Below, piece after piece: positions 1-43,715 of a stretch of 43,715 nucleotides of DNA; the stretch's first letter is position 1, and every line of letters begins with the position of its first letter. This DNA comes from an uncultured Gammaproteobacteria bacterium. Lineage in GTDB: Bacteria > Pseudomonadota > Gammaproteobacteria > Steroidobacterales > UBA11654. A program made the position numbers and the translations under genes. A model generated the notes under the pieces. The model worked only from the letters and a program-made list of their open reading frames with translations, was not told where the DNA came from and did no database searches. The stretch is taken from the NCBI GenBank assembly GCA_902634075.1, contig CACPJA010000010.1, positions 1 through 43,715 of the forward strand. Reading direction: 5' to 3'.

Positions 1-6
1 AATCCT

Positions 7-675
7 CTAAATTTTTACACCAATTCTATCCTCTATCGCCTTTTTATAATTGGTCCTAAGCATCTCCCACTCAATTTTCATCCAAGGGGTGTAATCTTCT
101 TTTGAATTCTTTATTCTTTCTTCCAAATCATCAGGTTTTATAAATTTCCAATCATCAATTTCTTGAGGATTAGCTTTTATTTCCCCATCAAAAAGACCCA
201 CATAGACATGACATAACTCATGTTCACTGCCCGCATCTTTGTATTTTGCGTGATAGGTAAACTTATATAAATAATGAACCGGACATTCAATACATAGTTC
301 TTCTTTTAAGCGTCTTTTAACTGCTAATTCCATCTCCTCATCTTTCTGTGGATGGCTGCAACAGCTATTAGACCAATGAAGGTCCCATAATTCTTTATCA
401 GAGCTCCTTTTTTGAATGAGCAGATCTCCTGAAGTATTGAAAATAAAGACTGAAAATGCTCTATGAAGTGTTCCATCCCCTTGATGACATTCAGACTTTG
501 ATTTAAAACCTAATTCTTCATCAGATTCATCTACAAGTATTAATAGGTCCTGTTTTGGATCGATATTCGATTTAGATTTCTTAGGTTTTTGACCAGAGAT
601 TATTAGACCTCTTTTGTATGCTCGGCTGTTTGAATCTGCTTTTTTTGATATAACTTTCGCCATTTTTCTATGCAT
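7..675 (-). CDS. idi: Isopentenyl-diphosphate delta-isomerase, type 1
   Basis: Interconverts isopentenyl and dimethylallyl diphosphate in the cytosol, the last common step of isoprenoid precursor supply. The Nudix-type core is clear: HRAFSVFIFN at about residues 71-80, the catalytic cysteine in SNSCCSHP (Cys106, matching Cys67 of E. coli Idi) and the catalytic glutamate in SEHELCHVYV (Glu153). At 222 aa it is longer than the E. coli enzyme (182 aa) because of a Lys-rich N-terminal extension of about 40 residues. The CCSHP and HRAFSVF wording resembles eukaryotic IDI1. Its ATG directly abuts the TGA of the upstream mevalonate gene (TGAATG), so the two are probably translationally coupled. A second ATG four codons in (MAK) is an alternative start. 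Only six bases remain to the window edge, so the next gene cannot be seen. Confidence 0.93.
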   Translation of the reverse strand: MHRKMAKVISKKADSNSRAYKRGLIISGQKPKKSKSNIDPKQDLLILVDESDEELGFKSKSECHQGDGTLHRAFSVFIFNTSGDLLIQKRSSDKELWDLHWSNSCCSHPQKDEEMELAVKRRLKEELCIECPVHYLYKFTYHAKYKDAGSEHELCHVYVGLFDGEIKANPQEIDDWKFIKPDDLEERIKNSKEDYTPWMKIEWEMLRTNYKKAIEDRIGVKI

Positions 676-2934
676 TCACTGATTGTGGATTTCAACTACT
701 AGGGTTTTATAACCTTCAGATTCAATAGCAGATTTAGTGCTATCAATATCTTTGCATAGAGCAATGATAGCTCCACCGCCACCACCACCGGTTAATTTCG
801 CACCTAATGCACCCGATTCTCTTGCAATCATGATAAGTCGCTCAAGTTCAGGTGTTGAGACTTGAAGTGTGTTTAATAGTCCATGGTTCATATTCATTAA
901 TTGACCAAGTAATTCAAAATCATTGTTTTGTATTGCCTGGATTGATTGAAGGGCTAGAGAATCGATTTCATCAAAGATTTTTTCATAAACACCAGGATTC
1001 TTTTTCCAAAGATCCCTGACAATACCCACAGTTTTCGCGGTGAGACCTTCAGTGGATGAAAAGCCAATCAAAATTGAAAATGTTTCGTTGATATTTAAGG
1101 GTTCGATCAATGGATTATCTCCGTTTCGAAAAATTAAGGGATGCCCATATGTCGCCATCGTATTGTCAATACCGCTTGGATTCCCGTGTGCAATCTTTTC
1201 AGATTCAAGGGCCATTTGGTTTATTTCATCTTGGTTTAATGCCAGCTTAAAATGATTATTTAGGGCCTTGATAATTGAGACAGCTATAGCAGCAGACCCA
1301 CCTAGACCCATGCCTCTTGGAATATCTGAGAAAACTTCAATTTTCATACCTTGCTTACTTAGACCCATTTGATCCAATATTAGACCAGCCGGTTTTTCAA
1401 AGGATTGTCTTTTCTCAGGGTTCTTATCGAGTCTATATTCAACCCCCCAAGAAGGAATCATTAATAGTATCTCATCTTCTGTGTCCTGAACCTTGGTTCT
1501 GATATTAACGGGTGCAGGTACAGCTACAGCATGTCTACCATAGACTACAGAATGCTCTCCAAGAAGAATGATTTTTCCGTGCCCAATGCCCTCAACAGAA
1601 TCAGAAACACTTTCTTTGGCTGATTTAGTATTTATGCTCTTTGAGTCTGATTTCTTCAATTCTTCAACTATTTCTCTAGCTTTCCATACTTTTATTTCCT
1701 CACTGAATATTAGTTTTTCCAGCACTTTGTCAAATAAATGATGTGGTGTATCGGCTGCTTTGACAACTGATCGTGCGTGTAATGTCATATGACCCTTTTG
1801 GATACCGTCGGTGGCTAATGCTTTTAACGCGGAAAAATTCTGAGCTAGACCTACTGCAGCCATGACTTTTGATAGCTCTGTGGCAGAGTCAACATTGAGG
1901 ATTCTAAGGTTTAATGCAACTGCTGGATTTGATTCGATAGGAGCTCCTACAATACCCACCTTAATTGGTAATTCAATTTGACCTATGAGATCTCCTTTGT
2001 CATTTTTAGACCATTTTGATAAGGCAGTGTAGCGTCCCAGTCTAGAAGCATAGGCATGTGCTCCAGCCTCTATAGCTCGCCAATCATTGCCTGTAGCTAG
2101 TGCTACAGCATCAACTCCGTTCATTATGCCTTTATTATGGGTAGATGCTCGATAAGGATCAGCATGAGCGAAATCAGAAGCAATGATTACCCCGTCTCTT
2201 ACACGTTCTCCATCATAACCCTTAATTGCTAAAGCTTCAGCCGGGATTTTAACCGATGCCGATGCTAGCGATTGATCGGTAAGATTTGACAAGATCCTTA
2301 GAAATACTTCTCCTTCAGTTATGGTTTCAACTAATGAAGCTATGCCTTCACACATTCCATTAACAAGATTGGCACCCATGGCATCCATTGTATTGACATG
2401 GAGGTCAATAATAAGCATTTCTCCATCAAAAGATTCCATTGGGTAGGTTTTGATTTTAAAGTCTAATGCTCCACCACCTCTTGCAACCATTCTAGGGTGC
2501 AGACTGTTAGCAAGGTTTAGGATTTCTTCTTTTCTATTAAGCAGGTTGTTTCTAGCTTGCTCAATATTTTGGATGTTTACCACTTGGATTTGTCCAACTA
2601 ATATTGGATCTGTTGCATCTGCTGTATATCCGCCAGATTCTCTGGCTATTTTTGCAGCTGAACTTAATGCAGCAACTATCGATGGCTCTTCTACCGCGAG
2701 TGGAACAACGTAATCTTTATTATTGATTGAAAAATTAAGACCTAGACCCACAGGCATACCCATGACTCCGATAACGTTTTCTATCATTTTATCAGCACTC
2801 TGAAGATCAAGACGCTGTTGTTGATTCTTCAGCATTTTGTAATCTTCTTCAGATATCAAACCTCTTTCAAAGACCGCTTCAATTCGATCTTCAATCGGAA
2901 GTTCATAAAAATTTGGGAACCTTGATTTATCCAT
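676..2934 (-). CDS. mvaA: Fused class II HMG-CoA reductase / mevalonate kinase
   Basis: A bifunctional mevalonate-pathway enzyme in one chain. Residues 1 to about 430 are class II HMG-CoA reductase. They carry the catalytic Glu in VEEPSIVAA (Glu83), DAMGAN, the Lys in HNKGIMNGVDAV (Lys268), the Asp in TGNDWRA (Asp284) and the His in GHMTLHAR (His382), nearly the numbering of the Pseudomonas mevalonii enzyme. A polar Ser/Lys linker (about 430-448) follows. The rest is a GHMP mevalonate kinase with GHGKIILLGEHSVVYG, the phosphate loop GMGLGGSAA, the Asp in NPSGIDN and the C-terminal GAKLTGGGGGG. I chose the ATG at 2934; an in-frame TTG at 2943 is possible. idi follows directly. HMG-CoA synthase, phosphomevalonate kinase and the decarboxylase are not in the window. 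The frame is continuous through the linker, so I see a true fusion and not two overlapping genes. Confidence 0.93.
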   Translation of the reverse strand: MDKSRFPNFYELPIEDRIEAVFERGLISEEDYKMLKNQQQRLDLQSADKMIENVIGVMGMPVGLGLNFSINNKDYVVPLAVEEPSIVAALSSAAKIARESGGYTADATDPILVGQIQVVNIQNIEQARNNLLNRKEEILNLANSLHPRMVARGGGALDFKIKTYPMESFDGEMLIIDLHVNTMDAMGANLVNGMCEGIASLVETITEGEVFLRILSNLTDQSLASASVKIPAEALAIKGYDGERVRDGVIIASDFAHADPYRASTHNKGIMNGVDAVALATGNDWRAIEAGAHAYASRLGRYTALSKWSKNDKGDLIGQIELPIKVGIVGAPIESNPAVALNLRILNVDSATELSKVMAAVGLAQNFSALKALATDGIQKGHMTLHARSVVKAADTPHHLFDKVLEKLIFSEEIKVWKAREIVEELKKSDSKSINTKSAKESVSDSVEGIGHGKIILLGEHSVVYGRHAVAVPAPVNIRTKVQDTEDEILLMIPSWGVEYRLDKNPEKRQSFEKPAGLILDQMGLSKQGMKIEVFSDIPRGMGLGGSAAIAVSIIKALNNHFKLALNQDEINQMALESEKIAHGNPSGIDNTMATYGHPLIFRNGDNPLIEPLNINETFSILIGFSSTEGLTAKTVGIVRDLWKKNPGVYEKIFDEIDSLALQSIQAIQNNDFELLGQLMNMNHGLLNTLQVSTPELERLIMIARESGALGAKLTGGGGGGAIIALCKDIDSTKSAIESEGYKTLVVEIHNQ

Positions 2935-3051
2935 ATCTTTCAACCGTTAGGGATGAAATAATGAACTTTTGAGGGGATGGTTGCAACTAATATAGGTGAA
3001 AAATTCAACACTCTAGGTTAGATTAAAGATTACTAGTTTTTATGGTGGGAT

Positions 3052-4716
3052 ATGAATAGGAAAAAACCCTGGTTAAAAAATTACCCGGAAAACACTCCGG
3101 AAGAGATAGTTCTTGATCCAAGAAAGACCCTGGTGAAGGTCTTAGATGAAGCTGAGACTGAATACCCTGATAATAAGGCTTTTGCTAATTTTGGCGTATC
3201 AATGAGTTATCACCAAGTTGCCAAAAATTCCAGAAGTTTTGCAGCCTATTTACAAAATGTTCTAGGGTTAAAAAAAGGCGATCGTCTTGCCATTATGATG
3301 CCAAATCTATTGCAATACCCGGTAGCTGTTTTTGGTGCACTAAGAGCTGGCTTAATTGTCGTTAATGTTAATCCACTCTATACTCCTAGAGAGCTTGAGC
3401 ATCAATTAAAAGACTCAGGCGCCAAAGCCATCCTTATCTTTGAAGGTTCTGCACATGTCCTTCAAGAAGTTATGGATAAGGTCAGCATAGAGCATGTGAT
3501 AATCACGAAAATAGGGGACTGCCTTGGAACACCCAAAGGCTCTTTGATGAATTTTGTAGTTAAGTTTGTAAAGCGAGGAATAAAATCCTATAGAATCCCC
3601 AATAAGATTGCCTATAAATCCATGATGAAAAGACCGGAGGCTGATTTTAACGAAACCCAAATCTCTATAAATGATTTAGCATTCCTCCAATACACAGGGG
3701 CCACCACCGGTCTATCGAAAGGTTCCATGTTGTCACACGGTAATATCGTGGCTAACTTAGAACAGCTAGATGCGCTATTGGTTGATGTGTTAGACGATGA
3801 AGGTAACGATATATTTATTAATGCATTGCCTATGTATCATATCTATTCATTGGCAGTGCTTGTTTTGGCAGGCTATACCAAAGGAGGTTTAAATGTGTTC
3901 ATCACTAACCCTAGGGATACCACAGGATTTGTAAGAGAGATCAAGAGATGGCCCTTTACTATCTTTAACGGCGTTAACACTCTTTATGAAGCACTTTTGA
4001 ATCACCCAGAAATTGACTCAGTTAATTTTGATTCTATGAAACTCTCAGGTACTGGGGGATCAGCGTGCAGGCGATCAACAGCAGAACGTTGGCAGAAACT
4101 TACAGGAAAAGTTTTACTGGAAGGCTATGGTCTATCAGAGACCTCGCCGAGTGTGAGCGCTTCCCCTCCCCATCTAACTGAATTTAATGGGAAGGTTGGT
4201 CTTCCGGTTCCAAGCACTGAAATCTCAATCAGAGACGATGATGGCAAAGAGGTAAGGAGAGGCCAGCCAGGCGAAATATGTGTTAAAGGGCCCCAAGTCA
4301 TGCAGGGCTATTGGGAAAATGAAGAAGCCACAGATGAGGCGATTGATGAAAATGGTTTTTTTAGAACAGGAGATATCGGTACTTTAGACAAAGATGGATT
4401 CCTTGAAATAGTAGACCGAAAAAAGGACATGATTTTAGTCTCAGGATTTAATGTCTACCCAAATGAGATCGAGGATGTTGTGAGTTTACATCCTGATATT
4501 ATTGAAGCTGCCTGTGTTAGCGTTCCCGATAAAAAAACAGGTGAGGGTGTTAAGTTATTTGTTGTTAAGGGCAATCAAGGCTTGACTGAAAAAGAAATCA
4601 TAGCTCATTGCAAAGAAAATTTGACTGCATACAAGGTTCCAAAACAAATTGAATTTATTGATGAGTTGCCAAAAACCAATGTTGGTAAGGTTTTAAGAAG
4701 AGCTCTGAGAGAATAG
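3052..4716 (+). CDS. fadD: Long-chain fatty acid-CoA ligase (FadD type)
   Basis: Activates long-chain fatty acids to acyl-CoA with ATP and CoA for beta-oxidation; peripheral to the inner membrane in E. coli. It is 554 aa, close to the usual 560. AMP-binding motifs are in order: LQYTGATTGLSKGSMLSHGN (about residues 213-232), EGYGLSETSPSVS (about 358-370), RTGDIG followed by DGFLEIVDRKKDMI, and the C-terminal Lys in TNVGKVLRR. The wording matches the FadD subfamily more closely than acetyl-CoA synthetases. The ATG at 3052 follows a GGTGGG Shine-Dalgarno-like stretch three bases upstream. It is divergent from the mevalonate genes across a 117-bp gap and convergent with the MaoC gene. The thiolase and FadB-like genes of the same pathway lie 25 kb away. 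Confidence 0.92.
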   Translation: MNRKKPWLKNYPENTPEEIVLDPRKTLVKVLDEAETEYPDNKAFANFGVSMSYHQVAKNSRSFAAYLQNVLGLKKGDRLAIMMPNLLQYPVAVFGALRAGLIVVNVNPLYTPRELEHQLKDSGAKAILIFEGSAHVLQEVMDKVSIEHVIITKIGDCLGTPKGSLMNFVVKFVKRGIKSYRIPNKIAYKSMMKRPEADFNETQISINDLAFLQYTGATTGLSKGSMLSHGNIVANLEQLDALLVDVLDDEGNDIFINALPMYHIYSLAVLVLAGYTKGGLNVFITNPRDTTGFVREIKRWPFTIFNGVNTLYEALLNHPEIDSVNFDSMKLSGTGGSACRRSTAERWQKLTGKVLLEGYGLSETSPSVSASPPHLTEFNGKVGLPVPSTEISIRDDDGKEVRRGQPGEICVKGPQVMQGYWENEEATDEAIDENGFFRTGDIGTLDKDGFLEIVDRKKDMILVSGFNVYPNEIEDVVSLHPDIIEAACVSVPDKKTGEGVKLFVVKGNQGLTEKEIIAHCKENLTAYKVPKQIEFIDELPKTNVGKVLRRALRE

Positions 4717-4746
4717 CTACTTTCTGGCAGACTTCAACGGTTTAGA

Positions 4747-5214
4747 TCAGAAATAGAGTCTCATAATGCATTCAGCTACACAGGCCGGACGATCCTGATC
4801 CTGGACTTCAACAGAATACTCCTCCAATAATTCAAGACTGCCTTTAACCTCTTCTACAGAAAGTAGCGTGCAATTTGAACGAATCTTGCTGCCTGAGATA
4901 ACAGGCCCAGGGAATCGAAGTTTGTTAATACCATAATTAATAATATTTTTTGTACCAGGAAATGGTGGATCATTTGGATTTACTAATCCCCTTAATTTGG
5001 GGTAGAGAGAAAGCGTAAAGTAACCATGGGCTATAGTAGCTTTGAAAGGCGACTCTTTAGCTGCTCTCTCAGTATCAACATGTATCCATTGATGGTCATC
5101 TGTAGCATCTGCAAATGCATTGATCATTTCTTGTGATATTTCAACCCATTCACTTTGATGAATAACGGTACCAATCTTAGATTTAAATTCTTCAGATGCT
5201 AGTTCGATAGTCAT
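4747..5214 (-). CDS. MaoC-like (R)-specific enoyl-CoA hydratase
   Basis: A hot-dog-fold hydratase expected to hydrate trans-2-enoyl-CoA or a related acyl thioester. The hydratase signature is plain: FADATDDHQWIHVDTERA with the catalytic Asp/His, then FKATIAHGYFTLSLYPKL. About 155 aa, the normal size for a single MaoC domain. A longer frame begins at 5256. I chose the ATG at 5214 because GGAGAA sits five bases before it and the 14 extra residues match nothing I know. It is convergent with fadD, 30 bp away, with no clear terminator hairpin between them. Which acyl chain it uses cannot be read from sequence. A single-domain dehydratase acting on another substrate is also possible. Confidence 0.82.
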   Translation of the reverse strand: MTIELASEEFKSKIGTVIHQSEWVEISQEMINAFADATDDHQWIHVDTERAAKESPFKATIAHGYFTLSLYPKLRGLVNPNDPPFPGTKNIINYGINKLRFPGPVISGSKIRSNCTLLSVEEVKGSLELLEEYSVEVQDQDRPACVAECIMRLYF

Positions 5215-5298
5215 ATTTTCTCCATGTGCTTGAAACTTGAAACCAAATCCTACCAAAATAAGAATATATCTTCTAAGAAGTTGTTATTTTGTATGTTT

Positions 5299-5326
5299 TT
5301 GTCGGCGCTGATTTTGATGATATAAT
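5299..5326 (+). promoter_or_regulatory. Sigma-70-like promoter of the envelope operon
   Basis: A perfect -10 box TATAAT (5321-5326) is preceded by TGA, giving an extended -10 (TGnTATAAT). TTGTCG (5299-5304) lies 16 bp upstream as a four-of-six -35 box. Transcription would start near 5332, about 30 bases before the lipoprotein ATG at 5364. This is the best-formed promoter I see in the window. It precedes eight genes whose junctions overlap or lie within 12 bp of each other. Assignment is by eye. Confidence 0.6.
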
Positions 5327-5363
5327 GGACATAGTTCTGCTAAGCTGGCACTAGAGAAGAGAT

Positions 5364-6254
5364 ATGTCAGTAATAAGAAAATTTATTTTAGTATTAACCG
5401 TGATTGCCCTTAATGGTTGCGCGGTTCAGCAGATGAGCGCCCCCTCAGGGCCGTCTTCGCCTAGTTCTTCAAGCAGTTCACAGTCACCATCAACTACCCC
5501 ACCGAGTTCTAGTTCACGTTCCAGTTCAAGTGGTTCTCAATCACCTTCAAGCTCCTCATCGAGTTCTAGTTCACAGTCCAGTTCGAGTGGAGGAATATCT
5601 TTTCCTTCATCTCAAGGATCGATCAGTTCTCCATCCTCTCAATCTAGTTCAGCATCTACAGGAAGTGAGCAAACTTCAGGCAATCAATCATCGAGTTCGA
5701 ATGACACAGCCTCCTCAGATCAAGGCAGCAGAGGATCCAATGAATCTATGCAGGGTACCAATAGTGCTTCAGGAGCCTCGGGAACCTCTTCTGAGATGAG
5801 CTCTGGGCAATCTGCTTCCTCAGTATTTGATGAATCTCTAGGTGATTTTGATAAGGAAATGCAAGGAGAAAGGGTCATTATAGCAGCAGCTAATCAATCG
5901 CTAGGAGGGATGACTGCACAAGAGAGTGCTGATGCTGGAGCAATTCAACAAGGCAGTTTAGATGGGCCATTGGATATGGGATCTGGGCAATCTTCAGAGA
6001 TGACTGGTTCTGAAACTGAAGGCCAAGATCAAGACGAAGACAGTTCAGAAAATCAGATGGATGAGACTACGGACTCCACTTCTGGTGATCAAGATAAAAT
6101 AAAAGAGAGGATTCCGGAGGATATACCGATGGATGGAACTGGAGAGGACGTTATTGCAAGACAAATTAGAGAAGCAGCAGTTCAAGAAGATGATCCAATT
6201 ATAAGAGCAGCCCTTTGGGATGAGTATAGAAAGCATATGGGTATTAAAAAATGA
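5364..6254 (+). CDS. Serine-rich lipoprotein, first gene of the envelope operon
   Basis: Unrecognised family. A type II signal peptide is visible: basic start MSVIRK, hydrophobic stretch, lipobox LNGC with Cys19 as the lipidated residue, so the mature protein should be membrane-anchored (probably outer membrane). Residues about 29-116 are almost entirely Ser, Gln, Pro and Gly, a flexible linker-like region. The middle (about 117-255) is acidic and Gln/Ser-rich. The last 40 residues change character and look folded, with EDVIARQIREAAVQEDDP and LWDEYRKHMG forming a probable helical motif. The gene starts 38 bp after the TATAAT box, with AGAGAAGAG just upstream. Its TGA overlaps the next ATG (ATGA). 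The long linker would let the C-terminal helix reach a partner in the periplasm; that role is inference. Confidence 0.85.
   Translation: MSVIRKFILVLTVIALNGCAVQQMSAPSGPSSPSSSSSSQSPSTTPPSSSSRSSSSGSQSPSSSSSSSSSQSSSSGGISFPSSQGSISSPSSQSSSASTGSEQTSGNQSSSSNDTASSDQGSRGSNESMQGTNSASGASGTSSEMSSGQSASSVFDESLGDFDKEMQGERVIIAAANQSLGGMTAQESADAGAIQQGSLDGPLDMGSGQSSEMTGSETEGQDQDEDSSENQMDETTDSTSGDQDKIKERIPEDIPMDGTGEDVIARQIREAAVQEDDPIIRAALWDEYRKHMGIKK
5448..5711 (+). repeat. Low-complexity Ser-coding stretch
   Basis: This part of the lipoprotein gene is built from short imperfect repeats of tca/agt/tct serine codons mixed with cag and cct. Short blocks recur, such as agttctagttcacg/agttctagttcacag. It encodes the Ser-rich linker. 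Such tracts are prone to slippage and length variation, so the linker length may differ between strains. Confidence 0.7.
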
Positions 6255-7459
6255 AAATAATTGAAATTCGACAAAGCCTACTAGCCTTAAAGAATCTCAG
6301 TATTGTTGTTTTCTTTATGTTTAGCGTCATCGTTGTCGAAGCTAAAACAATTCAATATGAAAAAGTTGGTTTGGATCGCGCACAGATTGAGCTTCCGCCA
6401 GAAGAGCTTCTTGATATCGGGATTTTGCTTTTTGATCCAAACATACCCGAGGAAGAGGACGATTTTATCTTCCCAGAAATTAGGAAAGCTGAGGCTAGAT
6501 ATATGCCTTTTCACTTAAAGAAAACTTTACAAGATACTGGTTTTTGGGGAGGTGTATGGGTCTTACCTGAAACTTCAGAAGCAATTGACCTTATTGTTAC
6601 TGGAAGGATAGAGGTATCAGATGGTTTAGATATTTCAATCAGGATAGGCGTCTGGGATATCACTGGAAAGGAGTGGATCAATAAAGTCTATTCGTCCACC
6701 ATCGCCCAAAGTTCATACAGCAAGAGAAGAGATTTAACACAGGATCCCTATCAAAATGTTTATAACAAAATAGCTAATGATTTGGTAAAAATTAAACAAC
6801 AATATGAGACCGAACAGCTAGAGAGAATTAGTGAAATAGGCGACATAAGGTTCGCAGCAGAATTGATACCCAATGTCTACAATGAATATTTAGTTAAAGA
6901 CAAAAAAAATATTTATCAAGCTCAACGATTACCGGATGATGATGACGCCATTATGCAAAGGGTTTATAACATTCAGGAAAGAGAGTTTCTACTCTTGGAC
7001 ACACTGAATGAATACTACGCTCAACTTTATGAAAATATTTCACAACCCTACGAAGATTGGCGAAAGCTCTCAAGAGAAGACATGATCACTTATCAAGAAT
7101 TGAAGAAATCAGCAAGAACAAGGCAGTTACTCGGAGCAGCAGCCTTATTGGGTGCAATTGCCTCCGATGGTGATAGTCGAGCCAGTAGCACCATGAGACA
7201 AATGGCAATCTATGGGGGCATGGAAGCAATGAGAAGCGGCTTTGGGAAAGCATCTGAAGCAAAAATATACAAAGAATCTATGAAAGAGCTTGGAACAGCT
7301 TTTGATTCCCAAGCAGAACCTCTAATTATAGAATTAGAAGGCCAAACCATAAGATTGACAGGTAATGCACAAGAAAAATTTCTTGAATGGAGGAAGTTGC
7401 TCAAGCAGATTTATATTGATGAGACTGGCTTTCAAATTTCAGACTCGTCAGTTCAGTAA
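6251..7459 (+). CDS. Secreted 402-aa protein of the envelope operon, function unknown
   Basis: I do not recognise the family. A hydrophobic N-terminal segment (about residues 16-29) ending VVEA followed by KT looks like a Sec signal peptide cleaved near Ala31. Residues about 50-190 (GILLFDPNIPEEE, then DLIVTGRIEVSDG and VWDITGKEW) resemble the alternating strands of TolB-N/CsgG-like periplasmic domains; this is a weak visual likeness. The middle is helical and charged. A short hydrophobic Ala/Gly/Leu patch (LLGAAALLGAIAS, near 290-302) could insert in a membrane or pack in a helical bundle. The ATG overlaps the TGA of the lipoprotein gene, so the two are translationally coupled and probably needed together. 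An outer-membrane-associated periplasmic component is the most natural guess. Confidence 0.8.
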   Translation: MKIIEIRQSLLALKNLSIVVFFMFSVIVVEAKTIQYEKVGLDRAQIELPPEELLDIGILLFDPNIPEEEDDFIFPEIRKAEARYMPFHLKKTLQDTGFWGGVWVLPETSEAIDLIVTGRIEVSDGLDISIRIGVWDITGKEWINKVYSSTIAQSSYSKRRDLTQDPYQNVYNKIANDLVKIKQQYETEQLERISEIGDIRFAAELIPNVYNEYLVKDKKNIYQAQRLPDDDDAIMQRVYNIQEREFLLLDTLNEYYAQLYENISQPYEDWRKLSREDMITYQELKKSARTRQLLGAAALLGAIASDGDSRASSTMRQMAIYGGMEAMRSGFGKASEAKIYKESMKELGTAFDSQAEPLIIELEGQTIRLTGNAQEKFLEWRKLLKQIYIDETGFQISDSSVQ

Positions 7460-7467
7460 ACTAAGCC

Positions 7468-8961
7468 ATGAAAAAGACTACTCCTGAAGAATCAGAGTCA
7501 ATCGAATTAACTGAGAATCAATCTGAGGATAAGACGATCCATCAGAAGAGGCTTGACCGCCAAAGTCAGCAGCAAGTTAAGCCAGCAACAGCCTATTCTC
7601 TGCTCTCAGTCTTGGCAGTGGTTCTTGTTATTGTGGTTTTTGTTCTACCAAGGTTTGTTGCTGAGAATGAGGTGAACATTTCAGATGAGGGTGTAGAGGA
7701 TGGAAATACTGAAGTACTTTTAAATGAGGCAGTCTTAGCTCAAAAACCAATAGCTGAAGCGCTGCTATCTGAAATGTTGAGTAAGATGGATGATCTAAAA
7801 TCGAGCGGGGTTCAGTTATGGGCTGAAGAGCAATGGGCAAGGATTAGAGACCTTCAATCTCAGGGAGACGAGGCATACCTTAATAGAGGTTATGATATAG
7901 CTGCTGAGAGCTATCGAGAAGCAATGCAGTTGCTTACGGATCTTGAAATTACGATACCAGAAACTTTAGAAAGTGCTCTTCTACTGGGACAAGAATCTAT
8001 CGTTCAAGGCGATAAAAACCTGGCAATAGCAAATTTTGAAACGGCATTAGCTATAGACGGAGGCAACGAGTTGGCTAGGAAAGGTCTTAATAGAGCTCTT
8101 AAGCTAGACAAGGTAATTGAATACTCTCAGTTAGGAGAGAGATTAAGTGAACAAAGAGAGTGGAGCGAATCGATCGTAGCTTTTGAAAAAGCCTTAGCGA
8201 TTGACCCCGAATGGTTGCAGGCACAACAGGGGTTTTCAAAAGCGATCTTAGAAAACGATAAAGAGCAATTTCAATCCTCGCTTTCAAAGGGCTATGCCTT
8301 GATGAAGGAAGAAAAATTTGATGAAGCCGAAGCAGCATTTCAAAAAAGCTTGGAGATTGATCCTGAATCTAAAGCAGGACAACAAGCTATTGAAGAATTA
8401 GAGATTCAGAGGAGAACCTCACTTACAAAATCTCTCAAGTACAAGGGATTAATTGCTGAGGTTAATGAGGAGTGGGACGAAGCCAAATCATATTATGAAA
8501 CAATACTTAATTTTGATTCTAATATTGGTGAAGTTAAAGATAGTTTGATAAGAGTAAATAGCCGGATTCGTTTAATAAATCAGATGATTTCTTTTATTGC
8601 ACAAGCTGAAAATCTGAATGATGACAAATTATTTAATCAAGCTCAACAAGCCTTAATACAAGCCCAATCTATTATGAATAAGGGTCCAAAAATGACCCAA
8701 CAAATCAGTGAATTAGATCAAACTTTAAAGATAGCTTCCACACCCGTTGAGGTTACTCTTATTTCAGATCTTAAAACAGATGTGGTTCTCTATAAAACAG
8801 GAAAGTTCGGTCTTTTTGAGCAAAAAAAAATTCTTCTGAAACCTGGAGTTTACACGGCAAAAGGAACCCGAATTGGGTACAGGGATACAACATTGAGATT
8901 TAAAGTCAGCCCAGAGAATTTAGATCAAAGGTTTATAATCATATGCAGAGATAGGATATGA
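7468..8961 (+). CDS. Membrane-anchored tetratricopeptide-repeat protein
   Basis: 497 aa. A polar, basic cytoplasmic tail (1-40) leads to one membrane helix (about 42-61, SLLSVLAVVLVIVVFVLP), after which the acidic remainder should lie in the periplasm. Residues about 125-350 hold several TPR units with the usual A-x-x-x-Y/F-x-x-A-L spacing, for example AAESYREAMQ, AIANFETALAID, SIVAFEKALAID, AEAAFQKSLEID and AKSYYETIL. The last 70 residues (from STPVEVTLIS, with KPGVYTAKGTRIGY) look like a PEGA-type beta domain, the same type repeated in the next gene. TPRs usually hold protein partners, so this is likely a scaffold for the operon's other periplasmic parts (inference). It follows the previous gene by 8 bp and its TGA overlaps the next ATG. 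Confidence 0.85.
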   Translation: MKKTTPEESESIELTENQSEDKTIHQKRLDRQSQQQVKPATAYSLLSVLAVVLVIVVFVLPRFVAENEVNISDEGVEDGNTEVLLNEAVLAQKPIAEALLSEMLSKMDDLKSSGVQLWAEEQWARIRDLQSQGDEAYLNRGYDIAAESYREAMQLLTDLEITIPETLESALLLGQESIVQGDKNLAIANFETALAIDGGNELARKGLNRALKLDKVIEYSQLGERLSEQREWSESIVAFEKALAIDPEWLQAQQGFSKAILENDKEQFQSSLSKGYALMKEEKFDEAEAAFQKSLEIDPESKAGQQAIEELEIQRRTSLTKSLKYKGLIAEVNEEWDEAKSYYETILNFDSNIGEVKDSLIRVNSRIRLINQMISFIAQAENLNDDKLFNQAQQALIQAQSIMNKGPKMTQQISELDQTLKIASTPVEVTLISDLKTDVVLYKTGKFGLFEQKKILLKPGVYTAKGTRIGYRDTTLRFKVSPENLDQRFIIICRDRI

Positions 8962-11336
8962 AGATTATTTTAAAAGAATCAGACAGTGAAAGGTCATTAA
9001 GCCTTCATGATTTACCTATAAGGATAGGGTCTGATCTAAACACTGATATTAAGATTTCAGGATCACTTTCACTGGGTGTGGCCATGATCATTGATTTAAT
9101 TGATGACCGGTATGTTTTGCAAAAAATCAACCCCACTCTTGAGGCTATGATTAATAGAGATCCTTTGACAGGCAATCACTGGATCAGCGATGGTGATCAA
9201 TTGGAGGTCTCAGATAAGTTGATTAGTTTTAATCTCTCTTCTGAATTACTAGAAGTTAACGTGAGTAATCTTTCAATTGAGAATCAACCAACTCAATTTG
9301 AGAAAAGGCAAAGTGAGAGCATTTTCCAAAATAAGCTTTTTCAAAGATTTGGTCTTGTCTTTTTCTTGGCGCTAACTTATTTCTTATTTTATTTATTCAC
9401 CTCAAAGGCTGTAGAGATTAGAACAACACCGGGCGATGCAAATATTAGTGTTTCTGGGGGGTTTTTTCCTCATTTAAAAATTAGTGGTCGTTTTTTACTC
9501 CGTCCTGGAGAGTATCAAGCTCATTATTCTAAGTCGGGTTATTTCTCTGACACCTTGGTTATTGAGATTAATGAAAAATCTTCACAAGTTATTGATATTA
9601 ATTTAAAAAAACTACCAGGAGTGATTCAATTTAAAACACAACCCGATGTTGATTATGAGCTTTATGTTAATGAAGAAAGAATCAAATCTGACACAGAGGG
9701 AAGTTACTCGATAGAAGCTGGAAAACAAAATATTGAACTGAGATTTGAAAAATATTTTTCTATCCAGGAACAATTGATTATAGAAGGTATGAATCAAGAG
9801 CAACAATTCATCTTTGATCTTGAGCCTGCATGGGCAGATGTTCAGATAAATACAGACCCAAGTGAAGCTGAAGTCATCCTCGATGGACAGAATAAAGGTT
9901 TTAGTCCTTTGGACCTAGATGTCATTGATGGTGACCATACTGTTTTAATTAGAAAATCAGGTTATAAGGATCTCACTTCAGAATTATCAGTTGAGGCTGG
10001 TGAAGAGATTATCACAGAACCCTTTAAGCTAGCTCGACTTGACAGCAAACTCCAAATTATAAGCTCCCCTGAAGGGGCATCGGTAAATCTGAATTCAGTC
10101 TATTTAGGAATGACTCCTATTGATTTGGAGCTAGAGCCGCTTGTAACTCATTTAATCAGCTTCTCAAAGCCTGGTTTTAGAACTCAAGACAAAAGTATTC
10201 AATTGGATACGGTTGAAACACTGAAATCCACGGGTAAAGATTCTGAGCTACTAAAAGTGGATCTGCAACCAATTTATGGAAATGTGAACATCCAAGGAAC
10301 AAAAGACGCCTTGGTGATAAATAATAATGAAACTATCGGGCGTATACCTCTAAAGGTAAATTTAATTGCAAAAGAACAAACCCTAACGGTTAAAAAAGAT
10401 GGCCTTGTTACCCAAGAAATAAAAGTCAAACCGACACCTGGCTTTGATCAGACCTTAAATATTAGATTACTAACTGAGGAGGAGGCAGTCTTAGCCGCCA
10501 TGCCAAAGTTCTTAAAGACTTCTCAAGGTCTTGAGATGAGATTAATATCCCCTGGTCAATTTATTATGGGAACCCCCAGAAGGTCACAAGGGCGACAATC
10601 AAATGAGAGTGAAAGACTAATTGGAATTACCAAACCTTTTTATGTGGGTACTCGAGAAGTGATCAATAATGAATTTAGAGCTTTTAATCCAAAGCATACT
10701 TCAGGAGCTGAATCATATAGAGAACTCTCTAACGGGTTTCATCCGACAGTCATGGTGACTTGGGAAGAAGCAGCTAAATTTTGTAACTGGTTAAGCGAGA
10801 AGGAATCTTTGAGACCAGCTTACAGTTTGGTTGATGGAAAATTAAAATTGATTACTCCCATTACTAATGGCTATCGTCTTCTCACAGAGGCCGAGTGGGA
10901 ATGGGTAGCAAGATATAACGGTGGCGGGGGTAAGCAGAAATACCCTTGGGGCGAAAGTATGCCACCCGAGGAGAATTCAGGAAATTATGCGGATGAATCT
11001 GCCGAGAGTCTTATGACTAATGTGTTGTCGAATTATTGGGACGGTTATCCAGTCTCTTCCCCAAGCAATAAATTCAAACCCAACAGCATCGGTATTTATG
11101 ATTTAGGCGGCAATGTCTCTGAATGGGTGAATGATTATTATTCAACGATTAATAGACAAGTTAATGAGCTTAATAAGGATCCTATTGGACCTGAGGAGGG
11201 GAGTATGAGGGTAATCCGTGGATCAAGTTGGCGTCATTCAACCATTACTGCATTAAGATTCGCTTACCGAGACTATGGCACACAAGGCAGATTAGATGTT
11301 GGTTTTAGGATTGCAAGGTATACTGAAAACGAATAA
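8958..11336 (+). CDS. FHA-like / TM / PEGA-repeat / formylglycine-enzyme-like protein
   Basis: 792 aa, multidomain. Residues 1-92 look like a degenerate FHA domain (RIGS at 22-25, all-beta spacing) in the cytoplasm; the usual Ser/His/Asn phosphopeptide residues are not obvious. One membrane helix spans about 131-149. Then come about five PEGA-type beta repeats (about 151-218, 221-288, 290-358, 362-437, 440-505) marked by TTPGDANISV, TDPSEAEVILDG, SSPEGASVNLNS and G-x-T/R-P-(I/L). Residues about 521-790 are an FGE/SUMF1 (EgtB/PvdO) domain: GQFIMGTP, WEEAAKFCNWLS, RLLTEAEWEWVARY, YPWGE, GIYDLGGNVSEWV, VIRGSSW and VGFRIAR. The active-site cysteines of true formylglycine-generating enzymes, expected just after RGSSW, are missing, so it is probably a binding domain or has changed chemistry. 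The ATG overlaps the TPR gene's stop. Confidence 0.88.
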   Translation: MKIILKESDSERSLSLHDLPIRIGSDLNTDIKISGSLSLGVAMIIDLIDDRYVLQKINPTLEAMINRDPLTGNHWISDGDQLEVSDKLISFNLSSELLEVNVSNLSIENQPTQFEKRQSESIFQNKLFQRFGLVFFLALTYFLFYLFTSKAVEIRTTPGDANISVSGGFFPHLKISGRFLLRPGEYQAHYSKSGYFSDTLVIEINEKSSQVIDINLKKLPGVIQFKTQPDVDYELYVNEERIKSDTEGSYSIEAGKQNIELRFEKYFSIQEQLIIEGMNQEQQFIFDLEPAWADVQINTDPSEAEVILDGQNKGFSPLDLDVIDGDHTVLIRKSGYKDLTSELSVEAGEEIITEPFKLARLDSKLQIISSPEGASVNLNSVYLGMTPIDLELEPLVTHLISFSKPGFRTQDKSIQLDTVETLKSTGKDSELLKVDLQPIYGNVNIQGTKDALVINNNETIGRIPLKVNLIAKEQTLTVKKDGLVTQEIKVKPTPGFDQTLNIRLLTEEEAVLAAMPKFLKTSQGLEMRLISPGQFIMGTPRRSQGRQSNESERLIGITKPFYVGTREVINNEFRAFNPKHTSGAESYRELSNGFHPTVMVTWEEAAKFCNWLSEKESLRPAYSLVDGKLKLITPITNGYRLLTEAEWEWVARYNGGGGKQKYPWGESMPPEENSGNYADESAESLMTNVLSNYWDGYPVSSPSNKFKPNSIGIYDLGGNVSEWVNDYYSTINRQVNELNKDPIGPEEGSMRVIRGSSWRHSTITALRFAYRDYGTQGRLDVGFRIARYTENE

Positions 11337-11346
11337 ATTAAAGACT

Positions 11347-11604
11347 GTGAAAGAAAAAATATCAATAACTTTAACGATACTATTGCTTGGATTTAGCCTA
11401 GGTATCGGAGCCGTGTATTCTCAATCTGAAGAACAAACAGCTCCCGATAATAGTATGAGCAAGACTCAAGAAGAGATTGATCAAGAATTACAACAGGAAT
11501 TAGACAGAATACAGGCTGCCTATGAAGAGGAAACACTTGAAGAGTTTATTCCTTCCGAGCCATTATCTGCAGATGTTTCTGTTAGTTTTCCATCGGATAT
11601 ATAA
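11347..11604 (+). CDS. Small acidic secreted protein of the envelope operon
   Basis: About 85 aa if started at the GTG at 11347, 10 bp after the previous stop. The frame is open back to an ATG at 11296, but that start would overlap the preceding gene by 41 bp and bury the signal sequence. From the GTG the protein begins VKEKISITLTILLLGFSLG, a clean Sec signal peptide ending near AVYSQ. The mature part is short, acidic and Gln/Glu-rich (EEIDQELQQELDRIQAAYEE), likely one amphipathic helix. No homologue comes to mind. Because it is encoded just before the channel gene, it may be a periplasmic accessory peptide of that complex (inference). The start codon is uncertain. Confidence 0.65.
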   Translation: MKEKISITLTILLLGFSLGIGAVYSQSEEQTAPDNSMSKTQEEIDQELQQELDRIQAAYEEETLEEFIPSEPLSADVSVSFPSDI

Positions 11605-11616
11605 ACAGGGGATTCA

Positions 11617-12417
11617 ATGAACACACAAAATCTTTCAAAGGAATTTTTATACCAAGGATTCGCATTAATTTTATCTATCATCCTGGTACACGCTTTTTAC
11701 GTCTCAGTTGTTCGACCAGAGGCTGCCTCGATAATACAAGAACAGCAAGCCATGATAGAGCAAGATATTAACTATGTCCCTGAACGATCTTTTTACGTCA
11801 TTGTTAGGGATTTTGAGCAAGAGGCTTGTTTTATTTTGATGCTTTGGGCGTTTGCAATTATGACCCTTAAGGCACAATCATCGATTAATGAAAGAAGACT
11901 ATTGCAAGAAGACCTCATTCCTATTCGAGAGGGTCAGAGTATTAAGCCTGAGGATTCAAAAGACTTTCTGAGACAATTAGAAAATTTACCTGAATCCAAG
12001 AGGCAACTTTTATTACCTCGTATTCTGATGAATGGGTTAAAACGTTTTTCCACCACAAAAAATGTTCAAGATGTTTCCACGTCAACGCACACAATGGTTG
12101 AATCGGAAGCTGATCGATTGGAATCAGAGCTATCAATGATACGTTATATAGCATGGGCAATTCCGTCGATTGGTTTTATTGGAACGGTTAGAGGCATTGG
12201 AGCAGCTCTTTCATTGGCCCACAGAGCCGTTGATGGTGATATTAGTGGCGTCACCCAGAATCTCGGCGTGGCTTTCAATTCAACTTTTATCGCATTGTTG
12301 ATTAGTATTGTCATTATGTTTTTGGTGCATCAGCTTCAATTACTTCAAGAGCGTCAGATTTTCGAAACAGAAGGTTACTGCGATCAAAATTTAATCACCC
12401 ATCTTAAGGGAGATTAG
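11617..12417 (+). CDS. MotA/TolQ/ExbB-family proton-channel protein
   Basis: 266 aa inner-membrane protein. Membrane segments are at about 12-30, 70-86, 174-197 and 217-238, with a cytoplasmic helical region (87-173) between the second and third. The third helix carries the family signature AIPSIGFIGTVRGIGAA with Thr190. The fourth reads LGVAFNSTFIALLIS with Thr223. These Thr positions correspond to the polar residues lining the ion path in TolQ/ExbB/MotA. A good Shine-Dalgarno (AGGGG) precedes the ATG. Family members form pentamers around a dimer of one-helix partners (TolR, ExbD, MotB). The two genes immediately downstream supply such helices, so this is most likely the stator of a proton- or sodium-driven complex. 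It is not tolQ itself: no tolR/tolA/tolB/pal genes are nearby and the partners carry vWA domains. Confidence 0.88.
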   Translation: MNTQNLSKEFLYQGFALILSIILVHAFYVSVVRPEAASIIQEQQAMIEQDINYVPERSFYVIVRDFEQEACFILMLWAFAIMTLKAQSSINERRLLQEDLIPIREGQSIKPEDSKDFLRQLENLPESKRQLLLPRILMNGLKRFSTTKNVQDVSTSTHTMVESEADRLESELSMIRYIAWAIPSIGFIGTVRGIGAALSLAHRAVDGDISGVTQNLGVAFNSTFIALLISIVIMFLVHQLQLLQERQIFETEGYCDQNLITHLKGD

Positions 12418-12429
12418 TGGCAGTTATTT

Positions 12430-13524
12430 ATGGCCAGAAGACAATTTAGCGTTTTCAACTTATCATTTCTTGATGTAATCTCATGCGGTTTTGGAGCTGT
12501 GATTTTGTTCTTTATGATTATAAATTCTCAGGTTAAAAGTCGGAGTGATCAGGCAAGCTCAGAACTCCAATCAGAGACTAAACTGCTTGAGGAACAAATA
12601 TTTGATGAGCAAAAACAATTGGTAAGGCTTAATAATTCATTAGAAAAGACAGAAAAAGAAAATACACTTATCCAAGGAAGTGTCAGTGAATTACAAGAGA
12701 AACTAGAAGAGCTATTAAAAGAGATTGAGTTTTATGAAAATAATTCCCTAGCCTCTGAGAACGATATCAAGCGACTTCAATCGGATATTCAACAGCTAAT
12801 GGAATCCAATAAAAGAATGAGTGCTCAGGCAGCACTTGAGGCCTCTAATCCTGGGAGATCGCTCAGAGAGTTTATCGGTGATGGCAATCGTCAATATCTT
12901 ACTGAGCTAAAACTGGGTGGCAAACACGTTCTTTTTTTGGTTGATTCATCAGCAAGTATGTTAGGCAGGACCTATGTCAATGTTATACGTTACAGAAACA
13001 TGCAAGACAGTCAGAAGGTTAAGGCACCAAAATGGAGGCAAACAGTAAATAGTGTGGACTGGCTAACAACTCGTCTAACTGAAGGTACTAAGTTCCAAAT
13101 CTACACTTTTAATGAATCAACCGTTAGTGCAATAAAGGACTCTGAAGGTGATTGGCTTGAGGTGACAGATGGAACAACCATTGCAAAAGCCATGAATGAA
13201 CTAAGATCAACAATTCCTCAAAACGGAACAAGCCTGATCAAAGCGTTTGAGATGATAGATGATCTAGAACCTAGGCCTGATAATATTTTTTTGTTAACTG
13301 ACGGTTTACCCACTCAGGGAAGGCGCGACTCAAACCCTGGCACAATGGTTAAGCCAGAACAACGAATAAGATATTTCGATCAGGCACTTAGAGAGTTACC
13401 TCCGATTCCAGTAAATGTGCTGTTGTTTCCAATGGATGGAGACCCTTCTGCTGCCGAGGCATACTGGCGTCTTGCCATACGTTCCAAGGGAAGTTTTATG
13501 GCTCCATCAAGGGATTGGCCATAA
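12430..13524 (+). CDS. TolR/ExbD-like membrane helix fused to coiled coil and vWA domain (copy 1)
   Basis: 364 aa. A short basic tail (MARRQ) precedes one membrane helix (about 11-32) written FNLSFLDVISCGFGAVILFF. Asp15 sits where TolR, ExbD and MotB carry the ion-binding Asp (compare the LLDVLLVLL pattern of TolR). Residues about 36-135 are a charged coiled coil. Residues about 165-360 form a von Willebrand A domain with a full metal-ion-dependent adhesion site: Asp172-x-Ser174-x-Ser176 in LVDSSASM, Thr267 in QNGTSL and Asp291 in LLTDGLPT. Topology would be N-in with the vWA domain in the periplasm. It starts 12 bp after the channel gene and its TAA shares a base with the next ATG. I know of no named family with this exact architecture, though related hypothetical proteins may be annotated simply as vWA proteins. 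Confidence 0.88.
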   Translation: MARRQFSVFNLSFLDVISCGFGAVILFFMIINSQVKSRSDQASSELQSETKLLEEQIFDEQKQLVRLNNSLEKTEKENTLIQGSVSELQEKLEELLKEIEFYENNSLASENDIKRLQSDIQQLMESNKRMSAQAALEASNPGRSLREFIGDGNRQYLTELKLGGKHVLFLVDSSASMLGRTYVNVIRYRNMQDSQKVKAPKWRQTVNSVDWLTTRLTEGTKFQIYTFNESTVSAIKDSEGDWLEVTDGTTIAKAMNELRSTIPQNGTSLIKAFEMIDDLEPRPDNIFLLTDGLPTQGRRDSNPGTMVKPEQRIRYFDQALRELPPIPVNVLLFPMDGDPSAAEAYWRLAIRSKGSFMAPSRDWP

Positions 13525-14501
13525 TGAGAAAAAGACGAAATATGGAAACTTTCAATCTTTCTTTTTTGGATGTGGTTTGTTGTGGTTTTGGAGCGGTTAT
13601 TTTACTACTGGTTATTACCAAAATTTATGAACCAGTGACCATTGAGAAGAGTCGTGAAGATTTACAAGAGTTAATTGTTAAGTTGGAGCGAGAACTTAAT
13701 GAGATCAGAGGCGATTCAACTGTGATTAATCGAGACTTAAAGGAAATTGAGGAGCAGCTCTCAGAAAATAAAAAGAAAAAGAATAAACTAGCCGGTGATC
13801 TTTCAGAGATGGAAGGAGAGTTTAGTGCAACTAGATCTATGTCCGAGGAGTCAACAGGAACAATGAACAGTTTGCTCTCAGCAAAACAGACCTTAACGGA
13901 TGAAATGAAGAGATTGCTCAAAGATTATAATCCAATTGATGACTCAACTGTGGGAGGCATTCCTGTAGATAGCGAGTATATTATTTTCGTCATAGATACC
14001 TCGGGTAGTATGTATCAAGGACCTTGGAATCTAGTGATACAAAAGATTACTGAAACCCTAAGCGTTTACCCCAGAGTTAAAGGCATACAAGTTTTAAATG
14101 ATGAGGGTGAATATATGTTTGGGACCTATAGTGGTCGATGGATCCCAGACTCACCAGAAATTAGGCAAAATATTACCCGAACGCTGCGATTCTGGAATCC
14201 CTATAGTGATTCAAGTCCCGTTGAAGGCATCACCGAAGCCATCAGTACCTTTTATGAAGAAGATAAGCAGATTAGTATTTATGTTTTTGGCGATGATTTT
14301 CCCAGAGGTTCTGTTGAGGCAGTCTGTCGGTATGTTTCTCGAATCAATAAAGCAGATCGTTTTGGAAATCGTTTAGTAAGGATTCATGGTATTGGTTTCC
14401 CAACACAGGTGGGGTATGAAAACGGAGCAAGATTTGCTCATTTAATGAGAAAGTTATCAGAGCAGAATGGGGGCACTTTTGTTGCTATTCCCCATCTATA
14501 A
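13524..14501 (+). CDS. TolR/ExbD-like membrane helix fused to coiled coil and vWA domain (copy 2)
   Basis: 325 aa from the ATG at 13524, which overlaps the preceding TAA (TAATG). A TTG nine bases upstream is a less likely start. The N-terminal helix FNLSFLDVVCCGFGAVIL matches copy 1 in 16 of 18 positions, including the Asp (Asp16). A Lys/Glu-rich coiled coil (about 40-130) and a vWA domain follow: Asp158-x-Ser160-x-Ser162 in VIDTSGSM and an acidic FGDD near 255-258. The vWA part differs strongly from copy 1, and the middle metal-site Thr is not clear. Near-identity of the helix against divergence elsewhere suggests both copies plug into the same channel, perhaps as a heterodimer, while the vWA domains bind different partners (inference). 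It ends the operon core; phhB follows 14 bp later. Confidence 0.87.
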   Translation: MRKRRNMETFNLSFLDVVCCGFGAVILLLVITKIYEPVTIEKSREDLQELIVKLERELNEIRGDSTVINRDLKEIEEQLSENKKKKNKLAGDLSEMEGEFSATRSMSEESTGTMNSLLSAKQTLTDEMKRLLKDYNPIDDSTVGGIPVDSEYIIFVIDTSGSMYQGPWNLVIQKITETLSVYPRVKGIQVLNDEGEYMFGTYSGRWIPDSPEIRQNITRTLRFWNPYSDSSPVEGITEAISTFYEEDKQISIYVFGDDFPRGSVEAVCRYVSRINKADRFGNRLVRIHGIGFPTQVGYENGARFAHLMRKLSEQNGGTFVAIPHL

Positions 14502-14515
14502 ATTAGGAGAAGAAA

Positions 14516-14857
14516 ATGAGCAATGATGATTTAGAAAATAAGAAATGTGTGCCCTGTGAGGGCGGTGTAGAACCCTTGGATATTGCTGCGGCACAGCAGA
14601 TTGCTGAGGCAATTGATCCTGAGTGGAAGATCTCGGAAGATGCAAAGGAAATTGTGAAGGAATTTAAGTTCTCAAACTACAATAAGACCATCTCGTTTGT
14701 TAATGCTGTTGCATGGATAGCTGAAGCTGAAGATCATCATCCAGATTTAACGGTTAAATACGGTTCGTGCAGAGTTGTTTATTCAACCCATTCTATCGGC
14801 GGACTCTCTGAGAATGACTTTATCTGTGCTAAAAAGATAGACAATATACTAGCTTAG
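14516..14857 (+). CDS. phhB: Pterin-4a-carbinolamine dehydratase
   Basis: Dehydrates 4a-hydroxytetrahydrobiopterin, recycling the pterin cofactor of aromatic amino acid hydroxylases. 113 aa, the usual size. The active-site motif is WIAEAEDHHPDLTVKYG with His74/His75, followed by the conserved THSIGGLSENDF. It begins 14 bp after copy 2 of the vWA gene with TTAGGAGAAG as ribosome site, so it may be read through from that operon though it has no evident link to it. No phenylalanine hydroxylase gene is in the window. Its stop overlaps the stop of the minus-strand gene by three bases. Confidence 0.9.
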   Translation: MSNDDLENKKCVPCEGGVEPLDIAAAQQIAEAIDPEWKISEDAKEIVKEFKFSNYNKTISFVNAVAWIAEAEDHHPDLTVKYGSCRVVYSTHSIGGLSENDFICAKKIDNILA

Positions 14858-15210
14858 ATTCCCTTATAAAACTCATGCGAATGATTGGGAAGAAGGAATG
14901 GTATTACCTTCATATGGTGCTCTTTACTAAGGCTTCTCCCAAAGTTAATCCGATCTTGAATTGAGTCCCATTCTTCAATCATAACAAAGTGTTCACCATG
15001 ATCGTGGTCTTCCTCTGGTGTATTGGCCAATTCTTCTTCTGAGTATGTCTGGCGAACTGCTTCCACCATTGCGCCTGTTTTAGCGCGAAATATTTTTCTT
15101 TCAATGAAACCTTGAGCTTCTTCATAGAGAGGTTGAAGCCCTTTATAATACTGTTCTACGTCATCAGCATGATCTTCTTTTGCATAAATTGTCACAATGT
15201 ATGTTTCCAT
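14854..15210 (-). CDS. Antibiotic-biosynthesis-monooxygenase (ABM) domain protein
   Basis: 118 aa if begun at METYIVTIYAK (ATG at 15210), which has AGGTG seven to ten bases upstream. The frame stays open to an ATG at 15255, but those 15 residues look non-coding. The start (a beta strand, YIVTIYAKEDHADDVEQYY), the central GFIERKIFRAK and the later HFVMIEEWDSIQDRINFGRS match the ferredoxin-like ABM fold seen in small cofactor-free monooxygenases and heme-degrading proteins. Substrate unknown. The His-rich insertion EEDHDHGEH (about residues 83-91) is unusual and could bind metal. Convergent with phhB. Confidence 0.68.
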   Translation of the reverse strand: METYIVTIYAKEDHADDVEQYYKGLQPLYEEAQGFIERKIFRAKTGAMVEAVRQTYSEEELANTPEEDHDHGEHFVMIEEWDSIQDRINFGRSLSKEHHMKVIPFLLPNHSHEFYKGI

Positions 15211-15276
15211 TTGATTACACCTATAATATGAATGAAACTTAATATTAAATGACATATAAAAAAAGTAAATATTAGA

Positions 15277-16242
15277 TTGATCGACATTAACAACATACTC
15301 AATGCCAATGAAGTTCTAGCTGGAGTAATCAGAGAGACCCCTGTGCTTTTTTCTGAGGCAGTTAATGATGAGTTGGGTGTTAATTTATACCTAAAGGCAG
15401 AATGCAATCAAATCAATGGATCCTTTAAATCGAGAGGAGCCTATTTTGCAATGCATCAGTATTTTCAAGAGAATAAAAAAAAGGATGTGGTTGCATTTTC
15501 TTCTGGAAACCATGCCCAGGGAGTTGCTTACTCAGCAAATCTTATGGGAGTTAAAGCCACGATTGTTATGCCTGAGGACACCCCTAAAACTAAAATTCAA
15601 AAAACCGAGTCTCTGGGAGCAAAAGTCATTTTTTATGATCGATACAATGAATCAAGACAAGAGATTGCTAAAAAAATTGCCTCTGAGACAGGCGCCTTTC
15701 TAATACCAGCTTACGATCACTATGATGTGATATCAGGTCAAGGAACTGCAGCTCTTGAGGCGATACACCAAATGGCCCTTATCGAGGAGAAAGTTGATTA
15801 TTTTATTTGCCCTGTGGGAGGCGGCGGCTTAATGGCTGGTTGCTGCATTGCTATTAAACATTACTTTGAACAGTGCAATATTATTGGAGTAGAGCCCGAA
15901 TTATTTAACGACACACAATTATCAATCAGCAAAGGTAAACGAGTTTCAATTGATATTAACCAAAACACTCTATGTGATGCCTTGATGGCAAAAACGCCTG
16001 GAAAATTAACATTTCCAATAAACCAAGAGCTTATAACAGAGGTAGTTACAGTTAATGAAGAGGAAATCAAAGAAGCTATGCGCTTTGCTTACAAAAAATT
16101 TGATCTCGTGGTAGAGCCAGGCGGCATTGTTGGTCTAGCCTTTGCAATGAAGCAGCGGTTTTCAATTGAGAATGCAAATATTTTGATCTTATTGAGTGGA
16201 GGCAATGTTGATTTAGATCGTTTCGATGAATTAATAAAATAA
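15277..16242 (+). CDS. PLP-dependent threonine/serine dehydratase (or serine racemase)
   Basis: 321 aa fold-type II PLP enzyme, expected to deaminate threonine (or serine) to a 2-oxoacid. The PLP lysine is in INGSFKSRGA (Lys51), the substrate loop is SSGNHAQG, the phosphate-binding loop is CPVGGGGLMAGC, and SGGNVDLDRF ends the catalytic domain. The C-terminal ACT regulatory domain of biosynthetic IlvA is absent, so it resembles catabolic TdcB or serine racemase. The start is a TTG at 15277, since no ATG is available and the homology begins at once (IDINNILNANEVLAGVIRETP). The ribosome site is weak. The aldehyde dehydrogenase follows after 62 bp, and acetolactate synthase, which could use the 2-oxobutyrate, is nearby on the other strand. 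Confidence 0.86.
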   Translation: MIDINNILNANEVLAGVIRETPVLFSEAVNDELGVNLYLKAECNQINGSFKSRGAYFAMHQYFQENKKKDVVAFSSGNHAQGVAYSANLMGVKATIVMPEDTPKTKIQKTESLGAKVIFYDRYNESRQEIAKKIASETGAFLIPAYDHYDVISGQGTAALEAIHQMALIEEKVDYFICPVGGGGLMAGCCIAIKHYFEQCNIIGVEPELFNDTQLSISKGKRVSIDINQNTLCDALMAKTPGKLTFPINQELITEVVTVNEEEIKEAMRFAYKKFDLVVEPGGIVGLAFAMKQRFSIENANILILLSGGNVDLDRFDELIK

Positions 16243-16304
16243 ATATTGATGTCTATTATGTTTAATCGTAGTCTTAACCTTCTAATTTTCTGAGGAAACA
16301 CATA

Positions 16305-17741
16305 GTGAATAACCCCAATGGAGATAAGCGAATTATTGAAGCCAGGAACCCAAGAACTGGTGAAATGGATTATTCATTTACGGCAACATCAAAAGACGAA
16401 ATTGAAACTATTGCAAATGAGATACGTTCCAATCAGTCAGCATGGGCAGCGCTCCATATTGATCAGCGTGCAGAAGCGCTAAAAGAATGGGCCAATATTG
16501 TAGCTAATAGTCAAGATTTGCTAGATGCTTTAGTTATTGATACAGGTCGATATTTTATAGCTACTTCAGAAGTTGGACGATTATCAGCTTCAATTGAAGC
16601 TTGGCATATGATAGGCCGTAATATTTTTGCTGAGAAAGAGCCAATTCAATCCTCAGCCCCAAGTGTGATTTACAAACATCAATATAAACCCTTCGAGGTG
16701 GTAGGGATCGTGGGCCCTTGGAATTTCCCGTTTTTGATTTCATTGATTGATCTTCTTCCGGCATTAATGGCAGGGGCTGCTACTATCACTAAACCAAGTG
16801 AAATAACACCACGCTTCATTCAGCCTCTTCAAGCAACCCTAGAAAAGGTTCCTGAATTGCATGCAGTTTGTCGATATATACAAGGCGACGGCGAGACTGG
16901 CCAAGACTTAATTAATAATGTTGATGCAGTTTGTTTTACAGGCAGTGTGAAGACAGGAAAACTAGTCTACGAGAGCTGCGCTAAAAACTTTATACCTGTT
17001 TACGCTGAACTTGGAGGCAAAGACCCGGTGATTGTTACCGAGAATGCAGATCCCAAAGACAGTGCAAGAATAATTCTTCGAGCTTCAGTGCAGGCCACTG
17101 GTCAAGCTTGCCAGTCAATTGAGAGAGTTTATGCACACGAGTCTATTGCTGATGATTTAATTAACGAATTGGCTAGGCTAGCTGATGAAGTGGAGCTTAA
17201 TTATCCCAATATCAGGGAGGGGCATATAGGCCCTTTAATTTTTGATCAACAAGCTAATATTATCGAGTCCCATATCAGCGATGCGACTGAAAAGGGTGCC
17301 AAGGTCCTGACTGGAGGCGAGATTGAGACTCATGGTGGTGGAAAATGGATTAGACCAACTGTGATAAAAGAGGTTGATCATTCAATGAAGCTTATGATTG
17401 ATGAAACATTTGGGCCTGTTATACCTGTAATGACCTATAGCAATATTAATGAAGCAATTAATCTGGCTAACGACACCCGATATGGACTTTCAGCGGCAGT
17501 TCTTGCTGGTGATGCAGATGAAGCAACTGATATTGCTCATCAAATAGATGCAGGTGCTGTCACCATTCAAGATTGTGGAGCAACCACCTATGTGTTTGAT
17601 GGTGAGAAAAACTGGTTTAAGTATTCTGGTATTGGAGCTTCACGAATGGGTGAGATGGGAATGCTTAGATTTTTTAGAAAAAAAGTGCTCTACACTCAAA
17701 CTGGCGAAACCCATGACATTCATGCAATGGGAGAACGCTAG
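16305..17741 (+). CDS. NAD(P)-dependent aldehyde dehydrogenase
   Basis: 478 aa ALDH-superfamily enzyme oxidising an aldehyde to its acid. Visible are the cofactor-side motif GIVGPWNFPF (about 134-143), KPSE, FTGSVKTGK, the general-base Glu in ELGGKDPVIV (Glu225) and the nucleophile Cys in ATGQACQSIER (Cys259). The C-terminal segment has ETFGPVIPV and RYGLSAAV. The GTG start at 16305 is supported by TGAGGAAA seven to ten bases before it and by the normal protein length. Substrate cannot be inferred from sequence. It is convergent with ilvI with only 5 bp between stops. Confidence 0.88.
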   Translation: MNNPNGDKRIIEARNPRTGEMDYSFTATSKDEIETIANEIRSNQSAWAALHIDQRAEALKEWANIVANSQDLLDALVIDTGRYFIATSEVGRLSASIEAWHMIGRNIFAEKEPIQSSAPSVIYKHQYKPFEVVGIVGPWNFPFLISLIDLLPALMAGAATITKPSEITPRFIQPLQATLEKVPELHAVCRYIQGDGETGQDLINNVDAVCFTGSVKTGKLVYESCAKNFIPVYAELGGKDPVIVTENADPKDSARIILRASVQATGQACQSIERVYAHESIADDLINELARLADEVELNYPNIREGHIGPLIFDQQANIIESHISDATEKGAKVLTGGEIETHGGGKWIRPTVIKEVDHSMKLMIDETFGPVIPVMTYSNINEAINLANDTRYGLSAAVLAGDADEATDIAHQIDAGAVTIQDCGATTYVFDGEKNWFKYSGIGASRMGEMGMLRFFRKKVLYTQTGETHDIHAMGER

Positions 17742-17746
17742 AGCCT

Positions 17747-19546
17747 TTAGAACATGGCTTTAGGGTCTATAGGCTCAACTTCAGGATCTTCCCCTCTACT
17801 TTCAATATGATCACCTGTAATCATTTGGGCATAAGACATTCCTGGACCAACCATAGGAAAAACCATAGCGTCAGGATCTATAACAACTTCGAGAAAAGCA
17901 GCTTTTTTGCACTCAATAAATTCTTTAACGGTTGTTTTCAGTTGGTTTTTTTCTATTAATCGTTCAGCGTATTCAAAGCCATCAGATTTTGCAGATGCCA
18001 CAAAATCTTTCTTATGGAGTGTCTTGTCACTTGCAGATAATCGACCACCGTAATAAAGTTTTTGCCACTGTTTCACCATGCCGTCGCCTGCATTATTAAG
18101 TAAGAGGATCTTAATTGGTAGGTCATAGGTTGTAACAGTTTCCATGTCGCCTAAGTTCATGCGAATACTGCCGTCTCCATCGACATCGATAACAATTTTA
18201 TCTGGATGAGCAAACTGTGCACCAATTGCTGCAGGCAATCCAAAGCCCATTGTTCCCATGCTTCCAGATGTTAGCCACTGTCTAGGTTCCTTAAAATCAA
18301 AATATTGAGCAGACCACATTTGATGCTGCCCAACACCAGTAGAAACAATCGCTTCACCTTTGGTTAATTGGTTAATCTCATCCAGTACCATTTGAGGTTG
18401 GATTAAATCTGATCCTCTATCGAAATCTAGTCGATGTTTAGATTTTAATTCTTGAAGCTCATTGTTCCATTCACCAAAGTCACAGCTGATATCTTTCTTA
18501 TCAGCATAATCAAGTAGATCATTGAGAGCATCTTTTAGGAGACCAACATGGGACCAATCTGTTTGTTTTACCTTGTCAATCTCGGAGGCATCAATATCAA
18601 AATGTGCCACTGCTTTTGCCTTAGGGGCAAATTGTTTAGGTACAGCTGCTACGCGATCATCAAACCGTGACCCTAGAGCAATAATAAAGTCACAATCTTC
18701 AACCGCATAATTAGCAAAGGCCGTCCCATGCATGCCCAACATTTGTAGAGACAATTGAGATTGGGTATCAATTGCACCTATGCCCATCAATGTTGTGGTT
18801 ACAGGGACCTGAAGACGAGTTGAAAAATTTCTTAATTCTTCAGTCGCATCTGCAGCTATTGTTCCGCCACCTGAATAAATGAGCGGTCTCGAGGATGCTT
18901 TAAGGCAGTCAAAAAAACGTTCACAGTCTTCATCACTCAATCGATTATTTACAATTGATTGGACTCGTTCTCGATAGGCATTAATATTGAGGGTTGAGCT
19001 TGTGTCAAAATCAATGCTAGCTGTTTGTATATCTTTTGGGATATCCACTACCACTGGACCAGGTCTTCCTGAGGTAGAAATTTCAAAGGCAGCCCTCATT
19101 GTAGCGGCTAATTTATCTTCATCGGTAACCAGAAAGACGTGCTTTGCCACCGATCCCATAACACTCGTAATTGGAGCTTCCTGGAACGCATCACTGCCTA
19201 TTGATGACCGGTTAACTTGTCCACATATAACGATCATTGGAATTGAATCAGCCATAGCATCCCTTACTGGTGTAACTGTGTTTGTTGCACCCGGACCTGA
19301 AGTCACCATAACAATTCCAGGTTTGCCAGTGGCTCTAGAATATCCCGAAGCCATAAACCCAGCACCTTGCTCATTAGCAGGAACAATCAATGGCATCGCA
19401 TTGTTATGTTTCTCATTGTACTGAAAGACAGCATCATAAGTTGGCAGAATAGCTCCACCGCTATAGCCAAATATTGTTTCAACTCCTTTTTCAGCAAGGA
19501 CTTCAACGATTATTTCCGAGCCAGTCATTGTTTGTTTTTTTGTCAT
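17747..19546 (-). CDS. ilvI: Acetolactate synthase large (catalytic) subunit
   Basis: Thiamine-diphosphate enzyme condensing pyruvate with pyruvate or 2-oxobutyrate, the first common step to valine, leucine and isoleucine. About 599 aa. The N-terminal Glu region is EKGVETIFGYSGGAILPTYD, followed by TSGPGATN. The ThDP/Mg site is DVDGDGSIRMNLGDMETV with NNAGDGMVKQWQ, and MVGPGMSYAQMI lies near the end. I chose the ATG at 19546; a TTG at 19555 is possible. The regulatory subunit gene is 160 bp away on the opposite strand, not downstream as in E. coli ilvIH or ilvBN. Confidence 0.92.
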   Translation of the reverse strand: MTKKQTMTGSEIIVEVLAEKGVETIFGYSGGAILPTYDAVFQYNEKHNNAMPLIVPANEQGAGFMASGYSRATGKPGIVMVTSGPGATNTVTPVRDAMADSIPMIVICGQVNRSSIGSDAFQEAPITSVMGSVAKHVFLVTDEDKLAATMRAAFEISTSGRPGPVVVDIPKDIQTASIDFDTSSTLNINAYRERVQSIVNNRLSDEDCERFFDCLKASSRPLIYSGGGTIAADATEELRNFSTRLQVPVTTTLMGIGAIDTQSQLSLQMLGMHGTAFANYAVEDCDFIIALGSRFDDRVAAVPKQFAPKAKAVAHFDIDASEIDKVKQTDWSHVGLLKDALNDLLDYADKKDISCDFGEWNNELQELKSKHRLDFDRGSDLIQPQMVLDEINQLTKGEAIVSTGVGQHQMWSAQYFDFKEPRQWLTSGSMGTMGFGLPAAIGAQFAHPDKIVIDVDGDGSIRMNLGDMETVTTYDLPIKILLLNNAGDGMVKQWQKLYYGGRLSASDKTLHKKDFVASAKSDGFEYAERLIEKNQLKTTVKEFIECKKAAFLEVVIDPDAMVFPMVGPGMSYAQMITGDHIESRGEDPEVEPIDPKAMF

Positions 19547-19706
19547 TTCAATCAACTATTCTAAGTGTTAATGTAGTTTCTCAAAATCTTGAGGAAGACA
19601 CCTTACTATAAACCAGATTGAAAAGTAATACCGATTACTAACTTCATTTGTTTGAGGAACCATGTACAATCCTTTCACTGTATTATTAAATAATTAAACC
19701 AATTAG

Positions 19707-20201
19707 ATGAAACATACGATAGCAATATTACTGCAAAATGAATCGGGCGCATTGACTCGAGTTGCCTCTATGTTCTCTACCCGTGGTTACAATATTGATT
19801 CTTTGAGTGTGGCACCAACAGATAATTCATCTATATCAAGATTGACTCTAGTCACACAAGGATCAGATGAGGTGATAGGTCAAATTACCAAGCAACTCTA
19901 TAAATTAATCGATGTTGTAGATGTCCTAGATATATCCCAGCACGATCATATAGAACGTGAATTAATGATGATTAAGTTAAAGACTAATGATGATAAAGAA
20001 GGCGATATTAAAACCGTGCTTTATGATTACTCAGCAACAATTGTCGACGACAAAGATCAACTTTTAATTATAGAGGTTATGGCAGATACCGCAACAAATG
20101 ACAAGTTACTAGAAGCACTCTCAGCAATGAGCACTCTAGTTGCAGTAGCTAGAACCGGACCTCTAGCCCTTGCTAAGGGCGACCTAAAGATTAATCTATA
20201 A
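19707..20201 (+). CDS. ilvH: Acetolactate synthase small (regulatory) subunit
   Basis: 164 aa ACT-domain protein that binds the large subunit, raises its activity and gives valine feedback inhibition. The ACT start is typical: HTIAILLQNESGALTRVASM, then FSTRGYNIDSLSVAPT and SRLTLVTQG. The C-terminal domain has ERELMMIKLK and ARTGPLALAKG. It is transcribed away from ilvI from a shared 160-bp intergenic region. TACAAT at 19665-19670 may be its -10 box, with no good -35 partner. The 3' end overlaps the convergent azurin gene by 11 bp. Confidence 0.92.
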   Translation: MKHTIAILLQNESGALTRVASMFSTRGYNIDSLSVAPTDNSSISRLTLVTQGSDEVIGQITKQLYKLIDVVDVLDISQHDHIERELMMIKLKTNDDKEGDIKTVLYDYSATIVDDKDQLLIIEVMADTATNDKLLEALSAMSTLVAVARTGPLALAKGDLKINL

Positions 20202-20643
20202 TTTTAAGGCTGCCCTTCATAATTGCATAATGCCCTGGAAAGGAGCAGAAAAAGGTATAGTCTCCAGAAGCAGCAAGACCGCTGGTGGAAAATGTTACTG
20301 AGGTTGTTTCACCACCTCCAATCATCGAGGAAGCTGCAATCACTCGAGAATCACCTTCAGGAAGATAACCAGCTGCTGGTCCAGCAGCCCCCCCAGCTTG
20401 TGCAACAGCCATAAAATCATTGGTGTCAGTTAATACCCAATTATGACCCATGATATTAACTGGCAATTGACCGGTGTGTTTTAAAATGACAGTAAGCTTA
20501 GAGCAATTTGAGCTAATGGCCATCTCTTTAAGATTAAATTGGAGCATATCATTGCTTTCTATTGTCTGCTCGCAGGATTCTGCAAGAAGATAATTACTTT
20601 GCAATAAAATTAAGATACTGATGACAATCTTTATACTTTTCAT
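20191..20643 (-). CDS. azu: Azurin, type 1 blue-copper electron carrier
   Basis: Periplasmic copper protein that shuttles single electrons, for example between the bc1 complex or cytochrome c and a terminal oxidase or peroxidase. 150 aa with a signal peptide ending LLA before Glu22. Counting from there, the copper ligands fall exactly at azurin positions: His46 in MGHNWVL, and Cys112, His117 and Met121 in FFCSFPGHYAIMKG. The disulfide cysteines near the start (C24, C47 of the precursor) are present. An AAAGAGAAA stretch gives the ribosome site. It has its own transcription unit between ilvH (convergent) and icd. The bc1 genes at the right end of the window are a plausible electron source. Confidence 0.95.
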   Translation of the reverse strand: MKSIKIVISILILLQSNYLLAESCEQTIESNDMLQFNLKEMAISSNCSKLTVILKHTGQLPVNIMGHNWVLTDTNDFMAVAQAGGAAGPAAGYLPEGDSRVIAASSMIGGGETTSVTFSTSGLAASGDYTFFCSFPGHYAIMKGSLKIID

Positions 20644-20702
20644 AATTGATTTCTCTTTATTTGTTGGATGAATTAGCTATTTGAAGCACACAGAGGATTG
20701 GA

Positions 20703-21983
20703 TTAGCTCATGTTATCTATAAGTGAATCACCAAATTCACTGCACTTAATCGGATCAACATTATCCATCAATCTTGCAAAATCATAAGTGACAGTTTGAT
20801 TTTGAATTGATGTGTCCATAGCCTTAATAATGAGATCAGCTGCCTCATTCCAGCCAAGATAGCGTAACATCATTTCTCCGGACAAAATTACAGAGCCTGG
20901 ATTAACCTTATCTTGGTCTGTGTACTTAGGCGCAGTTCCATGTGTTGCTTCAAACACCGCATGTCCTGTCGCATAATTAATATTGCCTCCAGGGGCTATG
21001 CCTATGCCCCCAACTTGTGCTGCTAGAGCGTCAGATAAATAATCACCATTCAAATTCATAGTGGCAATAACATCGAATTCTGATGGTCTTGTAAGAACTT
21101 GTTGTAAGGTGATATCAGCAATGGCATCTTTGACCAAGATTGCACCGTTATCCATAGCTTTATTTTGCTCATCATTAGCAGCTTGCTCACCGTGTTCCGA
21201 TTTTGTTCTTTCCCATTGGTCCCATGTGTATACATGATCTCCAAATTCTCTTTCAGCAAGAGCATAGCCCCAATTTCTAAAAGCACCTTCGGTGTATTTC
21301 ATAATGTTGCCTTTGTGAACAAAGGTTACTGATTTTCGATTATTTGTTATGGCGTATTCAAAAGCAGCTCGCAACAACCTCTCAGAGCCTTCTACTGAAA
21401 TTGGTTTAATACCAATGCCCGAGGTTTCAGGGAATCTTATTTTTGAATATTCATCAGGAAAAGCTTCTTTGAAAAGAGATAGAAAATTATTATTGGCCTC
21501 TGAGCCTTCTTCAAATTCAATACCTGCATAGATATCTTCTGTGTTTTCTCTAAAAATGACCATGTCAATTTTTTCTGGTGTTTTCACTGGAGAAGGCACC
21601 CCTTTAAACCACCTAACTGGCCTAAGGCAGACGTATAAATCGAGCAGTTGCCTTAAAGCAACATTTAAAGACCTCATGCCACCTCCAATTGGTGTTGTTA
21701 AAGGGCCTTTAATCGAGACGAGGTATTCCTTGCATTTTTCTACGGTCTCATCTGGCAGCCAGTTATTAAACTTCTTAAATGCTTTTTCACCAGCGTATAC
21801 TTCTAACCATTGAATCTTTTTTTCGCCATTGTAGGCTTTGTCTACAGCGGCATCTAGGACTCGAACTGCAGCTTTCCAGATATCTGGACCAATACCATCG
21901 CCTTCAATAAAAGGGATAATAGGATCATTAGGGACATTAAGCTTACCGTTTTGAATGCTGATCTTTGAACCGGAATCTGTCAT
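20703..21983 (-). CDS. icd: NADP-dependent isocitrate dehydrogenase
   Basis: TCA-cycle enzyme converting isocitrate to 2-oxoglutarate, CO2 and NADPH. 426 aa, close to the E. coli length. Motifs include [31 protein letters not shown] (holding the Ser that AceK phosphorylates in E. coli), the substrate-binding [24 protein letters not shown], and [17 protein letters not shown] near residue 310. The ATG has a strong AGGGGGAG ribosome site about 10 bases upstream. That site lies at the edge of a small inverted repeat, described separately. An aceK gene is not in the window. Confidence 0.95.
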
Positions 21984-21995
21984 GAAATTTAAGCT

Positions 21996-22016
21996 CCCCC
22001 TTAAACTTTAAGTGGG
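21996..22016 (-). promoter_or_regulatory. Inverted repeat overlapping the icd ribosome-binding site
   Basis: CCCCCTTAA and TTAAGTGGG pair over nine positions with one mismatch around a three-base centre. In icd mRNA the hairpin would take up the GGGGG of the Shine-Dalgarno sequence, just upstream of the ATG. It could be an mRNA switch, a protein-binding dyad, or chance in AT-rich DNA. Confidence 0.3.
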
Positions 22017-22057
22017 CCCATTATCTATATATTAGAAGTTTTATACAACCAAAAACG

Positions 22058-22861
22058 TTAGTGCGCCTCTAAGAATTCGAACAATATTTTGCAAAAAGCA
22101 ATTTTTTGTTCCTTGCCTGCCACAACATGTGCCACATCTTCCATCAAGACACCTTTTGCATTAGGAATACCTTCCTCCAGGGGTTGCGTAGTTCTTGGTC
22201 CTGTAACCAGATCCTTGCCAGCATGAATGATAAGTGTTGGCGCTTTTATTTTATGTAACTGATCTCTAACATCATGATTGAGGCATGCTTCAACTAATCT
22301 TGCATGAGTATCGTAATTATCTCTAAGCTCTTTCCAGCCTGCATTTGGACCTAATAACTTATCTCTATTTTTATTGTAGTACTCTGGAAGAAATGAATAG
22401 ATAGAAACCTTTTCTTGAAAGGTAAGGAAGCCTGAGTCCCTATGAACATCCCTAAATAATTTTAGTTGATCATATAGATAGGTATCGCAGTAGGCCCAGG
22501 CACCCATATTGACCATAGTCCGAACAAGATCAGGGCGATTAATCGCCACTTCTTGTGCGACACAACAGCCCATACCTACCAATCCAATAAGATGTACATT
22601 TTTCCATTCCAAATGATCTAAAAGACCAATTAAATCATTGGCGTGCATCTTCATTGATGGTTCAACATCGTGATCATCCCCTGAGTCACGAATGCCTCGA
22701 TAATCAAAGACTAAAACTTGGTACTCGTCGGTAAGTCCTCTCGCTAATAGACTTTCGTTACCATGGCAAAAAGTACCCCAACCTCCCATACAAACTGCTG
22801 GCGGGCCTTCTCCATGAATTTCATAATGCATTTTATGATTATTGATCTCTAACATTGGCAT
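22058..22861 (-). CDS. Alpha/beta-hydrolase-fold protein lacking the nucleophile Ser
   Basis: 267 aa. The fold is recognisable: a GGWGTF oxyanion-side motif near residues 26-31, VFDYRGIRDSG, VAQEVAINRPDLV after the nucleophile elbow, an acid in IIHAGKDLVTGP (Asp217) and a His in EDVAHVVAGKE (His245). The elbow, normally G-x-S-x-G-G, reads LIGLVGMGCCVAQE. Alignment on VAQE places Gly96 where Ser should be, with Cys99 and Cys100 close by. I re-read the bases on the minus strand and the codons agree. So it may be non-hydrolytic (lyase or binding protein), use a Cys, or have lost activity. GGAGA eight bases before the ATG supports the start. It is divergent from the RCCR-like gene. Confidence 0.82.
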   Translation of the reverse strand: MPMLEINNHKMHYEIHGEGPPAVCMGGWGTFCHGNESLLARGLTDEYQVLVFDYRGIRDSGDDHDVEPSMKMHANDLIGLLDHLEWKNVHLIGLVGMGCCVAQEVAINRPDLVRTMVNMGAWAYCDTYLYDQLKLFRDVHRDSGFLTFQEKVSIYSFLPEYYNKNRDKLLGPNAGWKELRDNYDTHARLVEACLNHDVRDQLHKIKAPTLIIHAGKDLVTGPRTTQPLEEGIPNAKGVLMEDVAHVVAGKEQKIAFCKILFEFLEAH

Positions 22862-22978
22862 GTTTATGTCTCCAGATTCGGTATTTAGTTTGAAATTGAT
22901 TATATAGTCATGGATTAACTGGATCTATCACTTTCTTGATGGAATACTGTATGCATTAATTGTTAAGAGGAGACGGTC

Positions 22979-23809
22979 TTGAGTTCAAATAAAGAAACTA
23001 AAACTATTATGGAATTTCTTTCTGAAAACCCTAATGTGGATGTTAGCAAAGCTTGGGAAAGATGCTGGGGAATACAAACAAATATCATTGAACGTGTCAG
23101 GGAACGATTTGAAGTAGCAAAACATCCATCGTGTGAGGGCAGAGATTACTTCACCTCTAGTGAACACCCAGATCACGGCTTACTTGAGGGTTCATTCAAT
23201 GCTTACTCCGGTGACCAGGTAGACTGGCTTGTTCACTCTTGGATTGGTAATAGACAACGAAGCATTCTGGATATAAACGCCACAGTTTTTTTGGGCCAAG
23301 AAACACGTGTGCCCCACTTAGCAGTTATTTTTGGAACCATACCTAGGCTTTATTTTTATGCTGAATATACTCCAAGAATGGATTTAAGAACTAACCCGGA
23401 TTATCTCAATCAGTATTTCGAGCCGGTGAATCAAGATTTTCTTGAGTTTCGTGCCAATCCTAATTGGACTAGATTTGTTAGTCACGGCACATATCTCAGA
23501 TCATTGATGTCCCCAGTTTGCGTTAGTTCTCATGCCGAGCTAACAGATGAGAATATAGATTTTTGTGAAGATTATCTCGAACGTTTCATTGGTCGATGGT
23601 TCAGTTGGTTAGATGAAGCAGAAGAGGTTCCTGAGTCTGAGAGAAACGATCAACAAATCTATGACTTTCAGGTTAGAGAGCTTGGCTATAGGAACGATCC
23701 CATGAATGTTTTACCTATCCAGGTCTTTGGAGAGGAAGAAGCAAACAGAATGTTAGAAATGAGGATTGGGGTTGATCAAATAGAAGATTCAAAAGATCGC
23801 TGGAAATAA
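22979..23809 (+). CDS. Red chlorophyll catabolite reductase-like protein (bilin reductase superfamily)
   Basis: 276 aa. The sequence resembles plant RCCR, a ferredoxin-dependent reductase of open tetrapyrroles. Shared features from memory are GSFNAYSGDQVDWLVHSW (about 71-88), the LDI strand (97-99) before a VPHL segment, TPRMDLRTNPDYLNQYFE (131-148, plant form PRKDL...PDYL..FYE), and YLRSLMSPV (172-180). The substrate in a heterotrophic bacterium is unknown: a bilin, a linear tetrapyrrole from chlorophyll, or something else. Start is a TTG at 22979, supported by AAGAGGAGA five to eight bases upstream. Only 8 bp separate it from the response regulator gene, so the three genes probably share one transcript. 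An adrenodoxin-type ferredoxin is encoded 2.1 kb downstream. Confidence 0.62.
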   Translation: MSSNKETKTIMEFLSENPNVDVSKAWERCWGIQTNIIERVRERFEVAKHPSCEGRDYFTSSEHPDHGLLEGSFNAYSGDQVDWLVHSWIGNRQRSILDINATVFLGQETRVPHLAVIFGTIPRLYFYAEYTPRMDLRTNPDYLNQYFEPVNQDFLEFRANPNWTRFVSHGTYLRSLMSPVCVSSHAELTDENIDFCEDYLERFIGRWFSWLDEAEEVPESERNDQQIYDFQVRELGYRNDPMNVLPIQVFGEEEANRMLEMRIGVDQIEDSKDRWK

Positions 23810-23817
23810 CTTTTGAT

Positions 23818-24492
23818 ATGATTAAAGCTCTGCTAGTTGATGATGATTTGAAGTTGGCAGAACTTTTAGAAAGTTATTTGAAAAAATCTGATATCAAGCT
23901 TGAAGCCATATCAGATCCACTCAATACTTTGCCTGCTATTAGAAATCATAATCCTGAAGTGATCATTCTCGATGTAATGATGCCAAAAATGAATGGTTTC
24001 GAGGTTTGTGAACAGATACGAAAAGATTATTCTCTCCCAGTTATTATGTTGAGTGCTAGAGGGGAGCCAAATGATAAAATCCGTGGATTGGAATCGGGTG
24101 CTGATGATTATCTAGCTAAACCCTTCGAGCCAAGGGAGCTGGTAGCCAGAATTATGAGTTTAATAAGACGAATCCCAACAAAAAAAGAGAGCAAGAATTC
24201 TATTTTTGAAATAGATGATTTGCATCTCGAGATTAAAATGAGTGGCTCAGTTCTTGATTTGACCACTAAAGAGTATGATTTATTGTCAATGTTCATCAAT
24301 AACCCAGGTATTACATTTACTAGGGATGAAATCATCAAAGAAATTAAAGGCATAGAAGCTCATCTATTTTCTCGATCAATAGATATCTTGATTTCTAGAT
24401 TAAGACAAAAGATCGAATCAGACCCTAAATCACCAAAAATTATCAAGACTATTTGGGGCAAAGGTTATATGTTTTTGGACATTGAAAAATAA
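23818..24492 (+). CDS. OmpR-family response regulator
   Basis: 224 aa DNA-binding regulator. The receiver domain (1-120) has the acidic pocket VDDD, phosphoacceptor Asp52 in IILDVMMPKMNG, switch residues near VIMLSAR, and Lys in DDYLAKPFEPREL. The C-terminal winged helix (about 130-224) shows LDLTTKEYDLLSMF, the recognition-helix region RSIDILISRLRQKIE and TIWGKGYMF. It forms a pair with the overlapping kinase gene (TAATG junction). Target genes are unknown; the co-transcribed RCCR-like gene is the first candidate. Confidence 0.92.
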   Translation: MIKALLVDDDLKLAELLESYLKKSDIKLEAISDPLNTLPAIRNHNPEVIILDVMMPKMNGFEVCEQIRKDYSLPVIMLSARGEPNDKIRGLESGADDYLAKPFEPRELVARIMSLIRRIPTKKESKNSIFEIDDLHLEIKMSGSVLDLTTKEYDLLSMFINNPGITFTRDEIIKEIKGIEAHLFSRSIDILISRLRQKIESDPKSPKIIKTIWGKGYMFLDIEK

Positions 24493-25856
24493 TGAAAATT
24501 AATAAAATCTTTCAATCCCTATCACTTAAATTGATCACAGTCTTTTTGATTACTGCAATTGCTTATCTGTATCTTTTGACCGTGGGAGTTCGTTCGTTAA
24601 TATTGAATGACGAGGTCAGAGAAACACTTGGCTATTATCAAACCAGTTATTTAGAGAATTTTTTAGAAGATCTTCGTTATCCACCAACTCAAGAAAGGGC
24701 AGAGGAGGTAGCTAGCAATATGCCCTTTGATATAAAAATTATTGGGGAAAATTTCGGCTGGACGTCGACCAACGAATTTCCTGATTTAGATGTAATTGAT
24801 TTTCAAAAAAGCAACTGGGATATCCTGAAGATAAAAGATGACATTGAAATTGGTCAAGATCCCTATATTGAAGGCTCAGAATTTGCTCGCTATATGAATA
24901 GAACCTTTTTTAAAGTCCCTTATGGAGATTATGTAGTCATCCTTGTTAATCCCAAAATGACTCAAGAGGTGAATCCAACTTATTTGTTTGAAGCTTTGTT
25001 GGGCATCAGCTTATTAATCTTATTAATCTCATTCTTAGTTGTTCAAAGAATCATTAATCCAATACAGGCAATTCAAGATGGAACAAGCAAGATAGGATCT
25101 GGTGAACTCGAACATCGAATTACTATTAAGCCAAAAGATGAGCTCGGTATATTAGCGAACGAGATCAATCTATTAGCCAAAAATGTTCAGGATATGTTAG
25201 AAGCCAAACAGCGTTTAAATCTTGGAGTTAGCCACGAACTCAGGTCACCTCTAACAAGAGCTCGATTGCAAATAGAGATGCTAGAAGATGAAAAGCAAAG
25301 AGATGAGCTGCTCAATGAAATCAATGCTATGGAAGCTATTATTTCTAATTTACTCGATAGCGAGGCCATTAACTATGGTCATAAGAAGCTTGATTTAAAA
25401 ACATTCAATATTGAGGTCATAATAAAGGAGCTAACTTCTAAAGCCGCTTACCTAGAGAATATAGAAATTGTCATATCATCAAATATAAAAACTAAAGAGG
25501 TGGAGGCTGATCAAATTCTTATCGAGGTGATGATAAAGAATGTGCTTGAAAATGCTTCAAGATTTACGTCTCCTGAAGACAGTCGAATTGAAATAAATCT
25601 TGAGGAGATTGATCCAGATTCAATGAAGTTATCTGTCAGAGACTATGGTCCTGGCTTCAATGAAGATGATTTAGAAAAGGTTACAGAGCCTTTTTTTAGA
25701 ACTGGTCAATCCAGAAGTAGAAAGAGTGGAGGGTTTGGCTTAGGTCTATATTTGAGCAAGCAAATCATTACAGCCCATAGCGGAACAATTCAAATCAAGA
25801 ATCACTCCCAACAGGGAGCTGTAGTTGATTTGATATTGCCAATTAAACAAAAATAG
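24492..25856 (+). CDS. Membrane sensor histidine kinase
   Basis: 454 aa. Two membrane helices (about 12-31 and 165-184) flank a sensor domain of about 130 residues in the periplasm. A HAMP linker with PIQAIQDGTSKIGSGELEHR leads to the H-box GVSHELRSPLTRARLQIEML (His248). The ATPase part has the N-box (MIKNVLENASRFT), G1 (VRDYGPGF), F-box (EPFFRTGQSR) and G2 (GGFGLGLYLSKQII). Class I architecture like CpxA/EnvZ. The sensor domain is acidic with no Cys/His cluster, so a metal or heme signal is not suggested. Its ATG overlaps the regulator's stop codon. Confidence 0.92.
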   Translation: MKINKIFQSLSLKLITVFLITAIAYLYLLTVGVRSLILNDEVRETLGYYQTSYLENFLEDLRYPPTQERAEEVASNMPFDIKIIGENFGWTSTNEFPDLDVIDFQKSNWDILKIKDDIEIGQDPYIEGSEFARYMNRTFFKVPYGDYVVILVNPKMTQEVNPTYLFEALLGISLLILLISFLVVQRIINPIQAIQDGTSKIGSGELEHRITIKPKDELGILANEINLLAKNVQDMLEAKQRLNLGVSHELRSPLTRARLQIEMLEDEKQRDELLNEINAMEAIISNLLDSEAINYGHKKLDLKTFNIEVIIKELTSKAAYLENIEIVISSNIKTKEVEADQILIEVMIKNVLENASRFTSPEDSRIEINLEEIDPDSMKLSVRDYGPGFNEDDLEKVTEPFFRTGQSRSRKSGGFGLGLYLSKQIITAHSGTIQIKNHSQQGAVVDLILPIKQK

Positions 25857-25940
25857 AAATCCATAAAAACTGATTTGACTCGGCTGGTAATCTGTTTAAT
25901 TGTGTGATTAAATCCCCAGTGTTTTTAAGTTAATAATCAT

Positions 25941-26258
25941 ATGCCGATTATAAATGTCATAGATAGCGAAGGCGAGGAACACACCGTTGAAGGTCAAGTG
26001 GGTCTCTCACTTATGGAGAGCCTAAGAGACTTGGATAATGGGGTATTAGCACTTTGTGGCGGAATGTGTTCTTGTGCCACCTGTCATTGTTATATTGAAG
26101 AACCCTGGGCTTCAACTCTGGAAAAACGCCAAGACGATGAATTGGAACTTCTTGAAGATCTAGAATCTTTTAGAGATGATCAATCTAGATTATCCTGTCA
26201 AGTTGAATTTACAGAAGATTTAGATGGGATGAGACTAGAGATTGCCCCAGATGAGTAG
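25941..26258 (+). CDS. Adrenodoxin-type [2Fe-2S] ferredoxin
   Basis: 105 aa one-electron carrier. The cluster ligands are in ALCGGMCSCATCHCY (Cys-x5-Cys-x2-Cys), with the fourth Cys in RLSCQVEF. The acidic helix (DDELELLEDLE) that docks partner reductases and P450s in this family is present. No P450 or ferredoxin reductase gene is nearby. The RCCR-like protein encoded upstream belongs to a ferredoxin-using superfamily, which makes a partnership worth testing, although those enzymes normally use plant-type ferredoxin. The 84-bp leader holds a dyad, TTTAAT-6-ATTAAA (25895-25912), of unknown meaning, and no obvious Shine-Dalgarno sequence. Confidence 0.92.
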   Translation: MPIINVIDSEGEEHTVEGQVGLSLMESLRDLDNGVLALCGGMCSCATCHCYIEEPWASTLEKRQDDELELLEDLESFRDDQSRLSCQVEFTEDLDGMRLEIAPDE

Positions 26259-26264
26259 AACGAT

Positions 26265-26873
26265 ATGATCAAATTATTCCATGCAAAAGGCAGTCGATCA
26301 GTCAGAATCATTTGGCTTTTTGAGGAATTGGGACTGGATTATGAATTGGTAGTCTTGGAAAGAGGTAAACCCAATCCTGATTTTGTAGAGGCGAGTCCTT
26401 TTGCAAAGTTACCTGCAATAAAGGACGGGGATCTTCTCTTAAGTGAATCGGTTGCTATAGTTCAATACATTCTCATGAAATATGGAGAGGGTCGTTTACA
26501 GCCAGAAAAAGACTCAAACGAATACCCCTATTTTCTCCATTGGCTTAATTTCGGAGAATCCACTTTGATTTTACCAATTGTTGATATTCTTAAAAACACC
26601 ATGTTTAGACCCGAAGAGCACAGACATCAGTACACGATTGATTCTGCAAAAGAATCCTTTATAAAGTTGTTAAAAACTATGGACCCTATGCTTAGCCAAC
26701 AAAACTTTCTAGTTGGTAATGAATTCACAGCTGCAGACATTATTAATGGCTACACTCTTCGACTGGCGAGCAATCTAGAATTACTCAATGGTGCTGATGG
26801 TACAATCAATGTTTGTGATTATTATAAGCGTTTAGAAGAAAGAAAAGCCTTTCAAAAGGCAATCTCTAGCTAG
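26265..26873 (+). CDS. Glutathione S-transferase family protein
   Basis: 202 aa. The thioredoxin-like N-terminal domain opens MIKLFHAKGSRSVRIIWLFEELGLDY, with a Ser where many bacterial GSTs have the catalytic Ser/Cys. KLPAIKDGDLLLSESVAIVQYI holds the cis-Pro and the glutathione-binding E-S. The all-helical C-terminal domain contains the conserved Asp of FTAADIINGYTL. Likely cytosolic, conjugating or reducing with glutathione; substrate unknown. It follows the ferredoxin gene by 6 bp, so the two are probably co-transcribed. Its 3' end overlaps the convergent amidase gene by 8 bp. Confidence 0.9.
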   Translation: MIKLFHAKGSRSVRIIWLFEELGLDYELVVLERGKPNPDFVEASPFAKLPAIKDGDLLLSESVAIVQYILMKYGEGRLQPEKDSNEYPYFLHWLNFGESTLILPIVDILKNTMFRPEEHRHQYTIDSAKESFIKLLKTMDPMLSQQNFLVGNEFTAADIINGYTLRLASNLELLNGADGTINVCDYYKRLEERKAFQKAISS

Positions 26874-28356
26874 GCCAATTATCCTTCCAAGGACGTGCCT
26901 CCTCTAGTTGAAGTGCCAGTTCAAGCAATTGTTGTTCTTTACCAAGACTCGCATGGAAGTGACTGCCAATAGGTAGACCAGAAGGGGACCAACCAAGGGG
27001 AATTGACATTGCCGGATCTCCAGTAACATTCGCCAGAGGGGTGAAAGTGATGAAGTTTACAGAACGCTCCAATAACTTGTCATATGGAATATCGGGTGCC
27101 ATGTCACCATTTTTAGGCGCAGTGGTCTGAACAACAGGTGAGAGGAGCATGTCATAGGCATTAAATATTTGATTGGACTTTAAGCTATCCTCTTGCAATC
27201 TCTCTAATGCTTTTTCAACTTGTCCATCAGGAAGATTATCAAACCATTTCCCTAGACCTAGAGTCCATGGTTCAAGCAATTCATTAAGAACGGTTTCTGT
27301 TCTTCCAAAATTCTCTTCAGCCAAAGTAATTATTGTCCTTGCACCATGAGCCCACATAGTAATAAATGAGTCAATGAATCGCTCCCCATCAATGAATGGC
27401 TCTATGATCTCTATATCATGTCCAAGTTCTTCGCACAGAGCAGCAGTATTCTCAATTGAATCTTTAACATCGGAATCAGCTTCGTTTCCAAGCATATTTG
27501 ATGTGAGGAGGGCTATTTTTAGCTTTTTATTGTTGGGCATAATTTGCATAGGAATCTTTGGCAATCTTCCTGAAGGGTCAATTGTTTGCATGTGATAGAG
27601 TGCTGTGGCACTGTCCCTGACACTTCGAGTGTGGACAAATCTGACACTCAAATCTATAGGTCTATTGGGTTGAGCATCATCTATCGTTCTGTAAATAGAA
27701 GGTTTGAATCCAAAGATACCGCAACATGATGCAGGAACTCGAATGGATCCTCCACCGTCACTTGCTGAAGCAATCGCAACCATACCTGAGGCTACTGCCG
27801 CAGCTGATCCTCCGCTAGAACCCCCGGTGTTATGAAACAAATTCCAAGGATTTTTTGCCGTCCCTAACAGCAGTGATTCAGTGGTTCCCGTTAAGCCAAA
27901 TTCTGGCGTATTTGTTTTGCCTAATGAGATCAGACCCATATCAAAAGCAGCTTGGACATTGGAAGAGTTTCTATTGGCAATTCTATTAGCAAACATTCTT
28001 GATCCTGAAGTAGTTCTTACTCCTTTTTGATCAAGCAGGTCCTTAACCAAATAAGGGACCCCAGCAAAAGGACCGTTTGTTGGATTTGATTTTGCAATAT
28101 CAATCGCTTGTTCGAAAGATTTAGTAACCACTGCATTAAGCTTTGGATTAAGCAACTCAATTCTTTCAATTGCTGACATAACCATTTCCAGGACAGATAC
28201 TTGGCCTGTTTTGATCAATTTAGCCTGTTCTGTTGCATCTAGAAAATGCAGAGATTCACTTTCAGCAAAGCCAATCCTTGAAGTGACTAGACTTCCAATC
28301 CCGATTGATAAGCCTGATTTTAGAACATGTCTTCTTTGATGATTAATAGAACTCAT
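26866..28356 (-). CDS. Amidase-signature hydrolase with Tat signal
   Basis: About 496 aa from the ATG at 28356. The longer frame to 28371 adds five residues, but GGGTGA just before the inner ATG favours the shorter start. The N-terminus [18 protein letters not shown] is a twin-arginine signal, so export to the periplasm already folded is expected, unusual for a family that is mostly cytosolic. Catalytic triad of the amidase signature family: Lys in PYLVKDLLD (Lys105), Ser in [14 protein letters not shown] (Ser180) and nucleophile Ser in [15 protein letters not shown] (Ser204). It hydrolyses an amide or ester of unknown identity; it is not GatA, given the signal peptide and lack of gatBC. Its start region overlaps the ArsC-like gene. 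Confidence 0.88.
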
Positions 28357-28367
28357 ATGATCACCCA

Positions 28368-28715
28368 TCATAGCATATTGAGTGTATTTTCAGGCGGCCT
28401 CCCAATTACTGCTTTCTGTTCATCAAAAATGATGGGACGTTCTATAAGAATTGGATTTTCAGTCATCAAAGCGATCAGTTCATCATCGCTGATCTCTTCT
28501 AGAGAAATTACTAACTCTTTGAAACAAGATTCCCCTGTTCTTAAAATTTCTGAAGGACCCAAGTTAAGTTTTTTTAGAATGCTTTTTATTTCAGATGGGG
28601 TTGGTGGATTTTTAAGATAGAGAATAACTTTAGGATCAACTCCATGCTTGTTAAGCAACTCTAGACTCTGTCTAGATTTACTACATCTGGGATTGTGCAA
28701 GATGGTGACAGGCAT
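28368..28715 (-). CDS. arsC: ArsC-family (arsenate reductase-like) protein
   Basis: 115 aa thioredoxin-fold protein of the glutaredoxin-dependent ArsC type. The active Cys is in HNPRCSKSRQSLELL (Cys11), with the downstream Arg in LIERPIIF and the end motif IGRPPENTL. The LLNKHGVDPKVILYLKNPPT wording is typical. True arsenate reductase or a YffB-like relative cannot be told apart here; no arsB/acr3 transporter or arsR regulator is nearby, which weakens a resistance role. It sits 6 bp after the SDR gene and overlaps the amidase start (ATGATGG). Confidence 0.85.
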   Translation of the reverse strand: MPVTILHNPRCSKSRQSLELLNKHGVDPKVILYLKNPPTPSEIKSILKKLNLGPSEILRTGESCFKELVISLEEISDDELIALMTENPILIERPIIFDEQKAVIGRPPENTLNML

Positions 28716-28721
28716 TTTGAC

Positions 28722-29483
28722 CTATAGTCTTTGCGCTCCATCAAGATCAATGCATCGTCCAGAAAAATACTCATTCATAAAAATAAACTCAGCAGCTTTG
28801 GCAACCTCATCAGGCTCACCGATGCGGCCAAGTGGAACCATTTTACTGAGACCTTCTTTGACATGATCAGGCATACCAGCAACCATCTCAGTATTAATAA
28901 ATCCAGGAGCTATGGAGTTCACGCGAATCCCATGCTTAGAGAGTTCTTTAGCCCAAACAACCGCCATTGATTGAACACCAGCTTTTGTTGCAGAGTAATT
29001 GGTTTGCCCAAAATTTCCATGCCTAGCAACACTTGAAATATTAATAATGACACCGCCTGAACCACCTTCAATCATATGTTGCGCGGCCTCTCTTCCACAT
29101 AAGAAGACACCGGTTAAATTAAGATCTATAACAGCTTGCCAGTCCTCAAGAGACATTCGTTTTACAAATTCTCCATCCTTAAATTTGACCAAAAGTCCGT
29201 CCCTAGTGATGCCGGCATTATTAATCGAACCGTGTAAAGGACCTAATAGAGAAACTATATCTGCATAAGCGTCACTAACCTCTTTTTCGTCAGTGACATC
29301 AGCTTTAAATAACTCAACCTCTGCGCCAGCTGCCTTACATGCTTTCCAAGTCTCAGCCCCATCTTTCGAGTCTATCTCAAGATCAATTAATCCCAATTTA
29401 CATTTATGAGCTGCAAGACGTTTAGCCATGGCTGCACCAAGACCTCTAGCTGCACCTGTGATTATTATTGTTTTGTTTTCCAT
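28722..29483 (-). CDS. Short-chain dehydrogenase/reductase
   Basis: 253 aa classical SDR. Cofactor motif [12 protein letters not shown] (residues 9-20), NNAG (88-91), and catalytic Ser150, Tyr163 and Lys167 in [23 protein letters not shown]. Asp/Glu-rich LIDLEID after strand 2 suggests NAD(H) over NADP(H). The general look is FabG- or 3-hydroxyacyl-CoA-dehydrogenase-like. It heads a minus-strand unit with arsC and the amidase and is divergent from the thiolase operon, so a role in acyl-CoA metabolism is possible (inference). Confidence 0.88.
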
Positions 29484-29610
29484 ATCTATCTCCGTGTCTA
29501 TATTTTTTCATTGAAATCTAGAAGATGAATTGTAACCGAAAAACAACATAGAAATATATCGGATTATTATGTTTTGCTTTAGTATTATTATTAGACTTAG
29601 AATCAATAAA

Positions 29611-29638
29611 TGGTAATAATTAAGATAAAAAATTACCA
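29611..29638. promoter_or_regulatory. Inverted repeat upstream of the thiolase operon (candidate operator)
   Basis: A perfect 7-bp inverted repeat, TGGTAAT (29611-29617) and ATTACCA (29632-29638), with half-sites 21 bp apart start to start, about two helix turns. It lies in the 177-bp divergent region between the SDR and thiolase genes, ending 22 bp before the thiolase ATG. Geometry fits a dimeric repressor; the binding protein is unknown and it does not match the E. coli FadR or PsrA consensus I remember. Confidence 0.38.
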
Positions 29639-29660
29639 AATGAAAATTAGTAGGTGAATT

Positions 29661-30866
29661 ATGACAGACGCATATATTTTTGATCATGTGAGAAGCCCAA
29701 GAGGCAAAGGTAAATCCGATGGATCTCTTCATCAGGTAACACCAGTTGAATTGTTAACTCAAGTGCTGGAGTCTTTAAGAGACAGGAATGAGTTAGACAC
29801 AAGCCGTATTGATGATGTAATTATGGGAGTGGTTCATAACCAAGGAGAGCAAGCTTCTAACCCAGCCCGTACGGCAGCGATTAATGCAGGTTATGCAGAA
29901 GAAGCGGCCGGTAAACAACTAAATCGCTTCTGTGCTTCTGGACTTGAGGCTGTCAATTCTGCAGCAGCTCAGGTTATGTCAGGGATGTCTGATCTTTGTA
30001 TTGGCGGAGGTCTAGAATCCATGTCAAGAGTGCCAATGGATACGGTAGGCGGAGCTCTAGCGGTAGATCCCCAAGTGGCTTATGGCGGCTATTTTGTACC
30101 CCAAGGTATTAGTGCTGATCTCATTGCCTCCAAATATGGATTCACTCGAGAAGATGTGGATGCCTTTGCAGTTGAAAGCCAAAAAAGAGCTTCCCATGCA
30201 AGAGATGAGGGCTATTTTGATAATTCAATTGTTCCAATTAAAGACAATCTGGGCGATATCCTATTGGATCATGATGAGTGCATTAGAACAGGCACCACTG
30301 TCGAAGATTTGGCCAAGCTAAAACCTTCTTTTGTACAAATGGGTGAATTTGGTTTTAATTCAGTAGCGATTCAAAGATACCCTGAGGTTGAGAAAATTAA
30401 CCATGTCCATCATGCAGGCAATTCAAGTGTTATTGTTGACGGCGCTAGTGCAGTATTGGTTGGAACCAAGGAAGTTGGTGAAGAATTAGGTTTAACCCCA
30501 AGAGCAAAAATAGTTGGCTTTGCATCCACAGGAACTGAACCAACCATCATGCTTACCGGACCAGCACCATCAGCAGAAAAAGTGCTCAAACGATGCGGTA
30601 TGAGTAAAGATAATATTGATTTATTTGAGCTCAATGAAGCTTTTGCTGTGGTTGTTCTTCTGTATATGCAACAAATGGATATTGATCATGAACAGATTAA
30701 TGTAAATGGTGGCGCAATCGCTATGGGCCATCCTCTGGGAGCAACTGGTGGTATGGTCTTGGGGACACTGATCGATGAAATGGAGAGAAGAGATCTAAAC
30801 ACAGGTTTAGTCAATCTTTGCATTGGAGGAGGCATGGGCACCTCAACAATTGTCGAACGAGCATAA
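29661..30866 (+). CDS. Acetyl-CoA acyltransferase (thiolase)
   Basis: 401 aa. Cleaves 3-ketoacyl-CoA with CoA to acetyl-CoA and a shortened acyl-CoA, the last step of beta-oxidation, or runs in reverse. Nucleophile Cys91 is in LNRFCASGLEAVNSA, the His in NVNGGAIAMGHPLGATGG, and the second Cys in LCIGGGMGT. NEAFAV is also present. AGGTGA precedes the ATG by five bases. It is followed after 25 bp by the FadB-like gene, giving a fadA-fadB type pair in reversed order compared with E. coli fadBA. Confidence 0.92.
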   Translation: MTDAYIFDHVRSPRGKGKSDGSLHQVTPVELLTQVLESLRDRNELDTSRIDDVIMGVVHNQGEQASNPARTAAINAGYAEEAAGKQLNRFCASGLEAVNSAAAQVMSGMSDLCIGGGLESMSRVPMDTVGGALAVDPQVAYGGYFVPQGISADLIASKYGFTREDVDAFAVESQKRASHARDEGYFDNSIVPIKDNLGDILLDHDECIRTGTTVEDLAKLKPSFVQMGEFGFNSVAIQRYPEVEKINHVHHAGNSSVIVDGASAVLVGTKEVGEELGLTPRAKIVGFASTGTEPTIMLTGPAPSAEKVLKRCGMSKDNIDLFELNEAFAVVVLLYMQQMDIDHEQINVNGGAIAMGHPLGATGGMVLGTLIDEMERRDLNTGLVNLCIGGGMGTSTIVERA

Positions 30867-30891
30867 TAAATATATTTAAAGGGAAATACGA

Positions 30892-33033
30892 ATGAGTAAA
30901 ACCATGAACATGAACGTCGATCAAGATGGCATTGCTGTAATTGAGATCGATGTTCAAGATCGTCCAATGAATGTAATCACAGCAGATTTTGCTGATGACT
31001 TTAAGAATTGCGTGGAAGAAATTACAAAAGACGAAAAGATAATCGGTGCTGTATTGACTTCAGCAAAAAATGATTTTATGGCCGGCGCAGATCTAAAATC
31101 AATGCTGCCATCCCTTATTGGTCTTGGGGATGCTTCAGCCATGGCAGAGAGAATCATTGAAAGTCATAAGCTCAATAGAGCCATGGAGACATGCGGTAAA
31201 CCGTTCGTTGCTGCTATTAATGGCACTGCTCTTGGTGGAGGCCTAGAAATTACTTTATCTTGTCATTATCGTATCGCTGCTGATCGGAATGATGCGGTTC
31301 TTGGTCTTCCAGAAGTGATGGTTGGTCTATTACCAGGTGGAGGAGGTACCCAACGCTTACCTCGTATCATTGGTATACAGGCAGCTCTAGAGTTGATGAC
31401 ACAAGGCAAACACCTTAAGCCTCAGAAAGCTTTAGCCATGGGTATTGTGAATGAATTGGCTCCTCCTGATGAATTATTGTCTAAAGCAAAACAATGGATT
31501 ATTGATGGCGGTAAGGCAACACAACCCTGGGATACGAAAGGCTTTAAAGTTCCAGGAGGGTTTGACCCGAATACAAAAGGGACAATCCAAATGTTTTCCG
31601 TTGTTAATGCCATGGTGGCTAAAAACACCAATCACAATTACCCTGCACCTATTGCTATTGTTTCTTCAGTCTATGAAGGTTGTCAGGTACCAATAGATAC
31701 CGGTTTGGAAATTGAAGCAAAATACTTTGTTGGCTTACTTTGTGATCCTGTGTCTGGGAACATGATTAGAAGTCTTTTTAATAATAAACAGTCAGCTGAT
31801 AAATTAAGAGCGAGACCAAAAGGTGTCGATAAGCACACTGTGAAGACATTAGGCATGCTTGGAGCTGGAATGATGGGCGCAGGAATTACCTTAGTGAGTG
31901 CTCAGGCTGGGATGAAAGTTTATTTGCTTGACTCAACTCAGGAAAATGCTGAGAAGGGCAAGGCTTATTCTGAAAAATATTTCCAAAAAAGTGTTGCCTT
32001 AAAGAAAATGACTGAGGAAAAGAAAGCTGCAATCATGGACAATATTATCGCTACGACTGATTACAATGATTTAAAAGATTGTGATTTGATCATTGAAGCT
32101 GTCTTTGAAAATAGAGAAATCAAGGCCGATGTCACACAAAAAACTGAAGCTGTCATTGGAGAAGACATTATTTTTGCTTCAAACACTTCAACTTTACCAA
32201 TAAGCGGTCTGGCTGAGTCTTCCAGTAGGCCTCATAATTTTATTGGTATGCACTTTTTCTCCCCGGTAGAGAAGATGCCATTGGTGGAGATGATTATGGG
32301 AGAGCAGTCTTCAGATGAAGCCTTAGCAAAATCTCTCGACTACATTCAACAGATCAAAAAAACACCTATAGTTGTCAACGACAGTCGAGGCTTTTTTACT
32401 TCCAGAGTATTTAGCACCTCCTGTAACGAAGCCAACGAAATGATGAGAGAAGGAGTTAATCCAGCATTAATAGAGAATGCTGCTAGACACGCTGGTTACC
32501 CTGTTGGTCCTTTTGCTGTTCAAGATGAAACAACGATAGATCTTTCTGTAAAAATCCATAATCAAACCAAGGAAGACATGGGAGATGACTACAAGCCGAT
32601 GTCATCGATTGAAGTCATGCAGAAGATGTACGAATTAGGACGACTTGGCAAGCGTTTTGGTAAAGGATTTTATGAGTACCCGGAAGGTGGGAAGAAATTT
32701 CTTTGGCCTGGCTTATCAGATATTTATCCTGTTAATGAACAACAGCCTGATATCCAAGAAATTAAAGATAGAATGATGAGTGTCCAGGCTTTGGATGCTT
32801 ATCGATGTCTTGAAGAAAATGTTTTAACATCTCCAGATGATGGTGATATTGGATCTATATTTGGCTGGGGATTTCCACCTTGGACAGGGGGAGTTTTCTC
32901 TTACATTGATATGGTAGGTTTGCAAAACTTTGTTGATCGGTGTGATGATTATTGTGATCGATTCGGCGAAAGATTTAAGGTCCCAGATAGCCTCAGAGAG
33001 AGAGCTAAAAACAAAGAGAAATTTTACTCCTAG
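30892..33033 (+). CDS. Bifunctional enoyl-CoA hydratase / 3-hydroxyacyl-CoA dehydrogenase (FadB/FadJ type)
   Basis: 713 aa two-enzyme beta-oxidation protein. The hydratase half (1 to about 300) has [28 protein letters not shown] and [22 protein letters not shown] with the two catalytic Glu. The dehydrogenase half starts with the NAD site [10 protein letters not shown] (about 323-332), then [25 protein letters not shown] with the catalytic His, and GFFTSRVF. The C-terminal domain contains [14 protein letters not shown]. Length and order match FadJ/FadB. It works with the thiolase encoded just upstream, probably as a complex. Confidence 0.93.
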
Positions 33034-33041
33034 ATTAGAGA

Positions 33042-34292
33042 TTGGCTGAAACAAAAAAACTCATCAACCATCAACGAGCGGAGCAGATATTAGACCGTGA
33101 GGGCTTGGATGGTTTAATAGCAGTCACTCCCATAAATTTCTATTACCTTTCAGGTTATTGGGGACTGTATTACACTCCGGTTGGTTTTGAGGGTATTTAT
33201 TTTGCAATTGTTCCCAAACGCCAAACAAGCCAACCAGCCATGGTTTTGCCCGCCCTGGAATTAAGACGCTTAGAAACCAAAGGAAGATCTTGGATTTCAG
33301 ATGTTTATGCGTATTCCTCAGATGGCGAAGGAGATTATTTTGAAGACGGTCTACCTAAAGGTATGGATTATGCCAGTTGGCCTGTTAGTGATTCTGAAGA
33401 ACTCAATGATCTAGAGAGAAAGTGGAAAAAGATCATCGATGATTTTAAAGACAATTTTACTGAAAACTCAATTCAAGCCCTGATAAGAGGAATCAAATCA
33501 TCTGGATTGGAAAAGAAAAAAGTCGCCACAGATGATTTAAGGATCGAACAATGGTTAAAGAATGAGACTGATATAGAGATTGAGTGTGAATTTAGACCTG
33601 ATCTCTTTAATGAAATTAGGTTGGTTAAAACTAAGAATGAAATAGAAATTTTAAGGCAGGCTGCATTGATTAATGAGCGTTCTTTATTGAGTGCCATCAA
33701 TTTCATGTTCGAAGGAGCTCGTTGGGATGAAATAGAGAATCATTATATGAGCGAAATGGCTAAACAAGGTGGCAGAGGGGTTTATCTTTTATGTGGAGTT
33801 GGCGATTTACCGAATGAGGTGTGCAGGAAAAATGAACCCATTATGTTTGATGCTCTCGGGCAATACAGGAGGTATCACGGTGATTTTGGAAGATGCGCTG
33901 TTATTGAAAAACCTAATTCTATTCAAGTTGAAAGACATCAGGCAATAGTTGAAGGGTGGGAGATAGCACAACAGTATTTAACACCTGGTACCACTTATTC
34001 TGATATTTCCAATGAGGTAGGAGACTATATAAGAGGGCTTGGATTTGAAAATTTTCGCAACCCCGTCGTTCATAGCTTAGGTTTAGAGCACACTGATGAC
34101 CCAAAACTTATTGGACCACAACCAGGCGCTAAGCCTGACCAAGTTTTGGAAGCTAATATGGTGATTAATGTCGATATGCCATTCACTGAAATAGGTTGGG
34201 GATCTGTGCATATGGAAGACACTGTAGTAATAACGGATGATGGCTTCGAAAGGCTCTCAGAAGCTGATTTTGGGTTACAAATAAGTAGATAA
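33042..34292 (+). CDS. M24-family metallopeptidase (Xaa-Pro dipeptidase-like)
   Basis: 416 aa. The creatinase-type N-terminal domain opens with AEQILDREGLDGLIAVTPIN followed by FYYLSGY. The C-terminal pita-bread domain shows metal ligands: Asp in MFDALGQYRRYHGDFGR (two Asp), His in HSLGLEHTDDP, Glu in MPFTEIGWGSVH and Glu in MEDTVVITD. It could cleave a Xaa-Pro bond or another C-N bond, since the family includes creatinase and DMSP lyase DddP-type enzymes. A TTG at 33042, 8 bp after the FadB-like stop, is the best start; no ATG is near. It is probably in the thiolase operon, so a small-molecule role is as likely as a peptidase role. Confidence 0.83.
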   Translation: MAETKKLINHQRAEQILDREGLDGLIAVTPINFYYLSGYWGLYYTPVGFEGIYFAIVPKRQTSQPAMVLPALELRRLETKGRSWISDVYAYSSDGEGDYFEDGLPKGMDYASWPVSDSEELNDLERKWKKIIDDFKDNFTENSIQALIRGIKSSGLEKKKVATDDLRIEQWLKNETDIEIECEFRPDLFNEIRLVKTKNEIEILRQAALINERSLLSAINFMFEGARWDEIENHYMSEMAKQGGRGVYLLCGVGDLPNEVCRKNEPIMFDALGQYRRYHGDFGRCAVIEKPNSIQVERHQAIVEGWEIAQQYLTPGTTYSDISNEVGDYIRGLGFENFRNPVVHSLGLEHTDDPKLIGPQPGAKPDQVLEANMVINVDMPFTEIGWGSVHMEDTVVITDDGFERLSEADFGLQISR

Positions 34293-34381
34293 AAATTTAA
34301 GACGCTACCTCCTTGTGTTTTCATGTAAAACGTATAATCTATAGTCTAATTTTGTTCAAAAATATTTTTAGGGGAAAACTT

Positions 34382-34723
34382 ATGGCCAATCAAATGGGCG
34401 AAGCCTCAGAAGGCAGAGCAGCAGGTAAAGGAAAGCCTTTAAATTCAATCAAGCATAAACAATCTAAACCAGTTAAAGCCTGGATTAAGAATGAATTGAA
34501 TCAGCAACAAAAAAGGTTTAAAAAGATCTTGCAACACATGGAGGATATCTCTCCAAAGAGAGAAAAATGGTTTCAACAATTTTTTGATACCATCTCAACA
34601 AGAGGGCAGAACATTGATGGCGATACCAGAATGGTAATTGCTAAAGAAGATCTACCTAAGAAACCTAGAAGAAAAACTAAAGTAACCTATGAACCCAAAG
34701 ACCTTAAAGGGTTTGATCATTAA
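34382..34723 (+). CDS. Small basic protein, function unknown
   Basis: About 113 aa from the ATG at 34382, which has AGGGGAA eight bases upstream; the frame is open to a TTG at 34313 but those 23 residues look like leader sequence. The protein is rich in Lys, Arg and Gln, has no membrane helix or signal peptide, and contains a predicted helix (VKAWIKNELNQQQKRFKKIL) and a basic tail with KKPRRKTKVT. This could suit nucleic-acid or anionic-surface binding. I recognise no family. It lies 18 bp before the cupin gene, so the two are likely co-expressed. Confidence 0.68.
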   Translation: MANQMGEASEGRAAGKGKPLNSIKHKQSKPVKAWIKNELNQQQKRFKKILQHMEDISPKREKWFQQFFDTISTRGQNIDGDTRMVIAKEDLPKKPRRKTKVTYEPKDLKGFDH

Positions 34724-34741
34724 AAACAGAGGATACAGATT

Positions 34742-35644
34742 ATGCCTAGACCACACATAGAACCTTACGACGAAAGACCAGCACCATATAAAAGAATGAC
34801 ACTACCTGGTTTCAGTAAAGGTATGCATTATAAAGTTTTGAGCATGGACACAGAGACAGGAGCTTGCTCATTAAAAGTTAAATTTGAAAGTGGATACAGT
34901 TTACCTCCAGGTATGAGCTACTCTGAATTAGAGATGTTTATAGTCTCGGGTTCAATCACCTATGGGGATAAAACTTATGGGGAAGGTTATTACTTCCTAA
35001 TCCCACCGGGCGTAACAATGCCAGCTATGAAGGTGAGTAAAGGTGCGGTCGCTATAATGTTCTATAATTATGGTGAACCAAGTTTTGTCGCTTCGGATGA
35101 GGATCATCCTTTAGCTGAGAGGCATCGAATGTCAATTATAAATTCAATGGAGGATATTGCTTGGATGCCGGGTAACAGGATTGTTCCTTCAGTAGCATCA
35201 GGATGCATGTTGAAACTTCTAAAATATGATCTTCACACAGAAGCTCATACCTTTTTATACTGTATGACACCAGGGTTTTCGCAAGACAATATTTCATATC
35301 ATGATTGCTGTGAAGAGTCCTACCATATTTGGGGGACATCTTGGATGATGCAATTTGGTGATCTGCCAACTGGAGGTTATTTTTGGAGACCCCCATATAT
35401 TAATCATGGGGCCTTTGCCAGTAAGAATGGAATTATAGCAATCGGAAGAACGGATGCTCACTTGCATAATTACTTTCATCACAATCCATACTCAACGCCA
35501 AAAGAGAATGCCGATAGAGCAGCCGCTAGACTGAGGCGAATTAGACCTTCTCTCTATAAGTGGATTAGATCACCTGACGGACATAATCATTTTACTGATT
35601 TTGAGTACCCTCATTATCATGACCATGATCACGACCACGATTAA
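34742..35644 (+). CDS. Double-cupin protein with His/Asp-rich C-terminal tail
   Basis: 300 aa with two beta-barrel halves. The first (about 40-108: LPPGMSYSELEMFIVSGSIT, then YFLIPPG) follows cupin spacing but lacks the metal His pair. The second (about 155-235) has YHDCCEESYHIWGT and GGYFWRPPYINHGAF, with candidate ligands His, Glu and His. The last ten residues alternate His and Asp (HYHDHDHDHD) after a His-rich stretch, a likely metal-binding tail. Bicupins of this type include ureidoglycine aminohydrolase and DUF4437 proteins; I cannot assign a substrate. It lies between the small basic gene and the CoA transferase, 37 bp before the latter. Confidence 0.75.
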   Translation: MPRPHIEPYDERPAPYKRMTLPGFSKGMHYKVLSMDTETGACSLKVKFESGYSLPPGMSYSELEMFIVSGSITYGDKTYGEGYYFLIPPGVTMPAMKVSKGAVAIMFYNYGEPSFVASDEDHPLAERHRMSIINSMEDIAWMPGNRIVPSVASGCMLKLLKYDLHTEAHTFLYCMTPGFSQDNISYHDCCEESYHIWGTSWMMQFGDLPTGGYFWRPPYINHGAFASKNGIIAIGRTDAHLHNYFHHNPYSTPKENADRAAARLRRIRPSLYKWIRSPDGHNHFTDFEYPHYHDHDHDHD

Positions 35645-35681
35645 ATAGTTTTTTGGGCTTTAATTAGACACCAAAGATATT

Positions 35682-36878
35682 ATGTCAGGACCCCTATCAG
35701 GCCTAAAAGTATTAGAGCTAACTAGTGTGGTCTTGGGTCCATGGGCTGCCCAAATTATTGCAGACATGGGGGCTGATGTTATAAAGATAGAGGCCCCATT
35801 TGGTGACAGCAATCGTCAATTAGGGGCATCAAAAAATCCAGGGATGGCAGCTCTATACCTTTCTAACAATAGGAACAAACGAAGTTTGGTTCTGGATCTC
35901 AAGCAGGAATCTGCACGTGATGCTCTACTTGCTATAGTCAAAGATTGTGATGTCTTTCTTCACAACAATCGTCCACAAGTTATGACTAAACTTAGATTGG
36001 AATACGAAGATATAAAGTCTGTTAATGAGAATATTATTTATTGCGGAACCTATGGGTACAGTAAAGACGGACCTTATGGGGAAAAAGGAGCTTTGGATGA
36101 TTCTATTCAGGCAGTTAGTGGGGTTGCCGCATTAAATGAGCTAGTTCTCGGTGAACCGAGATATTTGCCAACAGTTGTGGCTGATAAAACCACCGCAATC
36201 ACTGTTGTCTATTCTATTCTGGCAGCACTTTTTCATAGAGAAAGAACTGGAGTTGGCCAGGAAATTGAGGTACCTATGTTTGAAACCATGGTTTCATTTG
36301 TTATGGCAGAACATATCTGGGGCGAGGTATTTGAACCAAAACTGGGCGAAGCTGGGTACACAAGGTTAATGTCTCATCATCGCAAGCCTTATAAAACTAA
36401 AGATGGTTATATAGCTGTGCTTCCATACATGAATAACCACTGGAAAACATTTTGTGAAAAAGCTGAAAGGGAAGATCTCATTGAGGATGAAAGATTTAAA
36501 GATTTATCATCAAGAGTAAAGAACATTGATGATACCTATTCTGAAACTGGAAAGATCTTGGCGACAAAAACAACACAAGAATGGCTAGATATTTTTGCTG
36601 AGACAAAAGTACCAGTCATAGTTGTTAACAGCTTAGAGGATTTATTTAATGATCCTCATTTAGAAGCTGTAGATTTTTGGCAAAGATTCGATCATCCGAC
36701 AGAAGGCCAACTTAAAATGCCTGGGTTTCCTTCTAAATTCTCTAAAACTCCAGCAAGTATTAGGAGACACGCTCCAAAGTTAGGAGAACACAGTAAAGAA
36801 ATCTTAACTGAAGCAGGTATAGACAAAGAAACCATTAATAAAATGGTGGACTCAAAAGCAACTTTGATTTCAGATTAG
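35682..36878 (+). CDS. CaiB/BaiF-type (family III) CoA transferase
   Basis: 398 aa. Transfers CoA between carboxylic acids via an Asp-bound anhydride. The N-terminus LKVLELTSVVLGPWAAQIIADMGADVIKIEAP is the family hallmark, followed by SNNRNKRSLVLDLK and the Asp-bearing GALDDSIQAVSGV. The late motif VPVIVVNSLEDLFNDPHLEA is also typical. Substrate not deducible; neighbours suggest an acyl or amino-acid derivative entering beta-oxidation. It closes the plus-strand acyl-CoA block. Its stop overlaps that of the convergent peroxiredoxin gene by 4 bp. Confidence 0.9.
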   Translation: MSGPLSGLKVLELTSVVLGPWAAQIIADMGADVIKIEAPFGDSNRQLGASKNPGMAALYLSNNRNKRSLVLDLKQESARDALLAIVKDCDVFLHNNRPQVMTKLRLEYEDIKSVNENIIYCGTYGYSKDGPYGEKGALDDSIQAVSGVAALNELVLGEPRYLPTVVADKTTAITVVYSILAALFHRERTGVGQEIEVPMFETMVSFVMAEHIWGEVFEPKLGEAGYTRLMSHHRKPYKTKDGYIAVLPYMNNHWKTFCEKAEREDLIEDERFKDLSSRVKNIDDTYSETGKILATKTTQEWLDIFAETKVPVIVVNSLEDLFNDPHLEAVDFWQRFDHPTEGQLKMPGFPSKFSKTPASIRRHAPKLGEHSKEILTEAGIDKETINKMVDSKATLISD

Positions 36879-37417
36879 ATTGCGTCTTTAAAATTCTTCA
36901 AATCTTCTAAGACTTGTTGTGTGTGAGTATCGGGATCTACTTTTTGATATCTTTTTACTACTTTTCCTTCCGGGTTGATAATGAATGATTCTCTTTTAGC
37001 AATGGTCATCATCATAAATTTACCAAGGACACCATAGTCTTCTGCACAGACTTTTTCCACATCAGCAAGAATAGGGTAGGGTAAGCTATATTTTTCGCTG
37101 AACTCTTGATGGGATTCAACATCGTCTAAGCTGACACCCAATATTTGTGCATCCAGGTTTTTAAACTCGAATATATTATCCCTAAAATTACAGGCCTCGG
37201 TTGTGCATCCTGGTGTACCGTCTTTTGGGTAGAAAAACAAAACAACGTATTGGCCCCTGTAATCTTCCAGAGTATGCCATTCTCCATACTGATCCTGTAA
37301 ATTAAAATTGGGTGCAATATCACCCTCAGCTAAATCTGATTGACTAAAAGAGTCTGTGAAGAAAATTATTGAAGCCAAGCTAAGACTTATCACTGAAGAT
37401 ATAATTGTTTTATACAT
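36875..37417 (-). CDS. Exported PrxQ/BCP-type peroxiredoxin
   Basis: About 180 aa from the ATG at 37417; a GTG three codons earlier is in frame, but AAGG eight bases before the ATG favours the latter. Residues 1-26 look like a Sec signal peptide (SVISLSLASIIFF core), so this thiol peroxidase should act in the periplasm, whereas E. coli BCP is cytosolic. Peroxidatic Cys71 and resolving Cys76 are in PKDGTPGCTTEACNFRD, the PrxQ spacing. It reduces H2O2 and organic hydroperoxides using a thioredoxin-like donor. Confidence 0.9.
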   Translation of the reverse strand: MYKTIISSVISLSLASIIFFTDSFSQSDLAEGDIAPNFNLQDQYGEWHTLEDYRGQYVVLFFYPKDGTPGCTTEACNFRDNIFEFKNLDAQILGVSLDDVESHQEFSEKYSLPYPILADVEKVCAEDYGVLGKFMMMTIAKRESFIINPEGKVVKRYQKVDPDTHTQQVLEDLKNFKDAI

Positions 37418-37480
37418 ACTTTTCACCTTAATAAAATATTAAACTAATTCTAAATTAATATTGATTAATAATATACGACC

Positions 37481-38614
37481 ATGACTAAAGTATTCGAAAA
37501 AAAGATTGGATTGGTTCTTCCGGGTGGAGGTGCTAGAGCGGCTTATCAAGTTGGGGTCTTAAAGGCGATAAGTGAACTCATACCTGATAGCAATCCATTC
37601 AGCATTATAAGCGGAACATCAGCAGGAGCTATTAATGCCAGTTTGTTGGCTTCTAGATCTGAATCCTTAAAAGAGGCGGTTGAGGTCTTAAGTGGTGTTT
37701 GGTGCAATTTTAAAACCAACAAAGTTTACCGAACGGAAACAACAGTCATGCTTAAAAGTATTTTCCAATGGTTATTGACGATTAGCTCGGGGGGAGTATT
37801 GGCAAAGAATCCTAAATCATTATTGGATAATTCGCCTTTAAGGCAGCTTTTAGAAGACACTATAAACCTAGAAGGGATTAAGAATAATATAGATAAAGGA
37901 AACCTAGACGCCTTTGCAATTACTGCAGCAAGTTACTCTTCTAAGAAGTCTGTTACTTTTTTCCAATCTATACAAGATGATATTGACTGGGAAAGATTTT
38001 TAAGAGTAGGAGTAAAGACTGACATAGAAATCGATTATCTGATGGCAAGTATTGCACTTCCATTGATTTTTCCAGCAGTAAAAATAAATAATGAATATTT
38101 TGGGGATGGTGCTATGCGACAGGCAACGCCATTATCTCCTGCGATTCGCTTAGGGGCAGAGAAATTATTAATTATAACTACCGATTTAAGGAGCCATAAA
38201 AATCACTTAAAGGATAATCAAATATACCCCTCGATAGGTGAAGTAGGCGGGTACATGCTAGACGCATTATTTACAGGGGGTCTTTTATCAGATCTTGAAA
38301 GATTGGATAGAATCAACCAGATAATTGAGAATTCGGAGAATAACTCTGTTCAAACATCAAAGAAGAAAATGAAGCATTTAGATTATTGTGTTATTTCGCC
38401 TTCAAAAGATATTAAGAAGATTGCAAAAGAGCACTATAAAGATGTTCCCTATTCAATAAAATTGTTAATGAAGGGATTAGGTCTAAAGAATAGAGACGAT
38501 TCTGAGTTACTAAGTTTCTTGCTTTTTGAATCTTCGTTTACCTCATCTTTGATTCAATTAGGTTTTGAAGATGGCATGACAAATCAATCAGAAATAAAAG
38601 CTATCCTTGCCTAG
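37481..38614 (+). CDS. Patatin-like phospholipase
   Basis: 377 aa. Catalytic Ser-Asp dyad of the patatin fold: oxyanion loop LVLPGGGARAAYQ (about 11-23), nucleophile Ser47 in ISGTSAGAIN, and Asp209 in YFGDGAMRQ. No signal peptide; the N-terminus (MTKVFEKKIG) is polar, so a cytosolic or membrane-peripheral lipid hydrolase is likely. It is longer than RssA-type proteins because of a C-terminal extension of about 130 residues. Divergent from the peroxiredoxin gene over about 60 bp of AT-rich DNA and convergent with lptB. Confidence 0.9.
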   Translation: MTKVFEKKIGLVLPGGGARAAYQVGVLKAISELIPDSNPFSIISGTSAGAINASLLASRSESLKEAVEVLSGVWCNFKTNKVYRTETTVMLKSIFQWLLTISSGGVLAKNPKSLLDNSPLRQLLEDTINLEGIKNNIDKGNLDAFAITAASYSSKKSVTFFQSIQDDIDWERFLRVGVKTDIEIDYLMASIALPLIFPAVKINNEYFGDGAMRQATPLSPAIRLGAEKLLIITTDLRSHKNHLKDNQIYPSIGEVGGYMLDALFTGGLLSDLERLDRINQIIENSENNSVQTSKKKMKHLDYCVISPSKDIKKIAKEHYKDVPYSIKLLMKGLGLKNRDDSELLSFLLFESSFTSSLIQLGFEDGMTNQSEIKAILA

Positions 38615-38709
38615 TTTTTTCTCTGACTATTCCATTCTATTGATATGAATAATCGCTTAAAAATGTATGCAGATTGTAATAAATCTCAATGAGATACAGA
38701 AACCTTTTT

Positions 38710-39435
38710 TTACATTCTGAAGTCTTCACCTAAGTAAACTTTTTTAACTTCTCTGTTTTCTAGTATTTGATCAGGTGTACCGTAAGCTATAGATTTACCC
38801 TCATTAACAATATAACCCCTGTCACATATGTCTAGAGTTTCTCTTACATTATGATCTGTAATTAAGAATCCTATATTTTGATTTGCTAGATCTTTAATAA
38901 TTCTTTGTATGTCGAGGACAGAAATAGGATCTACTCCAGCAAAAGGCTCATCAAGAAGTATAAATTTAGGTTCTATTGCAAGAGTTCTAGCTATTTCTAC
39001 TCTTCGTCTTTCTCCACCTGATAAGCTTATGCCCTGAGTATTTCTGATGTCATTAAGACCAAGTTGATTAATTAGTTTTTCCAGAAGTTCTTCTCTCCTA
39101 GTATGGTCTAGTCTTTTTCTTGTCTCTAAGACGGCCATGATATTATTTTTTACTGAAAGCTTTCTAAAGATAGAAGCTTCTTGAGGGAGGTATGCTAGAC
39201 CTATTTGAGCCCTCTTATGAATTGGGAAATTGGTTATATCTGTATCATCAAGTATAATTTTTCCGTCTTTGCAAGATACTAAACCAACCATCATATAAAA
39301 AGCTGTAGTTTTACCGGCGCCATTTGGCCCCAGAAGACCTATGATTTCTCCGCTTTTTACATTTAGACTAAGATCATTGACGACCTTTCTCGATCTATAT
39401 TTTTTTTCTAAAGATTCAGCAATTAATATACTCAT
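38710..39435 (-). CDS. lptB: LPS export ABC transporter ATPase LptB
   Basis: 241 aa ATPase that powers lipopolysaccharide extraction by LptFG and transport through LptC-LptA to LptDE. Walker [15 protein letters not shown]-loop LPQEASIF (diagnostic of LptB), signature [12 protein letters not shown], Walker [14 protein letters not shown] and switch His in [11 protein letters not shown]. It lies 5 bp after lptC. In most gammaproteobacteria lptA stands between lptC and lptB; here nothing does. Downstream of it is a 95-bp gap before the convergent patatin gene. Confidence 0.95.
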
Positions 39436-39440
39436 GACGT

Positions 39441-39995
39441 TTAAGGGTTGACTATATTTGAAGTCATATTTGAACTGAAATTGAGTTTGTTTTCTCTAAG
39501 TTGTGCATTAAAACCTTTAGCTTGAATTGTATTATCATTAATCGTGATTAAAACATCCCTATTTGTTGCTATGGTTAGTGTATTAGGATTAATTTCTAGA
39601 TAATTTGTAACAATTATTGAGGGATTATCACTAGATTTATTTTCTATGACTACATTTCCAGATAGAGCCAGCACATTAGTCTGAGATATTATTTGCCCAG
39701 TATCAGATTGTATTTGCCAGTCAATAGCTGGCTTTGAAATATATTTTATCAATAATTGATCTAGATTTATCGTTTGCTTTAAGTCATTTGTTTTTGCTTT
39801 TTTTGTAAAAATTTTATAAATGTAATTACCTTCTTTATTAGATCCAAAAATTTCAGCATTTTTTAGTACAAACTCTCTTTTGCTTTTTTCGAGATCAGCC
39901 GCATTTTCTGTAGAATTTATTGTAAGGAAATAATTAACACTGGTTGCGATTGCAAAAAAAAGTAGTAAGCCTAGTTTTAAAATATAATTATTCAT
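39441..39995 (-). CDS. lptC: LPS export protein LptC
   Basis: 184 aa, similar to the E. coli length (191). One N-terminal membrane helix (about 5-21, [18 protein letters not shown]) is followed by a periplasmic beta-jellyroll with alternating strands: [39 protein letters not shown] and [18 protein letters not shown], the last being the LptC/LptA-like C-terminal pattern. Identification rests on this pattern and on its place between kdsD (14 bp) and lptB (5 bp). It anchors LptA to the LptBFG complex. Confidence 0.88.
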
Positions 39996-40009
39996 AAAAA
40001 ATGATTTTT

Positions 40010-40990
40010 TTACATTACTCCAGCCCTAAATAAATCATGGATGTTCAAAGCTCCGATAACTTTTTTTTCTTCCACAATGATTAGAGAGGTAATTTTTTTT
40101 TCTTGGATCTTTGCAACCGCATTATATGCAAGTGTTTCTTTCTTTATTACATAAGGATCTTTTGTCATCACTTCTTTCATTCTTGTCTTTTGTATATCAA
40201 TTTTATTTTCCAAAGTTCTTCTTAGGTCACCATCTGTGAAAATTCCAACCAAATTATCTTTTTGATTTAGTACTACAGTCATACCAAGCGCTTTTTGAGA
40301 CATCTCTACCAAACCAGAAGCTAGTTTATCTGTCTCATATACAGCAGGGATCTCATCACCTTTGTGCATGATGTCTTGAACAGATAAGAGCAGCTGTTTT
40401 CCTAAAGATCCTCCAGGGTGAGATTTTGCAAAGTCTTCTTTTGTGAATCCCCTCTTCTCTAGAAGGGCAACTGCAATTGCATCGCCCATAGCTAGAGCTG
40501 CAGATGTACTTGCAGTTGGAGCAAGGTTCATTGGGCATGCTTCTTCTTTAACCAAAACATGAACATGAATATCAGCTTCATGTGAGAGTTTAGATTCTTT
40601 ATTGCCAGTAAGCGCAATAATTTTGATACCCATCCTCTTTATAATTGGAATTAAAGAAACTATCTCTTCTGTTTCCCCTGAATTTGATAGGATTAGAACA
40701 ACATCTTCACTATCAATCATGCCTAGGTCACCATGTATTGCTTCACTAGGATGTATAAAAAAAGCCGGAGTACCAGTACTGGCGAATGTAGCTGCCATTT
40801 TATCTGCTATATGACCTGATTTACCGAGACCCATAACTATAATTTTACCACTACAACTGAAGCAGATTTCGCAGGCATTAATGAAACTTTCTCCTAGATC
40901 TTGCTTCAAGTCCGCAATCGCAGACGACTCAATATCTAGAACCCTTTTTGCTACATTAATGTAATCAAATTTATTTTTTTTGGTACCCAA
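40010..40990 (-). CDS. kdsD: Arabinose-5-phosphate isomerase
   Basis: 326 aa. Converts ribulose 5-phosphate to arabinose 5-phosphate, the first step of Kdo synthesis for LPS. The SIS domain has VMGLGKSGHIADKMAATFAS and TGTPAFFIHPSEAIHGDLGM with the conserved Lys and His residues, then ILSNSGETEEI. Two CBS domains fill the C-terminal 120 residues (from VQDIMHKGDEIPAV and MKEVMTKDPYVI). The only start fitting the family N-terminus is a TTG at 40990. kdsC, usually next, is absent. It is divergent from ibaG. Confidence 0.93.
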   Translation of the reverse strand: MGTKKNKFDYINVAKRVLDIESSAIADLKQDLGESFINACEICFSCSGKIIVMGLGKSGHIADKMAATFASTGTPAFFIHPSEAIHGDLGMIDSEDVVLILSNSGETEEIVSLIPIIKRMGIKIIALTGNKESKLSHEADIHVHVLVKEEACPMNLAPTASTSAALAMGDAIAVALLEKRGFTKEDFAKSHPGGSLGKQLLLSVQDIMHKGDEIPAVYETDKLASGLVEMSQKALGMTVVLNQKDNLVGIFTDGDLRRTLENKIDIQKTRMKEVMTKDPYVIKKETLAYNAVAKIQEKKITSLIIVEEKKVIGALNIHDLFRAGVM

Positions 40991-41068
40991 AATATTTCTT
41001 TAGAATCAATTTATTTAATAGTCTTTATTAGATTAATATCAAGAGTATATTAAAATAAAGGAAAAAAA

Positions 41069-41302
41069 ATGAATCCAGAAGAAATAAAATCATTAATTAC
41101 AACCTTTATTGAGAATTCAATTGTCGAGGTTAATAGTGATGACAATGTTCATTTCGAAGCAACCGTCATTTCTCAATCATTTGAGAATAAATCTCTGATA
41201 GAAAGACATAAGATGGTTTACGCTTCTTTAGGCGATAAAATGAAACAAGAAATTCATGCTCTAGCAATCACAGCCCTTACACCGGATGAGAATGAAACTT
41301 AA
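41069..41302 (+). CDS. ibaG: BolA-family protein IbaG
   Basis: 77 aa. The BolA-like fold is seen in HFEATVISQSFENKSLIERH followed by KMVYASLGDKM, and the end EIHALAITALTP is the IbaG/YrbA signature. In E. coli it pairs with the monothiol glutaredoxin Grx4 in iron-sulfur trafficking; the conserved His in the RHKMVY segment is the expected cluster ligand. AAAGGAAAA precedes the ATG. It lies 24 bp before murA, the standard gammaproteobacterial order. Confidence 0.92.
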   Translation: MNPEEIKSLITTFIENSIVEVNSDDNVHFEATVISQSFENKSLIERHKMVYASLGDKMKQEIHALAITALTPDENET

Positions 41303-41326
41303 AGTTCTAAAGAATTGAGAGAATAA

Positions 41327-42583
41327 TTGCAAAAACTAAGAATTAATGGAGGTCATTCTCTAAAAGGGGAATTAGCTATTTCTGGGTCAAAGAACGCAGC
41401 TCTGCCTATTATGGCTGCATGTTTATTATGCCCAAATGAGATCCAGATAGAAAATGTTCCCAATTTGAGAGACATCAAAACAATGAGCCTTCTCCTTTCC
41501 CATATGGGAGCGACAATAGAAAAAGGCACGGAAAATACAATTAAGATTAATGCTAAAAATATAAACCAAAAGTTTGCTCCATACGATTTAGTAAAAACTA
41601 TGCGTGCGTCAATAGTTGTTTTAGGTCCTCTTTTAGCTAGGTTTGGTGAAGCTATAGTCTCTCTACCAGGCGGATGCTCGATCGGAGCAAGACCAGTAAA
41701 CCTTCATATAGAAGGATTGTCTGCCATGGGAGCAAAAATTGAGATAAAGAATGGCTATATCCATGCAGTGGCTTCAGAGCTAAAAGGTTGTGAATTTGAA
41801 TTTAATCCTGTTTCAGTAACTGGAACGGCAAATTTAATGATGGCAGCTTCTTTGGCTAAGGGTAAGACAATTCTAGATAATTCAGCCAAAGAGCCAGAAA
41901 TAGTGAATTTAGGGGAATTTCTCATCACACTTGGGGCTAATATTTCGGGTTTAGGGACAGAGCAAATTATAATTGAGGGCGTCAAAAGTTTAAAATCAGA
42001 ATGTTTCAAGGTTATACCTGACAGAATCGAAGCAGCTACTTTTCTTATAGCTGCATTGATTACCAGGAGCAATTTAAAGATAAATAATCTGATTCCAGAT
42101 CACTTGAAGGAGCCAATAGATATATTGAGAGGATCAGGAGCGAAAATTAATGTGTCCAGGGAATCCATTGATATCAAACCTCCAGAGAAAATTAAACCAG
42201 TAAGCTTCAAGACAGAGCCATATCCAGGTATACCCACTGACATCCAAGCGCAGTTAATGGTATTAAATATTTTAGCAGACGGACATTCAACCATTCACGA
42301 GACAATTTTTGAAAATAGGTTTATGCATGTTCTTGAATTACAACGTATGGGTGCAGATATCTCATTGAGCAGAAATGTAGCTTCAATTAAAGGTATTAAA
42401 GGATTAAAGAGCGCTCCAGTAATGGCAACAGATCTAAGGGCCTCGGCAGCTTTAGTTTTGGCTGCATTAGCAGCAGAAGGTGAGACTATTGTAGATAGAA
42501 TTTATCATATAGATAGGGGTTATGAGAATATCGATAAGAAGCTTTCAAGTATAGGCGCAATGGTAGAAAGAATTGAGTCATGA
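41327..42583 (+). CDS. murA: UDP-N-acetylglucosamine 1-carboxyvinyltransferase
   Basis: 418 aa, the family length. Catalyses the first committed step of peptidoglycan synthesis, adding enolpyruvate from PEP to UDP-GlcNAc. The motif LAISGSKNAALPI with the conserved Lys-Asn, and the catalytic, fosfomycin-reactive Cys117 in LPGGCSIGARPVNLHIEGL (Cys115 in E. coli), are clear. YPGIPTDIQAQ and ATDLRASAALVLAAL are also present. Start is a TTG at 41327 behind GAGAGAA. A Cys at this position predicts fosfomycin sensitivity of the enzyme itself. Confidence 0.95.
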   Translation: MQKLRINGGHSLKGELAISGSKNAALPIMAACLLCPNEIQIENVPNLRDIKTMSLLLSHMGATIEKGTENTIKINAKNINQKFAPYDLVKTMRASIVVLGPLLARFGEAIVSLPGGCSIGARPVNLHIEGLSAMGAKIEIKNGYIHAVASELKGCEFEFNPVSVTGTANLMMAASLAKGKTILDNSAKEPEIVNLGEFLITLGANISGLGTEQIIIEGVKSLKSECFKVIPDRIEAATFLIAALITRSNLKINNLIPDHLKEPIDILRGSGAKINVSRESIDIKPPEKIKPVSFKTEPYPGIPTDIQAQLMVLNILADGHSTIHETIFENRFMHVLELQRMGADISLSRNVASIKGIKGLKSAPVMATDLRASAALVLAALAAEGETIVDRIYHIDRGYENIDKKLSSIGAMVERIES

Positions 42584-42600
42584 TTTATTCATTATTCGTG

Positions 42601-42634
42601 TATAATCGCACGAGAATTTTGAGGACTCTATAAT
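42601..42634 (+). promoter_or_regulatory. Candidate promoter of the petAB operon
   Basis: In the 71-bp gap between murA and petA there are two TATAAT boxes, at 42601-42606 and 42629-42634. Neither has a convincing -35 hexamer at 16-18 bp, so activator dependence or chance are both possible. The second would give a leader of only about 14 bases. Confidence 0.35.
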
Positions 42635-42654
42635 TTAAACTCTGTTATACATGA

Positions 42655-43242
42655 ATGAGTAAATTAGACAGAAGAAAATTTTTATCAGTTGCCACGAGCG
42701 TCACTAGTGTTATTGGTGGTATTTTTGCAATTACTCCATTCATCTTATCGTTTCAGCCAAGTAAGAAAGCTAAAGCTTTAGGTGCTGCAATAAAAGTGGA
42801 CTTATCCAACCTGGAAGTAGGCTCAATTATTAAAGTTATTTATAGAGGCACACCTTACTATGTGGTTCACAGATCTGAAGATATGATTGAAAGATTAAAA
42901 TCTTCAGAAAACGATCTAAGAGATCCTGATTCAGATCTATCTGTACAACCAAATTTTGCTAAGAATGAATTCAGATCTATGAAGCCAAAATATTTGGTTG
43001 TTGAGGGCGTTTGCACACATCTTGGTTGTGCACCAATTGAAAAATTCTCTATAGCACCCGCAGATATGGGCCCAGACTGGAATGGAGGATTTTATTGTCC
43101 TTGTCATGGTTCTAAGTTTGATCTATCAGGCAGAGTTTATAGCGGTGTACCAGCGCCTTCTAATCTAAGAGTTCCACCTCATAGATTTGAAAATGATTCA
43201 ATACTAGTTGTAGGAGAGAACCCAGGTGAAGCCGGTGTCTGA
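42655..43242 (+). CDS. petA: Cytochrome bc1 complex Rieske iron-sulfur subunit
   Basis: 195 aa. Passes electrons from ubiquinol to cytochrome c1. A Tat-type start (MSKLDRRKFLSVAT) precedes the membrane anchor (about 12-31). The soluble domain carries both [2Fe-2S] motifs: CTHLGC and CPCHGS, supplying two Cys and two His ligands plus the disulfide pair. SGRVYSGVPAPSNLRVPP follows, as in the family. No clear Shine-Dalgarno sequence precedes the ATG. The end of the gene overlaps petB by 17 bp. An ATG four bases upstream is out of frame. Confidence 0.94.
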   Translation: MSKLDRRKFLSVATSVTSVIGGIFAITPFILSFQPSKKAKALGAAIKVDLSNLEVGSIIKVIYRGTPYYVVHRSEDMIERLKSSENDLRDPDSDLSVQPNFAKNEFRSMKPKYLVVEGVCTHLGCAPIEKFSIAPADMGPDWNGGFYCPCHGSKFDLSGRVYSGVPAPSNLRVPPHRFENDSILVVGENPGEAGV

Positions 43243-43715
43243 AAAAGAGGAAAGCATCTTTACCAATCCATTTCTAAGATGGATAGATGATAGGTTTCCT
43301 TTATCATCTTTGATTAAAGATCACGCAACTGAATATTACGCCTCAAAGAATTTTAATATTTGGTATATCTTCGGTGTTCTGTCGATGGTTGTTCTTGTAA
43401 TTATGATATTGACAGGGTTTTTCTTAACAATGAATTATAAACCCTCTGCTAAAGACGCATTCGATTCAGTGGAATATATAATGCGATCAGTTGAATGGGG
43501 ATGGCTTATTCGCTATATGCATTCAACAGGAGCATCATTCTTTTTTATAGTGGTTTATTTGCATATGTTTAGAGCTATGCTTTACGGCTCATATAAAAAA
43601 CCAAGAGAGTTAATATGGATTCTAGGGATGTTACTCTACTTTTGTTTGATGGCTGAAGCCTTCTTTGGTTATTTATTGCCATGGGGTAATATGTCTTATT
43701 GGGCTGGGCAAGTTA
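43226..43715 (+). CDS. petB: Cytochrome b subunit of the bc1 complex (5' part, cut by window edge)
   Basis: About 163 codons are present before the right edge; the full protein is usually about 400 aa. Read from the sequence: an N-terminal KPVSEKEESIFTNP, first membrane helix near IFGVLSMVVLVIMILTGFFL, then MHSTGASFFFIVVYLHMFRA, whose two His residues 14 apart are first-pair heme ligands, and FGYLLPWGNMSYWAGQV in the next helix. The GTG at 43226, seven bases after AGGAGAG, is the likely start, inside the end of petA; a second GTG at 43235 is less well placed. Confidence 0.93.
   Translation, partial: MKPVSEKEESIFTNPFLRWIDDRFPLSSLIKDHATEYYASKNFNIWYIFGVLSMVVLVIMILTGFFLTMNYKPSAKDAFDSVEYIMRSVEWGWLIRYMHSTGASFFFIVVYLHMFRAMLYGSYKKPRELIWILGMLLYFCLMAEAFFGYLLPWGNMSYWAGQV

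Follow-up and report, generated by a model that had tools for sequence, protein, structure and literature searches.

A conserved envelope operon in uncultured Gammaproteobacteria encodes a putative 5:2-type motor with two different vWA partner proteins

INTRODUCTION

Motors of the 5:2 type power flagella, gliding, import, secretion, and defense, usually via an ExbD- or MotB-type partner protein. In an operon found in the genome of an uncultured gammaproteobacterium, the partner slots would be taken by two different von Willebrand factor A (vWA) proteins, so that the motor should be asymmetric and should end in metal-dependent grips. Here, we report an analysis of this operon in the window, that is, the whole stretch of 43,715 nucleotides, and of its homologous loci in other bacteria.

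RESULTS

Inspection of open reading frames (ORFs) in the window revealed eight ORFs packed tightly on the + strand at positions 5364 to 14501, with gene junctions that either overlap or lie 8 to 12 bp apart. An earlier note on this DNA had described eight genes on one strand with junctions overlapping or within 12 bp, and this layout is borne out. A possible promoter on the + strand (TTGTCG-16-TATAAT with a TG before the second hexamer, positions 5299 to 5326; consensus match only) sits 37 bp 5′ of gene 1. The site had been regarded as well formed, and it does match the consensus at 10 of 12 positions, yet such sites are no commoner than in shuffled sequences (23 observed versus 28.5 ± 5.3). 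Thus, only its position favors this candidate, and we discarded the promoter as strong evidence. A further ORF (14516 to 14857) starts 14 bp downstream of gene 8, so the transcript may continue beyond the eighth gene.

The channel and its partners are encoded by the last three genes. Gene 6 (11617 to 12417, + strand) matches MotA_ExbB (PF01618) at 2.4e-15, and its profile aligns to that of TolQ with both pore threonines in register. These residues, T190 and T223, are invariant, and the pattern of both threonines was found at 100 of 100 loci. The two vWA proteins, encoded by gene 7 (12430 to 13524, +) and gene 8 (13515 to 14501, +), are built alike: each carries an Asp in its sole transmembrane (TM) helix, a coiled coil, and a vWA domain, and they share 21% identity with each other. 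Although their Pfam matches to VWA_2 are weak (1.6e-4 and 1.3e-2), the DxSxS motif of the metal ion-dependent adhesion site (MIDAS) is intact and conserved in both (D172xSxS in gene 7). Among homologues of the first vWA protein, the TM-helix Asp (FLD; Asp15 in gene 7) is present in 84 of 87 and DxSxS in all 87; the corresponding numbers for the second are 87 of 88 and 88 of 88. The helix Asp of gene 8 is at position 19 when counted from the listed start, TTG 13515; the gene may instead start at ATG 13524, giving a stop-start overlap. A search of the vWA profile against PDB sequences mostly returned coiled-coil matches and no useful relative. By Pfam, none of the eight proteins matches ExbD/TolR (PF02472). 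The set contains a 5:2-superfamily channel and, in each vWA protein, an invariant Asp within a single N-terminal helix, which agrees with the earlier proposal of a MotA/TolQ/ExbB-type channel with two Asp-helix vWA partners in a conserved envelope gene set.

The remaining genes encode putative envelope proteins. Gene 1 (5364 to 6254, +) encodes a lipoprotein (signal and Cys at LNGC) with a long Ser/Gly/Gln-rich linker, and its C-terminal peptide ARQIREAA..LWDEYRKH is conserved in loci of Gammaproteobacteria, Desulfobacterota, and Acidobacteriota. Gene 2 (6251 to 7459, +) encodes a secreted 402-amino-acid (aa) protein, about half of whose homologues carry a lipoprotein-like signal. Its structure model (pLDDT 81) consists of long helices and a domain for which Foldseek matches 2 to 18 were TolB chains, with a best E value of 5.0e-4, and the TolB propeller is absent from the model. 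Since a profile comparison with TolB (hhalign, E = 0.04) did not establish a relation, we rejected homology at the sequence level and retained a fold resemblance only; the predicted TolB-N-like fold of gene 2 is new here. Gene 3 (7468 to 8961, +) encodes a periplasmic TPR protein with one TM helix (residues 42 to 60), as judged by Pfam and hydropathy. Gene 5 (11296 to 11604, +; it may start at GTG 11347) encodes a small acidic secreted protein with the conserved C terminus FxPSExxxADxxVxFPxDI.

The 792-aa product of gene 4 (8958 to 11336, +) is the most composite, with a cytoplasmic forkhead-associated (FHA)-like N terminus, a TM helix at residues 131 to 149, PEGA repeats (Pfam, 2.7e-30), and a domain similar to formylglycine-generating enzyme (FGE-sulfatase, 3.7e-37). 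According to hydropathy, this TM helix is the only one in the protein, as is the case for the TPR protein and both vWA proteins. The N terminus has no Pfam match, but its comparison with the true FHA domain of a ninth gene present in relatives (hhalign, P = 1.6e-7) backs the earlier assignment, with the qualification that the fold is degenerate: the Ser/His residues for phosphothreonine binding are missing, so a role as a phospho-reader was dismissed. In 80 of 84 homologues, no Cys occurs among the last 60 residues. An active FGE enzyme was ruled out because the catalytic cysteines, which belong to the C-terminal part of the FGE fold, are missing; this cysteine-less domain, newly described here, resembles GldK/PorK.

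To what extent is this gene set conserved? The seven larger genes show the same strand and order in 60 of the 68 homologous loci having enough flank, and gene 5 is present in 61 of them. The conserved loci cover families of Gammaproteobacteria, another class, and metagenome-assembled genomes (MAGs) of Desulfobacterota and Acidobacteriota; many of the carriers are marine, and cultured environmental strains of Microbulbifer are among them. Colinearity of this extent is more than chance, and the scattering of homologues that the earlier note had named as fatal to its idea was not observed. The operon was kept in 10 of the 11 searched genomes of the window's family, and its carriers there are streamlined genomes of 1.3 to 1.6 Mb. 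Several families of the same order are devoid of the operon, indicating that it is dispensable in those families. Relatives of the channel were not found among viral contigs; there is thus no sign of a phage origin. PADLOC called no defense system.

Comparison with relatives revealed what the window's family has lost. In relatives, the TPR protein possesses an N-terminal Ser/Thr kinase domain (PF00069, 3.2e-35) that is absent from gene 3 of the window, and the ninth gene encodes an HSP70-like fold with FHA. Scoring of the loci for an intact kinase and a canonical FHA yielded 42 with both, 22 with neither, 6 with FHA only, and none with the kinase only, where L060 was scored as kinase intact by hand on the basis of an adjacent kinase ORF with HRD. 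Two of the six FHA-only loci (no intact kinase in the operon) were misread; L116 and L126 had been counted as FHA via a chance S..H, and the FHA model finds none there. Kinases are dead where FHA is lost, and the covariation amounts to about 6:0 in independent pairs (P of about 0.03). The kinase on the TPR protein, the HSP70-like/FHA ninth gene, and their co-loss are new here. Seen against these relatives, the system in the window is a reduced one that has lost both the kinase domain and the ninth gene. The eight-gene picture drawn earlier was correct as to the set, but it overlooked this reduction.

The window's family, a group of marine bacteria, was also examined for other envelope genes. 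In eleven MAGs, which are incomplete but agree with each other, the family lacks the TolQ-type channel, TolB, and OmpA/Pal, yet retains the operon; the OmpA/Pal domain (PF00691) was found neither in the operon nor in any of the eleven genomes. The absence of TolQ, TolB, and every OmpA/Pal domain alongside a kept operon is new here. All other genomes of the class sample with the operon carry TolB too. The operon is therefore not a general stand-in for Tol-Pal, and a general replacement was ruled out. Separate TonB-type ExbB/ExbD sets exist in the same genomes.

DISCUSSION

Taken together, the operon probably encodes a trans-envelope motor of the 5:2 type that is driven by the proton motive force (PMF), was ancestrally phospho-regulated, and perhaps performs Tol-Pal-like work at the outer membrane. 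The motor reading is well supported, and its role is what we infer. The channel would be a pentamer of gene 6, its pore occupied by a heterodimer of the gene 7 and gene 8 helices. As protons bind the helix Asp residues against the threonine rings, the pair would turn or tilt and thereby swing the coiled coils, along with the vWA domains, through the periplasm. Through their MIDAS sites, the vWA domains may then grasp partners carried on the PEGA/dead-FGE protein, the TPR protein, gene 2, and the tails of genes 1 and 5, while gene 1 would tie the complex flexibly to the outer membrane. In most relatives, the kinase of the TPR protein, on the cytoplasmic side, would mark a target to be read by the FHA domain of the HSP70-like ninth protein, and the motor would be gated. 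In the window's family, where the switch has been lost, the motor presumably runs without gating.

The most likely job, proposed tentatively, is a Tol-Pal-like one: tethering the outer membrane in a force-dependent manner, or maintaining the envelope. The more specific idea, an undescribed and ancestrally kinase/FHA-gated motor that does Tol-Pal force work through a vWA heterodimer and is the sole such system in the window's family after the loss of TolQ, TolB, and OmpA/Pal, is unlikely in this full form.

Other machines were considered. The Agl-Glt motor and the vWA lipoprotein CglB act at focal adhesions of Myxococcus, and our motor could similarly drive vWA modules in surface adhesion or gliding. 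The intact MIDAS is consistent with this, as are the gliding link suggested for related vWA proteins (PMC12204202) and the presence of an Agl-Glt core complex of unknown function in Gammaproteobacteria (PMC3169522). However, no outer-membrane barrel or TonB-type transducer is recognizable by Pfam among the eight proteins, and the operon is retained in streamlined genomes of a family that lacks OmpA-type anchors, making such a machine improbable. Less probable again is a motor for secretion or assembly that works as GldKLMN does in type IX secretion, the dead-FGE protein forming part of the ring. Among curated families, gene 4 does match GldK/PorK best (1.7e-31; PorK in PDB, 2.8e-26), and GldK too adjoins a 5:2 motor. 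Nevertheless, the match is to a widespread FGE fold and scores 110 bits against a cutoff of 350; the GldL, GldM, and GldN families are unmatched among the eight proteins, and weak GldJ matches fall on the same FGE domain.

Alternatively, the complex may not be a motor but an ion- or force-gated sensor, whose channel informs the kinase/FHA branch about the state of the envelope and whose vWA proteins are sensing arms. The tight kinase-FHA link to the operon would fit, and PP2C, FHA, and kinase genes adjoin deeper relatives. Since this branch has repeatedly been lost or has decayed while the channel and the helix Asp stay, the pattern better fits an output machine for which the switch is optional, and a sensor is highly improbable. 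Least probable of all is a TonB-like uptake or Zorya-like antiphage system: the channel family is common to ExbB and ZorA, and PADLOC matched ZorA2 weakly (E = 0.0014), but the set has no TonB domain in genomes with their own TonB-type ExbB/ExbD sets, no other Zorya component, and no viral-contig relative, and it is stable over many families, unlike defense islands.

The preferred reading, a PMF-driven motor, matters in several respects. The gene set is widespread, and no phenotype is reported in the papers found. The kinase-FHA switch of many lineages would place a 5:2 motor under phospho-control. Moreover, a family that has the operon without Tol-Pal offers a direct way to ask if both do the same job.

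How does the operon compare with known systems? In Zorya, the partner ZorB is of the OmpA type and has effectors in the cytoplasm. The channel here belongs to the same superfamily as that of ZorAB, but neither an OmpA-type partner nor cytoplasmic effectors are present, and PADLOC found no ZorB, ZorC/D/E, or other Zorya component. ExbBD-TonB differs in that neither ExbD nor a TonB C-terminal domain was detected by Pfam among the eight proteins. Agl-Glt of Myxococcus is, like the motor proposed here, a PMF motor with envelope partners, and has a core of unknown function in Gammaproteobacteria. Agl, however, uses AglQ/AglS with AglR, whereas two vWA proteins would fill the partner place here and the accessory genes appear to be others; Pfam found no ExbD-type partner in the set. 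As in GldKLMN/PorKLMN (type IX secretion and gliding), a nonenzymatic FGE-like protein is encoded beside a 5:2-type motor, but GldL/M/N are missing, and the FGE-like protein is TM anchored with PEGA repeats rather than a lipoprotein.

Several features recall Tol-Pal: the channel is of the TolQ type and keeps both pore threonines, gene 2 has a predicted TolB-N-like fold, and the operon also encodes a TPR protein and a lipoprotein of the outer membrane. The operon differs by having no TolR, TolA, Pal/OmpA, or TolB propeller and in its output, which would be the vWA heterodimer, and a complete Tol-Pal system usually accompanies it. In weighing the best explanation, we counted against it the TolB of other bearers, the fold-level nature of the TolB likeness of gene 2, the families of the order that do without the operon, the six FHA-only loci, and the incompleteness of the MAGs behind the loss of Tol-Pal.

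The core has a counterpart in a motor predicted in 2025 from an Idiomarina query (PMC12204202, Mol Biol Evol 2025, Fig. 4c and d), in which structure prediction combined a TolQ-like channel with paired vWA proteins bearing a transpore helix (TPH). That work covers the motor core only, with no other genes and no function. As in the TPH-vWA/TolQ motor, paired heterologous vWA genes lie beside a tolQ-like gene in Proteobacteria, with an Asp helix in each of the two different vWA proteins and no tolR/exbD; the two are equated on these matching features. We counted it in favor of a motor that structure prediction had arrived independently at the same core. Neither system has a reported phenotype. 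Since the core matches that motor, it is not new, and the earlier statement that no named system has this set does not hold for the core. It stands for the remaining genes and the function in the literature searched, where the full machine, the kinase switch of relatives, and its job are not described. What the present analysis adds to the predicted core is a set of partners comprising the lipoprotein, the TolB-N-like protein, the TPR/kinase protein, the PEGA/dead-FGE protein, the small acidic protein, and the HSP70-FHA protein.

Conservation of an eight-gene operon

The earlier note had proposed an eight-gene operon on one strand, and this was borne out, as positions 5364-14501 are filled by eight co-directional ORFs whose junctions either overlap or leave a gap of 8-12 bp. 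Of the promoter also claimed there, the consensus match is present, but the region holds no excess of such matches. Pfam searches assigned gene 3 to TPR, gene 4 to PEGA and FGE-sulfatase, and gene 6 to MotA_ExbB; the vWA matches of genes 7 and 8 were weak, and no convincing family was obtained for genes 1, 2, and 5. Judged from the conservation of DxSxS, the vWA identity of genes 7 and 8 is firm: the motif is invariant in the alignment of each vWA family and present in every homologue counted. A 113-aa ORF (14516-14857), resembling pterin-4a-carbinolamine dehydratase by eye, begins 14 bp past gene 8 and may share its transcript.

The window's genome is a 1.1-Mb MAG, 77% complete, with a single operon copy, and the nearest public channels came from uncultured Gammaproteobacteria MAGs (92-93% identity). 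Within the order, 54 of 59 genomes had a channel-family match, mostly at ≥49% identity, and a few families showed only weak channel matches or none. Of 370 genomes sampled evenly over the class, 34 matched the channel at 1e-20, a handful weakly, and matches were found in 12 of 398 genomes of a phylum sample. At least 579 loci were confirmed in a GTDB scan, and Woeseiaceae, Porticoccus, Microbulbifer, Desulfobacterales, and Acidobacteriota MAGs are represented among the best 80. Among loci with enough flank, the seven larger genes (all but gene 5) lay on one strand in 61/68 and in a common order in 60/68, and the genes flanking the operon varied from family to family. The operon is a conserved unit rather than a chance run of ORFs. 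The same seven genes, with their order kept, were also seen in a divergent branch of another class (loci L131-L133) and likewise in L134 of the window's class.

Gene 1, and at times genes 2 and 3, is missing or reduced in five loci of Gammaproteobacteria MAGs (L031, L059, L062, L064, and L067), which retain the channel, vWA, and ninth genes, the last being an HSP70-like/FHA gene absent from the window. An extra lipoprotein-like gene of about 220-320 aa, possibly an accessory part, lies directly after gene 8 in L037, L038, L049, and L050; in L040, L043, and L044, it is divergent and upstream of gene 1.

A probable motor core of a known kind

In a PDB search, the channel profile matched TolQ with both pore threonines in register, and both pore-threonine motifs were present in 100/100 channel homologues. 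Each vWA protein consists of an N-terminal hydrophobic helix with an invariant Asp, a coiled coil, and a vWA domain, and the two form a heterologous pair, since they share only 21% identity. By Pfam, none of the eight operon proteins is an ExbD/TolR. A structure prediction study of 2025 (PMC12204202) reported an architecture matching that of the operon core (a channel and two vWA proteins, no ExbD/TolR), in which vWA proteins of unknown function form a dimer placed within a TolQ-like pentamer. Thus, the motor core is of a known, uncharacterised kind. Observed directly are the gene set and its conservation, the motifs, the folds of single chains, and the co-variation described below; we infer the geometry of such a complex, its proton drive, its partners, and its role.

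Folds of the remaining envelope proteins

With the structure model of gene 2 (pLDDT 81), Foldseek hits 2 to 18 were TolB chains, for which about 150-180 columns were covered, a length close to that of the TolB N-terminal domain. Because the profile-profile comparison with TolB aligned a single stretch that was not significant, the likeness is one of fold. Gene 4 starts with an FHA fold devoid of phospho-binding residues. The rest of the protein holds a TM helix, PEGA repeats, and a cysteine-free FGE-like domain; GldK/PorK was nearest to this domain among curated NCBI models, and PorK was also retrieved by the PDB search. Little of genes 1 and 5 is conserved apart from their C-terminal peptides, which are shared by loci of Gammaproteobacteria, Desulfobacterota, and Acidobacteriota and may serve as docking tails.

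Co-variation of a kinase and an FHA domain in relatives

In many relatives, a Ser/Thr kinase (PF00069, 3.2e-35) forms the N-terminal part of the TPR protein, and the ninth gene sits between the channel and vWA 1; its product has a C-terminal FHA (PF00498, 2.4e-10) and, in its N-terminal part, a fold like that of the HSP70 nucleotide-binding domain (model pLDDT 88; DnaK TMt 0.73). Among 70 loci, an intact kinase occurred together with a canonical FHA in 42, and 22 had neither; 6 had FHA only (two misread), and none the kinase only. The tree contained 9-10 changes, with independent pairs concordant at ~6 to 0 (p ~0.03). At loci that have lost FHA, the kinase is at times a dead remnant (HGTLCPG for HRD, GFAL for DFG). 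The simplest reading would be a switch from kinase to FHA that acts on the motor. In the window's family, the TPR protein has lost its kinase domain and the ninth gene is gone; the genomes of this family yielded only weak kinase-family matches of ~220-250 aa.

The neighbours of deeper channel relatives (PP2C, FHA, vWA, and kinase-PEGA genes) are in line with a phospho-control theme. At L140 (9494-18952) and L141 (5752-10502), such a relative occurs in another set, with PP2C phosphatase, FHA/trypsin-like, vWA, and kinase-PEGA proteins, which is probably a second, uncharacterised phospho-regulated system. Two loci of Desulfobacterota-labelled MAGs (L107 and L128) have the ninth gene with a canonical FHA in an operon devoid of the kinase; a kinase elsewhere may serve this FHA.

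Tol-Pal and the role of the operon

Besides the operon, ten genomes of the window's family contain only TonB-type channel pairs (~460 + 175-208 aa), plus one further weak channel fragment in one of them. No TolQ-type channel was found across the family genomes, nor any TolB match or OmpA/Pal domain in the eleven, G000-G010, all of which are incomplete; ExbD copies are present in all. TolB and an OmpA-type domain are kept by all sampled relatives. In the class sample, TolB was found in 345 of 370 genomes, among them all other operon bearers, and therefore the operon usually works beside Tol-Pal; its occurrence without Tol-Pal was seen only in the window's family. Because of this absence and the TolB-N-like fold of gene 2, envelope tethering is the best single guess at the role of the operon, a tentative one that is more probably wrong than right.

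Comparison with known systems

The ion-driven envelope machine with vWA output domains, proposed earlier as matching no named system, was supported in its core, but its novelty was partly pre-empted by PMC12204202. In the openly accessible, published full-text literature, the combination was found only in that work, as the motor core alone; the whole set may have been described earlier elsewhere. The Agl-Glt "core complex" of Gammaproteobacteria, of unknown function (PMC3169522), differs from the operon in gene set. Our analysis extends the 2025 core by the TolB-N-like and GldK-like parts, by a putative kinase/HSP70-FHA switch that was lost in the window's family, and by the absence of Tol-Pal from the genomes of that family.

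Follow-up and report, generated by a model that had tools for sequence, protein, structure and literature searches.

Paired vWA proteins that share an Asp-bearing helix beside a TolQ-like channel: candidate axle subunits of an ion-driven envelope motor

Ion-driven motors of the 5:2 type drive flagella, outer-membrane upkeep, nutrient import, gliding and phage defence. The closest described relatives of the locus analysed here are the TPH-vWA genes, which occur as heterologous pairs beside tolQ-like genes without tolR and whose products have been proposed to form the axle of a 5:2 motor of the TolQ type, with unknown function (PMC12204202, Mol Biol Evol 2025, section 8 and Fig. 4c,d; cited here and below for the available portions of its text). 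AF3 models in that work, which are predictions only, place the TPH-vWA pair in a TolQ-like pentamer in which the Asp points at a ring of threonines (PMC12204202). The available text describes no kinase, FHA, Hsp70-fold, FGE/PEGA, TPR or lipoprotein neighbours, mentions neither kinase nor sulfatase and matches the string 'FHA' solely in FhaC, and a literature search for the combination of kinase, FHA, TolQ and vWA found no other description. As far as that text goes, the core motor idea is already published as a prediction, and the conserved operon is the addition made here.

We compared these systems with a locus in a 43,715-nucleotide stretch of DNA from an uncultured gammaproteobacterium (contig CACPJA010000010.1; hereafter the window). 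Its two vWA genes, vWA1 and vWA2 (Table 1), each encode a vWA protein with an N-terminal membrane helix and an invariant Asp, and the pair lies by a tolQ-like channel gene, F. The operon genes that were scanned encode no protein of the ExbD/TolR/MotB type; no TolA/TonB gene was found in the operon either. On the sequence features that can be tested, vWA1 and vWA2 agree with TPH-vWA proteins as the available text sets these out, a likeness by description rather than by alignment with the Idiomarina proteins of PMC12204202. With TolQ-TolR, ExbB-ExbD and MotA-MotB the locus has in common the channel family, the two pore threonines and a single N-terminal Asp helix in the putative axle, but vWA1 and vWA2 continue into a long coiled coil and a vWA head rather than a TolR/ExbD or OmpA-like domain. 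The Myxococcus gliding system AglR-AglQ-AglS likewise joins one channel to two different axle proteins, each with an Asp, and for AglQ/AglS the choice between hetero- and homodimer is also open (PMC9389320). AglQ/S differ in ending TolR-like and peptidoglycan-binding, and the vWA domain in Myxococcus is on a separate adhesin, CglB.

Table 1. Operon genes and shared helices, in nucleotide positions of the window.
Feature	Position	Strand	Description
A	5364..6254	+	Lipoprotein; lipobox LNGC by eye; Ser-rich disordered linker, 27% Ser
B	6251..7459	+	Exported protein or lipoprotein, ~400 aa; 29 invariant alignment columns
C	7468..8961	+	Inner-membrane anchor and periplasmic TPR; TPR matches; TM 42-60
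D	8958..11336	+	FHA-like cytosolic N-terminus, TM ~131-149, periplasmic PEGA repeats, FGE-sulfatase/GldK-like domain
E	11296..11604	+	Small exported protein, about 95-102 aa; ORF weakly conserved in three relatives
F	11617..12417	+	MotA/TolQ/ExbB-type channel; PF01618 E 2.4e-15, above cut-off
G (vWA1)	12430..13524	+	N-terminal transpore-type helix, long coiled coil, vWA with intact MIDAS
Shared helix, vWA1	12454-12507	+	Residues 9-26, FNLSFLDVISCGFGAVIL; Asp15 codon 12472-12474
H (vWA2)	13524..14501	+	Architecture as vWA1; diverged vWA, intact MIDAS
Shared helix, vWA2	13551-13604	+	Residues 10-27, FNLSFLDVVCCGFGAVIL; Asp16 codon 13569-13571

The shared helices of vWA1 and vWA2 were identical at 16/18 residues, and the next-best 18-residue match of the two proteins elsewhere reached 8/18. 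Beyond the helix the proteins are distant paralogues (28% identity over part of their length, E 2.5e-8), and across 89 locus pairs mean paralogue identity per locus was 73% in the helix and 17% outside it. These values bear out the initial annotation, which had described twin vWA proteins with a near-identical helix and a widely diverged remainder; its placement of the Asp at residue 15 of vWA1 and residue 16 of vWA2 also holds when vWA2 is counted from ATG 13524, a start that we favour because it overlaps the vWA1 stop (TAATG) and that makes a TTG start at 13515 unlikely. Just 7/16 of the identical helix residues used the same codon in vWA1 and vWA2 and four-fold sites agreed at 2/6, indicating that constraint at the protein level keeps the two helices alike, as the earlier proposal of selection on the helix had it, and ruling out recent gene conversion as the cause of the match. 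Immediately past the shared part the residues become paralogue-specific (FFMIIN versus LLVITK).

Among 230 homologous proteins (115 vWA1 and 115 vWA2), the Asp was present in 228/228 readable helices, Cys at +4 from it in 229/229 and Gly at +7 in 229/229, figures of which those for vWA2 are the less biased because the scan of named genomes was partly seeded with the vWA1 Asp motif. Positions +0, +4, +7 and +11 (D, C, G, L) are carried on one face of the helix, and free variation of the Asp among homologues, which would have told against the proposed role, was not seen in this set. Independently of motif seeding, as was the vWA2 sampling, a protein-level search of 59 genomes of the same genus, family and order found the protein in 52, usually as an adjacent pair. 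The scan of named genomes returned 581 relatives, and the best 80 of these 581, which were retained, were mostly Woeseiales-like and other gammaproteobacterial contigs, together with contigs labelled Desulfobacterota and Acidobacteriota.

A FastTree phylogeny of the 230 proteins resolved vWA1 and vWA2 as two separate, reciprocally monophyletic clades (supports 1.0 and 0.75). Each genome normally carried exactly two copies, one vWA1 and one vWA2, and no genome with a complete system but a single paralogue was seen among those checked. One family of the order encodes vWA2 away from the channel-X-vWA1 locus (L149, L150, L151; L033, L036), and loss of vWA2 in the family of L033 and L036 was rejected because the gene sits on other contigs. 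Copy irregularities were seen in three further places: one genome (G035) has two vWA2-like copies; a close relative has a second vWA1-like copy with 81% identity and six in-frame stops (G009:C15:1-1068), which is either a decayed copy or an assembly error; and in the nearest named relative, whose vWA1 is 98% identical, vWA2 is broken into two ORFs (L042:9683-10665, BPCL01000013.1), probably by a sequencing frameshift.

The profile match of F (Table 1) assigns it to the MotA/TolQ/ExbB family, so that the gene upstream of vWA1 is indeed of the channel type that had been attributed to it. In a profile comparison with TolQ structures, which covered TM3/TM4, Thr190 and Thr223 of F aligned with the TolQ pore threonines, and each was invariant in 107/107 homologues. 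Wherever enough flank was available, an F-subfamily channel lay upstream of vWA1 (69/69 homologous loci). A seemingly missing channel in one locus (L084) proved to be an ORF-calling artefact, the channel being found at 434 bits once the reading frame was corrected. In five genomes of the order checked that carry no vWA pair, the F-type channel was absent in four and marginally matched in the fifth. It was present in 3/3 checked genomes with a distant single TPH-vWA protein, in four with vWA2 outside the operon and, unlinked, in G269. The lone motif-bearing genome checked that had no channel (G616) gave a single marginal motif match (E 9e-4) that is probably due to chance, so that motif-bearing proteins with no channel partner, the other observation named beforehand as counter-evidence, come down to this match against adjacency in 69/69 loci. 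Fixation of the Asp and linkage to an F-type channel support the reading of the shared helix as one that may enter the channel.

AlphaFold2 modelled the vWA1 family as an unbroken helix (13-139) followed by a vWA domain (163-364), with a mean pLDDT of 79.6 and modest confidence in the coiled-coil helix (pLDDT about 55-80); in this model the ~105 helix residues past the membrane would span ~160 A. The vWA1 head aligned with the bacterial vWA protein 4fx5 (VIA-align, Z 17.8, rmsd 2.4, 165 residues), and the MIDAS DxSxS motif and a further Asp were fixed in both paralogues, with the exception of one Asp-to-Ala row in vWA1. Membership of the vWA family is given by the fold in the vWA1 model and by the MIDAS residues in both vWA1 and vWA2. 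At its very end vWA1 terminates in Trp-Pro (nt 13516-13521), both residues of which are kept in 115/115 homologues.

Neither 39 helices nor the full proteins yielded an ExbD/TolR Pfam match, and no Pfam or PDB match of the helix to ExbD, TolR or MotB was found. The C-terminal domain of vWA1 is a vWA domain, as the Z score above attests, and not an ExbD/TolR-type periplasmic domain, and the domain scan found no OmpA-like peptidoglycan-binding domain of the MotB kind in the vWA proteins. By sequence and C-terminal domain, vWA1 and vWA2 fall outside the ExbD/TolR and MotB families, and they may nonetheless work like them. The initial annotation had the Asp placed as in TolR, ExbD and MotB: its invariance and its position beside a specific channel agree with this, whereas the placement itself rests on analogy because the helix has no profile match to those families, nor a PDB match.

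We found the gene order A, B, C, D, (E), F, (X), vWA1, vWA2 to be common to 20 loci and 80 more. Across 29 loci the C-terminal tail of A, ~40 residues long (...DIPMDGTGEDVIARQIREAAVQEDDPIIRAALWDEYRKHMGIKK), was almost fixed and the Ser/Gly-rich linker was unconserved; the tail is possibly a docking peptide. Most relatives of B have the lipobox Cys, and B gave no Pfam or NCBIfam family and no PDB relative by sequence. D matched PEGA (2.7e-30) and FGE-sulfatase (3.7e-37), its likeness to FHA was weak (1/16 members, E 0.0095), and the catalytic Cys pair of true FGE was not visible by eye in the aligned stretch. The FGE-like domain of D also matched GldK (E 1.7e-31) and PorK structures, but the GldK match was under the model cut-off, and D has PEGA repeats and an inner-membrane anchor where GldK/PorK is a lipoprotein ring subunit.

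In homologues of C, an N-terminal Ser/Thr kinase was detected in 26/49 loci (Pkinase E 3.2e-35 in L041), and 43/49 loci encode X, a protein with the fold of the Hsp70 nucleotide domain (Z 28.8) and with an FHA domain at its C-terminus. Kinase and X occurred together in 26 of the 49 loci, X without a detected operon kinase in 17 and neither in 6, so that every locus with a detected kinase also had X. Kinase and X are both missing from the window's own lineage, which keeps the axle, channel and periplasmic genes, indicating that phospho-control is not essential. In the Hsp70-fold/FHA fusion at L041:8588-9958 the N-terminal motif lacks, by eye, the usual Hsp70 DLGTT pattern, so this protein may not bind ATP. 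Three loci (L132, L133 and L134) encode a distant single-copy TPH-vWA protein with the helix variant SALDLFASAMGAF, next to a Ser/Thr kinase, a PP2C phosphatase, FHA and trypsin-FHA proteins; this gene set is a sister system.

In type VI secretion, TagR has an FGE-like fold and PpkA a vWA domain. Like the operon family, the T6SS pathway TagQRST-PpkA-PppA-Fha1 combines a kinase, FHA, an outer-membrane lipoprotein and an envelope partner; the envelope module TagQRST activates PpkA, which phosphorylates Fha1 (PMC12607579). However, the operon contains no T6SS genes and carries its vWA on the channel axle, and the resemblance to this pathway (PMC12607579) is a lead only. Six operon proteins scanned for Zorya gave weak ZorA (E 0.0014) and coiled-coil ZorA (E 0.0089) matches, short of a Zorya system, and other known defence systems were rejected on weak, mostly coiled-coil matches.

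Fixation of the helix and its Asp, channel linkage, the intact MIDAS, the modelled long helix and the operon content were computed directly. With moderate confidence, we propose an ion-driven motor of the 5:2 type in which F forms the ring and the axle is made of two subunits, vWA1 and vWA2. Their helices would lie inside the pore of an F pentamer, where a proton (or other ion) would be carried on Asp15/Asp16 opposite the two threonine positions that F conserves. Beyond the membrane, a single helix of ~105 residues would extend through the periplasm and bring the two unlike vWA heads towards the outer membrane. There the metal sites of the heads would grip a partner, perhaps the tail of lipoprotein A, or C (TPR) and D (PEGA/FGE). 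Turned or pulled by the ion flow, the axle would perform mechanical work on the outer envelope. Where relatives have the Ser/Thr kinase and FHA proteins, the motor would probably be switched from the cytosol; the window's lineage, which lacks these genes, would keep the mechanical core. The most complete version of this picture, a trans-envelope motor with a heterodimeric, metal-dependent vWA axle and a TolQ-like ring that acts on the tailed lipoprotein, switched by kinase, FHA and Hsp70 in many lineages and with the switch shed elsewhere, is tentative, and we think it somewhat doubtful that every part holds.

A 1:1 heterodimer of vWA1 and vWA2 is plausible because there is one of each paralogue, the split is ancient and vWA2 is retained even outside the operon. 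The near-identical helix would also let vWA1 and vWA2 each enter the same pore, and vWA2 outside the operon in some families suggests that tight co-translation is unneeded, so that one F channel could serve two alternative homodimeric axles and form two motors with different outputs. We consider this unlikely, as genomes normally hold one of each and no complete system with one alone was seen; the divergence of FFMIIN from LLVITK fits a hetero-interface as well, although not decisively.

The vWA heads could instead detect envelope contact or damage, with channel opening or the kinase reporting it, as an ion-flux signal like that of Zorya or as a threonine-phosphorylation pathway like that of T6SS. 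Relatives and variants with genes for a kinase, FHA, PP2C and FGE-like proteins point this way, as does the precedent of TagQRST signalling through PpkA to Fha1 (PMC12607579), but the window's lineage keeps axle, channel and periplasmic genes with neither kinase nor Hsp70-FHA protein, ZorB, ZorC and ZorD were not found among the six proteins scanned, and the ZorA match is the weak one given above; a sensor in place of a motor is in our view quite improbable. That the helix is conserved merely as a signal for export or an anchor in the membrane, its TolR likeness arising by chance, would fit the missing sequence-profile match to ExbD, TolR or MotB, yet a buried Asp that is invariant in two paralogue families beside a specific channel is unexpected for an anchor, and we give this explanation very little credence.

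The proposed axle-and-ring motor would belong to a branch present in 52/59 sampled genomes of one mostly marine order, probably Woeseiales, and in other proteobacterial lineages. For this branch the operon supplies candidate partners in the tail of lipoprotein A, the FGE-like domain and the kinase. Lineages with and without the kinase form an evolutionary series from which the regulation of such a motor could be learned.
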